Positions 1 through 64,000 of a DNA stretch of 64,000 nt are shown here, piece by piece. A program made the translations under genes and the position numbers. The first letter of the stretch is position 1. The number at the start of each line of letters is the position of its first letter. Source of the DNA: Brevundimonas mediterranea (GTDB lineage: Bacteria; Pseudomonadota; Alphaproteobacteria; Caulobacterales; Caulobacteraceae); contig NZ_CP048751.1 in NCBI RefSeq assembly GCF_011064825.1, forward strand, positions 3,162,001 to 3,226,000, read 5' to 3'. Under the pieces are notes generated by a model, which worked only from the letters and a program-made list of their open reading frames with translations, searched no databases and had not been told where the DNA came from.

Positions 1-40
1 GGCGAGAAACCTTTCCCCTCGTCCCGTCGTACTGGGTGGC

Positions 41-544
41 ATGACCCAGTCCCCGATCCTCCATCGACGCGGCCTTCTGGCAGGCGCCGGCGCGCTGGCC
101 CTGGCCGCCTGTTCGCCCGAACCGTCCCAGGCGGGGCAGGGGGCCTACGCCGCCTCGCTCTATCGTCGCGTGTCGGACGCCGACTGGCGACGGCGGCTCG
201 GCGACGCGGCCTGGCGCGTGATGCGTCACGAGGACACCGAACGCCCCTACACCAGTCCGCTGAACGACGAACATCGCCGTGGGACCTTCGTCTGCAAGGG
301 GTGCGACCTGGCGCTGTTCCGCTCGAACTGGAAGTTTGACTCCCACACCGGCTGGCCCAGCTTCTATCAGGTCATCGCCGCCAACATCGGCCGCAAGCGC
401 GACCTGGCCATCGGCATTCCCCGCACCGAATACCACTGCGCCCGCTGCCTGGGGCATCAGGGGCATGTGTTCAACGACGGACCGCGGCCCACAGGCCTGC
501 GCTATTGCAACAACGGCGTGGCGCTGAAGTTCGTGGCCGCCTAG
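41..544 (+). CDS. msrB: Exported peptide-methionine (R)-S-oxide reductase (MsrB)
   Basis: Reduces methionine-R-sulfoxide in oxidised proteins. The 167-aa product has the MsrB core: GWPSF, two CxxC pairs for structural zinc (C85/C88 and C133/C136), the HCARCLGHQGHVFNDGP block, and the catalytic cysteine C156 in RYCNN (usually RYCIN). The N-terminus has a twin arginine (HRRGLLAG) and a lipobox ending LAAC (C24). The enzyme is therefore probably exported by Tat and lipid-anchored, acting on periplasmic or envelope proteins rather than in the cytosol. The ATG is the first in frame and gives a complete signal peptide. The family assignment is firm; the location is inferred from the signal. Confidence 0.93.
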   Translation: MTQSPILHRRGLLAGAGALALAACSPEPSQAGQGAYAASLYRRVSDADWRRRLGDAAWRVMRHEDTERPYTSPLNDEHRRGTFVCKGCDLALFRSNWKFDSHTGWPSFYQVIAANIGRKRDLAIGIPRTEYHCARCLGHQGHVFNDGPRPTGLRYCNNGVALKFVAA

Positions 545-918
545 CCGCGATTGGCGCGTACAGCCGAATCGACCGTCACCCCGAACCAGACCGCCGCAAT
601 GATGATCAGCAGGCCGTAGTCGTGGCCCGGCAGGAAGACCGGGGCGACGGCGGCGGCGATGACCAGCGCGGGAAACAGGCCGGCCCAGGCGGCGGTTCCG
701 GGCGAGGCCGCACGGATGACCGGCTGCGGCGTCGGGCGGTTCATCCGGCGGGCCATCCAGCCGTTCAGGGCGACGAACAGGACCGAACAGACGACGGCGC
801 TGATCATATATTTCGCCGTATTGCCCGGCTCGCCGAAGGTGGCCGCCGTCATGATCAGCAGGATCAGGGCGACGCCCGTGCTGACGGCCAGCAGGATATT
901 GGGTTCGATACGGTTCAA
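541..918 (-). CDS. Small integral membrane protein, coupled to phaC
   Basis: A 125-aa hydrophobic protein with about four predicted membrane segments (near residues 8-25, 36-54, 75-95 and 100-118) and short charged loops. No family is recognised. The only suitable start is TTG at 918, which overlaps the TGA stop of phaC (TTGA), so translational coupling to the PHA synthase gene is likely. The stop overlaps the 3' end of msrB by four bases in convergent orientation. The context hints at a role connected with PHA metabolism, but nothing in the sequence proves it. Confidence 0.75.
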   Translation of the reverse strand: MNRIEPNILLAVSTGVALILLIMTAATFGEPGNTAKYMISAVVCSVLFVALNGWMARRMNRPTPQPVIRAASPGTAAWAGLFPALVIAAAVAPVFLPGHDYGLLIIIAAVWFGVTVDSAVRANRG

Positions 919-2999
919 GACTTCACTTTCACATACAGACCCGGCGCCGGCGCCAGGGGCGGGAGCGGACCCTTAGCAGGGTCGCGCGCCGGAATCCTGG
1001 ACCCCGAACGATCATGCAGCCAGCCGGCCCAGTGGTCCCACCAGCTGCCCGGATGTTCGACGGCCCCGGCCTGCCACTCGGCCAGGGTCCCGGGCAGGGC
1101 GGGGTTGGTCCAGTGCTGGTATTTCCGCGCCGCCGGGGCGTTGATCACCCCGGCGATATGGCCGGACCCGGCCAGGGTGAAGGTCACGTCCGGGCTGCCG
1201 AACAGACGGGCCGAGCGATAGACCGAGTTCATCGGGGCGATGTGATCCTCGCGGCTGGCCTGGAAATACAGGGGGATGGCGACCTTCGACAGGTCCGCCG
1301 TCAGGCCGCCGATCTCGAACACGCCGCGCGCCAGGGCGTTGGCGCCGTACATCTGGCGCAGATAGGCCAGGTGCAGGGTCTTGGGCATCCGGGTCTGGTC
1401 GGCGTTCCAGAACAGCAGGTCGAAGGCCGGCGGATCCTTGCCCAGCAGATAGTTGCTGATGAAGAAGGACCAGATCAGGTCGTTGGAGCGCAGGGCGTTG
1501 AAGGTGTCGGCCATGGCGGCGCCGGGCAGGACCCCGCCGGCGGCGTCCATCTGGCGTTCGATCTCGGCGATCCAGTGTTCGTCGGTGAACAGCAGCAGAT
1601 CGCCGGCCTCGGCGAAGTCGTGCTGGGCGGCGAAGAAGGTGGCGGCGGCGACGCGCGTGTCGCCCTTCGCCGCCATATGGGCCAGGGCTGCGCCCAGCAG
1701 GGTGCCGCCGATGCAATAGCCGACCGCGTTCAGCCGGTCTGCGCCGGTCTGCTCCAGCGTCTTGTCGATGGCGCGATAGACGCCTTTTTCGAGATAGTCG
1801 TCGAAGCCGAGGCCCGCCTTGTCGAGGCCCGGATTGACCCAGGAACAGACGAAGACGGTGAAGCCCTGGGCCGACAGCCAGCGGATCATCGAATTGGTCG
1901 GCTGGAGGTCGAGAATATAGAATTTGTTGATCCAGGGCGGGAAGATCAGCAGGGGGATCTGATGCTGGGTCTCGGTCGCCGCATCGTACTGGATCAGTTC
2001 GAACAGATCGTCGCGCCACACCACCTGGCCCGGCGCGGTGGCGACGTTCTCGCCGACGACGAACTTGCCGTCGTCGGCCTGGCTGATGCGCAGCGAACCG
2101 CCGCCGCGTTCCAGATCGGCGGCGAAATTCTGCATCCCCTTCACCAGGGATTCACCGCTGGTCTCGGCCAGGGCCTTCAGGGCCACCGGGTTGGAGGCCA
2201 GGAAGTTGGACGGCGAGAAGGCGTCGGTCAGCAGGCGGGTGAAGAACTGGGCGCGCTGCTTGACCGCCGGATCGACGTCCTCGACCCCCGCGATCAGCCC
2301 GTTCATCCAGTCCGAGGTCAGCAGATAGGAGCGGCGCATCATGTCGAACATCGGATTGTCCGACCAGGCGGGATCCTTGAACCGCTTGTCGACGGGGGCG
2401 GGCGGCATCGGCTCGCCGGCCGCCTGACGCGCCGTGCCGGTCCACAGGTCCATATAGCGGCTGAACAGGTCGGCCTGGGCCTGGAAGAGCTTTTCGGGAC
2501 GGGAGGCCAGGCTGCTCATGATCGAGGTCATGGCGGGGGCGACATGGAACGGGTCGGGCGACAGGGCGGCGGGGCGGTCCGCCTGGAACAGGGCGGCCTC
2601 GGCGAGCGCGCTCTGGGCCATCATGGCCGCCTTGGCCAGGTTCATCGACAGGGTTTCGAGCAGTTGGGCCTGGTCGGCGCCGGGGAAGGGGGCAGGGGCG
2701 GGTTCAGCAGGCGTCTCGGCGGAAGGAGCGGCGTCCGACGAGTCGATCCTGGGATCAGGCGCCGGAGTCCTGGCGCGGGGCGGGCGGGGCTTGGCCGAGG
2801 TCGGGCGACCGGGCTTGCGCGGCGTCTTGGCGACCGGGGCGTCGTCAAGCGCCATGGGCCCGGGCGTCTTGGCCGCTGCGGGTTTGGACGCCGCCGACTT
2901 GGACACCGCTGACTTGGACGCGCCGGGCTTGGCCTTCCGGGCGTCGCCCTTTGGAGCGGGCTGGGACGTCGGGGTCTTGTTCTTCGGAGCTTGGGCCAT
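915..2999 (-). CDS. phaC: Class I poly(3-hydroxyalkanoate) synthase
   Basis: Polymerises (R)-3-hydroxyacyl-CoA into polyhydroxyalkanoate granules. The 694-aa protein has the PhaC N-terminal domain (about residues 150-320) and an alpha/beta-hydrolase domain with the lipase-like box GYCIGG. The catalytic triad is C429, D585 (SREDH) and H614 (GSGHIAG). It is about 100 residues longer than typical class I enzymes because of an Ala/Lys/Pro-rich, low-complexity N-terminal tail (about residues 1-110). The ATG at 2999 was chosen because the frame upstream looks non-coding and runs antisense through the next genes. It is transcribed away from the lipoprotein gene at 3089, with an 89-bp shared promoter region. 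Confidence 0.95.
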   Translation of the reverse strand: MAQAPKNKTPTSQPAPKGDARKAKPGASKSAVSKSAASKPAAAKTPGPMALDDAPVAKTPRKPGRPTSAKPRPPRARTPAPDPRIDSSDAAPSAETPAEPAPAPFPGADQAQLLETLSMNLAKAAMMAQSALAEAALFQADRPAALSPDPFHVAPAMTSIMSSLASRPEKLFQAQADLFSRYMDLWTGTARQAAGEPMPPAPVDKRFKDPAWSDNPMFDMMRRSYLLTSDWMNGLIAGVEDVDPAVKQRAQFFTRLLTDAFSPSNFLASNPVALKALAETSGESLVKGMQNFAADLERGGGSLRISQADDGKFVVGENVATAPGQVVWRDDLFELIQYDAATETQHQIPLLIFPPWINKFYILDLQPTNSMIRWLSAQGFTVFVCSWVNPGLDKAGLGFDDYLEKGVYRAIDKTLEQTGADRLNAVGYCIGGTLLGAALAHMAAKGDTRVAAATFFAAQHDFAEAGDLLLFTDEHWIAEIERQMDAAGGVLPGAAMADTFNALRSNDLIWSFFISNYLLGKDPPAFDLLFWNADQTRMPKTLHLAYLRQMYGANALARGVFEIGGLTADLSKVAIPLYFQASREDHIAPMNSVYRSARLFGSPDVTFTLAGSGHIAGVINAPAARKYQHWTNPALPGTLAEWQAGAVEHPGSWWDHWAGWLHDRSGSRIPARDPAKGPLPPLAPAPGLYVKVKS

Positions 3000-3088
3000 G
3001 AATTTCCTTCGCCTTCCTGGGTGCGGAGGGCCGGTTCGACGCCTCGCCCTTCCGCACGAAGCGATGATGGCATAAGACCGACCCCGAC

Positions 3089-3550
3089 ATGAACGCGCAC
3101 TTTCGAAAAAGAACGGGGCTGACGGCTTCGTTGCTCTGCCTGGCGACGCTGTCGGCGTCTCTGGGGGCCTGTGCGCGCGCGTTTGCGCCGAGCACCGATC
3201 CGACGTCGCCGATCGCGCCGCGGGTTCAGGCCCTGGTTGACGCCAATCGCCATTATCCCAGTTGGGAGAACTTCCCCGCCGCGCCGGCCGATCTGCCGCA
3301 GGCGGCCCAGGTGGCCGCCCGGGTCCAGGCTCTGGAAGGCCAGGGCGGGGCCTTGGACGGCGAGGTGGCGCGGATCGACTGGACGCTGGGCGACGCCGAA
3401 ACCCTGGCCGCCGAGACCCGCGCCCAGGTCGGAGCTGTTCCCGTGTCGCCGGATGCGGCCCGCACCGAGGCCGAGATCGACGCCTTCGCCCAAAGCCTGC
3501 GGGATCGCGCCAAGGCCCCGCCGCCGATTGATCGGCGTCCGATTGAATGA
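3089..3550 (+). CDS. Hypothetical lipoprotein
   Basis: A 153-aa protein with a signal peptide ending in a lipobox (SLGAC, C28), so probably a membrane-anchored lipoprotein. The mature part is Ala-rich and helical, with a SWENFPAAPADLP segment, and ends in a proline-rich tail. No enzyme motif is visible. It lies 40 bp upstream of recJ on the same strand, so the two may be co-transcribed. The function is unknown. Confidence 0.8.
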   Translation: MNAHFRKRTGLTASLLCLATLSASLGACARAFAPSTDPTSPIAPRVQALVDANRHYPSWENFPAAPADLPQAAQVAARVQALEGQGGALDGEVARIDWTLGDAETLAAETRAQVGAVPVSPDAARTEAEIDAFAQSLRDRAKAPPPIDRRPIE

Positions 3551-3590
3551 GCTTGTCGCCGGGGCTCGAGAATCCCCGGATGATGCGACG

Positions 3591-5402
3591 ATGGCGGACG
3601 ACGGCGGCTTCAAGATCGATAACGCATTTCTGGGTGTGACCCAGTCCCTGTCCGGTCGGGCCTGGCGTCAGCGCCCGGCCGAGGCCGCGACCATCCGCGC
3701 CCATATGCAGGGTCTGGGCCTGGAGGAGCCGCTGGCGCGGGCCCTGGCCTCGCGCGGCGTGCGGGCCGACCAGGGCGCCGACTTCCTGACCCCGACCCTG
3801 CGCGCCCTGTTTCCCGATCCGTCCAGCTTCATGGACATGGACGCCGCCGCCGAGGCCTTGCTGGATGCGTTCCAGGCCAAGTCTCAGGTTCACATCTTCG
3901 CCGACTATGATGTGGACGGCGCCTCCAGCGCGGCCCTGTTGGTGCGCTGGTTCCGGGCCATGGGGGCGGACCTGCCCATCTATGTTCCTGACCGGCTGAC
4001 CGAGGGCTATGGCCCCAGCGCCAAGGCCTTCGACACCCTGAAGGCGGCCGGCGCCGACCTGGTGGTGACGGTCGATTGCGGCGCGGCGGCGAACGAGGCC
4101 CTGGCCCATGCGGCGGCCATCGACTTGAACGTCGTCGTCATCGACCACCATCTGATGCGCAGCGAACCGCCCAGGGCGCTGGCGGTCGTCAATCCGAATC
4201 GGCCGGGCTGCAACTCGGGCCAGGGCAATCTGGCGGCGGCCGGGGTGGTCTTTGTTCTATTGGCCGCCCTGAACCGCGAGGCGCGGCGGCGCGGCCTGTT
4301 CGCGGACCGGCCCGAGCCCGATATTCGCCAGTGGCTGGATCTGGCCGCCCTGGGCGCTATCTGCGACGTCACGGCCCTGACCGGGTTCAACCGCGCCCTG
4401 ACGGGGTTGGGACTGAAGGTCATGAGCGACTGGAAGAACCCGGGCCTGCGCGCCCTGCTGGCCGCCGCCGGCGCCGAACAAGGGCCGGCCAAGAGCAACC
4501 ACGCCGGCTTTATACTGGGGCCACGCATCAACGCCGGCGGGCGGATCGGCCGATCGGACCTGGGCGCGCGGCTATTGTCGACCGACGATCCTGCAGAGGC
4601 CCAGGCCCTGGCGCTGGAGCTGGACGCCCTGAACCTGTCGCGCCGCGAGGTCGAACGCGCCGTGACGGAGGCCGCCGTCCGCCGCGTCGAGGCGACCGGC
4701 GCCCACGCCGACGAGACGGCCCTGGTCGTCGTGGCGGGCGAGGACTGGCACCCCGGCGTGGTCGGCATCGTCGCCGGGCGCCTGCGCGAACGCTGGCGCA
4801 AGCCGGTGATCGTCATCGGGCTGGATCCGGTGACGGGTCTGGGCAAGGGGTCGGGCCGGTCGCAGCCGGGCATGAACCTGGGCCGCGCCATTCAGGCGGC
4901 GTGGGAGGCGGGTGTTCTTTTGGCCGGCGGCGGGCACGCCATGGCGGCCGGTCTGACGATGGACGGCGCACGACTGGCTGAACTGACCGACTTCCTGAAC
5001 GACCGGCTGGCCGGCGAACGGATCGAGGCGGTGGCGATGGATGCGCTGGAGATCGACGCCCTGATCGATCCAGGCGCAGCGACCCGGGCCCTGTTCGAAT
5101 CGTTCGAGCAACTGGCCCCCTTCGGCCCCTCCAACCCCGAGCCGGTCTTCGCCCTGAACGGGGTTCAGGCGCGCGAACCGGTGCAGATGAACGGCGGCCA
5201 TGTCCGCTGTCGCCTGGTCGGGCCGGACGGCGCCTCGGTGCGGGCCGTGGCTTGGCGATGCGCCGATCTGCCGACCGGCCAGGCGCTGCTGAGCGGGCAG
5301 GGCGGGCTGAATGTCGTCGGCCGTCTGAAGGCGGACGACTGGAACGGCCGTCGCGGCGTGCAGTTCGAGATCGAGGACGTCGCCGATCCGCGCAGGGTTT
5401 GA
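3591..5402 (+). CDS. recJ: Single-stranded-DNA-specific exonuclease RecJ
   Basis: A 5'-3' single-strand exonuclease of recombination and mismatch repair. The 603-aa protein carries the DHH-superfamily motifs: DYDVDG (residues 105-110), VDCG (161-164), the DHH signature in VVIDHHLMR (around 185-187), and the DHHA1 motif GGGHAMAAG. A C-terminal OB-fold region follows. The length matches the RecJ family. The ATG at 3591 was chosen because extending the frame upstream would run through the lipoprotein gene in another frame. Confidence 0.95.
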   Translation: MADDGGFKIDNAFLGVTQSLSGRAWRQRPAEAATIRAHMQGLGLEEPLARALASRGVRADQGADFLTPTLRALFPDPSSFMDMDAAAEALLDAFQAKSQVHIFADYDVDGASSAALLVRWFRAMGADLPIYVPDRLTEGYGPSAKAFDTLKAAGADLVVTVDCGAAANEALAHAAAIDLNVVVIDHHLMRSEPPRALAVVNPNRPGCNSGQGNLAAAGVVFVLLAALNREARRRGLFADRPEPDIRQWLDLAALGAICDVTALTGFNRALTGLGLKVMSDWKNPGLRALLAAAGAEQGPAKSNHAGFILGPRINAGGRIGRSDLGARLLSTDDPAEAQALALELDALNLSRREVERAVTEAAVRRVEATGAHADETALVVVAGEDWHPGVVGIVAGRLRERWRKPVIVIGLDPVTGLGKGSGRSQPGMNLGRAIQAAWEAGVLLAGGGHAMAAGLTMDGARLAELTDFLNDRLAGERIEAVAMDALEIDALIDPGAATRALFESFEQLAPFGPSNPEPVFALNGVQAREPVQMNGGHVRCRLVGPDGASVRAVAWRCADLPTGQALLSGQGGLNVVGRLKADDWNGRRGVQFEIEDVADPRRV

Positions 5403-5450
5403 GCGGCGCGGGCACGCCCTGGACCGTCGCAAAAAACTCGAAATCCGCGC

Positions 5451-5479
5451 TTGCACCCGTCCGAGGGCGCGGCTATATC
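5451..5479 (+). promoter_or_regulatory. Promoter of the tRNA-Glu gene
   Basis: TTGCAC (5451-5456) and GCTATATC (5472-5479) are separated by 15 bases. The second box fits the Caulobacter housekeeping -10 consensus GCTANAWC. The tRNA begins about 20 bases downstream. Confidence 0.65.
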
Positions 5480-5498
5480 GCCGGCTCTCCCGCGCAGC

Positions 5499-5573
5499 GG
5501 TCCCTTCGTCTATCGGTTAGGACGTCAGGTTTTCAACCTGAAAAGAGGGGTTCGACTCCCCTAGGGACTGCCA
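5499..5573 (+). tRNA. tRNA-Glu (anticodon TTC)
   Basis: A cloverleaf can be folded with a 7-bp acceptor (ggtccct/agggact, first pair G-U), a TCAGG/CCTGA anticodon stem, loop TTTTCAA with TTC at positions 34-36, a GGTTCGACTCC T-arm and encoded CCA at 5571-5573. Confidence 0.96.
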
Positions 5574-5634
5574 CGCGGGATGAATACGGGCCGTGCCGAT
5601 AGGCCGCCCGAGCGGCGTTCGCCTCTTCATTTGA

Positions 5635-6372
<738 letters not shown>

Positions 6373-6394
6373 TCGGTCGCTCCAGGAGGGGCGC

Positions 6395-6874
6395 ATGATC
6401 GACGCGACGAGACGTTTTGTTGTGGCCGGCCTGATGGCGCTCGCCGTCGCCGGATGCGCCGCCAAAGCGCCGGCCGGGCCGAATGGCGAGCCCCTGCAGA
6501 AGCTGGCCGTGGTGACGGCGTCCGGCGAGCACCCGTTCTGGGTCGAAATCGCCGACGAAGAGCCTGAACGTCAGCGGGGCCTGATGTTCCGCCCGCCGCT
6601 GGGCGATGATCGCGGCATGCTGTTCCAGTGGCCCGGAGAGGCGCCGCGGGAACAGAGCTTCTGGATGCGCAATACGCCCAGTTCTCTGGACATTCTCTAT
6701 ATCGATCCGAAAGGCCGGATCGTCTCGATCGCCTCCCACGCCACGCCCTTTTCCGAGGTTCCGATACCGTCGAACGGGGCCGCGAACGGCGTGCTGGAGC
6801 TTCGCGCGGGTCGCGCGGCCGAGATCGGCGCCAAGCCCGGCGACAGGATTTTGCATCCTTATTTCAAGCCTTGA
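6395..6874 (+). CDS. DUF192 family lipoprotein
   Basis: A 159-aa protein with a signal peptide and lipobox (VAGC, about C21). The DUF192 fold follows, with [12 protein letters not shown], the [17 protein letters not shown] block and a C-terminal ELRAG...GDRIL segment. DUF192 proteins are small secreted or periplasmic proteins of unknown function. A strong AGGAGGGG ribosome site lies 7 bases before the ATG. The gene follows the cold-shock gene by 22 bp and may share its transcript. Confidence 0.9.
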
Positions 6875-6919
6875 TTGCGGATCGCGCGACGAAGTGCCAA
6901 TAGAGCGCTCCGTTCGGTC

Positions 6920-6996
<77 letters not shown>

Positions 6997-7034
6997 ATGG
7001 ACGGCCGCTGGATTCCGTGTCCCGCGCGCGTTAT

Positions 7035-7055
7035 GGCAGGTCCACTGGACCTGCC
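7035..7055. repeat. Perfect inverted repeat before the NDUFS4-like gene
   Basis: GGCAGGTCCA (7035-7044) and TGGACCTGCC (7046-7055) are exact reverse complements around a single C. The repeat lies between tRNA-Pro and the start at 7075. It could be an operator for a dimeric regulator, a tRNA 3' processing or termination hairpin, or a leader hairpin. A one-base loop argues slightly for a protein-binding site. Confidence 0.6.
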
Positions 7056-7074
7056 GATCACTAGGGATTTCGCC

Positions 7075-7380
7075 ATGCTCGCCCGCATCTACCGCCCAGC
7101 CAAGACCGCTATGCAGTCCGGCAAGGCCAAGAGCCGCGACTGGCGTCTGGAGTTTGAACCGGCCTCGGCCCGCAGCCTCGATCCGCTGATGGGCTGGACC
7201 AGTTCGTCGGACATGAACGGTCAGGTGCGTCTCGCCTTTGATTCGAAGGAAGAAGCCGTCGCCTATGCCGAACGCCACGGCATTCCGTTCCGCCTGCACG
7301 AGCCGAACGAGCCCCCGACGATCCTGAAGGCCTACGCCGACAATTTCGCCCCCAATCGCAAACAGCCCTGGACGCATTGA
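7075..7380 (+). CDS. NADH dehydrogenase-associated ETC complex I subunit (NDUFS4-like)
   Basis: A 101-aa protein of the ETC_C1_NDUFS4 family, the bacterial relative of the 18-kDa accessory subunit of mitochondrial complex I, found mainly in alphaproteobacteria. Family features are the N-terminal [35 protein letters not shown] and the YAERHGIPF segment. It probably acts as an accessory subunit on the NADH-binding arm of complex I. The ATG at 7075 starts at the conserved family N-terminus. The gene lies between two tRNA genes. Confidence 0.9.
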
Positions 7381-7398
7381 CGCCCGGCTCGCTGCCGA

Positions 7399-7475
7399 GC
7401 GCCCTTAGCTCAACCGGATAGAGCACCCGCCTTCTAAGCGGACGGTTGCAGGTTCGAGTCCTGCAGGGCGCGCCA
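7399..7475 (+). tRNA. tRNA-Arg (anticodon TCT)
   Basis: Acceptor gcgccct/agggcgc, anticodon loop CTTCTAA reading AGA, T-arm GGTTCGAGTCC and encoded CCA at 7473-7475. The anticodon stem has a C-A mismatch at its outer pair. Confidence 0.95.
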
Positions 7476-7506
7476 CTCTCGCGACGGCGCCGCTGAAAGC
7501 CACGCC

Positions 7507-8463
7507 ATGACCGACTCAAAATCCCTGAACCCCGGCGAGATTCGCGTCGCCGCCCTGTATCGATTCGCCGCGATCAAGGACGTCGAGGCGGTGCAGGCGC
7601 GGCTGCATAGCGTGTGCGAAGCCGGCGCGGTCAAAGGCACGCTGCTGGTTGCGACCGAGGGGCTGAACGGCACGATCGCCGGTCCTGAATCGGGTATTGA
7701 AGCGGTGTTGGCCGACATCCGCGCCATTCCGGGCTTCGCCGATCTGGAGGTCAAATACGCCTGGACCGGCGACATGCCGTTTCTGCGGCTGAAGGTCCGG
7801 ATCAAGCGCGAGATCGTGACCATGGGTCAGCCGGACCTGGATCCGGCGCGACAGGCCGGAGTCTATGTCGCGCCTCAGGACTGGAACGCCCTGATCGCCG
7901 ATCCGACCACCCTGGTGATCGACACCCGCAACGACTACGAGGGCGAAATCGGCTCCTTCGAGCGGGCGGTGCAGCCGAACACCCGCAGCTTCCGCGACTT
8001 TCCCGACTGGTTCCGCACGGATGGCCGCGCCTTGATGGACCAGATGAAGCCGCAGCGGGTGGCCATGTACTGCACCGGCGGCATCCGCTGCGAAAAATCG
8101 ACCGCCTTCCTGAAGGCCGAGGGAGTCGAGAACGTCCACCATCTGGAAGGCGGGATCCTGCGCTATCTGGAAGAGGTCGAACCGGCCGACAGCCTGTGGC
8201 GCGGCGACTGTTTCGTCTTCGACGAGCGGGTCTCGGTCGGTCATGGCCTGGTGCAGGGCGATCACACCCTGTGCCGGGGGTGCCGTATGCCCCTGGACGC
8301 CGAAGGCCGGGCGTCGCCCCATTTCATCGAGGGCGTCTGCTGCAAACGCTGCCGGGATACGCGCGACGACGCGCAGAGGCTGCGCTACGCCGAACGTCAG
8401 AGACAGATCGAGCTCGCCCGTCTGCGCGGGACGGAACATCTGGGGCGACGCGAAGACGGGTGA
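7507..8463 (+). CDS. trhO: tRNA uridine(34) hydroxylase TrhO (rhodanese family)
   Basis: Catalyses oxygen-dependent hydroxylation of wobble uridine to 5-hydroxyuridine in certain tRNAs. The 318-aa protein has the TrhO (formerly UPF0176/YceA) N-terminal domain with EGLNGTIAG. A rhodanese domain follows, with the loop CTGGIRCEKS (first Cys at residue 189), and then a Cys-rich C-terminal segment (CRGC...CCKRC). The length and motifs match the family. It directly follows tRNA-Arg(TCT). Confidence 0.94.
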   Translation: MTDSKSLNPGEIRVAALYRFAAIKDVEAVQARLHSVCEAGAVKGTLLVATEGLNGTIAGPESGIEAVLADIRAIPGFADLEVKYAWTGDMPFLRLKVRIKREIVTMGQPDLDPARQAGVYVAPQDWNALIADPTTLVIDTRNDYEGEIGSFERAVQPNTRSFRDFPDWFRTDGRALMDQMKPQRVAMYCTGGIRCEKSTAFLKAEGVENVHHLEGGILRYLEEVEPADSLWRGDCFVFDERVSVGHGLVQGDHTLCRGCRMPLDAEGRASPHFIEGVCCKRCRDTRDDAQRLRYAERQRQIELARLRGTEHLGRREDG

Positions 8464-8611
8464 CCGTCAGGCCCAGGCGCGACGATGAGGGGGAGAAGAG
8501 AACCGGTCAGGGCGTCGCCAACGAATGGGCGGTCTTTGCTAAACCCGCCGATTTTCAGGCCAAAACAGCGCTGGCGGCGAGATGTCTGATGCCGACAGTC
8601 TTAGCCCCGAG

Positions 8612-8686
8612 TGGCTCCGCGGGTAGGATTCGAACCTACGACCAGCCGATTAACAGTCGGCTGCTCTACCACTGAGCTACCGCGGA
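8612..8686 (-). tRNA. tRNA-Asn (anticodon GTT)
   Basis: On the minus strand the acceptor TCCGCGG pairs with CCGCGGA, the anticodon loop reads CTGTTAA and the T-arm is GGTTCGAATCC. CCA is encoded (8614-8612). Confidence 0.96.
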
Positions 8687-8703
8687 ACTGCTCGGGAGGC
8701 GGG

Positions 8704-8733
8704 CCTATAGCAGCGGCCATTCGATTCGTGCAA
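8704..8733 (-). promoter_or_regulatory. Promoter of the tRNA-Asn gene
   Basis: On the minus strand TTGCAC (8733-8728) is followed after 16 bases by GCTATAGG (8711-8704). The arrangement is almost the same as before tRNA-Glu. The tRNA 5' end is 18 bases downstream. Confidence 0.6.
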
Positions 8734-8748
8734 TGGGAAAAACGACGA

Positions 8749-9057
8749 ATGCGCACGATCTCCATCAATGACCCCGATGACGCCCGGATCTCCGGCTTTC
8801 GCGATATTCGCGAACGCGACCTGACGGGCCGCGAGGGCCTGTTCGTGGCCGAAGGCGAGGTGGTGGTGCGGGTGCTGGCCTCGACCGCCTCACGATGCCG
8901 ACCCCGCGCCCTGCTGCTGACGGAGAAACGGGTCGCGGCCCTGAGCGACGTCATCGCGGCGCTTGCGCCGTCGGTTCCCGTCTATGTCGCCGGCCAGACC
9001 GTTCTGGACCGGATCGCCGGATTTCCGCTGCACCGGGGCATCCTGGCCCTGGGTGAT
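8749..9057 (+). pseudogene. SpoU-family RNA methyltransferase, 5' part (interrupted by IS)
   Basis: Encodes the first 103 residues of a TrmH/SpoU-type RNA 2'-O-ribose methyltransferase, including the N-terminal substrate-binding domain (GREGLFVAEGEVVVRVL, then FPLHRGILALG). The frame then enters an insertion sequence and stops at 9105 after 16 foreign residues. Joining codon 103 (GAT at 9055-9057) to GAG at 10416 gives an uninterrupted 271-aa protein, the usual family size. The fragment lacks the SPOUT catalytic domain and cannot be active alone. Confidence 0.85.
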
Positions 9058-9060
9058 GGG

Positions 9061-9072
9061 GTGGACGCCCCC
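9061..9072. repeat. Left subterminal inverted repeat of the IS
   Basis: GTGGACGCCCCC is the exact reverse complement of the segment at 10400-10411. Confidence 0.85.
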
Positions 9073-9127
9073 CGACGGCATCTATGTGCCAGAGTGAGGT
9101 GTTGAACAGCACTCGAAGGAGGCGTCC

Positions 9128-10153
9128 GTGGAACAAGTTAGCACTGTCGGTCTGGATCTCGCCAAGAACATCTTTCAAGCGCATGGCGCTGATGCCTCGG
9201 GCGAGGTGGTGTTTCGCAAGAAGTTGGGTCGAGGCCGATTGCTGGCGTTCTTCGCTGGCCTGTCGCCCTGCGTGGTGGCGATGGAGGCCTGCGCCGGCGC
9301 CCATTACTGGGGGCGTGAGCTGGCCCGCCAGGGTCATACGATCCGATTGATCCCGCCCATCTATGTAAAGCCGTTCGTGAAGCGTCAGAAGAACGATGCG
9401 GCCGATGCCGAAGCCATCTGTGAGGCGGCGCAGCGCCCCAGTATGAGGTTCGTGCCGCTGAAGGAGGAGGAGCAGCAGGCCAGCAGCGTGGTCTTTCGGG
9501 CCCGCGACCTTCTGGTCCGGCAGCGAACCCAGACGATCAACGCCCTGCGCGGTCACCTGGCCGAATACGGCTGGATTGTTCCCAAGGGCGTTCCGCACGT
9601 CGATAGGTTGATCGCGCGCGTCGAAGATCCGGCAGAGGCGCTTCCAACCGCCGCGCGGACGATTCTTCTCGTCCTGGTCTCGACCCTCCGATCGCTGGAC
9701 CAGCAGATCGCCGTGCTCGATGCGGAGATTGCTTCCCGGGCCAAGAACGATCCGGTTGCGCGTCGACTGATGACCATTCCCGGGATCGGTCCCATCACAG
9801 CTACAGCCTTGGTCGCACTGGCCCCGTCACCCGAAGCCTTCAAGAGCGGTCGGCACTTCGCCGCCTGGCTGGGACTGACGCCGCGACAACGATCCACCGG
9901 CGGTCAGCAGAAGCTCGGCGCGATCACCAAGATGGGCGAGCGAACGCTTCGACGGCTGCTGACCATCGGGGCCAGCGCGGTGATCAAACAGGCCGTCATT
10001 CGGGGCGCGCCAGCAGGTTCCTGGCTGAGCCAGATGCTGGAGAGAAAGCCCAAGATGTTGGTCATCGTCGCCTTGGCGAACAAGAACGCCCGCATAGTCT
10101 GGGCGCTCTTGGCCAAGGGCGATGTCTACCGAGCTCCGGTCGTGTCGGCCTAG
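9128..10153 (+). CDS. IS110-family RNA-guided transposase
   Basis: A 341-aa recombinase with the RuvC-like DEDD set D10 (GLDLAKN), E53 (AMEACAG), and D90 and D93 (KNDAADAEAI). A Transposase_20 domain follows: PGIGPITATALVALAP, then WLGLTPRQRSTGGQQKLGAITKMG. Ser256 in RSTGG is the likely catalytic serine of the second domain. IS110 enzymes excise a circle and reinsert it, guided by a structured RNA encoded in the element's non-coding end. The GTG start has a good AAGGAGG site 6 bases upstream. The frame is intact, so the element may still be active. Confidence 0.95.
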   Translation: MEQVSTVGLDLAKNIFQAHGADASGEVVFRKKLGRGRLLAFFAGLSPCVVAMEACAGAHYWGRELARQGHTIRLIPPIYVKPFVKRQKNDAADAEAICEAAQRPSMRFVPLKEEEQQASSVVFRARDLLVRQRTQTINALRGHLAEYGWIVPKGVPHVDRLIARVEDPAEALPTAARTILLVLVSTLRSLDQQIAVLDAEIASRAKNDPVARRLMTIPGIGPITATALVALAPSPEAFKSGRHFAAWLGLTPRQRSTGGQQKLGAITKMGERTLRRLLTIGASAVIKQAVIRGAPAGSWLSQMLERKPKMLVIVALANKNARIVWALLAKGDVYRAPVVSA

Positions 10154-10399
10154 CCAGCACGACCGCGAGACGTCGAAGCGTAGGGATGAGCGAAGGAGCG
10201 TATGGCGCAACAGTCGGCGAGACGGGATCAGGAAAACCAGGGCTTTCCACTGTGCTTCGAGCACGCCGTGGGTGATTTGGACCGGATCCGCGAACTCCCA
10301 TACAGGCCAGCGGTCTTTGAGCGACCGCATCAACAGGCCGGACAGATGGCAGCATCCGACTACGTGTCAGAAATTCCCGAAAATCACTCTTGCGCTGAA
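10154..10399 (+). ncRNA. Candidate bridge/seeker RNA in the IS right end
   Basis: A 246-bp non-coding stretch between the transposase stop and the right inverted repeat, with several possible hairpins (GGAAA/TTTCC 10231-10248, GTGC/GCAC 10252-10264, CGGTC/GACCG 10311-10327). TGGGTGAT at 10269-10276 equals the target's left flank up to the crossover (9050-9057). ACAGATGG at 10342-10349 equals the joined circle ends (10410-10415 then 9058-9059). In IS1111 elements the guide RNA is known to be encoded here. The right-hand guide segments were not identified by eye. Confidence 0.5.
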
Positions 10400-10411
10400 G
10401 GGGGCGTCCAC
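10400..10411. repeat. Right subterminal inverted repeat of the IS
   Basis: GGGGGCGTCCAC, the exact reverse complement of 9061-9072. Confidence 0.85.
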
Positions 10412-10415
10412 AGAT

Positions 10416-10922
10416 GAGAAGCCCGTCGCGCCGCCGGTCGAGCACCTGTTGGCGGCCGTCGCCGACGAGGATGTGTTCGTGATCGCCAGCGGCATCGGCA
10501 ATCACGACAATATGGGCGGCGTGTTCCGCAATGCGGCGGCCTTCGGGGCGCGGGCCGTCTTGCTGGACGAGACCTGCTGCGACCCCTTCTATCGCAAGGC
10601 TATCCGGGTTTCGGTCGGGGCCGTGCTGAGGAGCCCGTTCACGGTCGGCGGATCGGCCGAGGATCTGGTGGCGGCGATGCAGACGGCGGGGGTGGAGGTG
10701 CTGGCCCTGACCCCGTCGGCGACGCTGAGGCTGGCGGACTACCGGCCCCAGGGCCCCGTCGCCCTGATGGTGGGGTCGGAGGGGCCGGGTCTGCCCCGTG
10801 TCGTGATTGATCGGTGCCGCGCCGTCGGCGTGCCCATGGCGGGGGGCTTTGATTCGTTGAATGTCGCCGTGACCAGCGCCCTGGCGCTTCATCATGTGAC
10901 CAGCGGGCGGCCCGCAGGCTGA
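10416..10922 (+). pseudogene. SpoU-family RNA methyltransferase, 3' part (interrupted by IS)
   Basis: Encodes the 168-residue SPOUT catalytic part of the interrupted gene: motif 1 (NHDNMGGVFRNAAAFG), motif 2 (ALMVGSEGPGLP) and motif 3 (FDSLNVAVTSALALHH), with the knotted SAM-binding site intact. It has lost its own start and N-terminal RNA-binding domain. An open frame enters it from inside the IS (from about 10122), so a hybrid protein could be made. The natural state is best described as a gene broken by insertion. Confidence 0.85.
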
Positions 10923-11023
10923 CGCCGGCGTTCACCAGGATTTTAGGTCGTTAAGGTTTTGTACACCTTGCGCGGCGACCGAAACTGTGGCGACCATCGT
11001 TCTCGTTGGTGTGGGGGCGCGCA

Positions 11024-11140
11024 ATGAACATTCTGTATTTTCTGAACCGAAACGTCCGGGCGGCGATCTTCATCGCCGCCGGGGTCGCCGGTCTGGGCGC
11101 GGCGGGCCTGATCGGCTGGGTGACTGCGCCGATCAGCTGA
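11024..11140 (+). CDS. Small 38-aa membrane protein
   Basis: ATG at 11024 follows a GGGGG tract by about 5 bases. The 38-aa product begins MNILYFLNRNVRAAIF and continues as one Ala/Gly-rich membrane helix ending APIS. Its stop is 24 bp before a strong terminator, which supports a real transcription unit. No family is recognised. It may be a small single-span membrane protein. Confidence 0.55.
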   Translation: MNILYFLNRNVRAAIFIAAGVAGLGAAGLIGWVTAPIS

Positions 11141-11164
11141 TCGTTCAGGGGGCGATAGAGACGA

Positions 11165-11196
11165 AAAAGGCGCGGATCCCGGGATCCGCGCCTTTT
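11165..11196. terminator. Bidirectional rho-independent terminator
   Basis: AAAAGGCGCGGATCCC and GGGATCCGCGCCTTTT are perfect inverted halves with A and T tracts on the outer sides. It can stop transcription from the 38-aa gene (+) and from tRNA-Cys (-). Confidence 0.85.
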
Positions 11197-11211
11197 GTTC
11201 GTTTGTCGCGA

Positions 11212-11285
11212 TGGAGGCCTGACCGGGAATCGAACCCGGGTGCAAGGATTTGCAGTCCTCTGCGTCACCACTCCGCCATCAGGCC
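11212..11285 (-). tRNA. tRNA-Cys (anticodon GCA)
   Basis: On the minus strand the acceptor GGCCTGA pairs with TCAGGCC, the anticodon region AGGACTGCAAATCCT reads GCA, and the T-arm is GGTTCGATTCC. CCA is encoded (11214-11212). Confidence 0.96.
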
Positions 11286-11344
11286 GCCTTGTCCCCGATT
11301 TCTCGGGGGCGGTCATCGCGAGGGGCGTTCGCTATCAGATCGGA

Positions 11345-11374
11345 TTGTCCGCTGCAACGCGCGGAACTATAAGC
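11345..11374 (+). promoter_or_regulatory. Promoter-like boxes before the pcm-like gene
   Basis: TTGTCC (11345-11350) and CTATAAGC (11367-11374) with a 16-base spacer, about 45 bases before the ATG at 11419. They resemble the Caulobacter housekeeping promoter. Confidence 0.45.
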
Positions 11375-11418
11375 GCGCAAGATTTCCTCCCTGACTACCG
11401 ATTGAAGGCTGCCCAAAG

Positions 11419-12048
11419 ATGGATTTCACCGCCGAGCGCAAGGCCATGGTCGACTCGCAGGTCCGCGTGAACGATGTGACCAATCACGAGATCCACATGG
11501 CCATGATGGCGGTTCCGCGTGAACGCTACTGTGCGCCGGACCGCATCTTCGCCGCCTATTCGGACGCATCGGTCGAGATTGCGGGCGACCGCAAGCTGAT
11601 GCCGGCGCGCGACGTCTCCAAGCTGTTGCAGGCCGCCGATGCGCGGGAAGGGGAGAAGGCCCTGGCCATCGCCGCCCCCTATGCCGCTGCGGTGCTGGCG
11701 CGCATGGGTCTGACGGTCACGGCGCAAGAGTCTGACGCGGCCGTGTTCGAGGTCGTGGGCGAGGCCCTGGCGGAGGATGGGGTGACGACGGCGGTCGCGC
11801 CTCTGGATGCGCCGGTGGGCGAGGGCTGGGACCTGATCGTCTGCGAAGGCGGCGTGGCGGCCTTGCCGGAAGCCTGGGGGCAGGCCCTGCGGGCCGGCGG
11901 CCGTCTGGTTGTGGTCGAGCGGCGTGGCGCCATCGGCAAGGCCGCCCTCTATGTTAAGGGCCGCGAAGGCCTGTCGCGTCGCGAACTGTTCGATTCATCC
12001 CCGGCCCTTCTCGCAGAACTGACGCCGGCGCCTACATTCGCATTCTGA
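11419..12048 (+). CDS. Protein-L-isoaspartate O-methyltransferase family protein
   Basis: A 209-aa protein beginning like PCMT-family members (RKAMVDSQVRVNDVTNHEI, then VPRERYCAPD). The SAM-binding glycine loop (usually EIGTGSGY) is replaced by LAIAAPYAAAVLARMG, while the later WDLIVCEGG and LRAGGRLVVV strands are kept. A homologous short PCMT-like gene often precedes tolC in alphaproteobacteria. Because motif I is degenerate, methyltransferase activity is doubtful; a structural or regulatory role is possible. Confidence 0.8.
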   Translation: MDFTAERKAMVDSQVRVNDVTNHEIHMAMMAVPRERYCAPDRIFAAYSDASVEIAGDRKLMPARDVSKLLQAADAREGEKALAIAAPYAAAVLARMGLTVTAQESDAAVFEVVGEALAEDGVTTAVAPLDAPVGEGWDLIVCEGGVAALPEAWGQALRAGGRLVVVERRGAIGKAALYVKGREGLSRRELFDSSPALLAELTPAPTFAF

Positions 12049-12169
12049 CGTAGTCGGCAGCGCTCGCGGGAAGCGTGAAAAAAACTTAACTGGCGTCAGG
12101 TCGACTGAGGCCGCAGTTACGCTTGATGACATTCGGGCGCTCCTCGGGGGCGTCAGGCAAGGACGGACA

Positions 12170-13705
12170 ATGTTGAAACGCTCGCGTGTGCTGGCTTCGG
12201 CCGCTGTGGTGGCTCTCGTGACAGGGCTTGGCGCGCCCGCCTGGGCCGAGACGCTGCAGGAAGCGATCGCCCTGGCCTATCAGACCAATCCCAGCCTGCT
12301 GGCTCAGCGGGCGAATCAGCGCGCGCTGGACGAAACCGTGGTCCAGGCGCGATCGGGCCTGCGCCCGACGCTGAGCGCCTCGGCCGGGGTCGACTACACC
12401 CGCAACGATTTCCCGACCGTCACCCAGTTCGTCGACACGAACAACGACGGCGTGCCGGACACCCAGGTTTCCAGTTCATCGTCCGAGAGCGACGGCGCCA
12501 CCCTGGGCGTCAGCTTGTCGCAGAACATCTGGACCGCCGGCCGCACCACCCTGGCCATCGACCAGGCCCGGGCCGGCGTGATGGCGGGGCGTGAGAACCT
12601 GCGCGAGATCGAACAGTCGGTCATGCTGTCGGTCATCCAGGCCTATGTGAACGTCACCCGCGACATGGAAATCCTGCGCATCCGCCAGGAAAACCTCGCC
12701 GTGCTGCAACGCCAGCTGGAAGAGACCAGCGCCCGATTCGAGGTCGGCGAGATCACTCGGACCGACGTGGCCCAGGCCGAGGCCTCCTTGGCCCAGTCCG
12801 AAGCCGATCTGGCCAACGCCCAGGCCCAGCTGTCGACCACCCGCGCCGCCTATGCCGCCGTCGTGGGCCAGTCGCCCAGCGACCTTGAGGCGGCCCCGGT
12901 CCTGCCGACCGTTCCGAACGATTTCGACGCCGCCATGGAAGTCGCCCTGGCGCGGAATCCGGGCGTGCTTTCGGCGACCTATTCCTTGCAGGCCGCCGAG
13001 GCCGCCGTCGCCGCCGCGCGGGCCGAATATCTGCCTTCCGTTCGCGCCACCGCCTCCTACGGCGGCACGGCGAACGATCTGGGCAATCTGAGTGAACTGG
13101 CCGACCGCCGCAGCTTCACCGCCGGCGCCACGCTGTCGGTGCCGCTGTTCACTGGCGGCCTGAACCGGTCGCGCGTCGCCCAGGCCCTGGAACGGGCCAA
13201 CGCCGCCCAGATCGCCGTCGAGGGCGAGCGCCGCACTGTGCTGCAGAACGTCAGCTCGGCCTATGCCCAGGTCCTGTCGACCCGGTCGAACGTCGCCGCC
13301 GGCGAAGAGGCCGTGCGCGCCGCCTCGGTGGCCGCCGAGGGCGTGCGGCAGGAGGCGCAGGTCGGCCTGCGCACGACGCTGGACGTGCTGAACCAGGAAG
13401 TGACCCTGCGGGCGTCGCAGACCTCGCTGGCCGCCGCCCGCGCCGCCGAATATGTGGCCCGCGCCTCGCTGCTGTCGGCCATGGGCCAGCTCGAAGGGCC
13501 GAACCTGAACGCCAATCTGGACGTCTATGACGCCAAGACCAACTATGACCGCGTTCGCAATCGCGGCGGCCTGCCCTGGGACGGCGTGATCGAGGCCCTG
13601 GACCGGGTCGCCTCGCCGCCGGTCGTCGACGCCGACGACGCGCGGGATGCGCCGATCGACACTCAACTCAAGGGCGATGTGATCCGCACTGCGCCCGGCG
13701 CATGA
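12170..13705 (+). CDS. tolC: TolC-family outer membrane channel protein
   Basis: Outer-membrane exit duct for type I secretion and efflux pumps. The 511-aa precursor has a signal peptide ending in PAWA (about residue 26). Two outer-membrane efflux repeats follow: SLSQNIWTAGRTTLAIDQARAG in the first half and LSVPLFTGGLNRSRVAQA in the second, with long coiled-coil helices between. In the first predicted extracellular loop (around residues 83-101) there is an insert DTNNDGVPDT followed by SSSSSESD, resembling a calcium-binding loop. It lies 121 bp after the pcm-like gene. Confidence 0.94.
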   Translation: MLKRSRVLASAAVVALVTGLGAPAWAETLQEAIALAYQTNPSLLAQRANQRALDETVVQARSGLRPTLSASAGVDYTRNDFPTVTQFVDTNNDGVPDTQVSSSSSESDGATLGVSLSQNIWTAGRTTLAIDQARAGVMAGRENLREIEQSVMLSVIQAYVNVTRDMEILRIRQENLAVLQRQLEETSARFEVGEITRTDVAQAEASLAQSEADLANAQAQLSTTRAAYAAVVGQSPSDLEAAPVLPTVPNDFDAAMEVALARNPGVLSATYSLQAAEAAVAAARAEYLPSVRATASYGGTANDLGNLSELADRRSFTAGATLSVPLFTGGLNRSRVAQALERANAAQIAVEGERRTVLQNVSSAYAQVLSTRSNVAAGEEAVRAASVAAEGVRQEAQVGLRTTLDVLNQEVTLRASQTSLAAARAAEYVARASLLSAMGQLEGPNLNANLDVYDAKTNYDRVRNRGGLPWDGVIEALDRVASPPVVDADDARDAPIDTQLKGDVIRTAPGA

Positions 13706-13730
13706 CGTCGGCCTGACGAACGAGGGGCAA

Positions 13731-13756
13731 AACGCCCGTTGATTCCGGCGGGCGTT
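13731..13756 (+). terminator. Hairpin after tolC
   Basis: AACGCCCG (13731-13738) pairs with CGGGCGTT (13749-13756). There is no T tract after it, so termination strength is uncertain. Confidence 0.5.
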
Positions 13757-13823
13757 GATGCGACGACAATATCCTGGGGTCGGGAAGGCTAGGTCTTCCG
13801 GTCCCGGACCCGTGCATGGCGTT

Positions 13824-13850
13824 TGGGGGCGACCTCCACGCCCCCAGTTT
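13824..13850 (+). terminator. Hairpin between tolC and popZ
   Basis: TGGGGGCG (13824-13831) pairs with CGCCCCCA (13839-13846), followed by GTTTC. It ends about 30 bp before the popZ start, so it could instead shape the popZ leader. Confidence 0.45.
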
Positions 13851-13878
13851 CATTCCAGGCCTCTCCCAGGGTTAATTC

Positions 13879-14514
13879 ATGACCGACCAGTCCGCCCCGG
13901 AACCCACCATGGAGGAGATCCTGGCGTCGATTCGCCGGATCATTTCCGAAGACGACGCGCCCGCCGAGACGCCGCCGGTTGCGGCCGCGCCCGAGCCGGC
14001 TCCCGCGCCGGAGCCAGCGCCCGAACCCACGCCGGAGCCTGAGCCTGAGCCAGAGCCTGCGGCGGCCGAGAGTATTTTCGCCGCGCCCGCCGAGCCGGAG
14101 CCGCAGCCGGAACCCGAGGTCGCCGATGACGATGTCCTCGAGCTGACCGAACTCTATGAAGCGCCCGCATCGGAAACCATCGGCGATCTGGACATCGTCG
14201 AGGCCGCGCCCGAGCCGGTCGTTTCCGCGCCCGAGCCGGCCGAAACGCCCGCCCCGGCCTATGATGCGCTGGTCGGCGAAAGCGCCGCCGCCAGCGCCGC
14301 TTCGGCTTTCGCCGGTCTGGCCGCCTCGTTCAAGAAGCCTGAGCCTGCTGCGGCCTCTTCGACGGAGATGCCCTTCGTCAGCGGCAACACCGTCGAGGCC
14401 ATGGTCGCCGAGATGCTGCGTCCGATGCTGAAGGACTGGTTGGACAACAACCTGCCCGCCATCGTCGAGGCGGCGGTCCAAAGGGAAGTCGAACGCATCG
14501 CGCGCAGCGCCTAG
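13879..14514 (+). CDS. popZ: Polar organising protein PopZ (DUF2497)
   Basis: In Caulobacter PopZ forms a polar hub that tethers the ParB/parS centromere and recruits cell-cycle signalling proteins. This 211-aa protein has the same three parts: an N-terminal helix (PTMEEILASIRRIISEDD, residues 9-26) that binds clients, a long acidic Pro/Glu-rich linker with PAPEP-type repeats (about 30-140), and C-terminal helices for oligomerisation (VEAMVAEMLRPMLKDWLDNN, then EAAVQREVERIAR). It lies directly before valS. The linker is low-complexity and likely varies in length between strains. Confidence 0.93.
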   Translation: MTDQSAPEPTMEEILASIRRIISEDDAPAETPPVAAAPEPAPAPEPAPEPTPEPEPEPEPAAAESIFAAPAEPEPQPEPEVADDDVLELTELYEAPASETIGDLDIVEAAPEPVVSAPEPAETPAPAYDALVGESAAASAASAFAGLAASFKKPEPAAASSTEMPFVSGNTVEAMVAEMLRPMLKDWLDNNLPAIVEAAVQREVERIARSA

Positions 14515-14538
14515 CCCTTCGCTTCACCGCAGACTAAT

Positions 14539-14572
14539 CGAGGGGCGGCTCCTGCAGGGGCCGCCCTTTGTC
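14539..14572 (+). terminator. Rho-independent terminator after popZ
   Basis: A GC-rich stem (GGGGCGGC with GCCGCCCT-type complement around a short loop) is followed by TTTGTC. It separates popZ from valS. Confidence 0.7.
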
Positions 14573-14618
14573 ATTCCAGGCCGCCGTTCGGCCGCACGAC
14601 AACGATCAAAGAAGTCCC

Positions 14619-17348
14619 ATGCTCGAGAAGACCTTCGAACCCCAGGCCGCCGAACCCCGCCTGTACGCCCAGTGGGAAGAGAGCGGCCTGTTCGCGCCCC
14701 GCACGGAAGGGGCGCAGGGCGCCTATTCGATCGTCATCCCGCCGCCGAACGTGACGGGCAGCCTGCACATCGGCCATGCCCTGAACAACACCCTTCAGGA
14801 CATCCTGGCCCGCTATCACCGGATGAAGGGCAAGGCGGTGCTGTGGCTGCCGGGTACGGACCACGCAGGCATCGCCACCCAGATGGTGGTCGAGCGTCAG
14901 CTGGCCGCCGCCGGCAATGTCGGGCGGCGCGACATGGGCCGCGAGGCTTTCATCGACAAGGTCTGGGAATGGAAGGCAGAAAGCGGCGGGACCATCGTGC
15001 GCCAGCTGCGTCGCCTGGGCGCGTCCTGCGACTGGTCGCGCGAACGGTTCACACTGGACGAGGGGCTGAACGCCGCCGTCCGCAAGGTCTTCGTGCAACT
15101 GCACAAGGAAGGTCTGATCTATCGCGACAAGCGGCTGGTGAACTGGGACCCGCATTTCCAGACCGCCATCTCGGACCTGGAGGTCGAGCAGCGCGAGGTG
15201 GACGGCGCCTATTGGCATTTCGCCTATCCGCTGGCGGACGGCGTGACCTACGAACACCCGGTCGCCTTTGACGACGAGGGCAAGGCGACCGAGTTCGAGA
15301 CGCGCGACTTCATCGTGGTCGCCACGACGCGGCCTGAGACCATGCTGGGCGACACCGGCGTGGCCGTGCATCCGGAGGATGAGCGGTATAAGGGGCTGGT
15401 CGGCAAGTTCGTGACCCTGCCCATCGTGGGACGTCGCATCCCGATTGTCGCCGACGACTACGCCGATCCGACCAAGGGGTCGGGCGCGGTCAAGATCACG
15501 CCGGCGCACGACTTCAACGACTTCGGCGTGGGCAAGCGGGCGAGCCTGCCGTCGCTGAACATCCTCGACGCCTTCGGCCGCATCACCGACGTGGATACGC
15601 CGGACGTGCCGTCGGAATACGTCGGCGTCGACCGCTTCGCCGCGCGCAAGGCCATCGTCGCCCGGGCCGAGGAAGAGGGCTGGCTGCGCGAGATCGAGAA
15701 GACCAAGCACGTCGTCCCGCACGGCGATCGCTCGGGCGTGGTCATCGAGCCGTGGCTGACGGACCAGTGGTACGTCGACGCCAAGGTCCTGGCCCAGCCG
15801 GCGCTGAAGGCGGTGGAGCAGGGCGACACGGTGTTTGAGCCGAAGTCGTACGAGAAGATCTATTTCGAATGGCTGCGCAACATCGAACCCTGGTGCATCA
15901 GCCGCCAGCTGTGGTGGGGGCACCGCATCCCGGCCTGGTACGGACCGGGCGGCGAGATCTATGTCGCGGAGACGGAAGAGGACGCCCGCGAACTGGCGAT
16001 GGCGGATTATGATTCCGAAGTGGCCCTGACCCAGGACGAAGACGTCCTCGACACCTGGTTCAGCTCGGCCCTGTGGCCGTTCTCGACCATGGGCTGGCCC
16101 GAGAAGACCGAGGATCTGGAGCGGTTCTATCCGACCAGCGACCTGGTCACGGCGGCGGACATCATCTTCTTCTGGGTCGCCCGGATGATGATGATGGGCC
16201 TGCATTTCATGGACGAGGTTCCGTTCAAACGGGTCATCATCAACGGCCTGGTCCGCGACGAGAAGGGTCAGAAGATGAGCAAGTCCAAGGGGAACGTCAT
16301 CGATCCCCTGGGCATCATCGACGAGCTGGGCGCCGATCCGCTGCGCTTCACCATGGCCATCCTGTCGGGCACGCGCGACATCAAGCTGTCGAAGCAGCGG
16401 ATCGAAGGATACCGCAACTTCGGCACCAAGCTGTGGAACGCCGCCCGATTCAGCCAGATGAACGAGGCGCGCCGCGTCGAGGGCTTCGATCCCGCGACGG
16501 TCGAACAGACGATCAACTGCTGGATCCGGGGCGAACTGACCAAGGCCGAGCGCGCCGTGTCCGAGGCCATCGAGGGCGGGCGGTTCGATGATGCGGCGGG
16601 CGCGCTGTATCGGTTCGTCTGGAACGTCTTCTGCGACTGGTACCTGGAACTGGCGAAGCCGGTGTTCAACGGCGCCGATGAAGCCGCCAAGGCCGAGACG
16701 CGGGCCATGACCGCCTGGACCCTGGACCAGACGCTGAAGCTGCTGCACCCGGTCATGCCCTTCATCACCGAAGAGCTGTGGGCCGAACTGGGCAAGGAAG
16801 GGCCGGCGCGGGAAGGCCTGCTGATCGGCGCGGAATGGCCGGTGCTGCCGGACGGCTTCATCGACGCTTCGGCCGAGGCCGAGATCGGCTGGCTGATCGA
16901 CCTGGTCGGCGAAATCCGGGGCCTGCGGGCCGAGATGAATGTGCCGCCCGCGGCCAAGCCGCCTCTGGCTTTCGTTGCGCCGGACGCCGTCACGGGCGAG
17001 CGGATCGCGCGCCATCGCGACCTGATCCTGACCCTGGGCCGAGTGTCCGAGGTCGGATCGGCGGACGCTGCGCCGACCGGGGCCGTGACCTTCGTCTCGG
17101 GCGGATCGACGGTCGCGCTTTCGCTGACGGGCATCATTGATCTGACGGCCGAACGGGCGCGGCTGGAGAAGGAGATCGCCGTCTTCGAAAGCGATATCGG
17201 CCATGTGAACAAGAAGCTGGGCAATCCCAACTTCGTGTCGCGGGCCGCGCCGGAAGTCGTGGAAGAACAGCGGGCCAAACTGGCCGAGGCCGAGGCCGGC
17301 AAGGCCAAGCTGCAGGCGGCGCTGGCGCGGCTGAGCGAGATCGGATGA
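14619..17348 (+). CDS. valS: Valine--tRNA ligase
   Basis: Charges tRNA-Val with valine and edits mischarged threonine. The 909-aa class I synthetase has [17 protein letters not shown] (HIGH at residues 50-53) and [10 protein letters not shown] (about 550). It also has a CP1 editing domain ([17 protein letters not shown]), an anticodon-binding domain, and a C-terminal coiled-coil arm (residues about 845-909) typical of ValRS. The ATG at 14619 precedes the conserved LEKTFEP start. Its stop overlaps the tlyA start. Confidence 0.97.
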
Positions 17349-18070
17349 GGCTGGACCAGCTTCTGGTCACGCGCGGCCTGGCGGAAAGCCGGGCCAGGGC
17401 GAAGGCGGCCATCGAGGCCGGCGGCGTCACCGTGGACGGCACGCCGGCCAAGTCCGGCTCCCAGACCGTTGGTGCGAACGCCGAGATCGGCTATGTCGAC
17501 GCCCATCGCTGGGTCGGGCGCGGGGCGCTGAAGCTGGATCACGCCCTGACCGTCTGGCCGGTGGCGATCGACGGGCGGGTGGTGCTGGATGTCGGCGCGT
17601 CGACCGGCGGCTTCACCGAGGTCTGTCTGGATCGCGGGGCGGCCAGGGTGTTCGCGGTCGATGTCGGCTTCGGCCAGATGCACGAGCGGGTGGCGGCCGA
17701 TCCGCGGGTGGTCGGTCTGGAGCGGACCGATGCGCGCGACCTGACGCCGGACCTGATCCCGGAGCCGCCCTCGCTGATCGTGTGCGACGCCAGCTTCATC
17801 AGCCTGATCAAGGTCCTGCCGGTTGCGCTTGATCTGGCGGCCGATGAGGCGGACCTGATCACCCTGGTCAAGCCGCAGTTCGAGGCTGACGGGCCCGGCG
17901 GGGTCGGCAAGAAGGGGGTGGTCAAGGATCCCGTGGCCCATGCCTCCGCCGTGGCGCGTGTCGCCGACTGGCTGGAAGCCTTGGGTTGGGCGGTGCAGGC
18001 GACGACCGAGAGCCCCATCACCGGCGGAGACGGCAATATCGAGTTCCTGCTGTGGGCCAGGCGGGTCTGA
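17345..18070 (+). CDS. tlyA: TlyA-family rRNA 2'-O-methyltransferase
   Basis: TlyA proteins methylate ribose 2'-O of cytidines in 16S and/or 23S rRNA; some are also called hemolysin A. The 241-aa protein has an N-terminal S4 RNA-binding domain ([20 protein letters not shown]). A FtsJ-like methyltransferase domain follows, with [22 protein letters not shown] and KPQFEA. The start overlaps the valS stop as ATGA, so the pair is translationally coupled. Confidence 0.93.
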
Positions 18071-18171
18071 GCCGGCAATCCCTCCACCACGCTTCGCGCG
18101 ATCCCCCTCCCTACAAGTGGGGAGGAGACGGGCTCAAGCAGGCCGAAGGCCGATAGCCCCCTTAAAAATAA

Positions 18172-18205
18172 GAAGCCGCCGGAGGATTTCTCCTCCGGCG
18201 GCTTC
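18172..18205 (-). terminator. Strong terminator between convergent genes
   Basis: A 15-bp perfect stem (18172-18186 with 18191-18205) and a 4-base loop. In the minus direction it is followed by TTCTTATTTTT, so it mainly ends the glycine-zipper transcript. It may also stop tlyA transcripts from the other side. Confidence 0.8.
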
Positions 18206-18238
18206 CGTCACGTCGTCGATCGACAGGGGGGCTGAAAA

Positions 18239-18910
18239 TTAATCGACGACGCGATAGCGGCCGTACTGGTCGGGGCAGGTGCGGACGTAACGGGTGTCCG
18301 TGCGACCATCGGGCAGACGGATCTGGCTTTCGGCCAGACGGCATCCATCTGAATTCTGATAGGAATCGACCGGGCGCGACCGGTCGTCGTAGTAGCCGCG
18401 ATCCTGGACATAGTCGCCGCGACGGTCATAATCGTCGTAGCGATAGCCCTGATCGCCGCTGTAGCGGTCGTCGTAATAGCTCGGCTGGCTGTAGCCGTTC
18501 TGGGCATAGCCGTTCTGGTTGTAGTAGCCCTGCTGACCGTAGCTGCTCTGGTACGAGCGGCAGGCGTCGGAGCTGGAGCGGCCGACCTGAGACCCGATCA
18601 CGGCGCCCAGAACCCCGCCCAGGATGCTGCCCTCGGTACGGCGGCCGCGCGCGGCCAGCTGCGAACCGATGACCGCGCCAGCGCCGCCGCCGACGACGGC
18701 TCCGGCGCCCGTGCGGCCCTGACGCTCACGGGCGCAGGGGTCGTATTGCCGTTGCTGGTAGCCATTGCCGTAGGCGTATGAGGGAGCGTAGGCGCCCGTG
18801 CCGTAGTTCTGGCTGTAGCCGTAACTCTGGGCCGAGGCGGCCATGGGCGCGGCGACGGCGCCGAGGGTGAAGGCCGCGACGGCGGCGAGGGACTTGGTGG
18901 AGAGACGCAT
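18239..18910 (-). CDS. Secreted glycine-zipper (2TM) protein
   Basis: A 223-aa protein with a signal peptide (to about ASAQ, residue 30) and a Tyr/Gln/Gly/Asn-rich segment. A glycine-zipper pair follows (GAGAVVGGGAGAVIGSQ and GSILGGVLGAVIGSQVG), as in 17-kDa surface-antigen-like proteins. Next comes a second Tyr/Asp-rich repetitive region (YYDDR, YDDYDRR) and a C-terminal DGCRLAESQIRLPDG...RYVRTCPD domain. It is probably periplasmic or outer-membrane associated and stress related. ATG at 18910 was chosen because AAGGGG lies 6 bases upstream. Confidence 0.82.
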   Translation of the reverse strand: MRLSTKSLAAVAAFTLGAVAAPMAASAQSYGYSQNYGTGAYAPSYAYGNGYQQRQYDPCARERQGRTGAGAVVGGGAGAVIGSQLAARGRRTEGSILGGVLGAVIGSQVGRSSSDACRSYQSSYGQQGYYNQNGYAQNGYSQPSYYDDRYSGDQGYRYDDYDRRGDYVQDRGYYDDRSRPVDSYQNSDGCRLAESQIRLPDGRTDTRYVRTCPDQYGRYRVVD

Positions 18911-18931
18911 CTTCAACCCCTTATGGTCGGA

Positions 18932-19034
18932 CGTTCAGTGACGAGGGCTGAACGGGTGGACCGGCTGTCTGTTGCATTGGGGTTTAAGGGAGTGAAGCTG
19001 AACGGCTTTTGAGCGATCCGTTCATTTTCGTTCA
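18932..19034. promoter_or_regulatory. Five TGAACG/CGTTCA hexamers upstream of the glycine-zipper gene
   Basis: CGTTCA at 18932, 19019 and 19029, and TGAACG at 18949 and 18999, all within 103 bp before the minus-strand gene. The first pair forms an inverted repeat. The arrangement suggests a repeated binding site for an unidentified regulator. Confidence 0.45.
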
Positions 19035-19178
19035 TGTTTCGTGGGCCTATCGCGCTTCGCGCTACTTGAGGCCGTCGGTTGGGGTTACCGCGTGTCGCGC
19101 GACTTGAGCCGAGCTGGTGTCCGGTCTCTTCTGTCCGCGTGCTTGGCGAAGAGGGGCGTCGCGGCTAGAAGCCCGGCG

Positions 19179-20423
19179 ATGCAGACCTTTACGATCAGCC
19201 GCGTCGGCGGACAGGGCGACGGCGTCGCCGAGACGCCGCAGGGGCCGGTCTTCGCCGGCCTGACCCTTCCGGGGGAGACGGTGCGGGGCGAGGTCGTGGA
19301 CGGGCGGCTGGAGCAGGTCGAGATCATGACCCCCAGTCCGGACCGGATCGCGCCGGTGTCGCCCCAGTACGGCGACTGCGGCGGGTGTTCGCTGCAACAC
19401 TGGGCGGACAAGCCTTATCTGGAGTGGAAGCGCGAGCAGGTGCGGCTGGCCCTGGCGCGCGAGGGAATCGAGACCGAGGTCGAGGCGACGGTGGCGAGCC
19501 CGGCCGGGACGCGGCGGCGCGCAGCCCTGCACGCACGCCGGACCCAGGACGGCCGGGTGGTTCTGGGCTTCAAGGCGCGGCGGTCGTGGCGTCTGGTCGA
19601 GGTGCGGGAGTGCCCGGTGGCCGATCCCCGGATCATCCGCGCCATACCGGCCCTGACCGAGGTGGCGGCGGCCTTTCTGGAGCATCCCAAGTCGGCGCCG
19701 ACCCTGCACGTGACCTGGACCCTGTCGGGGCTGGACGTGGATGTGACGGGCGTCGAGCGGCGCTCGGGCGGCGGGCTGTCGGCCGACGCCCAGATGCGGG
19801 CCATTGCGGCGGCGCACCGGGCGGATCTGGCGCGGCTGAGCCTGGCCGGCGACACCCTGGTGATGGCGCGCCAGCCGAAGATCGGCTTCGGCCCCGCCAC
19901 CGTGCCCCTGCCGGCGGGGGGCTTCCTGCAGGCCGTGCCCCAGGCCGAGGCGGCCATGGTCGAGCGGGCCGTGGCGGCGGTGAAGGGGGCCAGGAAGATC
20001 GCCGACCTGTTCTGCGGCGCCGGGACCTTCACCTTCCCGCTGGCGACGGTGGCGCCGGTGATCGCAGCCGATGCGTCCAAGGCGGGGATCGAGGCGCTGA
20101 AGGCGGGCGTGGGCTCGGCCAAGGGGATGAAGGCGATCACGGCCGAGGCGCGCGACCTGTTCCGGCGGCCCCTGACCCCCTATGACCTGAAGGGGTGCGA
20201 CGCCATCGTGTTCGACCCGCCGCGCGCCGGGGCCATCGACCAGACGGCCCAGATCGCCGGGACCAAGGCCGGGGTGGTGGTCGGGGTGTCGTGCAACCCC
20301 CAGACCTTTGCGCGGGATGCGCGGGTGCTGATCGACGCCGGGTTCCGGCTGGAGCGGGTCACGCCGGTGGACCAGTTCCTGTGGTCGGCCCATGTCGAAC
20401 TGGTCAGTGTTTTCAAGCGGTAG
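19179..20423 (+). CDS. TrmA/RumA-type class I RNA (uracil-5-)methyltransferase
   Basis: A 414-aa enzyme with an N-terminal TRAM-like domain, a CGGCSLQHW cluster region (C67, C70) and SAM motif FCGAGTFTFPLA. FDPPRAGA and the nucleophile loop SCNPQTFARD follow. Enzymes of this group methylate C5 of a uridine in 23S rRNA (RlmD/RlmC) or tRNA. The first of the expected four [4Fe-4S] ligands, which should sit six residues before C67, is Ser61, so cluster binding may be altered. ATG at 19179 is chosen; the frame upstream lacks family similarity. Confidence 0.88.
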   Translation: MQTFTISRVGGQGDGVAETPQGPVFAGLTLPGETVRGEVVDGRLEQVEIMTPSPDRIAPVSPQYGDCGGCSLQHWADKPYLEWKREQVRLALAREGIETEVEATVASPAGTRRRAALHARRTQDGRVVLGFKARRSWRLVEVRECPVADPRIIRAIPALTEVAAAFLEHPKSAPTLHVTWTLSGLDVDVTGVERRSGGGLSADAQMRAIAAAHRADLARLSLAGDTLVMARQPKIGFGPATVPLPAGGFLQAVPQAEAAMVERAVAAVKGARKIADLFCGAGTFTFPLATVAPVIAADASKAGIEALKAGVGSAKGMKAITAEARDLFRRPLTPYDLKGCDAIVFDPPRAGAIDQTAQIAGTKAGVVVGVSCNPQTFARDARVLIDAGFRLERVTPVDQFLWSAHVELVSVFKR

Positions 20424-20432
20424 GCCGTGAAT

Positions 20433-20843
20433 ATGGACGACGATCTGCAAGACGGGCTTGAAGACGACGGCGGCGGGTTCGACGCCGACGACTGGAGCCG
20501 ACTGAAGCCCTTTGTCGGGGCGGTGGCGACGCTGGACGACGTCCAGGCGCGCCGGGCCGTCTTCGCCCTGGGCGAGACCGACGATCCACGCCCCATCGCC
20601 ATGGACCTGCCCCAGCCGGTGATCTGGTGGGAGGAGGACGGCGAACAGGCGGCGGTCGCGGTCCAGGCCGAGAGCCATCTGGGGCCGGACGGCGAGGAGA
20701 TGGAGATCCTGGGCCTGATCCTGCCGGACGGGGAGGGGGCGGTGGCCCTGATGGAGGACGTCGATCTGGTCGACGACACGGACCCGACCTGGCGCGATCT
20801 GGTGACGCGGGCCGTCGATCCCTCGGCGGCGGACGCCGATTAA
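20433..20843 (+). CDS. Hypothetical acidic protein
   Basis: A 136-aa very acidic protein (MDDDLQDGLEDDGGGFDADDW..., many Asp/Glu) with a central PVIWWEEDGEQAAVAVQAES and a C-terminal VALMEDVDLVDDTDPTWRDLV. No known domain is recognised. It starts 9 bp after the methyltransferase and probably shares its transcript. Its TAA overlaps the stop of the convergent radical SAM gene (TTAA). A GTG at 20427 is an alternative start. Confidence 0.7.
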   Translation: MDDDLQDGLEDDGGGFDADDWSRLKPFVGAVATLDDVQARRAVFALGETDDPRPIAMDLPQPVIWWEEDGEQAAVAVQAESHLGPDGEEMEILGLILPDGEGAVALMEDVDLVDDTDPTWRDLVTRAVDPSAADAD

Positions 20844-21904
20844 CCGAACAGCTCCAACTGTGGCCGGGCGTCGGCGGGGACGCGGAACTGGGTTTCGTCC
20901 AGCAGTCGCAGCGGCGTATCCAGGCCGTAGCGTTTGACGGCGGCCTTGAAGCGGGCGCCGATCAGTTCGGCGACGGGGCCGGTTCCCTTCATCCGCTGGG
21001 ACCAGTCGGCGTCATAGTCCTTGCCCCCGCGGGTCTGGCGAATCAGCGACATGACGCGGGCGGCGCGATCGGGGCGGGCGTCGGCCAGCCATTCGCGAAA
21101 CAGATCCTTGATCTCCAGCGGCAGGCGCAGGGTGACATACATGGCCCGCGTGGCCCCGGCCTTGGCCGCCGCCTCAAGCACGGATTCCAGTTCGTGGTCG
21201 TTCAGGCCGGGAATGACCGGCGCGAATCCGACGCCGACCGGACAGCCCGCATCGGCGAGGCGGCTGATCGCCTCCAGCCGTTTGGCCGGCGTCGAGGCGC
21301 GGGGCTCCATGGCGCGGGCCAGGCCCCGGTCCAGGGTGGTGATGGAGACGAAGGCCGAGGCCAGGCCGGCCTGGCCCATCGGCCCCAGTATGTCGGCGTC
21401 GCGCGCGATCAGCACCGACTTGGTGATGATGCTGAAGGGGTGGTTGAACCGGCGCATGACCTCGAGGATCGAGCGGGTCGATTTCAGTTCGCGTTCGACC
21501 GGCTGATAGGGGTCGGTATTGCCGCCTATGTGGATGCGCTTGCACCGGTATCGGGGGGCGAGGAAGGCCTGTTCCAGCAGACGTGCGCCCTCGGGCTTGA
21601 AGAAGATCCGGCTCTCGAAATCCAGGCCCGGGGATAGGCCCATCCAGGCATGGGACGGACGGGCGTAGCAGTAGATACAGCCATGTTCGCAACCTTTGTA
21701 CGGGTTGATGGAGCGGTCGAAGCCGATGTCGGGACTGTCGTTCCGGGCGATGATGGTGCGGGCGTGTTCGGGCGTGAGGGTGGTGCGCAGCGGCGCGGCC
21801 TCTGCGTCGTCGTTCGTCCAGCCGTCGTCGAACGACTCATGCTGCTCGGGCTCGTAACGGCCTGTGGCATTCGAACGCGCGCCTCTTCCCTTGGCGGATT
21901 TCAT
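20840..21904 (-). CDS. PA0069-family radical SAM protein
   Basis: A 354-aa radical SAM protein with the CX3CX2C cluster motif (C72, C76, C79 in GCEHGCIYCYARPSH), NPYKGCEHGC and HIGGNTDPYQPVE. This group resembles spore photoproduct lyase and is typical of the PA0069 family; the substrate is unknown. The gene has a LexA-type box 26 bp before its ATG, so it is probably induced by DNA damage. That fits a role in repairing or processing damaged DNA, but this is inference. Confidence 0.9.
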   Translation of the reverse strand: MKSAKGRGARSNATGRYEPEQHESFDDGWTNDDAEAAPLRTTLTPEHARTIIARNDSPDIGFDRSINPYKGCEHGCIYCYARPSHAWMGLSPGLDFESRIFFKPEGARLLEQAFLAPRYRCKRIHIGGNTDPYQPVERELKSTRSILEVMRRFNHPFSIITKSVLIARDADILGPMGQAGLASAFVSITTLDRGLARAMEPRASTPAKRLEAISRLADAGCPVGVGFAPVIPGLNDHELESVLEAAAKAGATRAMYVTLRLPLEIKDLFREWLADARPDRAARVMSLIRQTRGGKDYDADWSQRMKGTGPVAELIGARFKAAVKRYGLDTPLRLLDETQFRVPADARPQLELFG

Positions 21905-21929
21905 GAGACGGAGGATGGATCAGAAAAGA

Positions 21930-21964
21930 GAACAAAGCAAGAACATTTGTTCTGCATGTCGTTC
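21930..21964 (-). promoter_or_regulatory. LexA (SOS) operator region
   Basis: The minus strand reads GTTCTTGCTTTGTTC (21944-21930), an exact GTTC-N7-GTTC alphaproteobacterial LexA box. Next to it AGAACATTTGTTCT (21940-21953) is a palindrome, and another GTTC lies at 21961-21964. There are four half-sites in 35 bp, all within 60 bp of the radical SAM start. Confidence 0.75.
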
Positions 21965-22048
21965 GCAACAAGCCAAACATAAGACACAGTTTCAGTTGCT
22001 GTATGGATATGGCGCCGCTAATGGCGAACCTTAGTCGAGGAGTTTCGC

Positions 22049-22747
22049 ATGACGATCAGACATCTGGCGGCCCTGTCCCTTTTGGCCCTGCTGGCCGCCT
22101 GCAACCGTCCGGGCGAGGCGCCGGTCACGGCGCCTGCCGCCGAGGCCGAAGCCGCCGTGGCGCTGAAGGCGCCCGCCGGCGTCTATGCGCTGGATCCGAC
22201 CCATGCGACGCTGCAATGGTCGGTGCTGCACAACACCATCTCGAACTACACCGCACGTTTCGACAAGCTTGAGGCGACGCTGACGCTGGATCCGGCCAAT
22301 CTCGGGAACTCCCGGATCACGGCGACCATCGATCCGACCTCGGTCGACGCCGCCTATCCCGCCGACTACGAGGCCTCGCACGCGGGAACCGGTTTCCACA
22401 GCTGGAACGATGACATGGCGAATAACGCCAAGTTCCTGAACGCCAAGGCCTTCCCAACGATCAGATTCGTATCGACCTCGGTCGAACAGACCGGGGCGCA
22501 CACGGCCAAGGTGACGGGCGACCTGACCTTCCTGGGCCAGACCCGTCCGGTGACGCTGGACGCGACCTTCAACGGCGAGATCGAACGGCATCCGTTCGCC
22601 CAGGTCCCGGCCGTCGGTTTCGCCGCCGAGGGGCGTTTCAAGCGCAGCGACTTCGGCATGGCCGTGGGCCCGGTCGGCGACGAGGTGACGATCCGTTTCG
22701 ACGGCGAGTTCATCCAGCAGGCCGCCCCGGCCGCGCCGGCGAACTGA
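22049..22747 (+). CDS. YceI-family lipoprotein
   Basis: A 232-aa protein with a lipoprotein signal (LLALLAAC, C18). The YceI lipocalin-like beta-barrel follows: YALDPTHATLQWSVLHNTISNYTARF, FPTIRFVSTSVEQ, and the C-terminal RSDFGMAVG...VGDEVTIRFD. YceI proteins bind long isoprenoid or amide-type lipids, and many are periplasmic. A GAGGAG ribosome site precedes the ATG. The gene is paired with a cytochrome b561-YceI fusion 83 bp downstream. Confidence 0.92.
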   Translation: MTIRHLAALSLLALLAACNRPGEAPVTAPAAEAEAAVALKAPAGVYALDPTHATLQWSVLHNTISNYTARFDKLEATLTLDPANLGNSRITATIDPTSVDAAYPADYEASHAGTGFHSWNDDMANNAKFLNAKAFPTIRFVSTSVEQTGAHTAKVTGDLTFLGQTRPVTLDATFNGEIERHPFAQVPAVGFAAEGRFKRSDFGMAVGPVGDEVTIRFDGEFIQQAAPAAPAN

Positions 22748-22770
22748 TCGCCCGCACCGAGACCACCGAA

Positions 22771-22808
22771 ACGGCGGCGGAGGCAGGCTCCGCCGCCGTG
22801 CTCATTTT
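22771..22808 (+). terminator. Rho-independent terminator after the YceI gene
   Basis: ACGGCGGCGGAG (22771-22782) pairs with CTCCGCCGCCGT (22788-22799), followed by GCTCATTTTT. Confidence 0.85.
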
Positions 22809-22829
22809 TCGCCTGATCGAAGACCGCTC

Positions 22830-24155
22830 ATGACCGCCGCCCATCGTTATTCCGCCGTCGCCGTCACCCTGCACTGGGTAATCGCCGTCTGCATCCTGTC
22901 GATGATTCCGATGGGGTGGTGGATGACTGCGGCCATCGAACAGCCCGACAGCCAGGCCCTGGCCTATCGGGTGTTTCAGATCCACAAGTCGATCGGTTTC
23001 CTGATCCTGGCCCTGACCGTGGTGCGGATCGTCTGGCGGCTGACGCACCGGGGGCCGGCCCTGCCGCGCGGGATGAAGCGGTGGGAGGCCTTCGCCGCCC
23101 ACACGACCCATGTGGCCTTTTACACCCTGATGCTGGCCCTGCCGCTGACGGGGTGGCTGTATGTCTCGGCCGGCTGGGCCGTGTCGCAGGACCGGGCGCT
23201 GGAGGTGGCGACCAGCTGGTTCGGCCTGTTTCCCATCCCGCACCTGCCGGGCGTGGCCGAACTGGCGGCGGGCGTGAAACGGGCCCTGGCGTTCCAGGCC
23301 ATGGGGGCGCATGCGGCGATGGCCTGGGGCGCGGTCATCCTGGTCGCCCTGCATGTCGGGGCGGCGCTGAAGCATCAGCTCGTGGATCGCGACGGCGTGC
23401 TGTCGCACATGGTCCCGTTTCTCAAGCCTGGCCTGAAGGCGGAACACGAGCCGTCGGTTTCGGCGCCGTCCTCCCCCTGGGCCGAGCGGGGCGTGGGCGT
23501 GGCCCTGATCGCCGTCGTAGCCGTTGCGGGCGCGGTGGCGGCGCGGCCCTACGCCATGCCCGGTCTGGAGATGACCCGGACGGAGGCGCCCGCTCCGGTC
23601 TCGGCGCCGGCGTCAGGCCCGGTCTCGGCGGAGGCGCCGGTCACGCCGGGGACGGCCGCCGCCTGGACCATCGACTCCGCCGCCTCGAGCATCGCCTTCG
23701 GCGGAACCCATGCGGGCGCGGCCTTCAAGGGGCGGTTCGAACGCTGGGAGGGCCAGGTCTGGTTCGATCCGACGGATCTGGCGGGATCCAAGGCCGTCAT
23801 CACGGTGCAGACGGCGTCGGCCCGGACCGGCGACCCGACGCAGGAGGGCTCGCTGCAAGGCGCCGAATGGTTCGATCCGAGCCGGTATCCGACCGCCCGG
23901 TTCGAGACCACGGGCTTCCGCGCCCTGGGCGGCGACCGCTATGAGGCGACGGGCAGGCTGCGGGTCAGGACGACCACCGTGCCGGTCGTCCTGCCCTTCA
24001 CTTTCCGAGAAGCCGGCGGCGTCGCCGCGGTGGACGGCCGGCTGGAGCTGGACCGCACGGCGCTGGACATGGGCATGGAGTCGGACGCGACCGGGGACTG
24101 GGTGTCGAAGATGATCGGCGTCCAGATCAAGGTCACGGCGCGACGGGCGGAGTAG
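22830..24155 (+). CDS. Cytochrome b561 - YceI fusion protein
   Basis: A 441-aa membrane protein. The N-terminal half is a b561-type diheme cytochrome with four helices and histidines for heme, including H15 (TLHW), H52 (IHKSIG), and later ones in MGAHAAMAW and ALHVG. A fifth membrane segment (about 216-237) and a Pro/Ala-rich linker lead to a periplasmic YceI domain (about 276-440: WTIDSAASSIAFGGTHAGAAFKG). The fusion suggests electron transfer between a lipid-soluble quinone-like ligand held by YceI and the heme. It follows a stand-alone YceI lipoprotein. Confidence 0.92.
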   Translation: MTAAHRYSAVAVTLHWVIAVCILSMIPMGWWMTAAIEQPDSQALAYRVFQIHKSIGFLILALTVVRIVWRLTHRGPALPRGMKRWEAFAAHTTHVAFYTLMLALPLTGWLYVSAGWAVSQDRALEVATSWFGLFPIPHLPGVAELAAGVKRALAFQAMGAHAAMAWGAVILVALHVGAALKHQLVDRDGVLSHMVPFLKPGLKAEHEPSVSAPSSPWAERGVGVALIAVVAVAGAVAARPYAMPGLEMTRTEAPAPVSAPASGPVSAEAPVTPGTAAAWTIDSAASSIAFGGTHAGAAFKGRFERWEGQVWFDPTDLAGSKAVITVQTASARTGDPTQEGSLQGAEWFDPSRYPTARFETTGFRALGGDRYEATGRLRVRTTTVPVVLPFTFREAGGVAAVDGRLELDRTALDMGMESDATGDWVSKMIGVQIKVTARRAE

Positions 24156-24238
24156 GGCGCCGAATGCGCCGCCGCTTGCCCTGAGGGAAGTCAGGCCTTA
24201 GGGGTCCGCGCCTTGATCAATGATTCAGGGAGCGGTCG

Positions 24239-25201
24239 ATGACCCTCGCACTTCTGTTTCCGGGACAGGGCAGCCAGGCCGTCGGCATGGGCGCGCAACT
24301 GGCCGACGCCTTCGCCTCCGCCCGCGAGGTCTTCGCCGAGGTGGACGAGGCTCTGGGCCAGAAGCTGTCGGTGCTGATGCGCGAAGGCCCCGAGGACCAG
24401 CTGACCCTGACCGAGAACGCCCAGCCCGCCCTGATGGCGGTCTCCGTGGCGGCGATCCGGGCGCTGAAGGTCGAGTTCGGCTTCGACGTCGCGACGGCGG
24501 CCTATGTGGCCGGTCACTCGCTGGGCGAATATTCGGCCCTGGCGGCGGCGGGAGCGATCTCGCTGTCGGACACGGCGCGGCTGCTGAAGCTGCGCGGCCA
24601 GGCCATGCAGCGCGCGGTTCCGGTGGGGCAGGGGGCCATGGCCTCGCTGATCGGACCCAAGACCGACCTGGCCCTGGCCGAGGCCGCGGCGGCGGCGGGC
24701 GCCGAACTGGGCGTCTGCGTGGTCGCCAATGACAACAACGCCGGGAACATCGTCATCTCGGGCGAGAAGGCGGCCGTGGACCGGGCCATCGAAAAGGCCA
24801 AGGAACTGGGCGCGCGGGCGATCCCGCTGAACGTCTCGGCGCCCTTCCACTGCCCCCTGATGCAGCCGGCGGCGGACGAGATGGCGGCGGCCCTGGCGTC
24901 GGCGACCATCCTGGCGCCGGTCGTGCCCGTGGTGGCCAATGTGCTGGCGCGGCCGGAAAGCGATCCTGAGGTCATTCGCCGGCTACTGGTGGAGCAGGTG
25001 ACCGGCCGGGTGCGCTGGCGCGAGAGCATGGAGTGGATGGCGACCCCAGATTCGCAAGACGGGGGCGGCGTGACCCGCTTCGTCGAGATCGGCTCGGGCA
25101 AGGTGCTGACCGGCATGGCCAAACGGATTGCGCCGGACGCCGAGTGCCTGCCGCTGAACACGCCGGAAGAGCTGGAAGCCTTCGCCAAGGCTCTGGTCTA
25201 A
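24239..25201 (+). CDS. fabD: Malonyl-CoA:ACP transacylase
   Basis: Transfers malonyl groups from CoA to acyl carrier protein, feeding fatty-acid elongation. The 320-aa protein has LLFPGQGSQAVGMG at the N-terminus, the nucleophile serine S94 in GHSLGE, and the later NVSAPFHCPLM segment with the catalytic histidine. It opens a plus-strand cluster that continues to gmk. The start follows a GGGAGCGG purine tract. Confidence 0.95.
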   Translation: MTLALLFPGQGSQAVGMGAQLADAFASAREVFAEVDEALGQKLSVLMREGPEDQLTLTENAQPALMAVSVAAIRALKVEFGFDVATAAYVAGHSLGEYSALAAAGAISLSDTARLLKLRGQAMQRAVPVGQGAMASLIGPKTDLALAEAAAAAGAELGVCVVANDNNAGNIVISGEKAAVDRAIEKAKELGARAIPLNVSAPFHCPLMQPAADEMAAALASATILAPVVPVVANVLARPESDPEVIRRLLVEQVTGRVRWRESMEWMATPDSQDGGGVTRFVEIGSGKVLTGMAKRIAPDAECLPLNTPEELEAFAKALV

Positions 25202-25206
25202 AAGCC

Positions 25207-25809
25207 GTGACACGGGGCTCAGCGATCCTTTGGACCTGGGCGGCGAGCATCGTCCTCGTCTGGATCGCGGTTGCGGTCGATCTTGGGCAACCGCTGTGGG
25301 CGCGTCAGCATTCCATTGACCTGACGGCCTATGGGGCCTTCGAAGGTCGCACTTTAACGGTGGAGCATGGGTGGAAGCTGCTGGCGTCGCAATGGTTGCA
25401 CGTCAAGTTTCCACATATGTTGTTCAACGCCGCTATCATCGGCCTGGTCGGGGCGGCGTTGACGCGGCGGATGAACTGGCCTTCGGTACTGGCCTTGGGC
25501 TTGATCGGGGGCGCTTGCGGGCAGTTGGCGTCAGCGCTGGCGCAGCCGCAAGCCTATGTGTCTGGGGCTTCGCAGGCCTATCTGGCGCTCTGTGCGACCG
25601 CGCTTTTCGTGCTGGATCGCAGGAGCGTGGGCTGGTGGTCGGCGGTCGTAGGCGTTCTGGTCAGCGTGGCGCTGGACCTGTTCGTGAGCGGCCATGAGGG
25701 CGTAAAGCCCGGACATATCGTACCTTTCGTCATCGGTTTGATCGTTGGCGGCGGTTTTCTATTGTTGGACAGACATCGGCCTGATGGGGCGGTGCTTCGG
25801 AGGACATGA
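25207..25809 (+). CDS. Rhomboid-family intramembrane serine protease (probable)
   Basis: A 200-aa protein with about six membrane helices. Features are WKLLASQWLHVKFPHMLFNAAIIGLVG (typical rhomboid helix 1-2 region), a serine in YVSGASQAYLAL (motif usually GxSG) and a histidine in KPGHIVPFVIGLIVG. These could form the Ser-His dyad. The start is GTG, 5 bp after fabD, and the stop overlaps the fabG start. Codon use looks less biased toward G/C at third positions than in the neighbours. Rhombosortase-like proteins are an alternative; no substrate is obvious. Confidence 0.75.
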   Translation: MTRGSAILWTWAASIVLVWIAVAVDLGQPLWARQHSIDLTAYGAFEGRTLTVEHGWKLLASQWLHVKFPHMLFNAAIIGLVGAALTRRMNWPSVLALGLIGGACGQLASALAQPQAYVSGASQAYLALCATALFVLDRRSVGWWSAVVGVLVSVALDLFVSGHEGVKPGHIVPFVIGLIVGGGFLLLDRHRPDGAVLRRT

Positions 25810-26549
25810 TGTTCAATCTTGCAGGCAAGACCGCGCTCGTGACCGGCGCGACGGGCGGGATCGGCGGGGCGGTGGCGCGGGCGCTGCACGCCCAGGGCGC
25901 GACCGTGGTGCTGTCGGGCACGCGAGAGGCGGTGCTGGCGGACCTGGCCAAGGAGCTGGGCGAACGGGCGCATTTCGCCACGGCGAACCTGTCGGACCCC
26001 CAGTCGGTCGATAATCTGGTGAACGCGGCCGAGACGGCGGCGGGCTCAGCCCTGGACATCCTGGTGGCCAATGCGGGCATCACCAAGGACGGCCTGCTGA
26101 TGCGGATGAAGGACGAGGACTTCCAGTCGGTCATCCAGATCAATCTGGAGAGCTATTTCCGCCTGACCCGCGCGGCGGTGAAGGGGATGATGAAGCGCCG
26201 GTCGGGCCGAATCATCGGCGTGACCTCGGTCGTGGGCGTCACCGGAAATCCGGGCCAGACCAACTATTCCGCGTCCAAGGCCGGGATGATCGGCTTCTCC
26301 AAGTCGCTGGCGCAGGAGGTCGGATCGCGCGGCATCACCGTCAATTGCATCGCACCGGGCTTCATCGCCTCGCCGATGACCGATGTGCTGAACGAGCAGC
26401 AGCGCGAGACCATTCTGGCCCGGATTCCGGCCGGTCGGCTGGGCACCGGCGACGAGATCGCGGCCGCCGCCGTCTATCTTTCGTCGAACGAAGCGGCCTA
26501 TGTCACGGGCCAGACCCTGCATGTGAACGGCGGCATGGCGATGATCTGA
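25806..26549 (+). CDS. fabG: 3-oxoacyl-[acyl-carrier-protein] reductase
   Basis: NADPH-dependent reduction of 3-ketoacyl-ACP in fatty-acid synthesis. A 247-aa short-chain dehydrogenase with [15 protein letters not shown], catalytic Ser in [10 protein letters not shown] and YxxxK in NYSASKAGM, plus the family C-terminus [15 protein letters not shown]. The start overlaps the previous stop as ATGA; the next ATG at 25809 is possible and has slightly better ribosome-site spacing (GGAGGAC). Confidence 0.96.
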
Positions 26550-26719
26550 TCGCGATCACGAAATTCAACAGACTATTTCTTGCCCGAAAGCCTGTGCTAA
26601 AGGGCAGAACGCAACGGCGGTTCGGGCTTTCGGGCTTGCGTCGCCTTCGCTGCCGTGAGACGGCGATTTACAAGCTACCCCCGCCTCTACGGCGATTTCA
26701 AACAGGCAGAGAGACACTC

Positions 26720-26959
26720 ATGTCCGACACCCTCGAGCGCGTTCGCAAGATCGTCATCGACCACCTGGACGCCGATCCGGACAAGGTCACGGAAAAAGCC
26801 AGCTTCATCGACGACCTGGGCGCCGACTCGCTCGACAACGTCGAGCTGGTGATGGCCTTCGAAGAAGAATTCGACATCGAGATCCCGGATGACGCCGCCG
26901 AGCACATCCAGACGGTCGGCGATGCGGTCAAGTTCATCGACGAAAAGTCGGCCGGCTGA
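26720..26959 (+). CDS. acpP: Acyl carrier protein
   Basis: Carries growing acyl chains on a 4'-phosphopantetheine arm attached to S37 in the [18 protein letters not shown] motif. The 79-aa acidic protein matches the family in length and sequence. A 170-bp gap separates it from fabG, so it probably has its own promoter, and a terminator follows. This fits the high level of AcpP normally needed. Confidence 0.97.
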
Positions 26960-27003
26960 TTTCAGCCCCCGACTGGCGGCCCGATAGGGCCGACGGTTCA
27001 CAG

Positions 27004-27043
27004 GGCCGCCCGGCGCTCCTAGCGGAGACGCCCGGCGGCCTTT
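27004..27043 (+). terminator. Terminator after acpP
   Basis: GGCCGCC (27004-27010) and GGCG (27012-27015) pair with CGCC (27029-27032) and GGCGGCC (27034-27040) around one C-C mismatch, with an inner CTCC/GGAG stem and TTT after it. Confidence 0.75.
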
Positions 27044-27114
27044 ACTGTTTCTGACCCATGCGAATCCGAAGTGATTCTCCGGGTTCGGACTGGAGAATTT
27101 TAGGAGCACGCACC

Positions 27115-28386
27115 ATGCGCCGCGTCGTCGTTACGGGCATCGGTCTGCTGACCCCCCTGGGTTGGGGTGTCGAGAAGAGCTGGAAGGGCATCGTCGAGGG
27201 ACGGTCGGGCATCCGCCCGATCACCGCCTTCGACACCACAGGCTATGGCTGCACCATCGCCGGCGAAGTGCCGAGCGTGGATGGGCGCGGCGGCGGCGGC
27301 GAAGGCGACTTCGACCCCGAGAAGATCATGTCGGTCAAGGACCGCAAGCGAGTCGACGACTTCATCCTGTACGCCATTGCGGCGGCGGACGAGGCCCTGG
27401 CCGACGCGGACTGGAAGCCAGAGACCGACGAGGACAAGGAACGCACCGGGGTCATGGTCGGCTCCGGCATCGGCGGCCTGGGCGCCATCGCCGAGACGGC
27501 CATCGTGCTGAAGGAACAGGGGGTGCGCCGCGTCAGCCCCTTCTTCATCCCCAGCGCTCTGATCAATCTGGCCGGCGGGCAGATCTCGATCCGCCACGGC
27601 CTGAAGGGACCGAACCATGCGGTCGTGACGGCCTGCGCCACCGGCGCCCACGCCATCGGCGATGCGGCCCGGATGATCGCCCTGGACGACGCCGACGTGA
27701 TGGTGGCCGGCGGGGCGGAGAGCTCGGTCGTGCCGCTGGGCATCGCCGGCTTCCTGGCCTGCAAGGCTCTGTGCACCGCCTATAACGACACGCCGGACAA
27801 GGCGTCTCGTCCCTATGACCGGGGCCACGCCGGCTTCATCATGGGCGAGGGCGCCGGGATCCTGGTGCTGGAGGAATACGAACACGCCAAGGCGCGCGGG
27901 GCCAAGATCTACGCCGAGGTCGTGGGCTACGGCATGAGCGGCGACGCCCACCACATCACCGCCCCGTCCGAGGACGGCGAGGGCGGGGTGCGGGCCATGA
28001 AGATGGCGCTGAAGCGGGCCGGAATGCAGCCCTCGGACCTCGACTATGTCAACGCCCACGGCACCTCGACCATGGCGGACTGGATCGAGCTGAAGGGGAT
28101 CGAGGGTCTGGTCGGCGATCACGCCCAGAATCTGGCCGTCAGTTCCACCAAGTCGATGACCGGCCACCTGCTGGGCGCCGCCGGGGCCATAGAAGCGGCC
28201 TTCTGTGTCCTGGCCATCCGGGACCAGGTGGCGCCGCCGACGATCAATCTGGATGATCCGGAGATGGAGACGCCGATCGACCTGGTCCCGAACAAGGCCA
28301 GGCCGATGAAGATCGATGTCGCCATGTCCAACAGTTTCGGCTTCGGGGGCACAAACGCCTCGGTGATCTTCAAGAAGGTCGACTGA
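27115..28386 (+). CDS. fabF: 3-oxoacyl-[acyl-carrier-protein] synthase II
   Basis: Condenses malonyl-ACP with acyl-ACP in chain elongation. The 423-aa protein has the Cys-His-His triad C174 (VTACATGAHA), H315 (NAHGTST) and H351 (TGHLLGAAGA), and the lysine in SSTKSMTG. The usual PLGD after NAHGTST is replaced by MADW. The ATG at 27115 follows TTTTAGGAG. A two-base gap leads into mltG. Confidence 0.96.
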   Translation: MRRVVVTGIGLLTPLGWGVEKSWKGIVEGRSGIRPITAFDTTGYGCTIAGEVPSVDGRGGGGEGDFDPEKIMSVKDRKRVDDFILYAIAAADEALADADWKPETDEDKERTGVMVGSGIGGLGAIAETAIVLKEQGVRRVSPFFIPSALINLAGGQISIRHGLKGPNHAVVTACATGAHAIGDAARMIALDDADVMVAGGAESSVVPLGIAGFLACKALCTAYNDTPDKASRPYDRGHAGFIMGEGAGILVLEEYEHAKARGAKIYAEVVGYGMSGDAHHITAPSEDGEGGVRAMKMALKRAGMQPSDLDYVNAHGTSTMADWIELKGIEGLVGDHAQNLAVSSTKSMTGHLLGAAGAIEAAFCVLAIRDQVAPPTINLDDPEMETPIDLVPNKARPMKIDVAMSNSFGFGGTNASVIFKKVD

Positions 28387-28387
28387 C

Positions 28388-29548
28388 ATGTTCGGACGGG
28401 GGCGGGTTGAAAGGGTGCGGGGCGGTTCGGGTCTGACGGTGACGTTGCTGACCGCCTCGGCGACGTTCAGCCTGTTCCTGATCGCCGCCCTGGCGATTGT
28501 CTGGGGCGTCTACTACGGCCCGGGGCCTGGCGCCCGTCAGGGAGACCGCACGGTCGTGACCCTGGCCAGCGGGTCGGGCGTCTCCGCCATCGCCGCACAG
28601 CTGAAGGCGGCGGGGGTCATCCGATCGACCGACCTGTTCAAGGCGGCGGCGACCTTCACCGGGGCGGACCGCAAGCTGCGCGCCGGTGAATACGAGGTGC
28701 CGTCGGGCACGTCGCTGGGCGGAGTGCTCAAACTGTTGGTCGATGGCCGGGTGGTGCGCCATTTCGTGACCCTGCCGGAAGGCTGGTCCTCGGCCCAGGC
28801 GCTCGACATCCTGAACAAGGAGCCGGTGCTGACCGGCACGGTCGAGGTCCTGCCGGAGGAAGGCAGCCTGTGGCCCGACACCTATGAGATCGCACGCGGC
28901 GATACGCGCCAGTCGGTGATCGACCGGATGCAGCGGGCCGCCAGCGAGAATCTTCGACTTCTGTGGGCGCAACGCGGGCCGGGAACCGTGGTGCGAAACC
29001 CCGAAGAGGCGGTGATCCTGGCCTCCATCGTCGAAAAGGAGACGGGCCTGGCGGCGGAACGTCCGCGGGTGGCGGCAGTGTTTTCCAACCGGCTGCGTCA
29101 GGGGATGCGGCTGGAGAGCGATCCGACCATCGTCTATGGCGTCACCCAGGGTCGTCCGCTGGGGCGGGGCATCCGTCGGTCGGAGCTGGACCGTCAGACG
29201 CCCTGGAACACCTATCAGATCGACGGCCTGCCGCCGACGCCCATCGCCAATCCGGGCAAGGAGGCGCTGCAGGCCGTGCTGAATCCGCCGGCTGAACAGG
29301 CCCTGTTCTTCGTCGCGGACGGATCGGGCGGTCACGCCTTCGCCTCCACCTATGAGGAGCATCTGCGCAATGTCTCCCGCTGGCGTCAGATCGAGCGCCA
29401 GAAGGTCGGATTGCCGCCCGAGGCGCCGGCGCCGGTCGCGCCGGGAACCAGCGCTGTCCCCATGGCGGAACCGGTCGAACCGGCGCCTCAGACGTCCGGG
29501 CAAGCGACCCTGACCCTTCCCGTCGGCGCCTCGCGGGGCGCGCAATGA
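28388..29548 (+). CDS. mltG: Endolytic peptidoglycan transglycosylase MltG
   Basis: Cleaves nascent glycan strands within the chain and helps set their length. The 386-aa inner-membrane protein has one N-terminal helix (about residues 16-42), a LysM-like subdomain (about 55-115) and the YceG/MltG catalytic domain. The active-site glutamate lies in ASIVEKETG (E216/E218), followed by RLESDPTIVYG and NTYQIDGLPPTPIANPG. A Pro/Ala-rich tail follows. fabF-mltG adjacency and the ATGA overlap with yicC are common gene orders. Confidence 0.95.
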   Translation: MFGRGRVERVRGGSGLTVTLLTASATFSLFLIAALAIVWGVYYGPGPGARQGDRTVVTLASGSGVSAIAAQLKAAGVIRSTDLFKAAATFTGADRKLRAGEYEVPSGTSLGGVLKLLVDGRVVRHFVTLPEGWSSAQALDILNKEPVLTGTVEVLPEEGSLWPDTYEIARGDTRQSVIDRMQRAASENLRLLWAQRGPGTVVRNPEEAVILASIVEKETGLAAERPRVAAVFSNRLRQGMRLESDPTIVYGVTQGRPLGRGIRRSELDRQTPWNTYQIDGLPPTPIANPGKEALQAVLNPPAEQALFFVADGSGGHAFASTYEEHLRNVSRWRQIERQKVGLPPEAPAPVAPGTSAVPMAEPVEPAPQTSGQATLTLPVGASRGAQ

Positions 29549-30429
29549 GCCGGCTGTCCGGCATGACCGGCTTCGGCCGGGCGGACGGGGCGGGCGAAGG
29601 CTGGACCTGGTCTGTCGAGGCCCGCTCGGTCAACGGCCGCAATCTGGAGGTCCGGTTCCGCGGCCCCAATGGGTTCGATGGTCTGGAACGCGCCGCCAAG
29701 GCGGCGGCCCAGGCGCGTCTGGCGCGTGGCCAGGTCACCATCGGCGTTCAGGCCAAACGGGTCGAGACCGGCGAGGCGGCTGTCACTATCAATGCGGCGG
29801 TCCTGGCCCGCTATCTGACCCTGGCCAATGAGCTGGCCGAGGACGGAGCGACCCCGCCGTCGGCTGATGGCCTTCTGGCCTTGCGCGGGGTGATCGAGGC
29901 GCCGGAAGAGGTGGACGATCCCGAGGCCCGCGCCATTCTGGAAGCCGCCATGGCCGGAACGGTCGAAGCGGCGCTGGACGCTCTTAAGACGTCCCGCGAG
30001 GGCGAAGGCGTGCAGCTGACGCCGGTGCTGGAAGAGTTCATCCGCCGAATAGAGGCCCTGGTGGCCCAGGCTGAAAGCGAGGCCACGGCCCAGGTCGCGG
30101 CCATCCGCGATCGGTTCAGCCGCCGCATGGCCGAACTGGCCCCTGATGCGCCGGGTCTGGAAGACCGAATCTTCCTTGAAGCGGCGGCCCTGGCGACCAA
30201 GGCGGATGTGCGCGAGGAGCTGGATCGGCTGACGGCCCATATCGATGCGGCGCGCCAACTGCTGGTCTCGGCGCCCGCCGGGCGGAAACTGGACTTTCTG
30301 ATGCAGGAATTCATGCGTGAGGCCAACACGCTCTGCTCGAAATCGGCTACGACCGCGCTCACCGGAATCGGCCTCGAACTGAAGGCCGTCATCGAACAGT
30401 TGCGTGAACAGGTCCAGAATGTCGAATGA
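29545..30429 (+). CDS. YicC/YloC-family endoribonuclease
   Basis: A 294-aa YicC-family protein. The family start MTGFGRADG...WSVEARSVNGRNLEVRFR is clear. The C-terminal DUF1732 part (GRKLDFLMQEFMREANTLCSKS) is conserved and close to the end. YicC proteins are reported to be endoribonucleases acting on small RNAs. The start overlaps the mltG stop as ATGA, and the stop overlaps gmk by 11 bp. Three-gene coupling with gmk is widespread. Confidence 0.93.
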   Translation: MSRLSGMTGFGRADGAGEGWTWSVEARSVNGRNLEVRFRGPNGFDGLERAAKAAAQARLARGQVTIGVQAKRVETGEAAVTINAAVLARYLTLANELAEDGATPPSADGLLALRGVIEAPEEVDDPEARAILEAAMAGTVEAALDALKTSREGEGVQLTPVLEEFIRRIEALVAQAESEATAQVAAIRDRFSRRMAELAPDAPGLEDRIFLEAAALATKADVREELDRLTAHIDAARQLLVSAPAGRKLDFLMQEFMREANTLCSKSATTALTGIGLELKAVIEQLREQVQNVE

Positions 30430-31060
30430 ACGCACGCCCCGCCGGGGCGTCCTCCTGATCGTCGCCAGCCCGTCGGGCGCGGGCAAGACGTCGCTGTGCC
30501 GCCGGTTGATGGCGGATCACGGCGGGCTGGAGCTGTCCGTGTCGATGACGACCCGCGGCATCCGGCCGGGCGAGGTCGATGGGCGCGACTATAATTTCGT
30601 CGATCGTGAGCGGTTCCAGAAGCTGATCGACGCCGACGCCTTCCTGGAATGGGCCGATGTGCACGGCAATCTGTACGGCAGCCCGCGCGGCCCCGTGGAC
30701 CGCGCCCTGGCCGAGGGACGCGACGTCCTGTTCGACATCGACTGGCAGGGCGCGCGCGACGTGGCCGAGAAATGCCCCGAGGATGCGGTGCGGGTGTTCA
30801 TCCTGCCGCCCAGCCTGGAAGAGCTGCGTCGTCGCCTGATCACGCGGTCGCAGGATTCGGACGACGTCATCGAGCGCCGCGTCGCCAACGCCAAGGGCGA
30901 GATCGAACACTGCGACGCCTTTGACTATGTGATCGTCAACGAGGATTTCGACCGGTCTTACGCCGAGCTGGCGCACATCTATCATGCCGAACGGTCGCGT
31001 CGTTTCCGCAATCTGTGGGTGGGCGACTACAAGGCCGCCCTGCTGCGCGAGCCGGTCTGA
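30419..31060 (+). CDS. gmk: Guanylate kinase
   Basis: Phosphorylates GMP to GDP with ATP. The 213-aa protein has the P-loop SPSGAGKTSL, the GMP-binding segment SVSMTTRGIRPGEVDGRDYNFV and FDIDWQGARDV. ATG at 30419 gives the normal family N-terminus and overlaps yicC by 11 bp. It is the last gene of the fab-mltG cluster and is followed by a terminator. Confidence 0.96.
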   Translation: MSNERTPRRGVLLIVASPSGAGKTSLCRRLMADHGGLELSVSMTTRGIRPGEVDGRDYNFVDRERFQKLIDADAFLEWADVHGNLYGSPRGPVDRALAEGRDVLFDIDWQGARDVAEKCPEDAVRVFILPPSLEELRRRLITRSQDSDDVIERRVANAKGEIEHCDAFDYVIVNEDFDRSYAELAHIYHAERSRRFRNLWVGDYKAALLREPV

Positions 31061-31097
31061 GAAGAACCCGATCCGGGCAATCGATCTGGAAAGAACA

Positions 31098-31147
31098 ACG
31101 ACACCGCGGCCGGCGTAGGGGGAACAGTGCCGCCGCGGTGTCGTCTT
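31098..31147 (+). terminator. Terminator after gmk
   Basis: A 13-bp perfect stem: ACGACACCGCGGC (31098-31110) and GCCGCGGTGTCGT (31132-31144), followed by CTT. The remaining bases to 31325 contain no convincing gene. Confidence 0.65.
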
Positions 31148-31325
31148 CGGCTGAGAAGCGGCGCCGACATCACGCCAGGCGGGGGCGTCCTACGCGACGT
31201 CGACTTCGGCGCTGCTCAACTGCGCCCTTTATTCCACAACAGGAGTTCCAGAGGGTAAATTTCTATCTAGGGGCGATTGCTTAGGTACGCCCCACGATTG
31301 CCAAGTCGATGTTTTGCGGATGCGA

Positions 31326-32456
31326 TCAGAGCGGCGTGCGCGCAGCGAACCAGGGCGTGAGTCGCGCCAGGGCCGTCTCGACCTCGGGCGTGGAAACGGC
31401 GAAGCTGATGCGGATGAAGCGATGGCCGTCGACGGGATCGAAATCGACGCCGGGCGCGGTGGCCACGCCGGTATCGCGCAACAGTTGTTCGCAGAAGGCC
31501 ACGCTGTCGTCCGTCAGATGGCCGATATCGGCCCAGATGTAGAAGGCGCCGTCGGGCGGCGCGATCTTCTTCAGACCGAGGGCCGGCAGGGCCGCCAGCA
31601 TCAGGTCGCGGTTGCGGGCGTAGGTCTGGATATGGCCCTCGAGCTCGTCGATCGCGTCCATGGCGACCAGGCCGGCGTGCTGGCTGAGGCTGGGCGGGGT
31701 CAGGAACATGTTGCCGATATAGGCGCGGGCGGTGTCGATCAGGGTCTCGGGAACCAGCAGCCAGCCCAGGCGCCAGCCGGCCATGCTCCAGTATTTGGAG
31801 AAGCTGTTGATCACCATGGCGTCGGGCGCGAACTGCAGCATCGACGGCGTCGGGCCGACATAGGACAGGCCGTGGTAGATCTCGTCCGAGACGATGGCGG
31901 TGTTTCGTGCGCGGCAGACCTCGGCGATGGCGGCGAGTTCGGCGTCGGGGATGACGGTGCCGGTCGGATTGGCGGGGCTGGCGATGATGACGCCGGCGGG
32001 GGCCGGATCCAGGGCTTCCAGTTGAGCGGCGGTCAGCTGGAAACGGGTCTCGGGGCCGCAGGCGATCTCGACCGGTTCAAGGTGCAGGGCGCGCAGTGTG
32101 TTGCGATAGGCAACATAGCCGGGGCGGGCCAGGGCGATGCGGTCGCCCGGCCTGAAGCGGGTGCTGAGCGCCAGGACGAGGGCGGGGGAGGCGCCGCAGG
32201 TCAGGAGGATGCGGTCGGGATCGACCGTGACGCCATAACGCTCGTCGTACAGGCGCGTGATCCGGGCGCGCAGGTCGGGGCTTTCCCAATAGCCCATGGC
32301 GTCGGCGTCCAGCACCTCATGCGCGCGGGCGATGGCGGCGGCGGGCGCGCCGGTCGAGGGCTGGCCGAACTCCATATGGATGACCGACCGGCCTTCGGCC
32401 TTCAACTGGTGCGCCAGGCGGCTGATGGTGATGGCGCGGAAGGGTTCGACGGTCAT
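31326..32456 (-). CDS. PLP-dependent class I/II aminotransferase
   Basis: A 376-aa fold-type I aminotransferase with HMEFGQPSTGAP, ASPANPTGT, SDEIYHGLSY and the PLP lysine in SFSKYWSMAGWRLGW. The C-terminal RISFAVS carries the substrate-carboxylate arginine. It is close to aspartate/aromatic aminotransferases, but the exact amino acid cannot be read from sequence. The start overlaps the rsmA stop (ATGA), so it is the last gene of the lpt-surA operon. A place in pyridoxal- or amino-acid-related metabolism is only suggested by context. Confidence 0.9.
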   Translation of the reverse strand: MTVEPFRAITISRLAHQLKAEGRSVIHMEFGQPSTGAPAAAIARAHEVLDADAMGYWESPDLRARITRLYDERYGVTVDPDRILLTCGASPALVLALSTRFRPGDRIALARPGYVAYRNTLRALHLEPVEIACGPETRFQLTAAQLEALDPAPAGVIIASPANPTGTVIPDAELAAIAEVCRARNTAIVSDEIYHGLSYVGPTPSMLQFAPDAMVINSFSKYWSMAGWRLGWLLVPETLIDTARAYIGNMFLTPPSLSQHAGLVAMDAIDELEGHIQTYARNRDLMLAALPALGLKKIAPPDGAFYIWADIGHLTDDSVAFCEQLLRDTGVATAPGVDFDPVDGHRFIRISFAVSTPEVETALARLTPWFAARTPL

Positions 32457-33262
32457 GCCAGCGCATCCGCAAGTCGCAGGAAGCCCGCGACGTCCACGGT
32501 TTCAGCCCGCACGTCCGGCTCGATGCCGGCGGCCTCGCATAGCTCGGCGCCGCCCAGTTGTTTCAGGCTGGAGCGCAGCATCTTGCGGCGCTGGCCGAAG
32601 GCGGCGGCGGTGACGCGTTCCAGCTTCTTCAGGCGTTCAGGCGACGGGCGCTCGTCCAGCGGGACGAGATGGACCACGGCCGAGGCCACCTTGGGCGGCG
32701 GGGTGAAGGCGGCGGCGGGCAGGTGCATGACGATGCGGGCGGTGCAGACGGCCTGGGAAATGACCGCCAGCCGGCCATAGGCGTCGTCGCCGGGCCCTGC
32801 GGCCACACGCTCGGCGACCTCCTTCTGGAACATCAGGGTCAGGCTGTGGGGCAGCCAGGGACCGGTCAGCCATTTGATCAGCAGGGCCGTGCCGACGTTG
32901 TAGGGCAGGTTGGAGACCATGTGGGCGGGGCCGGAGACCAGGTCCGCCTCCTTCACCTTCAGCGCATCGGCCTCGACGATGGTCAGACGGCCGGAGCCGT
33001 CGTCCAGTTCGGACAGAAGGGGGATGAAGCGCGGGTCCTTTTCCACTAGGACCACGGGGCCGGCGTCGGATTCCAGCAGGGCGCGGGTCAGGCCGCCGGG
33101 GCCGGGGCCGACCTCGATCACGGCGCGGCCCTCGAACGGGCCGGCGAGGCGCACGATCTTGCGCGTCACATTGAGGTCCAGCAGGAAATGCTGGCCGAAG
33201 CTCTTCTTGGCCAGCAGGCCGTGGGCGTCGAGGGTTTCGCGGAGGGAAGGAAGGTCGGTCAC
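32453..33262 (-). CDS. rsmA: 16S rRNA (adenine(1518/1519)-N6)-dimethyltransferase
   Basis: RsmA/KsgA dimethylates two adjacent adenines near the 3' end of 16S rRNA, a late check in 30S assembly. The 269-aa protein has KKSFGQHFLLD, the SAM motif VIEVGPGPGGLT and NLPYNVGT, followed by the usual RNA-binding tail. GTG at 33262 gives the family N-terminus and lies 8 bp after pdxA. The stop overlaps the next gene. surA-pdxA-rsmA is the gene order known from E. coli. Confidence 0.95.
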   Translation of the reverse strand: MTDLPSLRETLDAHGLLAKKSFGQHFLLDLNVTRKIVRLAGPFEGRAVIEVGPGPGGLTRALLESDAGPVVLVEKDPRFIPLLSELDDGSGRLTIVEADALKVKEADLVSGPAHMVSNLPYNVGTALLIKWLTGPWLPHSLTLMFQKEVAERVAAGPGDDAYGRLAVISQAVCTARIVMHLPAAAFTPPPKVASAVVHLVPLDERPSPERLKKLERVTAAAFGQRRKMLRSSLKQLGGAELCEAAGIEPDVRAETVDVAGFLRLADALA

Positions 33263-33270
33263 AGGCCCTG

Positions 33271-34266
33271 TTAGCGCGCGGCGCGCGCCGCCGCCATCTC
33301 CGAAGCCAGTCGGACGGCGGCGATCAGGCTGTCGGCGCGGGCGATCCCCTGGCCGGCGATGTCGAAACCGGTGCCGTGATCGGGCGAAGTGCGGATGATC
33401 GGCAGGCCCAGGGAGACGTTCACTCCCCCCCAGAAGTCCAGGGTCTTGACCGGGATCAGGGCCTGATCGTGATACATGCACAGGGCGGCGTCATAGCCGG
33501 CCCGCGCCTCGTCGTGGAACAGGGTGTCGGCGGGCCTGGGGTCGGTGATGTCGATTCCCTCGGCCCGCAGCTGCGCAGCCACCGGGCGCAGGGTCTCGAT
33601 CTCCTCCACACCCAGAGCGCCGCCTTCGCCGGCGTGAGGGTTCAGGGCGGCCATGGCCAGGCGCGGACGGGCGATGGCGAAGTCGCGCTTCAGGCTTTCG
33701 TGAACCACGCGGGCGGTGCGGGCCACGCGGTCTGCGGTGATCAGTTCTGCGACCTGTCCCAGGGCGACGTGGATGGTGACCAGGCAGGCCCGCAGATCCT
33801 TGGCGGTCAGCATCATCACCGGCCCCCGCGTGCCTGGATAGGGGGCGTCCGCAGTCAGTTCGGCGATGAATTCCGTATGGCCCGGAAAGCGGAAACCCGA
33901 GGCGTACATCGGGGCCTTGGCGATCGGCGCGGTCACAAGGCCCGACGCCTCGCCGGACAGGACGAAACTGACCGCTTCTTCGATGCCGTCGGCGACGGCC
34001 GGCGCATTGGCCGGATCGGGACGGCCGACCTCGACCGCGGCCGGCAAGGGGCGATGGATCACCGGCAGGGCGCGCCCGAAAGGCTGCAGCGCATCGGCGG
34101 GGGTGTTGATTTCGACCACCAGCACGCCCTGAGCGCGGAGCAGGTCCGCGTCGCCGATGACGGCGAAGGCCGGCGGCTCGGTCTTCAGGGCGTTCCAGGC
34201 GGCGGCCACGATCTCCGGCCCGACGCCGGCGGGTTCGCCCAGCGTCAGGACCAGAGGCCGGGTCAT
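33271..34266 (-). CDS. pdxA: 4-hydroxythreonine-4-phosphate dehydrogenase
   Basis: Oxidises 4-phosphohydroxy-L-threonine in the pyridoxal-5'-phosphate pathway. The 331-aa protein has the PdxA features LTLGEPAGVGPEI, FPGHTEF(IAEL), LNPHAGEGG and MYHDQALIPVKTLDFW...VNVSLGLPIIRTSPDHGT, which include the metal-binding histidines. It overlaps surA by ATGA. A PLP-dependent aminotransferase is encoded two genes downstream. Confidence 0.96.
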   Translation of the reverse strand: MTRPLVLTLGEPAGVGPEIVAAAWNALKTEPPAFAVIGDADLLRAQGVLVVEINTPADALQPFGRALPVIHRPLPAAVEVGRPDPANAPAVADGIEEAVSFVLSGEASGLVTAPIAKAPMYASGFRFPGHTEFIAELTADAPYPGTRGPVMMLTAKDLRACLVTIHVALGQVAELITADRVARTARVVHESLKRDFAIARPRLAMAALNPHAGEGGALGVEEIETLRPVAAQLRAEGIDITDPRPADTLFHDEARAGYDAALCMYHDQALIPVKTLDFWGGVNVSLGLPIIRTSPDHGTGFDIAGQGIARADSLIAAVRLASEMAAARAAR

Positions 34267-35618
34267 TTGAACTCGATGAGGGCGTCGCTACGCAGGTCGC
34301 GCAGATAGCGGCGCTCGAGCACGGCCAGGTTCTGGGAACGCAGACGACCCTCGACCTGTTGACGGTTCGGAGCCTCGGGGCCCCCGACCCGGCGACCGCA
34401 GACGGCGACCAGGTGCAGGCCCAGCGGGGTGCGGATCGGCGTGGAGACCGAGCCGATCTCGCCGGTGCGGGCGAACTGCTGGAACTGGGGCGCGAGGTTG
34501 GCGACATCTGATTCGCCGAGGTCCGCTCCGATCACGCCCTGGGTCGCGCGCGCCTGGGACAGGATGTTGTCGCAGTTCAGTCCCTGACGCAGGCCTTCCA
34601 GAGTGCGGGTCGCGGCGGCCAGATCGGCTTCCGACGCCGTCTCGGGCAGTTCGACCATCAGTTGCCGCAGAGAGACCAGGCTGGTCGCCGCGCCGTCGCG
34701 CTTGTCGCGCATATAGATGATGTACACCCCGCCATCGACGGCGATCGGGTTCGACAGCTGGCCGGGCTGGAGTTGGTCGAAGATGGTCTGAAGCGCGGGC
34801 TGGACCGTGCCCTTGACCACCCAGCCGGCGTCGCCGGGCACCCGGGCCGAAGCCGAAGGCGCCGATGAGAACTGTTGGGCGACGGCCTGGAAGGGCGCGC
34901 CCTGGATGATCTGCTGCACCAGTTGGCGGGCGCCGTTCATGGCGGCTTCCTGACCGCCGACTCGGGCCGCCTCGATATAGATTTCGCCGATCAGATACTG
35001 GGGCTGGGCGGCCGCGTCATTGAGACGACGGACTTCCTGATCGACTTGAAGCGTGCTGGGACGCGCGCGGCTGTTGAAGCGACCGGGCACCAGCTGTCCC
35101 CAGCCGATCTCGGTGCGCAGGCTCTCGCGGAAAGCGTTCGGCTGGATGCCGCCCTGCTGAAGGAACTCCATATAGGCGGCGGGGGTGACGCCGGCCTGGC
35201 GCGCCATCTGGGCGATTTCCTCGTCGATCTCCTGGTCGGTGACTTTCAGGCTTTCGAACTTGGTGATCTCCTGGGCCTTCAGGCGCTGCTCAATCAGCCG
35301 GTTGAGGGCGGCCTGCTGGATCGCCGGCAGGTTCTGCTCGGTCGGCTGGACCTGCGACGAGGCGATCAGCATGAGCATCTGCTGACGCAGATCGAATCCC
35401 GTGATGATCTTGTCGTTCACCGTGGCGACGATGCCGTCGGCCATCTCGAACTGGGGGGCGGGGCGAGCCGTTGCGGGACCGTCGCCGGCCGCAGGATTCG
35501 GCGCTCCGGCGGCGGACGCCTGCGGAGCGGCCGGAGCGGACGCCGTCTGACCATGAGCCGAACCGGCGAGGAGGACCGCCGCGAGCGCAGCCCCCGTCGA
35601 ATAACGCATCAAACCCAT
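34263..35618 (-). CDS. surA: Periplasmic chaperone / peptidyl-prolyl isomerase SurA
   Basis: Escorts unfolded outer-membrane proteins such as LptD through the periplasm. The 451-aa precursor has a signal peptide (to about SAHG) and an Ala/Pro-rich linker. The SurA N-terminal domain follows (ATVNDKIITGFDLRQQM...LIEQRLKAQEI), then one recognisable parvulin domain (about 215-320). A second, degenerate parvulin region lies near the C-terminus (GEIGSVSTPIRTPLGLHLVAV). ATG at 35618 has an AGGA site; ATG at 35609 is an alternative. Confidence 0.92.
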   Translation of the reverse strand: MGLMRYSTGAALAAVLLAGSAHGQTASAPAAPQASAAGAPNPAAGDGPATARPAPQFEMADGIVATVNDKIITGFDLRQQMLMLIASSQVQPTEQNLPAIQQAALNRLIEQRLKAQEITKFESLKVTDQEIDEEIAQMARQAGVTPAAYMEFLQQGGIQPNAFRESLRTEIGWGQLVPGRFNSRARPSTLQVDQEVRRLNDAAAQPQYLIGEIYIEAARVGGQEAAMNGARQLVQQIIQGAPFQAVAQQFSSAPSASARVPGDAGWVVKGTVQPALQTIFDQLQPGQLSNPIAVDGGVYIIYMRDKRDGAATSLVSLRQLMVELPETASEADLAAATRTLEGLRQGLNCDNILSQARATQGVIGADLGESDVANLAPQFQQFARTGEIGSVSTPIRTPLGLHLVAVCGRRVGGPEAPNRQQVEGRLRSQNLAVLERRYLRDLRSDALIEFK

Positions 35619-35690
35619 TGGTCGTCCTGATTCCTCACAGCGGTCCGTTTGCCAGGTCGGCAGACGGTCGCGCCCCGTAAAGCGTCATGC

Positions 35691-38123
35691 TCAACGCATT
35701 TCACCCTGTCCATAACCTGAACCTCCGAAAGTGGCGAGGTTTAGGCGTATATAGACGCCGTCCGACGGTCCGCTGGCCCGCACGCGTGTATTGTCGCGGC
35801 GATATCCGAACTCGACGCGGAAACAGTCGTCGTCGAACAGCACGCCGACCTCCTGACGGGTGATGACGTTCCGTTCGAGATCGGCGATGCCCGTGACGGC
35901 GACGCCCCAGTCGCCATAGACGAACTGTTGTCCCGAAAGCTGGACGAATTCGTAGTTTCGATTCTGATCGCCGGACAAGGGATTGGATCGATCGACGATA
36001 TAGCTGACGGACGCGAGATTTCGGCGTCCCCAGCGGCCGTCCACTGCGGCCTCGGCGCGACGAATGTCGCCGGACCCGTCAATGGTGGCGTGACCCCAGC
36101 TGCGAATTCGGTCGGAAGGAGAGAAACTGCCCTGCACCACCCAGTCCGACGCCGAGGACGCAAGACCGGTCGGATCGTAAAGCGCGCCGGTCGTGCTGTC
36201 CGGCACAGTGGTGCGGAAGGCGTCTTCGTCATCGGCGCGATAGCTTCGGCCGACGAACAGGCTGGCGCTACGGCCTTCGGACCAGCGAACCGTCGCACGA
36301 CCGCCGGCCGTGACCCGCGATCCGCCCTCGACCAGATCGTATCCGGAGAAGCGATCCATGCGGAACAACGATGACTCGTCCAACTCGATGACCTGCGAAT
36401 CCTCGTTCGGGATGCGGGGATCTATGTCGGCCTTGTTGGAAACCGAAACCTGTAGGACCGGCTCGAGGATGATGTCCGCGCGCTGGGTGCGTTTGATCAA
36501 CGGGTAGCTGACATCGACCCCGGCGCTGAAGCGTGTGCGGCTGAGCGACTCGTCGCTGTCGACCCCCATCATCGGCGGCAGATCGGACAGGGAGTAGAGA
36601 TCGACCCTCGCGTCGACAAACGGCTCGACCCGCAGACCCAGGCCAGTGATGAAGGTTCGACGCCATTCCGCCTGGGCGGTCACTCGCCGGCTATCCACGC
36701 CGGACAAGCCCGTCGTCACCGCCGGCACGATGTCAGGGTTCAGGATCGGCGTGCCGACGAAATTATCGCGGTACAGCGAAACCGCCGATCCCTTCAGCCG
36801 CAGTCGACCGCCGAAGACGTAGCCTGCGGGTTCCCAGCGCGCATCGATCAGCGGCGCGACCAGGGGCAGATCGTCGTCCTCCTCGAACACCTTGAAACCG
36901 GAGGCGTCGCGGAAGTCGTTGGCCTCGAACGCGGGGTCCAGCCGCAGGCTCTGAATGGAGAAGGCGGCGACCGAAACATAGGATTGCTCGGTCTGACGCT
37001 CGGCGTAGATCTGGCTGATCAGCCGACGACGGTCACCGTAATACAGCCCGTTGTCCTGATAGGTGTTGCGCACGTCATACCGGTCGAACAGGGTCTTGTC
37101 GGACGTGCGCTCCGCCGTGAAGCCGAAACGCCAGGGGCCGTCAGGATCGTATTCGCCGTGGGACAGCAGATAGCTGCGGTGTTCCTTGTCGCCGAAACGG
37201 ACGTTGCTTTCATAGGCGCCGTCGCCGTTCAGGTCGAAATCGCCGAAATTGCGTTCGTAGGTGTAGCCGCCGCGCGCAAAGATCGAAGCGTTCACGAACC
37301 GGCGGCGCCATTGCAGGTTCAGCAGCGGCGCGACGCGCGTGTTGATCTGCGGACTGATGAGCCAGTCCTCGGACGGCGACACGACGTGAAGATAGGGAGC
37401 CTCGATCGAGACGCCCCGGCCTTCATCATAGTTGATGATCGGCACCAGCAAGCCAGACGCCCGTTTCACCGTAGGGTCGGGGTGGGCGAAAAACGGGGTG
37501 TAGAAGACCGGGACGCCGCCGACCCGGAAGATGGCGTTGCGATAGATGACGGCGCGCAGGGCTTCGTCCTGGACCACCTTTTCCGCCTGGATCGAGATGC
37601 TGGGCCGTTTGGGACCGTTTGCATCACAGATCGGGCAGGGGGTGAAAATGGCGTAGTTCAGTTCATTGACGTTTTCGCTCCGCCGAACCGCCGTCGCCGC
37701 CATCAGACTGGCGCCGTTCTCGAACCGTGTCGCGAAATCGACCGCTATGGCCGCCTTCAGGTCGCGATCGGTTTCCAGATGGCTGGCGTAGACGATGGTC
37801 CCATCCGCCGACACGGCTTCGACGCGCCCGCTGGCCGAGGCGGCGCCGCTGGACAGGTCATAGGCGAGGTTGTCGCCACGCAGCACATTGCCGTCTGCGC
37901 GCAGATAGACCCGGTCGCCGCCGTTGCTTTCGGCGGTGATCAGATCGCCGGTGCGGCTGGTGCTGGCGGCGTCGACATAGACGGCGCCTTGAGGCAGGCC
38001 GTCCGAGGCGGGCGTCGTCTGCGCTGCGGCGACACCGGCGAAGGGGACGCAGACGAACAGGGCCGCGCCGGCCAGAAGCCGCGCCCGGAAGGCTTTCGAA
38101 CGCTGATCGCGATCACCCTGCAT
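35691..38123 (-). CDS. lptD: LPS-assembly outer membrane protein LptD
   Basis: Forms the outer-membrane barrel that inserts lipopolysaccharide into the outer leaflet. The 810-aa precursor has a signal peptide (to about VAAAQ), an N-terminal OstA/LptA-like jellyroll (about 45-200) and a large 26-strand-type barrel with many alternating hydrophobic strands. Two Cys in TPCPICDANG and one in DDDCFRVEFGYRRDN may form the inter-domain disulfides. It lies 33 bp after lptG and before surA, its chaperone. Confidence 0.95.
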   Translation of the reverse strand: MQGDRDQRSKAFRARLLAGAALFVCVPFAGVAAAQTTPASDGLPQGAVYVDAASTSRTGDLITAESNGGDRVYLRADGNVLRGDNLAYDLSSGAASASGRVEAVSADGTIVYASHLETDRDLKAAIAVDFATRFENGASLMAATAVRRSENVNELNYAIFTPCPICDANGPKRPSISIQAEKVVQDEALRAVIYRNAIFRVGGVPVFYTPFFAHPDPTVKRASGLLVPIINYDEGRGVSIEAPYLHVVSPSEDWLISPQINTRVAPLLNLQWRRRFVNASIFARGGYTYERNFGDFDLNGDGAYESNVRFGDKEHRSYLLSHGEYDPDGPWRFGFTAERTSDKTLFDRYDVRNTYQDNGLYYGDRRRLISQIYAERQTEQSYVSVAAFSIQSLRLDPAFEANDFRDASGFKVFEEDDDLPLVAPLIDARWEPAGYVFGGRLRLKGSAVSLYRDNFVGTPILNPDIVPAVTTGLSGVDSRRVTAQAEWRRTFITGLGLRVEPFVDARVDLYSLSDLPPMMGVDSDESLSRTRFSAGVDVSYPLIKRTQRADIILEPVLQVSVSNKADIDPRIPNEDSQVIELDESSLFRMDRFSGYDLVEGGSRVTAGGRATVRWSEGRSASLFVGRSYRADDEDAFRTTVPDSTTGALYDPTGLASSASDWVVQGSFSPSDRIRSWGHATIDGSGDIRRAEAAVDGRWGRRNLASVSYIVDRSNPLSGDQNRNYEFVQLSGQQFVYGDWGVAVTGIADLERNVITRQEVGVLFDDDCFRVEFGYRRDNTRVRASGPSDGVYIRLNLATFGGSGYGQGEMR

Positions 38124-38156
38124 GAACCATCCGTCTGTCTTGAGCGAGGCGCTCGC

Positions 38157-39293
38157 TTAGCCGTCTTCGGTATAGAACAGCAAGGTGAAGGCGGCGAGCG
38201 CCGTCAATATCGGCGGCAACCAGGCCGCCACGAAGGGGGGCACCACCTCGGCCGATCCCATGGCGGACGAAAACTGGTTCAGGAAGAAGAAGGCGAAGCC
38301 CAGGACCACGGCCGCCACGCTCATCTTCGCCAGGTCGCCCAGACGCATCAGTCGCAACGAAAACGCCGCCGCCAGGATCGACATGGCCGCGAACACCAGG
38401 GGGGTGACCAGCAACTGCTGGAAGCGCAGGCGATAGGCGGTGGAGGCGAAGCCAGCGTCCTCGATTCGCTTGATCTGATTCGGCAATGACCAGAAGGGCG
38501 TCGATTGGGGGCGGGCGAACCGCTCGAAGGCCTCTTCATCCGCCAGGCTGGAGAGGAGGTCGAGGCTGGAATAGGTCACGGCGCGCTGGCCGATGCTGGC
38601 GCCCACCGCATCGGTTAACCGCCAGCGGCCGGCGCTGAGAGCGGCGGACCGGGCGTCGATCCGTTCCGAAAAGTCCCGGTTGCCCTCTGCATCGGTCGTG
38701 TAGATGAAGAAGGTGACATCCAGCAGCCGGGCGTTGGCGCGGTCCTGCCGCCCGGCGCGAATGATCATCTGCCTCTGGTCGTCGCCCTCGCGCAGCCAGA
38801 TGGCGTCGTTGGAACTGGCGCCGGGGGCTGTTCCGGAGATGCGCGCCCGTTCGCGCTGCCACAGCCCGTCGCCGGCCGAAGCGAGCGGACCCAGAACGGT
38901 CACGGTCAGAACTCCCAGGACCAGGGCCATGCCTGCAGCCGGCAGCACGAACCGCCAGGCCGAAACGCCCGCCGCCCGCATGGCCACCAGTTCGCTGCGC
39001 CGATTCAGGCCGATATAGGCGGCCAAGGTTCCGAACAGGAAGACGAAGGGCAGAAGCTGAACGATCACCGACGGCGATTTCAGGGCTACGAGGCCCAGGA
39101 TACGCAGGGCGGACAGGTCCTGATCCGAACCCACGCCGCGCGACACCTCGACGAAGTCGATGAGCATGACCAGGGCGGAGATCACGGCCAGGGCCACGCC
39201 CAGGGAACGAAGCTGCTGGATCAGCACATAGCGTTCGATCCGCCCCAGCCGAGGCAGACGCAATCGGGAAGGCGAGAGAAGGGCCAGGGTCAT
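38157..39293 (-). CDS. lptG: LPS export ABC transporter permease LptG
   Basis: A 378-aa inner-membrane permease that, with LptF and the ATPase LptB, extracts LPS from the inner membrane. It has the YjgP/YjgQ pattern: two N-terminal helices (IERYVLIQQLRSLGVALAVISALVMLIDF), a large periplasmic jellyroll, and four C-terminal helices. ATG at 39293 overlaps the lptF stop (ATGA). Confidence 0.94.
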   Translation of the reverse strand: MTLALLSPSRLRLPRLGRIERYVLIQQLRSLGVALAVISALVMLIDFVEVSRGVGSDQDLSALRILGLVALKSPSVIVQLLPFVFLFGTLAAYIGLNRRSELVAMRAAGVSAWRFVLPAAGMALVLGVLTVTVLGPLASAGDGLWQRERARISGTAPGASSNDAIWLREGDDQRQMIIRAGRQDRANARLLDVTFFIYTTDAEGNRDFSERIDARSAALSAGRWRLTDAVGASIGQRAVTYSSLDLLSSLADEEAFERFARPQSTPFWSLPNQIKRIEDAGFASTAYRLRFQQLLVTPLVFAAMSILAAAFSLRLMRLGDLAKMSVAAVVLGFAFFFLNQFSSAMGSAEVVPPFVAAWLPPILTALAAFTLLFYTEDG

Positions 39294-40426
39294 GCGAATC
39301 TCGCGCGCAGCCGGTCGATGACCGGCGACTTTCGGCGCTTGCGGGGCTTGAGGGCGCGGAACAGCAGCCGCACGGCCGCTGCGACGACGATCAGGGGCGC
39401 CAGATACTGCAGGATGTTCATCCACGGGTTCCAGGCGCTGGCGGCCACCAGTCCGTAGCCGATCACCCGGACCAAAAGGAAGACGCCCGCCGCCTTGGCG
39501 ATCCGAAGCGAATAGCCGGTGCGGCTGAACGATCCGCCCATGATGGCGGCCAGGGCCATGGCCATGGCGACAAGGGCGTAGAGCGGGGCGGCGATGCGGG
39601 CGTGGGCCTCGGCCAGCAGTTCGCCGCGCGAGCCGGCGGTCTCCAGCACGCGAGGCGAGGGGGTCAACAACTGACGAAGATAGAGGTCGGCCGGCTTGTA
39701 GCGAATCTGCTCGGTCACGCCGGAGAACTGGCCCAGGGGGAAGTCGTATCTGTCGAAGGACAGGGTCTCGAGCACGCCGCGCGACGAATATTTCTGCCAG
39801 GAACCGTCGATCATGGTGAGAACCGGCTCATTGGCGGCGTCACGACCGAAACGCGCCTCGGCGGCGCTCCAGTTCTGGGTCGACTTGCCGTCATCGAGGT
39901 AGACGAACAGGTTTTTCAGAAGGCCGTTCTGTTCGATCTGCTGGACATAGACGGTCAAGCCGTCCGGTCCCTGGACGAACTGGCCCTCCTCGACCAGCAG
40001 GGCCGCCAGGTCCGTGCGAATGGCGAAAGCCTGGTTGCGGGCTTCACGCTGGGCCCACGGCTGGGCGAACAGGGTCATCACGAGATTCAGAATCAGCACG
40101 AGGAACGCCAGTCGCGCCGCGGGCGAGATCACCTGCCATCGCGTCATTCCGCCGGCGAAGGCCGCCGTCAGTTCCTGCTCGCGCTGCATTCGGGTCAGGG
40201 CGATGAGGGCGCCGACGAACAGACCGATCGGCAGGATGACCGCCAGCAGCTGAGGCAGGGCCAGCAGGGTCAGTTTCACCATGACCCACACGCTCTGGCC
40301 GCGTTCGACAATGACTTCCAGTTGGTCGAGGCTTTGGCTCAGAATCCCGATTCCAGCCAAGGAAGCGCAGGCCGCAACCACGGGCAGCGAGATCTGGCGG
40401 AAAAGGTATCTTTGAATCAGGGTCAT
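39290..40426 (-). CDS. lptF: LPS export ABC transporter permease LptF
   Basis: A 378-aa partner of LptG with the same architecture: the N-terminal coupling segment MTLIQRYLFRQI, helices, a periplasmic beta-jellyroll (about 130-260) and C-terminal helices. ATG at 40426 was chosen to match the family N-terminus. It is the first gene of the minus-strand operon lptF-lptG-lptD-surA-pdxA-rsmA-aminotransferase. It is divergent from pepA over 144 bp, which should hold both promoters. Confidence 0.94.
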   Translation of the reverse strand: MTLIQRYLFRQISLPVVAACASLAGIGILSQSLDQLEVIVERGQSVWVMVKLTLLALPQLLAVILPIGLFVGALIALTRMQREQELTAAFAGGMTRWQVISPAARLAFLVLILNLVMTLFAQPWAQREARNQAFAIRTDLAALLVEEGQFVQGPDGLTVYVQQIEQNGLLKNLFVYLDDGKSTQNWSAAEARFGRDAANEPVLTMIDGSWQKYSSRGVLETLSFDRYDFPLGQFSGVTEQIRYKPADLYLRQLLTPSPRVLETAGSRGELLAEAHARIAAPLYALVAMAMALAAIMGGSFSRTGYSLRIAKAAGVFLLVRVIGYGLVAASAWNPWMNILQYLAPLIVVAAAVRLLFRALKPRKRRKSPVIDRLRARFA

Positions 40427-40570
40427 GGGCGGATGGACTTCGCCCGGTTGCAGGCGGCGATAATGAGGCGCATCTAGTAGCACAGGAGGGCGCGTCCGCG
40501 ACAAGCAGACGCGCCGTTTGTCTTTTTCTTCCGTTGTAAACGCCGGGTGGGGCCTGGCTGGAGTCACTGT

Positions 40571-42046
40571 ATGAAGATCGAGTTCGTCGCTGCCGTGGAC
40601 GCCGCTGAAATTCTCGCCGTGCCGGTTCATGAGGACCGCACGCTCGCCGGTTCAGGCCCGGCACTGGACGCCAAGGCCAACGGCGCCCTGACCAGAGCCA
40701 TGTCCAAGAGCCGTTTCGTCGGCAAGTCTGGACAGACGCTGAGCATCGCCGCGCCGTCGGGTGTGAACGCCGATTGCGTGCTGCTGGTCGGCGCCGGGGC
40801 TGCGGACAAGCTGGACGACCTGGCGGTCGAGGCCTTCGGCGGCGCCGCCTATGCGGCGGTGAAACTGTCGGGCGCCGAGATTCTGACCATCGACGCCTCG
40901 GGCCTGACGCCGGAACAGGCCGCCCGCGTTGGCTTCGCCGCCCGTCTGGCCGCCTATCGGTTCGACAAGTACCGGACCACCCAGAAGCCCGACAAGATCC
41001 CGTCGATCACCGCGATCCGCGTCGTGACGTCGGACCTGCGCGCCGCCGAGGCCGCGCTGGAGCCCCTGTCGGCCGTCGCCGACGGCGTGATCTTCGCCCG
41101 CGACCTGGTGTCCGAACCCGCCAACGTCCTGTACCCGGCCGAGTTCGCCAAGCGCGTCAAGGCGCTGGAAAGCCTGGGTCTTGAGGTCGAAATCCTCGGC
41201 GAGGCCGAGATGGAGACGCTGGGCATGCGCACCCTGCTGGGCGTCGGCCAGGGCAGCCGTCGCGAAAGCCAGTTGGCGGTCATGAAGTGGAACGGCGGCG
41301 AGGCCGGCGGCCAGCCGATCGCCTTCGTCGGCAAGGGCGTCTGTTTCGACACCGGCGGCATCTCGATCAAGCCGGCCGACGGCATGGAAGACATGAAGTG
41401 GGACATGGGCGGCGCGGCCGCCGTGACCGGAACCATGATCGCCCTGGCCGGCCGCAAGGCCAAGGTCAACGCCGTCGGCGTGCTGGGTCTGGTCGAGAAC
41501 ATGCCGGACGGCGACGCCCAGCGCCCCGGCGACGTGGTCGTGTCGATGTCGGGTCAGACGGTCGAGGTGATCAACACTGACGCCGAGGGCCGCCTCGTCC
41601 TGGCCGACGCCCTCTGGTACACGCAGCAGCGTTTCAAGCCGAAATTCATGATCGACCTGGCCACCCTGACGGGCGCCATGATCGTGGCCCTGGGCCTGGA
41701 TTACGCCGGCGTCTTCTCCAACTCGGACGCGGTGGCCGATCCGATCCTGGCGGCGTCGAAGAAGGTGGGCGAGAATTTCTGGCGGATGCCGATCCCCGAC
41801 ATCTATGAACAGCACATCGACTCGAAGATCGCCGATGTGAAGAACACGGGCAACGGCCGCGCCGGCGGCTCGATCACCGCCGCCCTGTTCCTGCAGCGCT
41901 TCACCAACGGCGTGCCGTGGGCGCACCTGGACATCGCCCCGACCGCCTGGGCCAACAAGAGCCCCAGCCCCACCGTGCCGGAAGGCGGCGTCGGCTTCGC
42001 CGTGCGCACGCTGGATCGCATGGTGGCCGACGCCTACGAAGCCTGA
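40571..42046 (+). CDS. pepA: Leucyl aminopeptidase (M17)
   Basis: A cytosolic metallo-aminopeptidase that removes N-terminal residues. The 491-aa protein has an N-terminal macro-like domain and the M17 catalytic domain with GKGVCFDTGGISIKPA, MKWDMGGAAAVTG and the signature NTDAEGRLVLADAL. These carry the two-metal ligands. GNGRAGGSITAALFLQRF follows near the end. ATG at 40571 begins at the family start. PepA can also bind DNA in some bacteria; nothing here shows that. Confidence 0.96.
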   Translation: MKIEFVAAVDAAEILAVPVHEDRTLAGSGPALDAKANGALTRAMSKSRFVGKSGQTLSIAAPSGVNADCVLLVGAGAADKLDDLAVEAFGGAAYAAVKLSGAEILTIDASGLTPEQAARVGFAARLAAYRFDKYRTTQKPDKIPSITAIRVVTSDLRAAEAALEPLSAVADGVIFARDLVSEPANVLYPAEFAKRVKALESLGLEVEILGEAEMETLGMRTLLGVGQGSRRESQLAVMKWNGGEAGGQPIAFVGKGVCFDTGGISIKPADGMEDMKWDMGGAAAVTGTMIALAGRKAKVNAVGVLGLVENMPDGDAQRPGDVVVSMSGQTVEVINTDAEGRLVLADALWYTQQRFKPKFMIDLATLTGAMIVALGLDYAGVFSNSDAVADPILAASKKVGENFWRMPIPDIYEQHIDSKIADVKNTGNGRAGGSITAALFLQRFTNGVPWAHLDIAPTAWANKSPSPTVPEGGVGFAVRTLDRMVADAYEA

Positions 42047-42066
42047 GTTCCGGACGGTAGAGCCGG

Positions 42067-42525
42067 ATGAGCGGCAAGCCCGAAATCTGGTTCTACCATC
42101 TGGAGCGTTCCACGCTGGACCAGGTGCTGCCGACCCTGCTCGAGAAGACGCTCGAGCGGGGTTGGCGCGCCCTGATCAAGTCGGCGCACGCCCATCGGCT
42201 GGACGATGTCGATGAGCGGCTGTGGAGTTTTCATGATGAGAGTTTCCTGCCGCATGGCCGGGCCGATCAGCCCCATGCGGATCGCCAGCCTGTGCTGCTG
42301 AGCGAATCGGGAGAGAACCTGAACGGCGCTCAGGCGCTGTTCATCGTCGACGACGCAGAACTGGGCGTGACGGAAGGGTTTGAACGATGCTTCATCATTT
42401 TCGACGGTCGGGACGAGCCGGCGCTGCAATACGCGCGCGGACGCTGGAAGACGCTAAAAGAACAGGGCGCCAATCTGGCCTATTGGCGTCAGACGGACGA
42501 AGGGCGCTGGGAAAAGGCGGCCTGA
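42067..42525 (+). CDS. holC: DNA polymerase III chi subunit
   Basis: HolC links the clamp-loader complex to single-stranded-DNA-binding protein at the replication fork. The 152-aa protein shows the family pattern: IWFYHLERSTLDQVLPTLLEKTLERGWRALI, HDESFLPHGRAD, QPVLLS and CFIIFDG, with the C-terminal WKTLKEQG...YWRQ. It follows pepA by 20 bp, a common alphaproteobacterial order. Confidence 0.94.
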   Translation: MSGKPEIWFYHLERSTLDQVLPTLLEKTLERGWRALIKSAHAHRLDDVDERLWSFHDESFLPHGRADQPHADRQPVLLSESGENLNGAQALFIVDDAELGVTEGFERCFIIFDGRDEPALQYARGRWKTLKEQGANLAYWRQTDEGRWEKAA

Positions 42526-42851
42526 TCGCCGGGTTCGTGGGACTGGGCCTGCTGGCGGCCTGTTCGACGCCCGTCGCCGACCAGCCGGCGCCCCGCACGG
42601 TCGAACGCGCCCAGCTGAACCCGCCCGTCGGCAGCCGCATGCCGACCGGCCAGACGACCGACATCTGCAAGGCCGGCGAGATGCAGTATCTGGTCGGCAA
42701 GTCCCGGACCGAGATTCCCGTGCCGGTGGATGTGGTGAACCGCCGCGTCACCTGCACGACCTGCCCTGTCAGCCAGGACTATTCGGCCTATCGGCTGAAC
42801 ATCTTCTACAACGCCGACACCGGCATCATCGAACAGGTCCGCTGCGGCTAG
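42483..42851 (+). CDS. I78-type peptidase-inhibitor-like lipoprotein 1
   Basis: A 122-aa lipoprotein. The TTG at 42483 gives a full signal peptide with lipobox GLLAAC and overlaps holC by 43 bp; no ATG is available, so the start is uncertain. The mature domain (CKAGEMQYLVGKSRTEIP...RVTCTTC...YRLNIFYNADTGIIEQVRCG) resembles the peptidase inhibitor I78 family, with an added CTTC motif. It has a paralogue immediately downstream. Confidence 0.7.
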   Translation: MASDGRRALGKGGLIAGFVGLGLLAACSTPVADQPAPRTVERAQLNPPVGSRMPTGQTTDICKAGEMQYLVGKSRTEIPVPVDVVNRRVTCTTCPVSQDYSAYRLNIFYNADTGIIEQVRCG

Positions 42852-42876
42852 GCCGTGACGGACCCCGGAGACGACC

Positions 42877-43176
42877 ATGAAGACCGCCTTCATCCTGAGT
42901 TCCCTGATGGCCGCCGGACTTGCGCTGTCGGCCTGCGCCCAAACGCCCGCAACGCCCCCAGCGCCGGGCGGCGAGACCGCCTTCAAGGCCTGCAGGGTCG
43001 AGGATTACCAGGCCTATGTCGGGCGCAATCGTTCGACGCTGCCCGCCGCGCCGCAAGGGCAGAGCTTCAGGGTGCTGTGCACCACCTGCGCCGCGACCAT
43101 GGACTATCGCGAGAACCGGGTGAACTTCGTCTATGACGAGGCGTCGGGCGTGATCCAGCAGGTGAAGTGCGGCTGA
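42877..43176 (+). CDS. I78-type peptidase-inhibitor-like lipoprotein 2
   Basis: A 99-aa protein with lipobox LALSAC (about C20). Its mature domain is parallel to the upstream gene: CRVEDYQAYVGRNRSTLP...RVLCTTC..TMDYRENRVNFVYDEASGVIQQVKCG. It probably arose by tandem duplication. I78 proteins are small periplasmic inhibitors of serine proteases. Four cysteines in the mature domain (two in CTTC) suggest a disulfide or metal site not typical of the family. Confidence 0.82.
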   Translation: MKTAFILSSLMAAGLALSACAQTPATPPAPGGETAFKACRVEDYQAYVGRNRSTLPAAPQGQSFRVLCTTCAATMDYRENRVNFVYDEASGVIQQVKCG

Positions 43177-43180
43177 GGCG

Positions 43181-44107
43181 TCAGCGGCCGACCGTATCAC
43201 CGGGCCACAGGGGGCCGCTGAACCGTCTGGCCAGATAGTCCATCATGGCCGTGACCCGCGCCGGTCGCGGCCCGCCCCCCGGCGCGACCAGGTGCAGGGC
43301 GATGGGCGCCAGTCGCCATTCGCTCATCACGGTCTCCAGATGACCGTCGGCGACGTCCTTCCAGTAGATGAAGTCCGGCTGGGGAAACACGCCCAGTCCG
43401 GCGCACAGCGAGGCGGTCAGGGCGTCGGAGTTGTTGGCCCGCAACGGGCCGCGCGGCCGGACCGACACCTCCTCGCCCGCGTCGTTGATGAACCGCCAGA
43501 CATCGGGCGTGGACATGTAGGCGTAGCCGAGACAGGCGTGACGCTCCAGATCGTGCGGATGGGTCGGGCGCCCGCGCTGAGCCAGATAGTCCGGCGAGGC
43601 CACCAGCCGGCGCTCGACGGGTCGCAGCCGACGCGCCGTCAGGGAGGAATCCGGCAGGGCGGCGATGCGCAGGGCGCAATCGAATCCGCCGCCGACCAGG
43701 TCGATCACCTCGTCCGACAGATGCAGGTCGATAGAGACGTCGGGATGGGTGGCCAGAAACTCGGGCAGGGAGGGGGCGACATAGGCCATGCCGAAGGACA
43801 TGGGGGTGGCCAGCCGCACGAGGCCGCGCGGCGTCACCGACATGTCCAGGGCCTCCGACACCGCTCCCTCGGCCTCGGCCAGCATCAGGCCCGCGCGCGC
43901 CGCCAGGGTCCGACCCGCGTCGGTCAGGGAGAAGCGGCGCGAGGTCCGGTGCAGCAGGGTGGTCTTCAGCTGCTGCTCCAGCCGTGTAACCGCCTTGGAC
44001 ACGGTCGCCTTGGACATTCCCATTACGTCGGCCGCGCCGGAAAAGGACTGGGCCTCCGCCACCTTGGCGAAGATGGCCATGGCCTCGAGGTCGGGCAGGC
44101 GGGACAT
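43181..44107 (-). CDS. LysR-family transcriptional regulator
   Basis: A 308-aa regulator with an N-terminal winged helix-turn-helix (FAKVAEAQSFSGAADVMGMSKATVSKAVTRLE) and a periplasmic-binding-like effector domain. It is divergent from a pirin-family gene with a 117-bp intergenic region that carries a LysR-type palindrome, so it likely controls that gene and itself. The effector is unknown. Confidence 0.92.
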   Translation of the reverse strand: MSRLPDLEAMAIFAKVAEAQSFSGAADVMGMSKATVSKAVTRLEQQLKTTLLHRTSRRFSLTDAGRTLAARAGLMLAEAEGAVSEALDMSVTPRGLVRLATPMSFGMAYVAPSLPEFLATHPDVSIDLHLSDEVIDLVGGGFDCALRIAALPDSSLTARRLRPVERRLVASPDYLAQRGRPTHPHDLERHACLGYAYMSTPDVWRFINDAGEEVSVRPRGPLRANNSDALTASLCAGLGVFPQPDFIYWKDVADGHLETVMSEWRLAPIALHLVAPGGGPRPARVTAMMDYLARRFSGPLWPGDTVGR

Positions 44108-44123
44108 GGCGGCCTCTGCGTTG

Positions 44124-44138
44124 GAAACGATGAGTTTC
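44124..44138. promoter_or_regulatory. LysR-type operator
   Basis: GAAAC-gatga-GTTTC (44124-44138), a short palindrome of the T-N11-A class midway between the LysR gene and the pirin gene. Confidence 0.5.
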
Positions 44139-44224
44139 AGGTGTTTCTATTTCTGTTCGGTCGTCGATCTCTATCTTGGCGTCAAGTCAATGACGCCGGG
44201 ACGGCCCGGCTTGAGGATGGACCG

Positions 44225-44923
44225 ATGATCGAGCGCAGACCTTTTGAATCGCTGGGCGGCGCCAACCATGGCTGGCTGAACGCCAAACATCACTTCTCCT
44301 TCGCCAACTATTATGATCCCAAGCGGATGAGCTGGGGCAATCTGCGGGTCTGGAACGACGACGAGATCGCCGCCGGATCCGGCTTCCCGCCCCACCCGCA
44401 CGCCGACATGGAGATCATCACCTATGTCCGCGACGGGGCCATCACTCACGAGGACAGCCTGGGCAACAAGGGCCGCACCGTGGCCGGGGACGTCCAGGTG
44501 ATGAGCGCCGGCACCGGAATCCGCCACGCCGAATACAACGCCGAGCCGGAGCTGACCCGGATCTTCCAGATCTGGATCGAGCCGACCAAGCGCGGCGAGG
44601 CGCCCAGCTGGGGTTCCAAGCCCTTCCCCAAGGGCGAGCGTTCGGGACAGTTCGTGGTCCTGGCCTCGGGCTTTGAAGGCGACACGGAAGCTCTGCCGAT
44701 CCGCACCGATGCGCGGATCGTGGCGGCGACGCTGAACGCCGGCGACAGCGCCGACTATGCGTTGGGATCGAACCGGCGGGCCTATCTGGTGCCAGCCAAG
44801 GGCGAGATCGAGGTCAATGGCGTTCGTCTGAACGCCCGCGACGGCGCCGCTATCGCTCAGGAGGACGTCGTGACGGTCAAGGCGGTCTCGGACGCCGAGG
44901 TCGTGCTGGTGGACGCGGCCTGA
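44225..44923 (+). CDS. Pirin-family protein (cupin)
   Basis: A 232-aa bicupin with the pirin signature FPPHPHADMEIITYV (metal-binding histidines), then GTGIRHAEYN and the C-terminal cupin. Bacterial pirins can act as quercetin dioxygenases or as redox-sensitive regulators. The divergent LysR gene probably regulates it, since LysR-pirin pairs are frequent and respond to oxidants or aromatic compounds. Confidence 0.92.
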   Translation: MIERRPFESLGGANHGWLNAKHHFSFANYYDPKRMSWGNLRVWNDDEIAAGSGFPPHPHADMEIITYVRDGAITHEDSLGNKGRTVAGDVQVMSAGTGIRHAEYNAEPELTRIFQIWIEPTKRGEAPSWGSKPFPKGERSGQFVVLASGFEGDTEALPIRTDARIVAATLNAGDSADYALGSNRRAYLVPAKGEIEVNGVRLNARDGAAIAQEDVVTVKAVSDAEVVLVDAA

Positions 44924-44983
44924 CGACGAACGGCGCCGGGCGGGACGAACCTGCCCGGCGCCGTCATTCGCCCGTTTCTGGGA

Positions 44984-45958
44984 TCAGAGTCCGGCGGCCC
45001 AGTCTGTGGCGCGGACCAGGCTGTCGACGATGCCCGGCTCCGACGAGGCGTGGCCGGCGTCGGCGACGATGTCCAGCTTCGCCTCGGGCCAGGCCCGGTG
45101 CAGGGACCAGGCGCTGGCGATCGGGGTGACGACATCGAACCGGCCCTGGGCGATCCAGCAGGGGATGTGGCGCATCCGGTCCACATTCTTCACGATCCAG
45201 CCGTCCTCCGGGAAGAAGCCCGCGTTGGTGAAGAACCAGTTCTCGATCCGGGCGAAGGCGACCGCAAATTCGGGTTCGGCGAACTTGTCCGGCCTGGCGT
45301 TGGGGCCCTCGACGCTGACCGTCTCGCCTTCCCAGCTGGACCAGGCGACCGCGCAACGTTCGCGGTCGGCGACGTCGTCACCGATCAGCCGCTTGTAATA
45401 GGCGCCCATCAGGTCGCCGCGTTCGGCTTCGGGTATGGGGGCGACGAACCTTTCCCAGGCGTCCGGGAAGATCATCGAGGCGCCGTCCTGATAGAACCAG
45501 TGCAACTCCTTCCTGGTCAGCAGGAAGATGCCGCGCAGAACCAGGGCCAGGACGCGCTCAGGATGAGTGATGGCGTAGGCCATGGACAGGGTCGAGCCCC
45601 AGGACCCGCCGAACACCACCCATTTGTCGACGCCGCACCGTTCCCGCAGCCGCTCAATGTCCTCGATCAGGGTCCAGGTGGTGTTGTTTTCCAGCGAGGC
45701 GTGGGGGCGGGATTGGCCGCAGCCGCGCTGATCGAACATGATGATCCGATACTGGGCCGGATCGAAATAGCGGCGCATGCCGGGATTGACGGCGCCGCCG
45801 GGTCCGCCGTGCAGCACCAGAACCGGCCGGCCCTGCGGATTGCCGCTTTCCTCGTAATAGATTTCGTGGACGCCGTCGGTGGTCATCCAGCCTGAGGCGA
45901 AGGGTTCGATCTCGGGGTAGAGTTCGCGACGCGGCTCGACGGGCGTGGGGAAGGCCAT
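44984..45958 (-). CDS. pip: Prolyl aminopeptidase (S33)
   Basis: Removes N-terminal proline from peptides. The 324-aa alpha/beta-hydrolase has LHGGPGG, the nucleophile in FGGSWGSTL, WEGETVS, and the late LDIVADAGHAS histidine. The length matches the monomeric Pip family. Confidence 0.94.
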   Translation of the reverse strand: MAFPTPVEPRRELYPEIEPFASGWMTTDGVHEIYYEESGNPQGRPVLVLHGGPGGAVNPGMRRYFDPAQYRIIMFDQRGCGQSRPHASLENNTTWTLIEDIERLRERCGVDKWVVFGGSWGSTLSMAYAITHPERVLALVLRGIFLLTRKELHWFYQDGASMIFPDAWERFVAPIPEAERGDLMGAYYKRLIGDDVADRERCAVAWSSWEGETVSVEGPNARPDKFAEPEFAVAFARIENWFFTNAGFFPEDGWIVKNVDRMRHIPCWIAQGRFDVVTPIASAWSLHRAWPEAKLDIVADAGHASSEPGIVDSLVRATDWAAGL

Positions 45959-46004
45959 GCTTGCGAGGTCTTTCTATTGGGCCCGTATGCGGCCGTACTG
46001 AGGG

Positions 46005-46361
46005 TTAGGAACGAAATGCCGCAAAGGCTAGGCAAAGCCAACCGGCGATCATGAGCAGGCCGCCGATCGGAGCGACGGCGCCCATGACGGGCAGACTGAG
46101 CAGGGCGACGAAGGCCAGGGCGAGCGAGAACACAAGTCCGCCCGCCGCGCCCAGCCAGCCGGCGATCCGCGCCCATCGACCGCCGCCGGTCCACAGGGTG
46201 CAGGCCAGGGCGAAGACGGCGTGGGCCAGTTGATAATGGGCGCCGGTGGACAGCAGCGTCTTGACCTGCGGCCCGGCGCCATGGGCCGCAAAGGCGCCCA
46301 GGGCGACGGCAAGAGCCCCGTTCAGGGCGGCGAAGACGATCAGATTGCGACTCGGTGTCAT
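46005..46361 (-). CDS. DUF423 family membrane protein
   Basis: A 118-aa protein with about four helices and DUF423 features (FAALNGALAVALGAFAAHG and YQLAHAVFAL). The function is not known. It lies 46 bp upstream of pip on the same strand and is divergent from the MFS gene. Confidence 0.9.
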   Translation of the reverse strand: MTPSRNLIVFAALNGALAVALGAFAAHGAGPQVKTLLSTGAHYQLAHAVFALACTLWTGGGRWARIAGWLGAAGGLVFSLALAFVALLSLPVMGAVAPIGGLLMIAGWLCLAFAAFRS

Positions 46362-46409
46362 GCAAGGAACCTAGCCTGACGAATCCGGGAAGTCTGCTAT
46401 GCGCGGGCG

Positions 46410-47612
46410 ATGGAATTGGGATCCAGATCGCGCGCGGCGCTGCAATATGTCCTGATGTTCGGCGGATTGGGCGTCAGCCTGCCCTACGCCGGCCTCTGGA
46501 TGCGCGCCCAGGGACTGAGCGGGGCGGAGATCGGCGTTCTTCTGGCCGCCCCCATGCTGGGACGGCTGATCACGGGGCCTGCCCTGGCGGTCTGGGCCGA
46601 TGGTTTTCGCTATCGCCGCACGCCCATAGCCCTTCTCGCCGCCCTGGCCGGCCTGGGATACGGAGCGGCGGGTCTGTCCGAAGGATTCGCAGCCTGGGCG
46701 GTCTGCTGGTTCATCGGCGCGACAGGCGCGGCGGCGATCATCCCCCTGACGGACGTTCTCACCCTGAGACTGGCCCGTCGTGAAGGATTCAGCTTCGCCG
46801 TGCCGCGCGGTTTCGGCTCCGCCGCCTTTGTCGCGACCAATATCGCCGTGGGGTTCGTCCTGCGGGCGACGGGGCCCGAGGCGGTCATCGTCGGCGTGAT
46901 CCTGGCCTGTCTGGGCATAGCGGTCGTGGCCCGGCGGGTGCTGCCCGCCGAGCCGGTGCATGACGGCCCTCCGATCCCCGGCTGGGATCGGTTTCGGGGC
47001 ATGGGGCGACTGTTGAAAGATCCCGTTCTGGTGACGGCCCTGGTCGCCATAGGCGCGGTGCAGGCGGCCCACGCCTTCTACTATGGTTTCTCCGCGATTG
47101 TCTGGCGGGGGCAGGGGATTGAACCGCATCTGACGGGGCTGTTGTGGGCCTTCGCCGTGGCGGCCGAGATCGGCTTCATGTGGATTGTCGATCCCTGGCG
47201 TCGTCGGCGCGGGATTGGAGCCTGGCCGCTGCTGGCGCTCGCTGCGACGGCGGCCGTGCTGCGCTGGGGGCTGATGGCGGCGGCGCCCCCGTTGTGGATC
47301 CTGTGGCCGCTCCAGGCGCTGCACGCCCTCAGTTTTGCGGCCAGCTATCTGGCCGGGATCGAACTGACCGAACGGCTGGCCCCACGCGACAGCCAGACGA
47401 CGGCCCAGACCCTGAGTTCGACCCTGTCGGCGGGAGTGTTGATCGGTCTGGCGACCCTGGCGAGCGGTCCGTTGTACGACGCCTATGGCGCGGGCGGATA
47501 CTTGGCGATGGCCGGCCTGGCCGGATTGGGCCTGATCGCCGTCATGGCCTTGAAGCCGATGCTGGTTGCTCGGGCTAGGTTCGAGGCGACAGGGCCATAT
47601 GGCCGGCCATGA
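46410..47612 (+). CDS. MFS transporter (HcaT/nucleoside permease-like)
   Basis: A 400-aa major-facilitator protein with 12 predicted helices, of the MFS_1_like group (3-phenylpropionate/nucleoside transporter type). Examples are ALQYVLMFGGLGVSLPYAGLWM and the cytosolic linker PPIPGWDRFRGMGRLLKDP. The substrate cannot be read from sequence. Its 3' end overlaps the next convergent gene by 38 bp. Confidence 0.9.
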   Translation: MELGSRSRAALQYVLMFGGLGVSLPYAGLWMRAQGLSGAEIGVLLAAPMLGRLITGPALAVWADGFRYRRTPIALLAALAGLGYGAAGLSEGFAAWAVCWFIGATGAAAIIPLTDVLTLRLARREGFSFAVPRGFGSAAFVATNIAVGFVLRATGPEAVIVGVILACLGIAVVARRVLPAEPVHDGPPIPGWDRFRGMGRLLKDPVLVTALVAIGAVQAAHAFYYGFSAIVWRGQGIEPHLTGLLWAFAVAAEIGFMWIVDPWRRRRGIGAWPLLALAATAAVLRWGLMAAAPPLWILWPLQALHALSFAASYLAGIELTERLAPRDSQTTAQTLSSTLSAGVLIGLATLASGPLYDAYGAGGYLAMAGLAGLGLIAVMALKPMLVARARFEATGPYGRP

Positions 47613-48165
47613 TCGAGGCGGCGGCCTTGACCGCCTTCTTCACCGCCGTCTCATCCGCGGACGCCGGAGACCGCAACAGGCCAACGGCGGGGGTGTGCGG
47701 TCCATCGTCGAGGTCGGCGAGGATGCGATAGAGCAGATAGGAGCCCGCATCGTCCTCAGCCTCTGACGAGGCCTCGGCGGGCAGGCCGGAGGCGTGAAGG
47801 GCGCGCAGGATGTCGGCGACGGGAGCGGTGGTGCGGGCCAGGCCCGGACCGGTGACAGACAGACGGTCCTTTCGGTCCAAGGCCCTGTTTTCAGCCCGCA
47901 TCTGGATGCGGAAGGCGGCGCCCTTGTGCGTGCGACCGACCAGGAGAACGGCGCGGCAGCGCCCGTCTTTCAGATCCGCGCCCAAGGTGTCGGCGAGGGC
48001 GTCCGGATCGCCCATGGACACCCGGATCGTGCGGGCCCCCGGGGGACTCCAGGCTTCGCCGGAAAGATCCTCGACCAGATCCCAGCCGGAATCGCCGTCA
48101 TAGGTGCAGATCGCGATTCCGGGGCGTCGGTCAGGCCGGTTGGGGCCTTCGGTCTCGTTCGTCAT
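47575..48165 (-). CDS. Peptidase C15-like protein lacking catalytic residues
   Basis: A 196-aa protein with an arrangement resembling pyroglutamyl-peptidase I: GAAFRIQMRAENRALD, a central PVADILRALHASGLPAEASSEAEDDAGSYLLYRIL and a C-terminal segment. The catalytic Cys of the family (normally in YLCN) is replaced by Leu-Leu-Tyr, and the HVP histidine is absent. If the resemblance is right it is a non-catalytic relative. Confidence in the fold is only moderate. Confidence 0.6.
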   Translation of the reverse strand: MTNETEGPNRPDRRPGIAICTYDGDSGWDLVEDLSGEAWSPPGARTIRVSMGDPDALADTLGADLKDGRCRAVLLVGRTHKGAAFRIQMRAENRALDRKDRLSVTGPGLARTTAPVADILRALHASGLPAEASSEAEDDAGSYLLYRILADLDDGPHTPAVGLLRSPASADETAVKKAVKAAASIMAGHMALSPRT

Positions 48166-48244
48166 TTCGACCTTAAACCCCGCCCACCGCGTGACGTTTT
48201 CGTGACCGAGGCAGGTGGCTCGAACTTGGGTCCGCCGTCAAGCC

Positions 48245-50920
48245 TCAACCGAGGTCTCCAACGGCCGCGTCCAACAGCATGAAGGCGCGACCCCCGTCAG
48301 AGGCGAGGCGGTTCTGCACGGCCTGAGCGTCGCCGCTGCGCGCGTAGGTGGATATGTCCTGAGAGAAGACGGCCACATAACGCTCGGCGTCGGCGCGCAG
48401 TTCGGGGTCGCTGAGCACACGGCGCGAGACGCTGCGGACGGCGGCCGGCGCCACACGGCGCACGATGCGACGCGCGCCGTCGGCGTCGCCGTCGCCCAGC
48501 AGACGCGCCGCCTCTTCCACGCGTGAACGGGGCAGGAGCGCATTGGGATCGACGCCCATGCGGCGGATCGCGGCCGCGACCCGGTCCGACAGGGCGGCGG
48601 TTTCCGCAGGGCTGGCCGTCGGCGTGTCCAGATCCAGAGGCGGATCGTCGCGGCCGCCGGACACCAGATCCTTCCAGTCGAGGCCCGCGTCCGGCGCGGG
48701 CGCAGCGCGCGGCGTTTCCGTCGGGGCCAGACGCAGACGATTGCGAAGCCCGAAGCCTCTGTCGGCCGCCCTGTCTTCCGGCGAGGGCTCGGTCGGCGTG
48801 GCGCTTCGCGGCTGCCGATGGCGTTCCGGCTCAGGCGGAAGCTCGCGAATACGGCCGGTCGGGGCGTCGCCCGAGACCACCCCCATCAGGCGCACGGCCT
48901 CGGTCAGCATGTCATAGTTGCGGCGGACCCGTTCCTGGAAGCCGACATCCAGGGCCTCCGTGTCTTCGGCGGCCTTGCGTGAGGCGGCGGCGAGGGACGC
49001 CAGGCCTTCCTCCACGCTGGCGCGGACGGCGTCGACGCGGGCGCGCGCCTGTTCCGGCAGACGCGCGGCGCGTTCGTCCACATCGGCGACGGCGGTGTCG
49101 ATCTCGGACAGAGCGGAGTTAAGGCGGTCCACCAGGCTTTCCAGCCGTTTGACCATCCGCTCGCCGGCCTCGTCCACCAGGCCCGAGGTCTCGCCGACGA
49201 TGCGACGGGCGTCCTCGATACGGGCGTCGGCGGCCTGATCGGCCTTTTGGGCCGCCTCGAACAAGGCCTCGCCCAGCCGGTCGGCGCGCAGTCGCGCCTG
49301 TTCGGCGGCGTCGGCGGCGGCGGCGCGGGAATCTTCGGCCGTGGCGCGCATCTGTTCCAGCGCCCGGCGGGTTTCCTCCATCAGGGTGTCGCGGGCGTCG
49401 GCGGCCAGGGCCTCGAACCGATCCAGCGAAACCTTGGTTGCGGCGTCGAAACCGTCGGCCTCGCGTTGGGACATGTCCACCAGGGCGCGGAACTGGTCGC
49501 CGGCGGCTTCCAGGATTTCGCGCAGGCTCTCGATCGACGTCTGAGACGTCCGGCCCATTTCGTCGGCGGCTGTGCGTGTCGCCGACAGATTTTCGACGAA
49601 CTGGGCCCGCTGGCTCTCGACCTGGGCGGAGAAGTCTTCCTGATCGGTGCGCAGGGCGTAGGCGGCCGTGACCAGGGCGGCCCGCTGCTGGCTCAGCCCC
49701 TGTTCGACCGACTGGATCTGTTCGGCCACGCCGGAGCCGGCGTTTTCCAGCCGGATGGTCTGGCGGGCCAGGTCGTCGGCGGCGACGCGGGCGGCGTCCT
49801 GGGCCTCGCCGGCCGCGGCGGCCAGATCGGCGGCGCGAGCCGCCAGGGCGGCCTCGGCCTCGCGGAGCTGGGCCTGGGCCAGGTCGGACGCGTCGGCGAC
49901 CATTCGCGACTGCCGCTCGACCGCATCGATGACGCCCGTGGCCTGGCTGTCGAGATGGACGCCCAGGGTCTGCATCTGATCACGCTCGCGAGCGAGGTTT
50001 TCGGTCAGGCGACGCGCCGTGCGGGCGGCGTTCTCGGCGGCTGCGTTCAGGCGATCCGTCTCCTCGGCCAGGGCCTGGCGCAACAGGACCATGTCGTTGC
50101 GGGCGCGTTCGGCCGCGAGGGCTGCGTGGTCGATATCGGTCCGCAGGGAATTCAGCACCTGGCCGGTCTGCTGGGCGGCCAGTGCGGTCGGCGCGACCAG
50201 GGCCTCGGCCATATCGCGGGCGCGCCGTGTCTCGGCGGCCAGACCGGCGCCCTGACGTACGGCGTGGGCCAGCATTATTGCGAGGCCGGCCGGCGCCAGC
50301 GCCATCAGGGCGTAGATGGCGAAGCGCAACGGATCCAGGTCCGCCGCGCCGGAGCCGAACTCATACGCGGCCCATGAAGCGACGCCGCCGATCCACAGGG
50401 CCGAGGCCAGGACGGCGATCAGATAGGCGGTCCGGCCGCTCGCGGTCGCTGCAGCACGCGCGGAAACGCTCGATCTCAGGGTTTGAGGCGACGACAGCTC
50501 GAACGGCGCCGGGGGCTTGCCTGCGGCCACGGCCATCTCGACAGCGGCGGAAGATTCAAACGTCGGTTCCGGATCGATCTCCGGCGCCACGGCCGGGACG
50601 ACGTCGAGGGATTCGGCAGGCGGCGGGGCAGGCTCGGCCTCGGGCAGGGGCTCCGGCTTGGGTTTCAGAGCAGCGGCGGCGCGTTCCTCGGCCTGGCGGG
50701 CCTCTTCCGCCAGACGGCGGCGGCGGCGTTCGGACATGGGCCGTTCGGGCGGCCTTACGGGCAGGGGCTCCAACTCCGCATGCGGCTCGGCTTCAATCTC
50801 GGGCGTCGGCTCGACCTCGACCTCGATCTCGACGTCAGACGCAGGCGTGTCCGGCATCTCGAGGGGCGGGACGGCCTCGTTGTTGGTCAGTTTAAGCGGC
50901 GGCCGGTTACGGGATTTCAT
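48245..50920 (-). CDS. TipN-like polarity scaffold protein
   Basis: A protein of about 891 aa, laid out like the Caulobacter new-pole marker TipN (888 aa). It has a charged Pro/Glu-rich N-terminal region (about 1-155), two membrane helices (about 164-186 and 199-221), and a long helical, Ala/Glu/Arg-rich coiled-coil region (about 235-700). A C-terminal globular segment follows. The call rests on architecture and size plus the PopZ-type neighbour context, not on a firm motif. ATG at 50941 is an alternative start. Confidence 0.65.
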   Translation of the reverse strand: MKSRNRPPLKLTNNEAVPPLEMPDTPASDVEIEVEVEPTPEIEAEPHAELEPLPVRPPERPMSERRRRRLAEEARQAEERAAAALKPKPEPLPEAEPAPPPAESLDVVPAVAPEIDPEPTFESSAAVEMAVAAGKPPAPFELSSPQTLRSSVSARAAATASGRTAYLIAVLASALWIGGVASWAAYEFGSGAADLDPLRFAIYALMALAPAGLAIMLAHAVRQGAGLAAETRRARDMAEALVAPTALAAQQTGQVLNSLRTDIDHAALAAERARNDMVLLRQALAEETDRLNAAAENAARTARRLTENLARERDQMQTLGVHLDSQATGVIDAVERQSRMVADASDLAQAQLREAEAALAARAADLAAAAGEAQDAARVAADDLARQTIRLENAGSGVAEQIQSVEQGLSQQRAALVTAAYALRTDQEDFSAQVESQRAQFVENLSATRTAADEMGRTSQTSIESLREILEAAGDQFRALVDMSQREADGFDAATKVSLDRFEALAADARDTLMEETRRALEQMRATAEDSRAAAADAAEQARLRADRLGEALFEAAQKADQAADARIEDARRIVGETSGLVDEAGERMVKRLESLVDRLNSALSEIDTAVADVDERAARLPEQARARVDAVRASVEEGLASLAAASRKAAEDTEALDVGFQERVRRNYDMLTEAVRLMGVVSGDAPTGRIRELPPEPERHRQPRSATPTEPSPEDRAADRGFGLRNRLRLAPTETPRAAPAPDAGLDWKDLVSGGRDDPPLDLDTPTASPAETAALSDRVAAAIRRMGVDPNALLPRSRVEEAARLLGDGDADGARRIVRRVAPAAVRSVSRRVLSDPELRADAERYVAVFSQDISTYARSGDAQAVQNRLASDGGRAFMLLDAAVGDLG

Positions 50921-51035
50921 CAGGCGTCGAGCTCGATTCATGCGCGTGGCGCGCGAGAACGCGCCGATTCGACCCTAGCGGGTCAAAACCCAAGGTCCAA
51001 GCCGTACAGATTCAACAGACGTGGACTGTTCGCGA

Positions 51036-51215
51036 TCAGCAATCGCGCCTGGTATCTGCGCTGAAGGCGGCGGACTTGTCCGGACGGCAGTCTGCGCTGC
51101 GATGGACTTCGCGTTCCGCAGGCTGGGACGAATGGATGTCGACGCCGAACTGCGACAGTACGGCAGCCGCCAGCAATGCGATGAAGCCAGCGATCAGTTC
51201 CACCAGCGCCTGCAT
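51036..51215 (-). CDS. Small membrane protein (59 aa)
   Basis: ATG at 51215 has GGAGA about 10 bases upstream. The 59-aa product begins MQALVELIAGFIALLAAAVLSQFGV, a good single membrane helix, followed by a polar tail. No family is recognised and the tail has no obvious constraint, so the gene is possible but not certain. It lies upstream of the TipN-like gene on the same strand. Confidence 0.45.
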   Translation of the reverse strand: MQALVELIAGFIALLAAAVLSQFGVDIHSSQPAEREVHRSADCRPDKSAAFSADTRRDC

Positions 51216-51377
51216 AGACGGCGTCTCCAACAGCCCCCATGGCCGATTGTTTTATGCGCCTGTTTGGCGAACGTCACAATCCCGCCGCGTAAAGATTGAC
51301 CGGGCGTGGCGTGCATGAAACGGAGAAGAGGAGGGCGTCCGCATCGCGGTGTCATGCGAATCGGGCAGGCAGGCTGA

Positions 51378-52856
51378 ATGACCCAAGACGGCGACAGCTA
51401 TGACGGCAGTCTGCTGACCCCCGGAGCGGGCGTCTGGCGCAGCGAGATCGCGCACAGGTTTTCCATCCTGATGGAGAACGAAACCTATTTCGACGCGCTG
51501 TCCTCCGCCCTCCAGAAAGCTGAACGGTCGATCGTTGTCCTGGGTTGGCAGTTCGACCCCCGCACCCACCTGGACCCGGAGACCCGGCCCGGCGAAAGAC
51601 AGCATGAGATCGGCCACCAGTTGCGCATGCTGGTGAAGCGCAAGCCGGACCTGGACGTCCGGCTGCTGATCTGGAAGTCGCCTTTGCTGATTGCCGCGTC
51701 CCAGGGCTTCTATCCCCACCGCGCCCAGCGCTGGTTCCGCAAGCGGATGGTCGAGTTCCGCATGGACGCGCCTGGCCCCATCGGGGCCTGTCACCACCAG
51801 AAGGTCATCGTCATTGACGACCGCGTCGCCTTCTGCGGCGGGGGCGACATCTCGACGGATCGTTGGGATTCCGTCGAACATCTGGACGGAGATCCGCGTC
51901 GCGCCCTGCCGAACGGCGTGATCTGCAAGGCCCGCCATGAGGTGATGTGCGTGATGGATGGGCCGGCCGCGCGCGCTCTTGGCGATCTGGCGCGCGAACG
52001 CTGGTTCAAGGCGACATGGGAACGGACCGTGCCGGACGAGGTGGAGAGCGATCCCTGGCCTGACGGCGTGCCGGTGCAGATGACCGAGGCGCCGGTCGGC
52101 ATCGCCCGCACCGAACCCAAGTGGAGCGGCCGCCACGAGGTGCGTGAAAACGAGGCCTTGCACCTGGAGGCGATCCGGCGGGCCAAACGACTGATCTATT
52201 TCGAGAACCAGTATTTCACCTCGCCGATCATCGCCGCCGCCCTGGCCGAGCGCCTGGCCGAGGTCGACGGCCCGGAAGTGGTTGTCGTCTCTACCGGCAA
52301 GAGCCCCAGCTGGTTCGACAGCATGACCATGGATACGGCCCGCGCCGAGGTGTTGTACCGGCTTGAACAGGCCGACAAATACAATCGGTTCTTCGCCTTC
52401 GCGCCTTTGACGGCGGAGGGCGACCGCATCATCGTTCACGCCAAGGTGTCGATCATCGATGATCGGCTGTTGCGGATCGGATCGTCCAATCTGAACAACC
52501 GGTCGATGGGGCTGGACACCGAATGCGACGTCGCGGTCGAGCCGACCGATGCGGCCGGCCGCGCGGTCATCGTCCATCATCGCCATCGCACCATCGGTCA
52601 CTGGATCGGCGTCCCAGCTCAGGATTTTGCGGCTGTGGAGGGGGTGCTGGGGTCGACGGGCGCGGCCATCAGCAGTTTCGGCAGTGACCGGCTCAAGTCC
52701 TTGGGTTCGGATCCGCCGACGCGGATCCAGCGGATCTTCGCCGAATGGCAACTGGGCGACCCCACCTCATCGACCGACGCCTGGCGGCCCTGGAAAAGGC
52801 TGAACCGTTCGCACCGCACGCGGCCCGCGTCGGAAGGCGGCCAGGCCCCCGGCTAG
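51378..52856 (+). CDS. Phospholipase D-family protein
   Basis: A 492-aa protein with two HKD motifs: HQKVIVIDDRVAFCGGGDI (about residue 141) and HAKVSIIDDRLLRIGSSNLNNRSMG (about 355). These form the two-histidine active site used in phosphatidyl transfer or phosphodiester hydrolysis. There are no membrane helices, so it is unlike classic cardiolipin synthase; it is closer to soluble PLD-type enzymes. A convergent neighbour encodes an EEP-family hydrolase; such a pairing may reflect lipid or nucleic-acid processing. Confidence 0.9.
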   Translation: MTQDGDSYDGSLLTPGAGVWRSEIAHRFSILMENETYFDALSSALQKAERSIVVLGWQFDPRTHLDPETRPGERQHEIGHQLRMLVKRKPDLDVRLLIWKSPLLIAASQGFYPHRAQRWFRKRMVEFRMDAPGPIGACHHQKVIVIDDRVAFCGGGDISTDRWDSVEHLDGDPRRALPNGVICKARHEVMCVMDGPAARALGDLARERWFKATWERTVPDEVESDPWPDGVPVQMTEAPVGIARTEPKWSGRHEVRENEALHLEAIRRAKRLIYFENQYFTSPIIAAALAERLAEVDGPEVVVVSTGKSPSWFDSMTMDTARAEVLYRLEQADKYNRFFAFAPLTAEGDRIIVHAKVSIIDDRLLRIGSSNLNNRSMGLDTECDVAVEPTDAAGRAVIVHHRHRTIGHWIGVPAQDFAAVEGVLGSTGAAISSFGSDRLKSLGSDPPTRIQRIFAEWQLGDPTSSTDAWRPWKRLNRSHRTRPASEGGQAPG

Positions 52857-52866
52857 GGGCCTCGTC

Positions 52867-53604
52867 CTAGCGGGACGGCTGGACGATCTCGAAGTCGATG
52901 ATCAGCGGCAGGTGATCCGAGGCGACCCGAGCCAGGGGCGAGAAGTCCGCCTTGACCCCTGTGATGCGGATCTCCGGGCTGACGAAACAATGGTCGATAC
53001 GGATGGCGGGAAAGCCCGAGGGGAAGGTCTTGACCGACGGCTTCAGGTTCAAAAGGCGCTGACAATCGCCCAATCGGCGCGCCAGCGTCTGGTAGGGCCG
53101 GGTGATGGAAGTGGCGTTGAAATCGCCTGCCAGCAGGGTGGGGCCGGTGCAGCCGGCCAACCAGCCGTCTCCCGCCAGGGCCGCCGCCTGCAGGCGTTGT
53201 TCACGCGGGACCAGGCCCAGATGGGTGGTCAGCACATTGACCCCGACGCCCTCGATCTGAATCTCGGACCAGATGGCGCCGCGCGGCTCCAGGCCGGGGA
53301 TGCCGCGCACCGTCGGCAGGGCGTCGGCGCGGATCAGCTTGTCCGGATGCGGCGTCAGAATGGCGTCGCCATAAAGTTCGGCCTCGACCCTCATGGCCGG
53401 ATGGAACCGCGAGGTCATGGCCAGGCCTTCGGCGATGGCTTCGGCCTGATCCACCTTGCCGGTGCGGGCCCGGCCCACGTCCAGCTCCTGAAGGCAGACG
53501 ATGTCGGCTTCGTGTTCGCCGATCACGGCGACGATGCGATCAACATCCAGCCGCTTGTCCGTCCCGACGCAGCGATGGACGTTATAGGTCAGAAGGCGGG
53601 GCAT
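52867..53604 (-). CDS. Endonuclease/exonuclease/phosphatase family protein
   Basis: A 245-aa EEP-fold enzyme with LLTYNVHRCVGTDKRLD, CLQELDVG (catalytic Glu), LTTHLGLV, GDFNA and the terminal SDHLPLI. It is probably a metal-dependent phosphodiesterase; DNA and phospholipid headgroups are both used in the family. It ends 10 bp from the phospholipase D gene in convergent orientation. Confidence 0.92.
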   Translation of the reverse strand: MPRLLTYNVHRCVGTDKRLDVDRIVAVIGEHEADIVCLQELDVGRARTGKVDQAEAIAEGLAMTSRFHPAMRVEAELYGDAILTPHPDKLIRADALPTVRGIPGLEPRGAIWSEIQIEGVGVNVLTTHLGLVPREQRLQAAALAGDGWLAGCTGPTLLAGDFNATSITRPYQTLARRLGDCQRLLNLKPSVKTFPSGFPAIRIDHCFVSPEIRITGVKADFSPLARVASDHLPLIIDFEIVQPSR

Positions 53605-53679
53605 GATTTCCCAGGGACGTGTCCGAATCCAGCGGACGGCTAGGCCTTTTGGCCGCCGATTGCGACCCCTGTGCGACGA

Positions 53680-54360
53680 TCAAAGCAGGACCAGATGATC
53701 CGGCAGTTCATTGGGATTGTCGGCGCGGGGCGGGAAATGGGCCGCCAGGACCCGGCCGCACTGGTCGATGGCCGCCTCGAAGCCGGCGACCGGTCGGCCG
53801 GCCTTCAGTTGACGGGTCAGGGCGGCGACGGCGTCGGCCCACACCCCTTCATCGACCTTCTGGTGGATCAGTTCGTCGGCGATCAGTTCGACCTGATGTT
53901 CTTTCAGAGCGGCGAAGATCAGCACCCCGGTTCGCTCGCGCGTGACGTGGACGCCATGCGCCAGGAACTGCTGCAGGGCCGCCTTGCGCACACGGGCCTG
54001 ACGCAGACTGCGCGGCGTGATCCAACGGAGCACCGGCGGGATGCGGGTCAGCAGGAAGACCGCGACGAAGATCACCGCCTGGACCAGGGCGTAGAAGGCC
54101 AGGGCTTGACCGACGCCGACGGCCTGGGCCGTGACGTGGGCGGCTTCCCAACCATCTCCGACCGGCCAGGACAGAGTGAAGCCCAGCGGGATGAGCGCGG
54201 TCGGCGCCAGCAGGGCCGCGGCGGCCGCCAAGGCCAGGCTGACATCCGCGTAAGACGAGACCCCGCGCGAGACGACGCAGAATATCTCGCCCGAGGTGCC
54301 GCGCTCGGCCGAGGCGATGGCGCCGGCGACCCGCGCGCGGTCGTCTTCGGTAAACCGCAT
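53680..54360 (-). CDS. TPM domain membrane protein
   Basis: A 226-aa protein with an N-terminal TPM domain (VAGAIASAERGTSGEIFCVVS), two membrane helices (about 45-65 and 85-110) and a C-terminal TPM part (ALQQFLAHGVHVTRERTGVLIFAALKEHQVELIAD). ATG at 54360 has GGGAGG at proper distance and touches the stop of the upstream gene (TGATG). TPM proteins are thought to help membrane-protein or photosystem maintenance; the exact role is unknown. Confidence 0.88.
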   Translation of the reverse strand: MRFTEDDRARVAGAIASAERGTSGEIFCVVSRGVSSYADVSLALAAAAALLAPTALIPLGFTLSWPVGDGWEAAHVTAQAVGVGQALAFYALVQAVIFVAVFLLTRIPPVLRWITPRSLRQARVRKAALQQFLAHGVHVTRERTGVLIFAALKEHQVELIADELIHQKVDEGVWADAVAALTRQLKAGRPVAGFEAAIDQCGRVLAAHFPPRADNPNELPDHLVLL

Positions 54361-55181
54361 CACCATCCTCCCGAAGCGCCGCCGCCGCCGAAGCTTCCGC
54401 CGCCGCCGCCAAATCCGCCGCCGCCGCCGAAGCCGCCGCCCCCTCGACCGGCGTTTCTCAAAGCCTCCGACGCCGCCCAGATCAGTATGGGGGTGACGCC
54501 GTCGCGACGATGACGACGCCCGCGTCCGCCCGAACCGATCGCGCCGACCAAAAAGATGGTGAAGATCAAGCCGATGATGACAACAGGCAGGATCACCGCG
54601 CCGCCCGCGCCCTCTGGTTCGGTCGCCGCGGCCGCCGCCCGCGCCTGGGCCTCGGCCGGATCCAGCTCCAGCTGGGTGATCAGGGCGTCCACGCCCCTGA
54701 CGACGCCTGTCTGATAGTCGCCGTCGCGGAAGGCCGGCAGGATGTCGTCGCGGATGACCATGGACGAGAAGGCGTCGGTCAGGATCGGCTCCAGCCCGTA
54801 CCCGACTTCGATCCGCACCTTGCGTTCGGTCGGGGCGACGATCAGCAGGGCGCCATTGTCGCCCTCCTTCTGTCCGATGCCCCAGGCCCGGCCCAGCTGA
54901 TAGCCATAGTCCTCGATCTCCTGATCCTGCAGGCTGCGGACCGTGACCACCACCAACTGGTCGCTGGATCGGGCTTCCAACGCGGCCAGCTTGTCGGTCA
55001 GCGCCTGTTCGGTCGCCGTATCCAGCAGATCAGCCTGATCGACCACGCGTCCGGACAGGGGCGGAAAGTCGAGCTTCGTCTGCGCCGTCGCCGGCACGGC
55101 GAACAGCAGGACGGCCATCAGACCGAACAGACTGGCGACGACGCCCGCTGGACGTCCTGTCCGAACGGGGCGAAGGCTCAC
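54360..55181 (-). CDS. YgcG-family TPM domain protein
   Basis: A 273-aa protein with a signal peptide, a periplasmic TPM domain (LDFPPLSGRVVDQADLLDTATEQALTDKLAALE...VRIEVGYGLEPILTDA), a C-terminal membrane helix (VILPVVIIGLIFTIFLVGAIG) and a Gly/Phe-rich tail ending in GGGGASGGW. The start is GTG, overlapping the lemA stop. It is the middle gene of the lemA-ygcG-TPM operon found in many bacteria. Confidence 0.92.
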   Translation of the reverse strand: MSLRPVRTGRPAGVVASLFGLMAVLLFAVPATAQTKLDFPPLSGRVVDQADLLDTATEQALTDKLAALEARSSDQLVVVTVRSLQDQEIEDYGYQLGRAWGIGQKEGDNGALLIVAPTERKVRIEVGYGLEPILTDAFSSMVIRDDILPAFRDGDYQTGVVRGVDALITQLELDPAEAQARAAAAATEPEGAGGAVILPVVIIGLIFTIFLVGAIGSGGRGRRHRRDGVTPILIWAASEALRNAGRGGGGFGGGGGFGGGGGSFGGGGASGGW

Positions 55182-55855
55182 GGGGCGGGCGGGGTCGAGC
55201 CCGGCGCGACCGGCGCGGCGCCGCCGCCGGGCGTGGCGGCCGGAGCGCCGTTCAGGTTGAAGTTCACCTGGGGCGCCGACTGGGCCTCCGCCGTGGCGGT
55301 GAACAACTGCATCGGTTGCGATCCGCTATGCACCGTCTTGGCCCAGATCACGTTCGGGAAGGTGCGCAGGGTGGTGTTGTAGTCGCGCACGGCCTCATTG
55401 TAGTCGCGGCGCGCGATGGTGATCCGGTTTTCGGTGCCTTCCAGCTGGGACTGCAGGGTCAGGAAATTCTGATTGGCCTGAAGCTGGGGATAGGCCTCGA
55501 CCGAGACCAGCAGGCGCGACAGGGCGCCGGACAGCTGGCCCTGAGCCTGCTGATATTGCTGGAAGGCCTGCGGATTGCTGAGGTCGGCGGCCGAGACATT
55601 GACCGAGGTGGCGCGGGCGCGGGCGTTGATCACGTCCGTCAGGGTGGTGCGTTCCTGGATCGCCGCGCCCTGGACGGTGGCGACCAGATTGGGCACCAGG
55701 TCGGCGCGACGCTGGTACTGGGCCTGGACATCGGCCCAGGCCGCCTCGGCCCGTTCCTGCTTGGTCGGAATAGTGTTGTAGCCGCAGCCGGTGACGGCGG
55801 GCGCCGCGACGAGAACGGTCGTCAGAGCCAGAGCGCGAGCGTTGAAGCGAGCCAT
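55178..55855 (-). CDS. LemA family protein
   Basis: A 225-aa LemA protein. An N-terminal lipobox-like segment (PAVTGC) is followed by the helical LemA core (AEAAWADVQAQYQRRADLVPNLVATVQG...NRITIARRDYNEAVRDYNTTLRTFPNVIWAK). The C-terminus is a Pro/Ala-rich tail. LemA proteins are coupled with TPM-domain membrane proteins; their function remains unclear. It is the first gene of the three-gene operon. Confidence 0.93.
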   Translation of the reverse strand: MARFNARALALTTVLVAAPAVTGCGYNTIPTKQERAEAAWADVQAQYQRRADLVPNLVATVQGAAIQERTTLTDVINARARATSVNVSAADLSNPQAFQQYQQAQGQLSGALSRLLVSVEAYPQLQANQNFLTLQSQLEGTENRITIARRDYNEAVRDYNTTLRTFPNVIWAKTVHSGSQPMQLFTATAEAQSAPQVNFNLNGAPAATPGGGAAPVAPGSTPPAP

Positions 55856-55916
55856 GGATTTTCCCCTGTCGGCGATTGCGCCGGTGCGGCGACTATCGCC
55901 TCAGGACCGCAACGCT

Positions 55917-56840
55917 TCAAGCGTCCAATGGCTCCGGTTCGACGCCGATCGAGCGACAGGCCGCCGAATAGGTGTTGGCCAGCAGGCAGGCGATGGTCAT
56001 GGGGCCGACGCCGCCGGGGACGGGGGTGATGCGTCCGGCGATCTCGACGGCTTCCTTGAAAGCGACGTCGCCGACGACGCGGGTCTTTCCCTCCGCCGCC
56101 TTGACCGGGTCGGCCGAGGGAACGCGGTTGATGCCGACGTCGATCACGGTCGCGCCCGGCTTGATCCAGTCGCCCTTGATCATCTCCGGCCGGCCGACGG
56201 CGGCGACCAGGATGTCGGCGGTGCGGCAGAGGGCAGGCAGGTCGCGGGTCCTGGAATGGGCGATGGTGACGGTGCAGCTTTCGCCCAGCAGCAGTTGCGC
56301 CATCGGCTTGCCGACGATGTTGGACCGGCCGACGATGACGGCGTTCAGGCCCGTCAGATCGCCCAGTTGGTCCTTCAGCAGCATCAGACTGCCCAGGGGG
56401 GTGCAGGGGACCAGGCCCGGCAGGCCGACCGCCAGGCGTCCGGCGTTGACCACGTGGAAGCCGTCCACATCCTTGTCGGGATCGATGGCGTCCAGCACGA
56501 CCGATGAATCGATGTGTTTCGGCAGGGGCAGCTGAACCAGGACGCCGTGGATGCCGGCGTCGGCGTTCAGACGGGCGATCAGGGCCAGAAGCTCGTCCTG
56601 GGTCGTGGTCTCGTCCAGACGGTGCGTATCGGACCGCATGCCCGCGCGCAGGGTCGTCTCGCCTTTGTTGCGAACATAGATCTGGCTGGCGGGATCCTCG
56701 CCGACGATGACGACGGCCAGGCCCGGCTTGACGCCCTGGCTGGCTTCCAGACGCGCGGCGGCGGCGGCGACGCGGTCCACCAGGTCGACCGAAAAGGCCT
56801 TGCCGTCGATCAGGGTCGCGCGTGCGGGCTCGGCTGACAT
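55917..56840 (-). CDS. folD: Bifunctional methylenetetrahydrofolate dehydrogenase/cyclohydrolase
   Basis: Interconverts 5,10-methylene- and 10-formyl-tetrahydrofolate with NADP. The 307-aa protein has [61 protein letters not shown] and [11 protein letters not shown], the family hallmarks. One-carbon units from histidine degradation could enter here, although the hut pathway encoded nearby releases formate rather than formimino-THF. Confidence 0.96.
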
Positions 56841-56930
56841 GGGGAAGACTCCGGGGGGATGAGGATGCGGCGATTTACAGCCGTCATGGTTCGGCGTCTA
56901 TGATCCGTGACAAACTCCGGAGTGTTCTTG

Positions 56931-58760
56931 ATGAAGCGTTCGTCCCTCGTCGCCGCCGCCAGCGCCCTTGCCCTCGCCTGGGCCGCCTCGCCCGCCTTGG
57001 CTCAGGACGTTCAGGGCCTGCGCATCGGGGCTGCGGTGGATGGCGCATTGACCGAGACGGACGCGGCCACGACCGGCGAGGACGCCTATCGTTATGACGC
57101 CTACCGATTCGAGGCGCGTGCGGGGCAGAGGCTGGAGGCTGTGCTGAGGTCCGACGCTTTCGACGCCTATCTGGCCATCTATGCCGAAGGCGACGACGAA
57201 CCGCTGGCCGAAGATGACGACGGCCTGGGCGAAGGCACGGACGCCCGGCTGCGCTTCACGCCGGAAACCAGCGGGACCTACGTTCTGCGCGCCCGCACCC
57301 TGGCCGGGCTGGAAGGCGGGGGCTACAGCCTGTCCCTGCGCGAACGCCCCGCGCCCCCGCGCGCACCGCGTCCGGTCGGCCTTCGCGTCGGTGATGAGCG
57401 AGCCGGGACGCTGACGGACCGTGATCCGGAACAGGAAGACGGCGGCCGTTACGACGCCTACAGCTTCCGCGCCTCTGCAGGTCAGAGGGTGATCGTCACC
57501 CTGGAGTCCGAGGCCTTCGATCCACTGGTTCGCGTCGGCCGGATGAACGGGGCCGACTTCGCCGAACTGGCTCAGAACGACGATGGACCCGACGACGGAC
57601 TGAACTCGCGCCTCGTCTTTACCGCCCCGACGGCTGGGGAATATCTGATTCGCGTCACCGCCATCAGGGATGGGGAGGGCGCCTACACCCTGGGCCTGTC
57701 GGAAGCGCCGCCTGCGCCGCCGGCCAAGCCCATCGCCGTCGGCGACAGCATTGACGGGAATCTGAACGATGAGACGGGACTGAACGACGACGGCCAGCGC
57801 ACCGAATTCTATCGGTTCACGGCTGAGGCGGGCCAGCGCGTCGCCATCGAGATGTCGTCGAAGGATTTCGACACCTATCTGACCCTGCGCCAGGCGTCGG
57901 ACAATTCGATTCTCGATCAGGACGACGACGGCGCCGGTTCCGGCACGGACTCTCGTATCGTCCGGACGCTGGAGACGGCCAGCGACTATTTGATCGAGGC
58001 GCGCGCCCTGGGCGATGACGGCGAAGGCCGTTTCACCCTCAAGATCAGCGAAGTCGCCCCGCCCCCTGCGCCGTCTGCGATCACCTTTGGCCAGACCGTG
58101 GAAGGCGAGATCACGCCCGAAAAGCCCCAGAACGACGAGGGCAAACACTATGACGCCTATGTATTCACCGGCCAGGAAGGCCAGCGCGTCCAGGCCGTTC
58201 TGCGATCCGGCGATTTCGACGCCTATCTCGAGATCAGCGCCGCCGACGGCGAGTTTTCCGCCCTGTCGAGCGATGACGACGGGCTGGGCGAGGGCACGGA
58301 TTCGCGTCTGAACTTCACCCTGCCGTCGTCCGGCGACTACATCCTGCGGGCCTCTCCGCTGTCGAACGAGGGGAAGGGGCTCTATTCGCTGGCGTTGATC
58401 GATCGCGGCCCGGAGCCCAAGCCGGGCAGTATACTGGTCGGCGCGACGGCGCGCGGCACGCTGAGCCTTTCCGACGCCCTGATCGACGGGGGCGCCTATT
58501 ACGACGCCTATCGGTTCCAGGCGAAGAAGGATGAGAAGCTGCGGATCACCCTGGTCTCCAACGCCTTCGACGCCTTCATCGACCTGGGCGAGGACGGCGA
58601 GGACTTCACCAGCCTGGCCACGGACGACGACGGTCTTTCGGACACCCACGCCAAGCTGGACTGGACCGCGCCGGAAGACGGCTGGTTCGTCGTCCGAGCT
58701 CGGTCGTTGGGCCCGAATGAGACGGGCGCCTATGCCCTGACCGTCGAACGCCAGCCCTGA
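56931..58760 (+). CDS. Secreted protein with five pre-peptidase C-terminal (PPC) repeats
   Basis: A 609-aa protein with a signal peptide (to about ALAQ, residue 24) and five tandem beta-sandwich domains of about 115 residues. Each has the pattern YDAYRF.A..GQRV...L.S..FDAYL, an acidic DDDGLGEGTDSRL loop, SG.Y..RA and a Pro-rich spacer. These match bacterial PPC domains, usually C-terminal parts of secreted proteases. No catalytic domain is present, so it is probably an extracellular binding or adhesion protein, perhaps calcium-loaded through the acidic loops. Confidence 0.88.
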   Translation: MKRSSLVAAASALALAWAASPALAQDVQGLRIGAAVDGALTETDAATTGEDAYRYDAYRFEARAGQRLEAVLRSDAFDAYLAIYAEGDDEPLAEDDDGLGEGTDARLRFTPETSGTYVLRARTLAGLEGGGYSLSLRERPAPPRAPRPVGLRVGDERAGTLTDRDPEQEDGGRYDAYSFRASAGQRVIVTLESEAFDPLVRVGRMNGADFAELAQNDDGPDDGLNSRLVFTAPTAGEYLIRVTAIRDGEGAYTLGLSEAPPAPPAKPIAVGDSIDGNLNDETGLNDDGQRTEFYRFTAEAGQRVAIEMSSKDFDTYLTLRQASDNSILDQDDDGAGSGTDSRIVRTLETASDYLIEARALGDDGEGRFTLKISEVAPPPAPSAITFGQTVEGEITPEKPQNDEGKHYDAYVFTGQEGQRVQAVLRSGDFDAYLEISAADGEFSALSSDDDGLGEGTDSRLNFTLPSSGDYILRASPLSNEGKGLYSLALIDRGPEPKPGSILVGATARGTLSLSDALIDGGAYYDAYRFQAKKDEKLRITLVSNAFDAFIDLGEDGEDFTSLATDDDGLSDTHAKLDWTAPEDGWFVVRARSLGPNETGAYALTVERQP

Positions 58761-58800
58761 CCGCCGCATCCGGGCCACGATCCGGTCCTAGGCGAGCCGA

Positions 58801-59844
58801 ATGACCGACGCCATTTCGCCCGGCGCCCTTGGCCGCAAGGATCAGCACCTCGACGTGGTGCTGTCCGGGCGTGGTCGGCACGCCCGCGACGCCGGGTTCG
58901 ACGCGATCCGGTTCGTGCACGAGGCCCTGCCGGATCTGGATCACGACAAGATCGACCTGGGCGCCGACTTCCTGGGGCGCCGATTGAAGGCGCCCCTGCT
59001 GATCAGCGCCATGACCGGCGGTCCGGCGCGGGCCGAGGCCGTGAACGCCCGTCTGGCCGAGGCGGCCCAGCACCTGGGAATCGCCCTGGCGGTCGGGTCC
59101 CAACGCACGGCTCTGGAAGAGGGGGCCAGCGGCGGCCTGGACATGGGGCTGCGCCACCGGGCGCCCGACACCCCCATCCTGGCCAATATCGGCGCGGCGC
59201 AACTGACGCGGGGGTTCGGTCTGGACGAGGCGCGGCGGGTGATCGAGATGATCGGGGCGAACGCCCTGATCGTCCATCTGAACCCGCTTCAGGAAGCCTG
59301 TCAGCCCGAAGGCGATCGCGACTGGTGGGGCGTCGGCGCCGCACTGGAAGCTCTGATCCGCAGGATCGAGGTTCCTGTGGTGGTCAAGGAGACCGGGGCC
59401 GGCCTGTCGGGCCGAACCGCGCGCCGCTTGATCGACATGGGCGCCGCCGCCGTGGATATCGCCGGCGCGGGCGGTTCGAACTGGGCGCTCATCGAGGGCG
59501 AGCGGGCGACGGATCCCGGCGACAGGGCCCACGCCGCCGCCTTTGGCGACTGGGGCATGCCGACGGCGCGGGCCATCGTTGATGTGCGCCGGGCCTGTCC
59601 AGACGCGGTCGTGATCGGTTCGGGCGGCGTGCGCGACGGTCTGGACGTCGCGCGCGCGATCCGCCTTGGGGCCGACATCGCGGGTCAGGCCGCCGGCGTC
59701 CTGTCGGCGGCGATGGTGTCGACGGAAGCGGTGGTCGCCCACTTCCAACTGGTCATGCGCCAGTTGAGAACCGTCTGCTTCTGCACGAATTCCGCTAATC
59801 TTTCAGCCCTGCGCCGGGCGCCGCTTCAGCCGCTGGACGAATAG
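58801..59844 (+). CDS. fni: Isopentenyl-diphosphate delta-isomerase, type 2
   Basis: FMN-dependent isomerisation of IPP to DMAPP, feeding isoprenoid and carotenoid synthesis. The 347-aa TIM-barrel protein has [51 protein letters not shown] and a late [18 protein letters not shown]-phosphate segment. It lies 40 bp after the PPC gene and is the only isoprenoid gene in the window. Confidence 0.95.
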
Positions 59845-59855
59845 AGGTCAGCGAC

Positions 59856-61385
59856 CTATGCGGACGGCAGCAGGTCGTGCGCGAAGAGGCGATACCGTCC
59901 CGCACGCACGCCGTCGGTCGCCCTGGCGATATCCGGCGCGAAATAATGGTCGCTGGCGTAGGGCGCGGCCGCCTCACGCACGACGGTGACGACCTGTTCC
60001 AGCAGGGGCGAACTGGTCAGGGGACGATGGAATTCCAGCCCCTGGGCCGCCGCCAGCAACTCGATTCCGACCACGGTCGCCGTATTCTCGGCCATGTCCA
60101 GCAGCCGCCTGGCGCCGTGGGTCGCCATGGAGACATGATCTTCCTGATTGGCGCTGGTGGGAACCGTGTCCACGCTGCACGGATGGGCCACCATCCGGTT
60201 TTCGGCGACCAAGGCCGCCGCCGTGACCTGGGCAATCATGAAGCCTGAGTTCAGGCCGCTTTCCTTGACCAGGAAGGCCGGCAGTTCGCTCATCTTCGGA
60301 TCGACCAGGATGGCGGTCCGGCGTTCGGAGATATTGCCGATCTCGCACAGGGCCATGGCGATCTGATCGGCTGCAAAAGCAACGGGTTCAGCATGGAAGT
60401 TTCCACCGGATATGACATCCCCGTCCTCGATGAAGACCAGGGGATTGTCCGTCACGGCGTTGGCCTCGCGTTCCAGCGTCGCGGCCGCCGTGGTCAGGAC
60501 GTCCAGCACCGCCCCCATGACCTGGGGCTGACAGCGCAGCGAATAGGGGTCCTGCACCTTGGCGCAGTCGTCGCGGTGGCTGTCGCGGATGGCCGAACCC
60601 GCCATCAGGGTCCTGAGCCGTGCGGCCACGGCGATCTGACCGGGTTGACCCCGAAGGGCTTGGATGCGGGCGTCGAACGGCGCGTCCGATCCCTTCAGGG
60701 CGTCGACCGACAGGGCCCCCGCCGCCACGCCGGCGGCGAAGACCGCCTCGGCTGCGAACAGACCCGCCAGGGCCAGGGCGGTCGAACACTGTGTCCCGTT
60801 CAGCAGCGCCAGCCCCTCCTTCGGGCCCAGGACCAGAGGCTTGAGCCCGGCCCGCTCAAGTGCGGCCTCGGCCTCCAAGGTCTGGCCTTTGCACCGGGCC
60901 TCGCCGACGCCGATCAGGACGCAGCTCATATGGGCCAGAGGAGCCAGATCGCCCGAGGCCCCGACCGAGCCCTTGGACGGGATGCAGGGCAGGATGTCGG
61001 CGTTGACGAGCGCGATCAGGGCCTGGAGGGTTTCGCGCCGAACGCCCGAGGCGCCGCGTGACAGGGAGGCGATCTTCAGCACCATCAGCAGTCGCGTCAC
61101 GCTGTCCGGCAGCAAGGGACCGACCCCGCACGCATGGCTGAGCACCAGGTTCCGCTGCAAGGTCTCCAGATCGGCGGACGCGATGGAGGTGTTGGCCAGC
61201 AGGCCGAATCCGGTGTTGACCCCATAGACGGTGCGCCCTTCGGCCACGATGGCGGCGATGGTCGCGGCGCCCCTGTCCACATCGGCCCAGGCCTCGGGCG
61301 CCACAGCGACCGTCACGGGGCCGTCCAGGACGCCGCGCAACTGGGCCAGGGTCAGGGGCGAACGGCCGAGGGTCAGGGTCGTCAT
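59856..61385 (-). CDS. hutH: Histidine ammonia-lyase
   Basis: First step of histidine use: removes ammonia to give urocanate. The 509-aa protein has the self-processing MIO triad A143-S144-G145 in [18 protein letters not shown]-type regions (GLALLNGTQ) and the C-terminal DQEDHVSM equivalent (NQEDHVSMA). ATG at 61385 is chosen; it lies 6 bp after the hutU stop, so they form one unit. Confidence 0.97.
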
Positions 61386-61390
61386 GGAGG

Positions 61391-63055
61391 TCAGGCCTTC
61401 AGGCTGGGGAGGTTCAGGCCGTGTTCGCGGGCCGCAGCGCGGGCGATGTCGTAACCGGCGTCGGCATGGCGCATGACGCCCGTCGCCGGATCGTTCCAAA
61501 GCACGCGCTCCAGCCGCTGCGCCGCTTCCGGCGTGCCGTCGGCGACGATCACGACGCCCGAATGCTGGGAATAGCCCATGCCGACCCCGCCGCCGTGGTG
61601 CAGCGAGACCCAGCTGGCGCCCGAGGCGGTGTTCAGAAGCGCGTTGAGAAGGGGCCAGTCCGACACAGCGTCCGATCCGTCCATCATGGCCTCGGTCTCA
61701 CGGTTCGGGCTGGCGACCGAGCCGGAGTCGAGATGGTCCCGGCCGATCACGATCGGTCCCGACAATTCACCGGACGCCACCATGTCGTTGAACATCAGGC
61801 CCGCCCGGTGGCGCTCTCCCAATCCAATCCAGCAGATTCTCGCCGGAAGTCCTTGGAAGGCTATACGTTCGCCGGCCATGTCGAGCCAGCGATGCAGACC
61901 TATGTTGTCCGGGAACAGCCGCTTCATCGCCGCATCGGTCTTGCGAATATCGTCCGGATCACCGGTCAGGGCCGCCCATCGGAACGGTCCGATCCCGCGG
62001 CAGAACAGGGGGCGGATATAGGCGGGGACGAAGCCGGGAAAGTCGAAGGCGTTCGTCACCCCTTCGTCAAAGGCGACCTGACGGATATTGTTGCCATAAT
62101 CGACGACAGGAACCCCCGCCGACTGAAAGTCGAGCATGGCGCGGACGTGGGCCACGATGGAGGGGCGGGCGGCCGCCGCGACCGAGGCGGGTTCGCTGGC
62201 CCGCTTGTCTTCCCACTCGGCGACGGTCCAGCCGGCCGGCAGATAGCCGTTCACCAGGTCATGGGCGCTGGTCTGGTCCGTCACCAGATCCGGCCGCACG
62301 CCGCGCTTGACCATTTCAGGCAAGATATCAGCAGCGTTTCCCAACAGGCCGACAGATATAGGTTTTCCAGTCCGATTTGCGTCTTCGATCAGGGCCAGGG
62401 CTTCGTCCAGGCTCTGGGCGGCCACATCAAGATAGCGTGTCTTCAGCCGCATCTCGATCCGGCTTTGCTGGCATTCCACCGCCAGGCAGGACGCCCCCGC
62501 CATGGTCGCGGCCAAGGTCTGGGCCCCGCCCATACCCCCCAGGCCTGCGGTCAGGATCCATTTTCCGGACCAGTCGCCGCCGTAATGCTGGCGGCCCGCC
62601 TCCATGAAGGTCTCATACGTGCCTTGGACGATGCCCTGGGTGCCGATGTAGATCCAGGATCCGGCCGTCATCTGGCCGTACATCATCAAGCCCTTGCGAT
62701 CGAGTTCCGAGAAATGCTCCCAGGTCGCCCATTTGGGCACGAGGTTGGAGTTGGCGATCAGGACCCGGGGCGCATCGGCATGGGTGCGGAAGACCCCGAC
62801 CGGCTTGCCGGACTGGACCAGCAGGGTCTCGTCGGCCTCCAGCGTCTTCAGGGTCTCCACGATCCTGTCGAAGGCGGCCCAATCGCGCGCCGCCTTGCCG
62901 ACGCCGCCATAGACGACAAGATCCTGAGGGCGTTCAGCCACTTCGGGATCAAGATTGTTCATCAACATTCGCATGGCCGCCTCGGCCGCCCAGGTCTTGG
63001 CCGTCCTTTCCGATCCGCGCGGGCTTCGGATGACGCGAGCGTTGGGCTGGTTCAT
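61391..63055 (-). CDS. hutU: Urocanate hydratase
   Basis: Adds water to urocanate using tightly bound NAD. The 554-aa protein has the family length and motifs [33 protein letters not shown] block, [12 protein letters not shown], and the late [15 protein letters not shown] with the conserved cysteine. ATG at 63055 overlaps the hutG stop. Confidence 0.97.
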
Positions 63056-63873
63056 GTCTGGCTCTCGGCGAAGGCGATACAGGCGGTCAGGACGCGGTGC
63101 AGGTTTCGACGCATCGCCTCGGCCCGCTCCGGCTCATAGGGACTGGGCCAGTTGTCGGGCGACAAAGGGCTCGCCGGGTCGACCATGTAGCCCCGGTCCG
63201 CCAGTTCCATCTGGATAGCGTGAACGCCGGCGTGAGGCCGGCCGTAGTGACGCGTGGTCCAGCCGCCCTTGAACCGGCCGTTGACGATCAGGCTGGAGCC
63301 GCTGATCGCGCAGGCGGCCTCGACGGCCTGGGTCAGTTCGGGGGCGCAGGTGGTCCCGTCGTTGTCGCCGATGTTGAACTGGGGCAACTCGCCGGCGAAC
63401 AGCCGCGGGACGACAGAGCGGATCGAATGGGCGTCATAGAGGACGACGGGGCCACGGGCGCGCAGCCGGTCGATCTGGGCCTTCAGCTGGGCATGATAGG
63501 GATCAAACCAGGTCGCTCGACGCTCTGCGATCTCGGCCGCATCGGGCGCTTCGCCGGCCCGATACAGGGGCTCGCCGTCGAAGGTCTCGACCGGGCAGAG
63601 GCCCGTGGTGGTCATGCCGGGATACAGGGACACGCCGGATGGATCGCGGTTCACGTCTATGACGCTGCGAGAAACTGCGGTGCGCACCAGAGTGGCGCCC
63701 AGATCCACGGCGAAATCATAGAGCCGATCCACCCACCAGTCGGCGTCCTTGCGCGCCAGCCAGGGGGATCGAAACCGCGCCATCAGAACGTCCGGGATTT
63801 CGGTCCCCGTGTGCGGCAAGCCTATCACCAGCGGCCCCGAGCCCTCATGGACGGTCAGCCAGTCACGCGTCAT
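63052..63873 (-). CDS. hutG: N-formylglutamate deformylase
   Basis: Hydrolyses N-formyl-L-glutamate to glutamate and formate, the last step of the HutF-type histidine pathway. The 273-aa FGase-family protein has [46 protein letters not shown] and [14 protein letters not shown] at 63873 with a GAGGGAGG site is chosen. The pairing with hutF indicates the five-enzyme route through formylglutamate. Confidence 0.94.
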
Positions 63874-63906
63874 CTCGGCCTCCCTCGCCAAATCGATCCG
63901 TCGTGG

Positions 63907-63920
63907 TATGTCTAGACATA
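63907..63920. promoter_or_regulatory. Palindromic operator in the hut divergent promoter (HutC-type)
   Basis: TATGTCTAGACATA (63907-63920) is a perfect 14-bp palindrome between hutG (-) and hutF (+). It resembles GntR-family HutC sites, which derepress in the presence of urocanate. Confidence 0.6.
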
Positions 63921-63947
63921 TTGATCGCAACAAGACGGACCTGTCCA

Positions 63948-64000
63948 GTGAGCCTTGAGTCGCAGCCTGTGGATCGCACCCTCTGGTTCGAGGCCGCCCT
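63948..64000 (+). CDS. hutF: Formimidoylglutamate deiminase HutF (5' end only)
   Basis: Only the first 17 codons are in the window. The reading VSLESQPVDRTLWFEAAL contains LWFEAAL, the typical HutF N-terminus (amidohydrolase fold). GTG at 63948 is the likely start; GTG at 63969 is also possible. HutF deiminates formimidoylglutamate to formylglutamate, the substrate of HutG encoded divergently. The call is supported by context but rests on few residues. Confidence 0.65.
   Translation, partial: MSLESQPVDRTLWFEAA

Follow-up and report, generated by a model that had tools for sequence, protein, structure and literature searches.

A probable bispecific bridge RNA encoded in the right end of an IS1111-group insertion sequence from Brevundimonas mediterranea

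IS1111 elements were shown in 2024 to choose their targets by RNA guidance, and the RNAs were described as seekRNAs (PMC11187229) and bridge RNAs (PMC11208160). According to PMC11187229, IS1111 elements have extensions of 7 bp on the left and 3 bp on the right outside their inverted repeats; the bridge-RNA paper describes the manual inspection of six elements, three per group (PMC11208160). The element analyzed here, found in a window of 64,000 nucleotides from Brevundimonas mediterranea (the whole stretch of DNA that was analyzed), belongs to the IS1111 elements with a seekRNA or bridge RNA described in PMC11187229 and PMC11208160, to which it conforms in guide order, in the location of the RNA and in its ends. 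It is a well-supported further example of a known mechanism. The best explanation, held with very high confidence, is an IS1111-group insertion sequence, the right non-coding end of which encodes a bispecific bridge RNA (seekRNA). The layout of the element is 7 bp, subterminal inverted repeat (sTIR), interior, sTIR and 3 bp, and its features, in window coordinates, are as follows.

9054..10414, + strand: whole IS1111-group element, 1361 bp (orthologous uninterrupted site, end search, 7/3 rule of PMC11187229)
9061..9072, + strand: left subterminal inverted repeat GTGGACGCCCCC (end search)
9128..10153, + strand: DEDD transposase/recombinase, 341 aa, GTG start (open reading frame; PF01548 and PF02371)
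10228..10364, + strand: predicted bridge RNA, stretch modelled (alignment, consensus structure, covariance model)
10242..10249, + strand: right target guide GCTTTCCA, complementary to TGGAAAGC (core and right target)
10252..10264, + strand: hairpin between the two target guides, 10252-10255 pairing with 10261-10264 (consensus structure)
10268..10274, + strand: left target guide GTGGG with core TG, same sense as the target top strand
10297..10301, + strand: CCCAT as probable right donor guide, the complement of left-end ATGGG (sequence)
10305..10339, + strand: helices between the two donor guides, formed by 10305-10308 with 10336-10339 and by 10310-10315 with 10323-10328
10342..10348, + strand: left donor guide ACAGATG, equal to the right end ACAGA plus core TG (relatives and held-out loci)
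10400..10411, + strand: right subterminal inverted repeat GGGGGCGTCCAC (end search)

The transposase matched NF033542, the NCBI model of IS110 RNA-guided transposases, with 351.5 bits against a cut-off of 140, and its assignment to the DEDD (RuvC-like) type follows from matches to PF01548 and PF02371, both of which are IS110-family domains. Matches to the solved recombinases of ISCro4 and IS621 were found, the best being to ISCro4 (PDB 9t56; 5.7e-13). The NCBI model of TIGR-Tas endonucleases gave 24.6 bits for 9128-10150, against a cut-off of 100, and the TasH structure gave 5.8e-5, both far short of membership. A long non-coding stretch, 10154-10399, lies 3' of the transposase stop codon.

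The element divides a gene, the pieces of which are located at 8749-9054 and 10416-10919; the right piece encodes a SpoU-type rRNA methylase (PF00588), and the gene is whole in relatives. In the closest relative with an intact version of this gene (genome G027, locus L118), the orthologous site aligned with the window flanks over 198 bases at 97% identity without gaps when TG was counted once (CTGGGTGAGAAGC), while the ends 9058-10415 left a gap of 3 bp in the same alignment. The inverted repeats are perfect over 12 bp, with 7 bp on the left and 3 bp on the right outside them, as given by the end search together with the orthologous site. In all eight copies of the element in this genome, the left side reads GGGTGAT and the right side AGATG, which leaves several ways to place the ends; they were set at 9054-10414, with a core TG, because the L118 alignment is then free of gaps and because of the 7- and 3-bp extensions of IS1111 elements (PMC11187229). 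The uninterrupted orthologous site was examined for the window copy, one of the eight. The core TG is present at 9054-9055 and is repeated at 10415-10416. The preliminary description of this DNA had placed the crossover after 9057, with ends at 9058-10415 and a shared core GAT; these ends, off by 3–4 bp, are ruled out by the uninterrupted site, the alignment of which is gap-free with the element at 9054-10414, and the shared core is TG, replaced in some relatives by CG or AG. Since the crossover is placed by this alignment, AT at 9056-9057 is part of the left end of the element itself. When joined, the ends read ACAGA-TG-ATGGGG, and the circle junction would read CACAGATGATGGGG, as against CACAGATGGGG with the ends first proposed. 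There is no target duplication, and insertion is in a single orientation at a specific site, GGGTG and the orientation being common to 8/8 copies; the duplication-free site was seen for the window copy.

Relatives were gathered by element DNA and by transposase, which gave 146 loci, 105 of them encoding a relative. Of these, 71 in which the inverted repeats formed a clean pair and a core was shared were kept and 34 were dropped; among the 71 loci are the eight copies of this genome and the window copy retrieved a second time, and together they represent 63 distinct ends, or 62 once L007, which is L001 with a shifted start, is set aside. A held-out set of 45 loci, none of them in the discovery set, was composed of 28 covariance-model loci, 15 viral-contig loci and two loci dropped earlier. 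Alignment of the held-out loci to the model took L001 as its reference, and 27 of them had clean ends and a shared core, the other 18 lacking these. Rows of the discovery and held-out sets alike were selected for clean ends and a shared core.

A scan was run with no prior choice of position: the bases flanking the insertion point, from 12 on the left to 14 on the right, were each tested for identity or complementarity with every column of the alignment (13,362 tests; flank positions 0 and 1 are the core). The first five ranks were occupied by flank positions -3, -4, -5, -1 and -2, paired with 10270, 10269, 10268, 10272 and 10271, with agreement of 0.79–0.94 against 0.26–0.31 expected among 62 ends. 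Rank 6 was an artefact of one row (0.02 against nearly 0). Ranks 7–10 were flank positions +7, +6, +3 and +4, complementary to 10242, 10243, 10247 and 10245 (0.55–0.66 against 0.21–0.26 expected), and rank 13 was +2 with 10247; both +2 and +3 score with 10247 because some relatives are shifted by one base. Ranks 11, 12 and 14 (10349, 10198 and 10361; z 5.8–6.5) are not guides in the present reading and show the background from relatedness. These ranks place the left target guide at 10268-10274 and the right target guide at 10242-10249. Judged from the sequence, the putative target loop formed by these two segments is thus shown to match both strands of the chosen site around the TG core.

The word TGGGTGAT, reported earlier as a target word, is present at both 9050-9057 and 10269-10276, and its place was right; its last two bases, AT at 10275-10276, are not part of the guide match, which comprises TGGG and core TG, plus an A matching by chance in the window copy. 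AT follows the core of the RNA in 41/62 relatives, the targets of which differ. A handshake-like role for this AT was considered and dropped: six relatives with the left end CGTT have no TT there (by eye). The right-hand guides, earlier reported as not found, were located, the target one being GCTTTCCA at 10242-10249 and the donor one, less surely, CCCAT at 10297-10301. Within the genome, the last three bases of the window's left guide GTGGG match 8/8 own targets, T 10269 matches 3/8 and G 10268 matches 0/8; the right guide fits fully in 3/8 targets, with one mismatch in 2/8 and with two mismatches in 3/8.

All seven bases of the left donor guide agree with the element's own end and core in 61/62 relatives, the exception, L070, differing at the second core base. 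Among the relatives, the end variants are AGA, ACA and ATA and the cores are TG, CG and AG. In the held-out set, agreement in all seven bases was found in 25/27 elements, including one with a new end, AAG (L197), and those with AG cores; the two misses, L172 and L175, were counted in this set despite probably wrong ends. By sequence comparison, the donor loop carries ACAGATG, a putative guide matching the element's right end and core. The word ACAGATGG is present at 10342-10349, and its earlier reading as a junction word was correct in place and wrong in the last base, the true match being ACAGATG (7 nt) in the joined ends ACAGA+TGATGGG. On the other side of the loop, CCCAT at 10297-10301 is the probable right donor guide, judged by its complementarity to the left end; its covariation is weak.

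The donor words are where the strongest competing explanation would apply. It holds that the RNA guides the target only, as the short seekRNA of ISEc11, while the donor words merely resemble the ends and the protein reads the inverted repeats. An 82-nt RNA with both target matches is sufficient for ISEc11 movement according to PMC11187229, which agrees with this explanation, as does the weakly covarying right donor guide of the present family. Against it, the left donor word changes along with the end and core in 61/62 relatives and 25/27 held-out elements, and on the protein tree, counted over 61 rows without L070, the donor variants require four changes. A target-only RNA is therefore considered unlikely, and the bispecific bridge RNA is retained.

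For the target guides, own and cross comparisons were made on 63 rows, with L007 still counted, cross meaning other elements with different targets. The left guide agreed in at least 4/5 bases with 54/63 own targets and 5/3346 cross targets. The right guide, taken in the better of two one-base registers and with the core included, agreed in at least 6/8 bases with 51/63 own and 69/3422 cross targets, and without the core in at least 5/6 bases with 46/63 and 43/3422. Nine of the 63 left guides and 12 of the 63 right guides were under threshold, as were 8/27 left and 6/27 right guides of the held-out set.

Such agreement could come from shared descent, clades keeping a guide and a target with no functional link between them. 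The rows are indeed far from independent: the six target groups require six changes on the protein tree, five being the minimum possible (the branches of L007 and L009 are long from frameshifts), and other alignment columns reached z 6.5 in the scan. Because the target groups follow the tree, independent re-aimings are far fewer than 62. Since relatives are not independent, a kinship control was made with 28 non-overlapping nearest pairs with differing targets. At the differing positions, the guide tracked its own target in 20 cases on the left and 28 on the right, and was swapped in 1 and 0, respectively; guides were unchanged at 20 left and 18 right target differences, and there was another outcome at 6 and 11. 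In L052 and L057, with 95% identical proteins, guides and targets differ together. The held-out elements fit guide positions that were fixed beforehand, own targets reaching the left threshold (at least 4/5) in 19/27 against 5/612 for cross targets, and the right threshold (at least 6/8) in 21/27 against 8/676. In view of the matching changes within pairs and the held-out fit, shared descent is a very improbable account, and functional guides remain the reading adopted. Chance, to which the shortness of two words in 246 bp and the non-guide bases included in their first extents might point, is contradicted by the scan of 62 ends and by the held-out elements and can be dismissed.

The chance of 0.4% per 8-mer given previously was correct as arithmetic (246/65536) and ignored the freedom in ends and strand; the evidence that counts is covariation rather than this probability. 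The preliminary description had proposed a guide RNA in the right end with target guides before donor guides, and this was borne out by guides that follow targets in the 62 relatives, the 28 pairs and the 27 held-out elements; its word extents, element ends and core deviated by 1–4 bases. The covariation that it sought between guide segments and target flanks was found, relatives with other targets having other guides, and the reverse case of one segment kept across different targets was absent. A conserved RNA structure was likewise found in the right end, with a consensus that covaries among 43 sequences.

This consensus structure has 22 pairs, which form an outer stem, the target-guide hairpin and the helices holding the donor loop, and the guides sit in internal loops of it. 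Pairing is possible in 96.5% of cells, and 11 of the 22 pairs have changed on both sides. Compared with 500 shuffles, four of five covariation measures were reached by none of them and the fifth by one. In slid versions of the structure, 26–34% of cells pair; this control is biased towards the structure, since the latter was derived from the same rows. In the window's own sequence, one outer-stem pair is A-G, and a single-sequence fold of the window RNA was no better than those of shuffles (z 0.41). The covariance model, built on 43 rows, had matches in 59 of the 299 genomes searched within the order, including that of the window. A search of the window with Rfam at gathering thresholds gave five tRNAs and no bridge-RNA match. 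The trinucleotide TTG at 10390-10392 is kept in 62/62 relatives; as a sign of a circle-junction promoter, it is a resemblance to the consensus only, and the idea was set aside.

The genome carries eight near-identical copies of the 1.36-kb element, the window copy included. Six copies, the window's among them, are identical, and in L007 and in L008 the transposase gene is one base short. The two deletions are different and fall in the same C/G run (window 9779 and 9782); they are real frameshifts or sequencing errors. The eight targets read NNGGG-TG, followed by NNAAGC in 7/8 and by TAGAGC in L004. A first form of the target, GGGTGATGRRAAGC, had no matches in the genome and was replaced by GGGTGNNAAGC. 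Most copies are located in a repeated intergenic motif of the GGGTGGAAAGCGGAC type, and six of the eight sites (L002, L003, L005, L006, L007 and L008) fit GGGTGNNAAGCGGAC with at most one mismatch (counted by eye). Outside this motif are the window copy, inside the SpoU-type methylase gene, and L004, at the 5' side of an open reading frame on the opposite strand; these two, together with the motif-located L003, are the copies with two mismatches to the right target guide. Exact GGGTGGAAAGCGGAC was found in 25 of 41 genomes of the genus, in 50 copies in total, and its reversed control in none of the genomes listed. Directly upstream of GGGTGGAAAGCGGAC, an exact GTCCGCT arm was present in two of the 15 copies printed (L153 and L158), and several arms were imperfect (by eye), so that a palindrome may be centred on the core. 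No exact GGGTGNNAAGCGGAC is free in the window's genome, and two are free at one mismatch, as in the control. With no exact site free and six copies sitting in the motif, the good repeat-borne target sites of this genome appear to be filled, that is, the repeat appears to be saturated by the guided element.

The hexamer GCGGAC or GTCCGC is present in 15 of 63 target sites, against a mean of 1.04 and a maximum of 6 in 500 rounds with base-shuffled sites. The 15 sites belong to three tree groups, which differ in the register or strand of the repeat, namely, GGG-TG-GAAAGCGGAC (the window group and L091), AAG-CG-GACATT and TGTCCGCTN-TG-GCG. The elements L084, L087, L089, L097, L099 and L112, and likewise L014, L015, L016 and L034, which have other guides, are inserted in other registers or strands of the same GCGGAC/GTCCGC repeat. 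L091, from Sphingomonadaceae, with a transposase 65% identical, also has the right target guide GCTTTCCA, its target being GGAAAGCGGAC; an exchange of guides between distant elements was considered for it and dropped, since target groups cluster on the tree and common descent is possible. At L012, approximately 1502-1632 on the minus strand, a right-end remnant was found that shares about 86% identity with the final 134 bases of the element; of the RNA, it keeps the donor half and not the target half, and no transposase relative was found at the locus. A broader reading, to which we incline with some reserve, is that the IS1111-group elements of this alphaproteobacterial lineage encode full bispecific bridge RNAs, the donor loop of which is under selection and follows changes of end and core, and that at least three lineages are aimed at different registers or strands of the GTCCGC/GCGGAC repeat, the good sites being filled by the window's element in its own genome.

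By analogy with IS621 and ISEc11, the RNA would be transcribed from a promoter formed when the ends join in the circle, would bind the recombinase and would hold the target and the circle junction together, with strand exchange at TG. Base pairing of the guide RNA would choose the insertion site and recognize the joined ends of the element. The family is a clean natural data set, with dozens of relatives, sharp ends, different targets and matching guides, and it bears on a question that the seekRNA and bridge-RNA papers, as far as their descriptions go, answer differently, namely, whether the donor is read by IS1111 RNAs in addition to the target. Should the donor loop be in use, re-aiming of both ends of the reaction would be possible with a recombinase of only 341 aa.

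Among known systems, the seekRNA elements ISEc11, ISKpn4, ISPst6 and ISPa11 are described in PMC11187229 as having the same subterminal inverted repeats with 7- and 3-bp extensions, the same non-coding region downstream of the transposase gene, the same order, with the top-strand complement before the bottom-strand match, and the same natural re-aiming among relatives; ISPa11 likewise uses a REP sequence. The repeat and the target of the window element are different, and it is known from its sequence. A donor-guide match is described here and was not found in the description of seekRNA in PMC11187229; the quantitative support for a donor guide that changes together with the element end may go a little further than the prior work. 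The likeness to the ISCro4 recombinase (PDB 9t56) is one of protein sequence only. According to PMC11208160 and PMC11208158, IS621, of the IS110 group, likewise has two loops, target and then donor, with a left and a right guide in each, the core dinucleotide being part of these guides. IS621 has its RNA in the left end and CT as its core, whereas in the window element, the RNA lies downstream of the gene, the core is TG, the right guide precedes the left in each loop and the inverted repeats are long.
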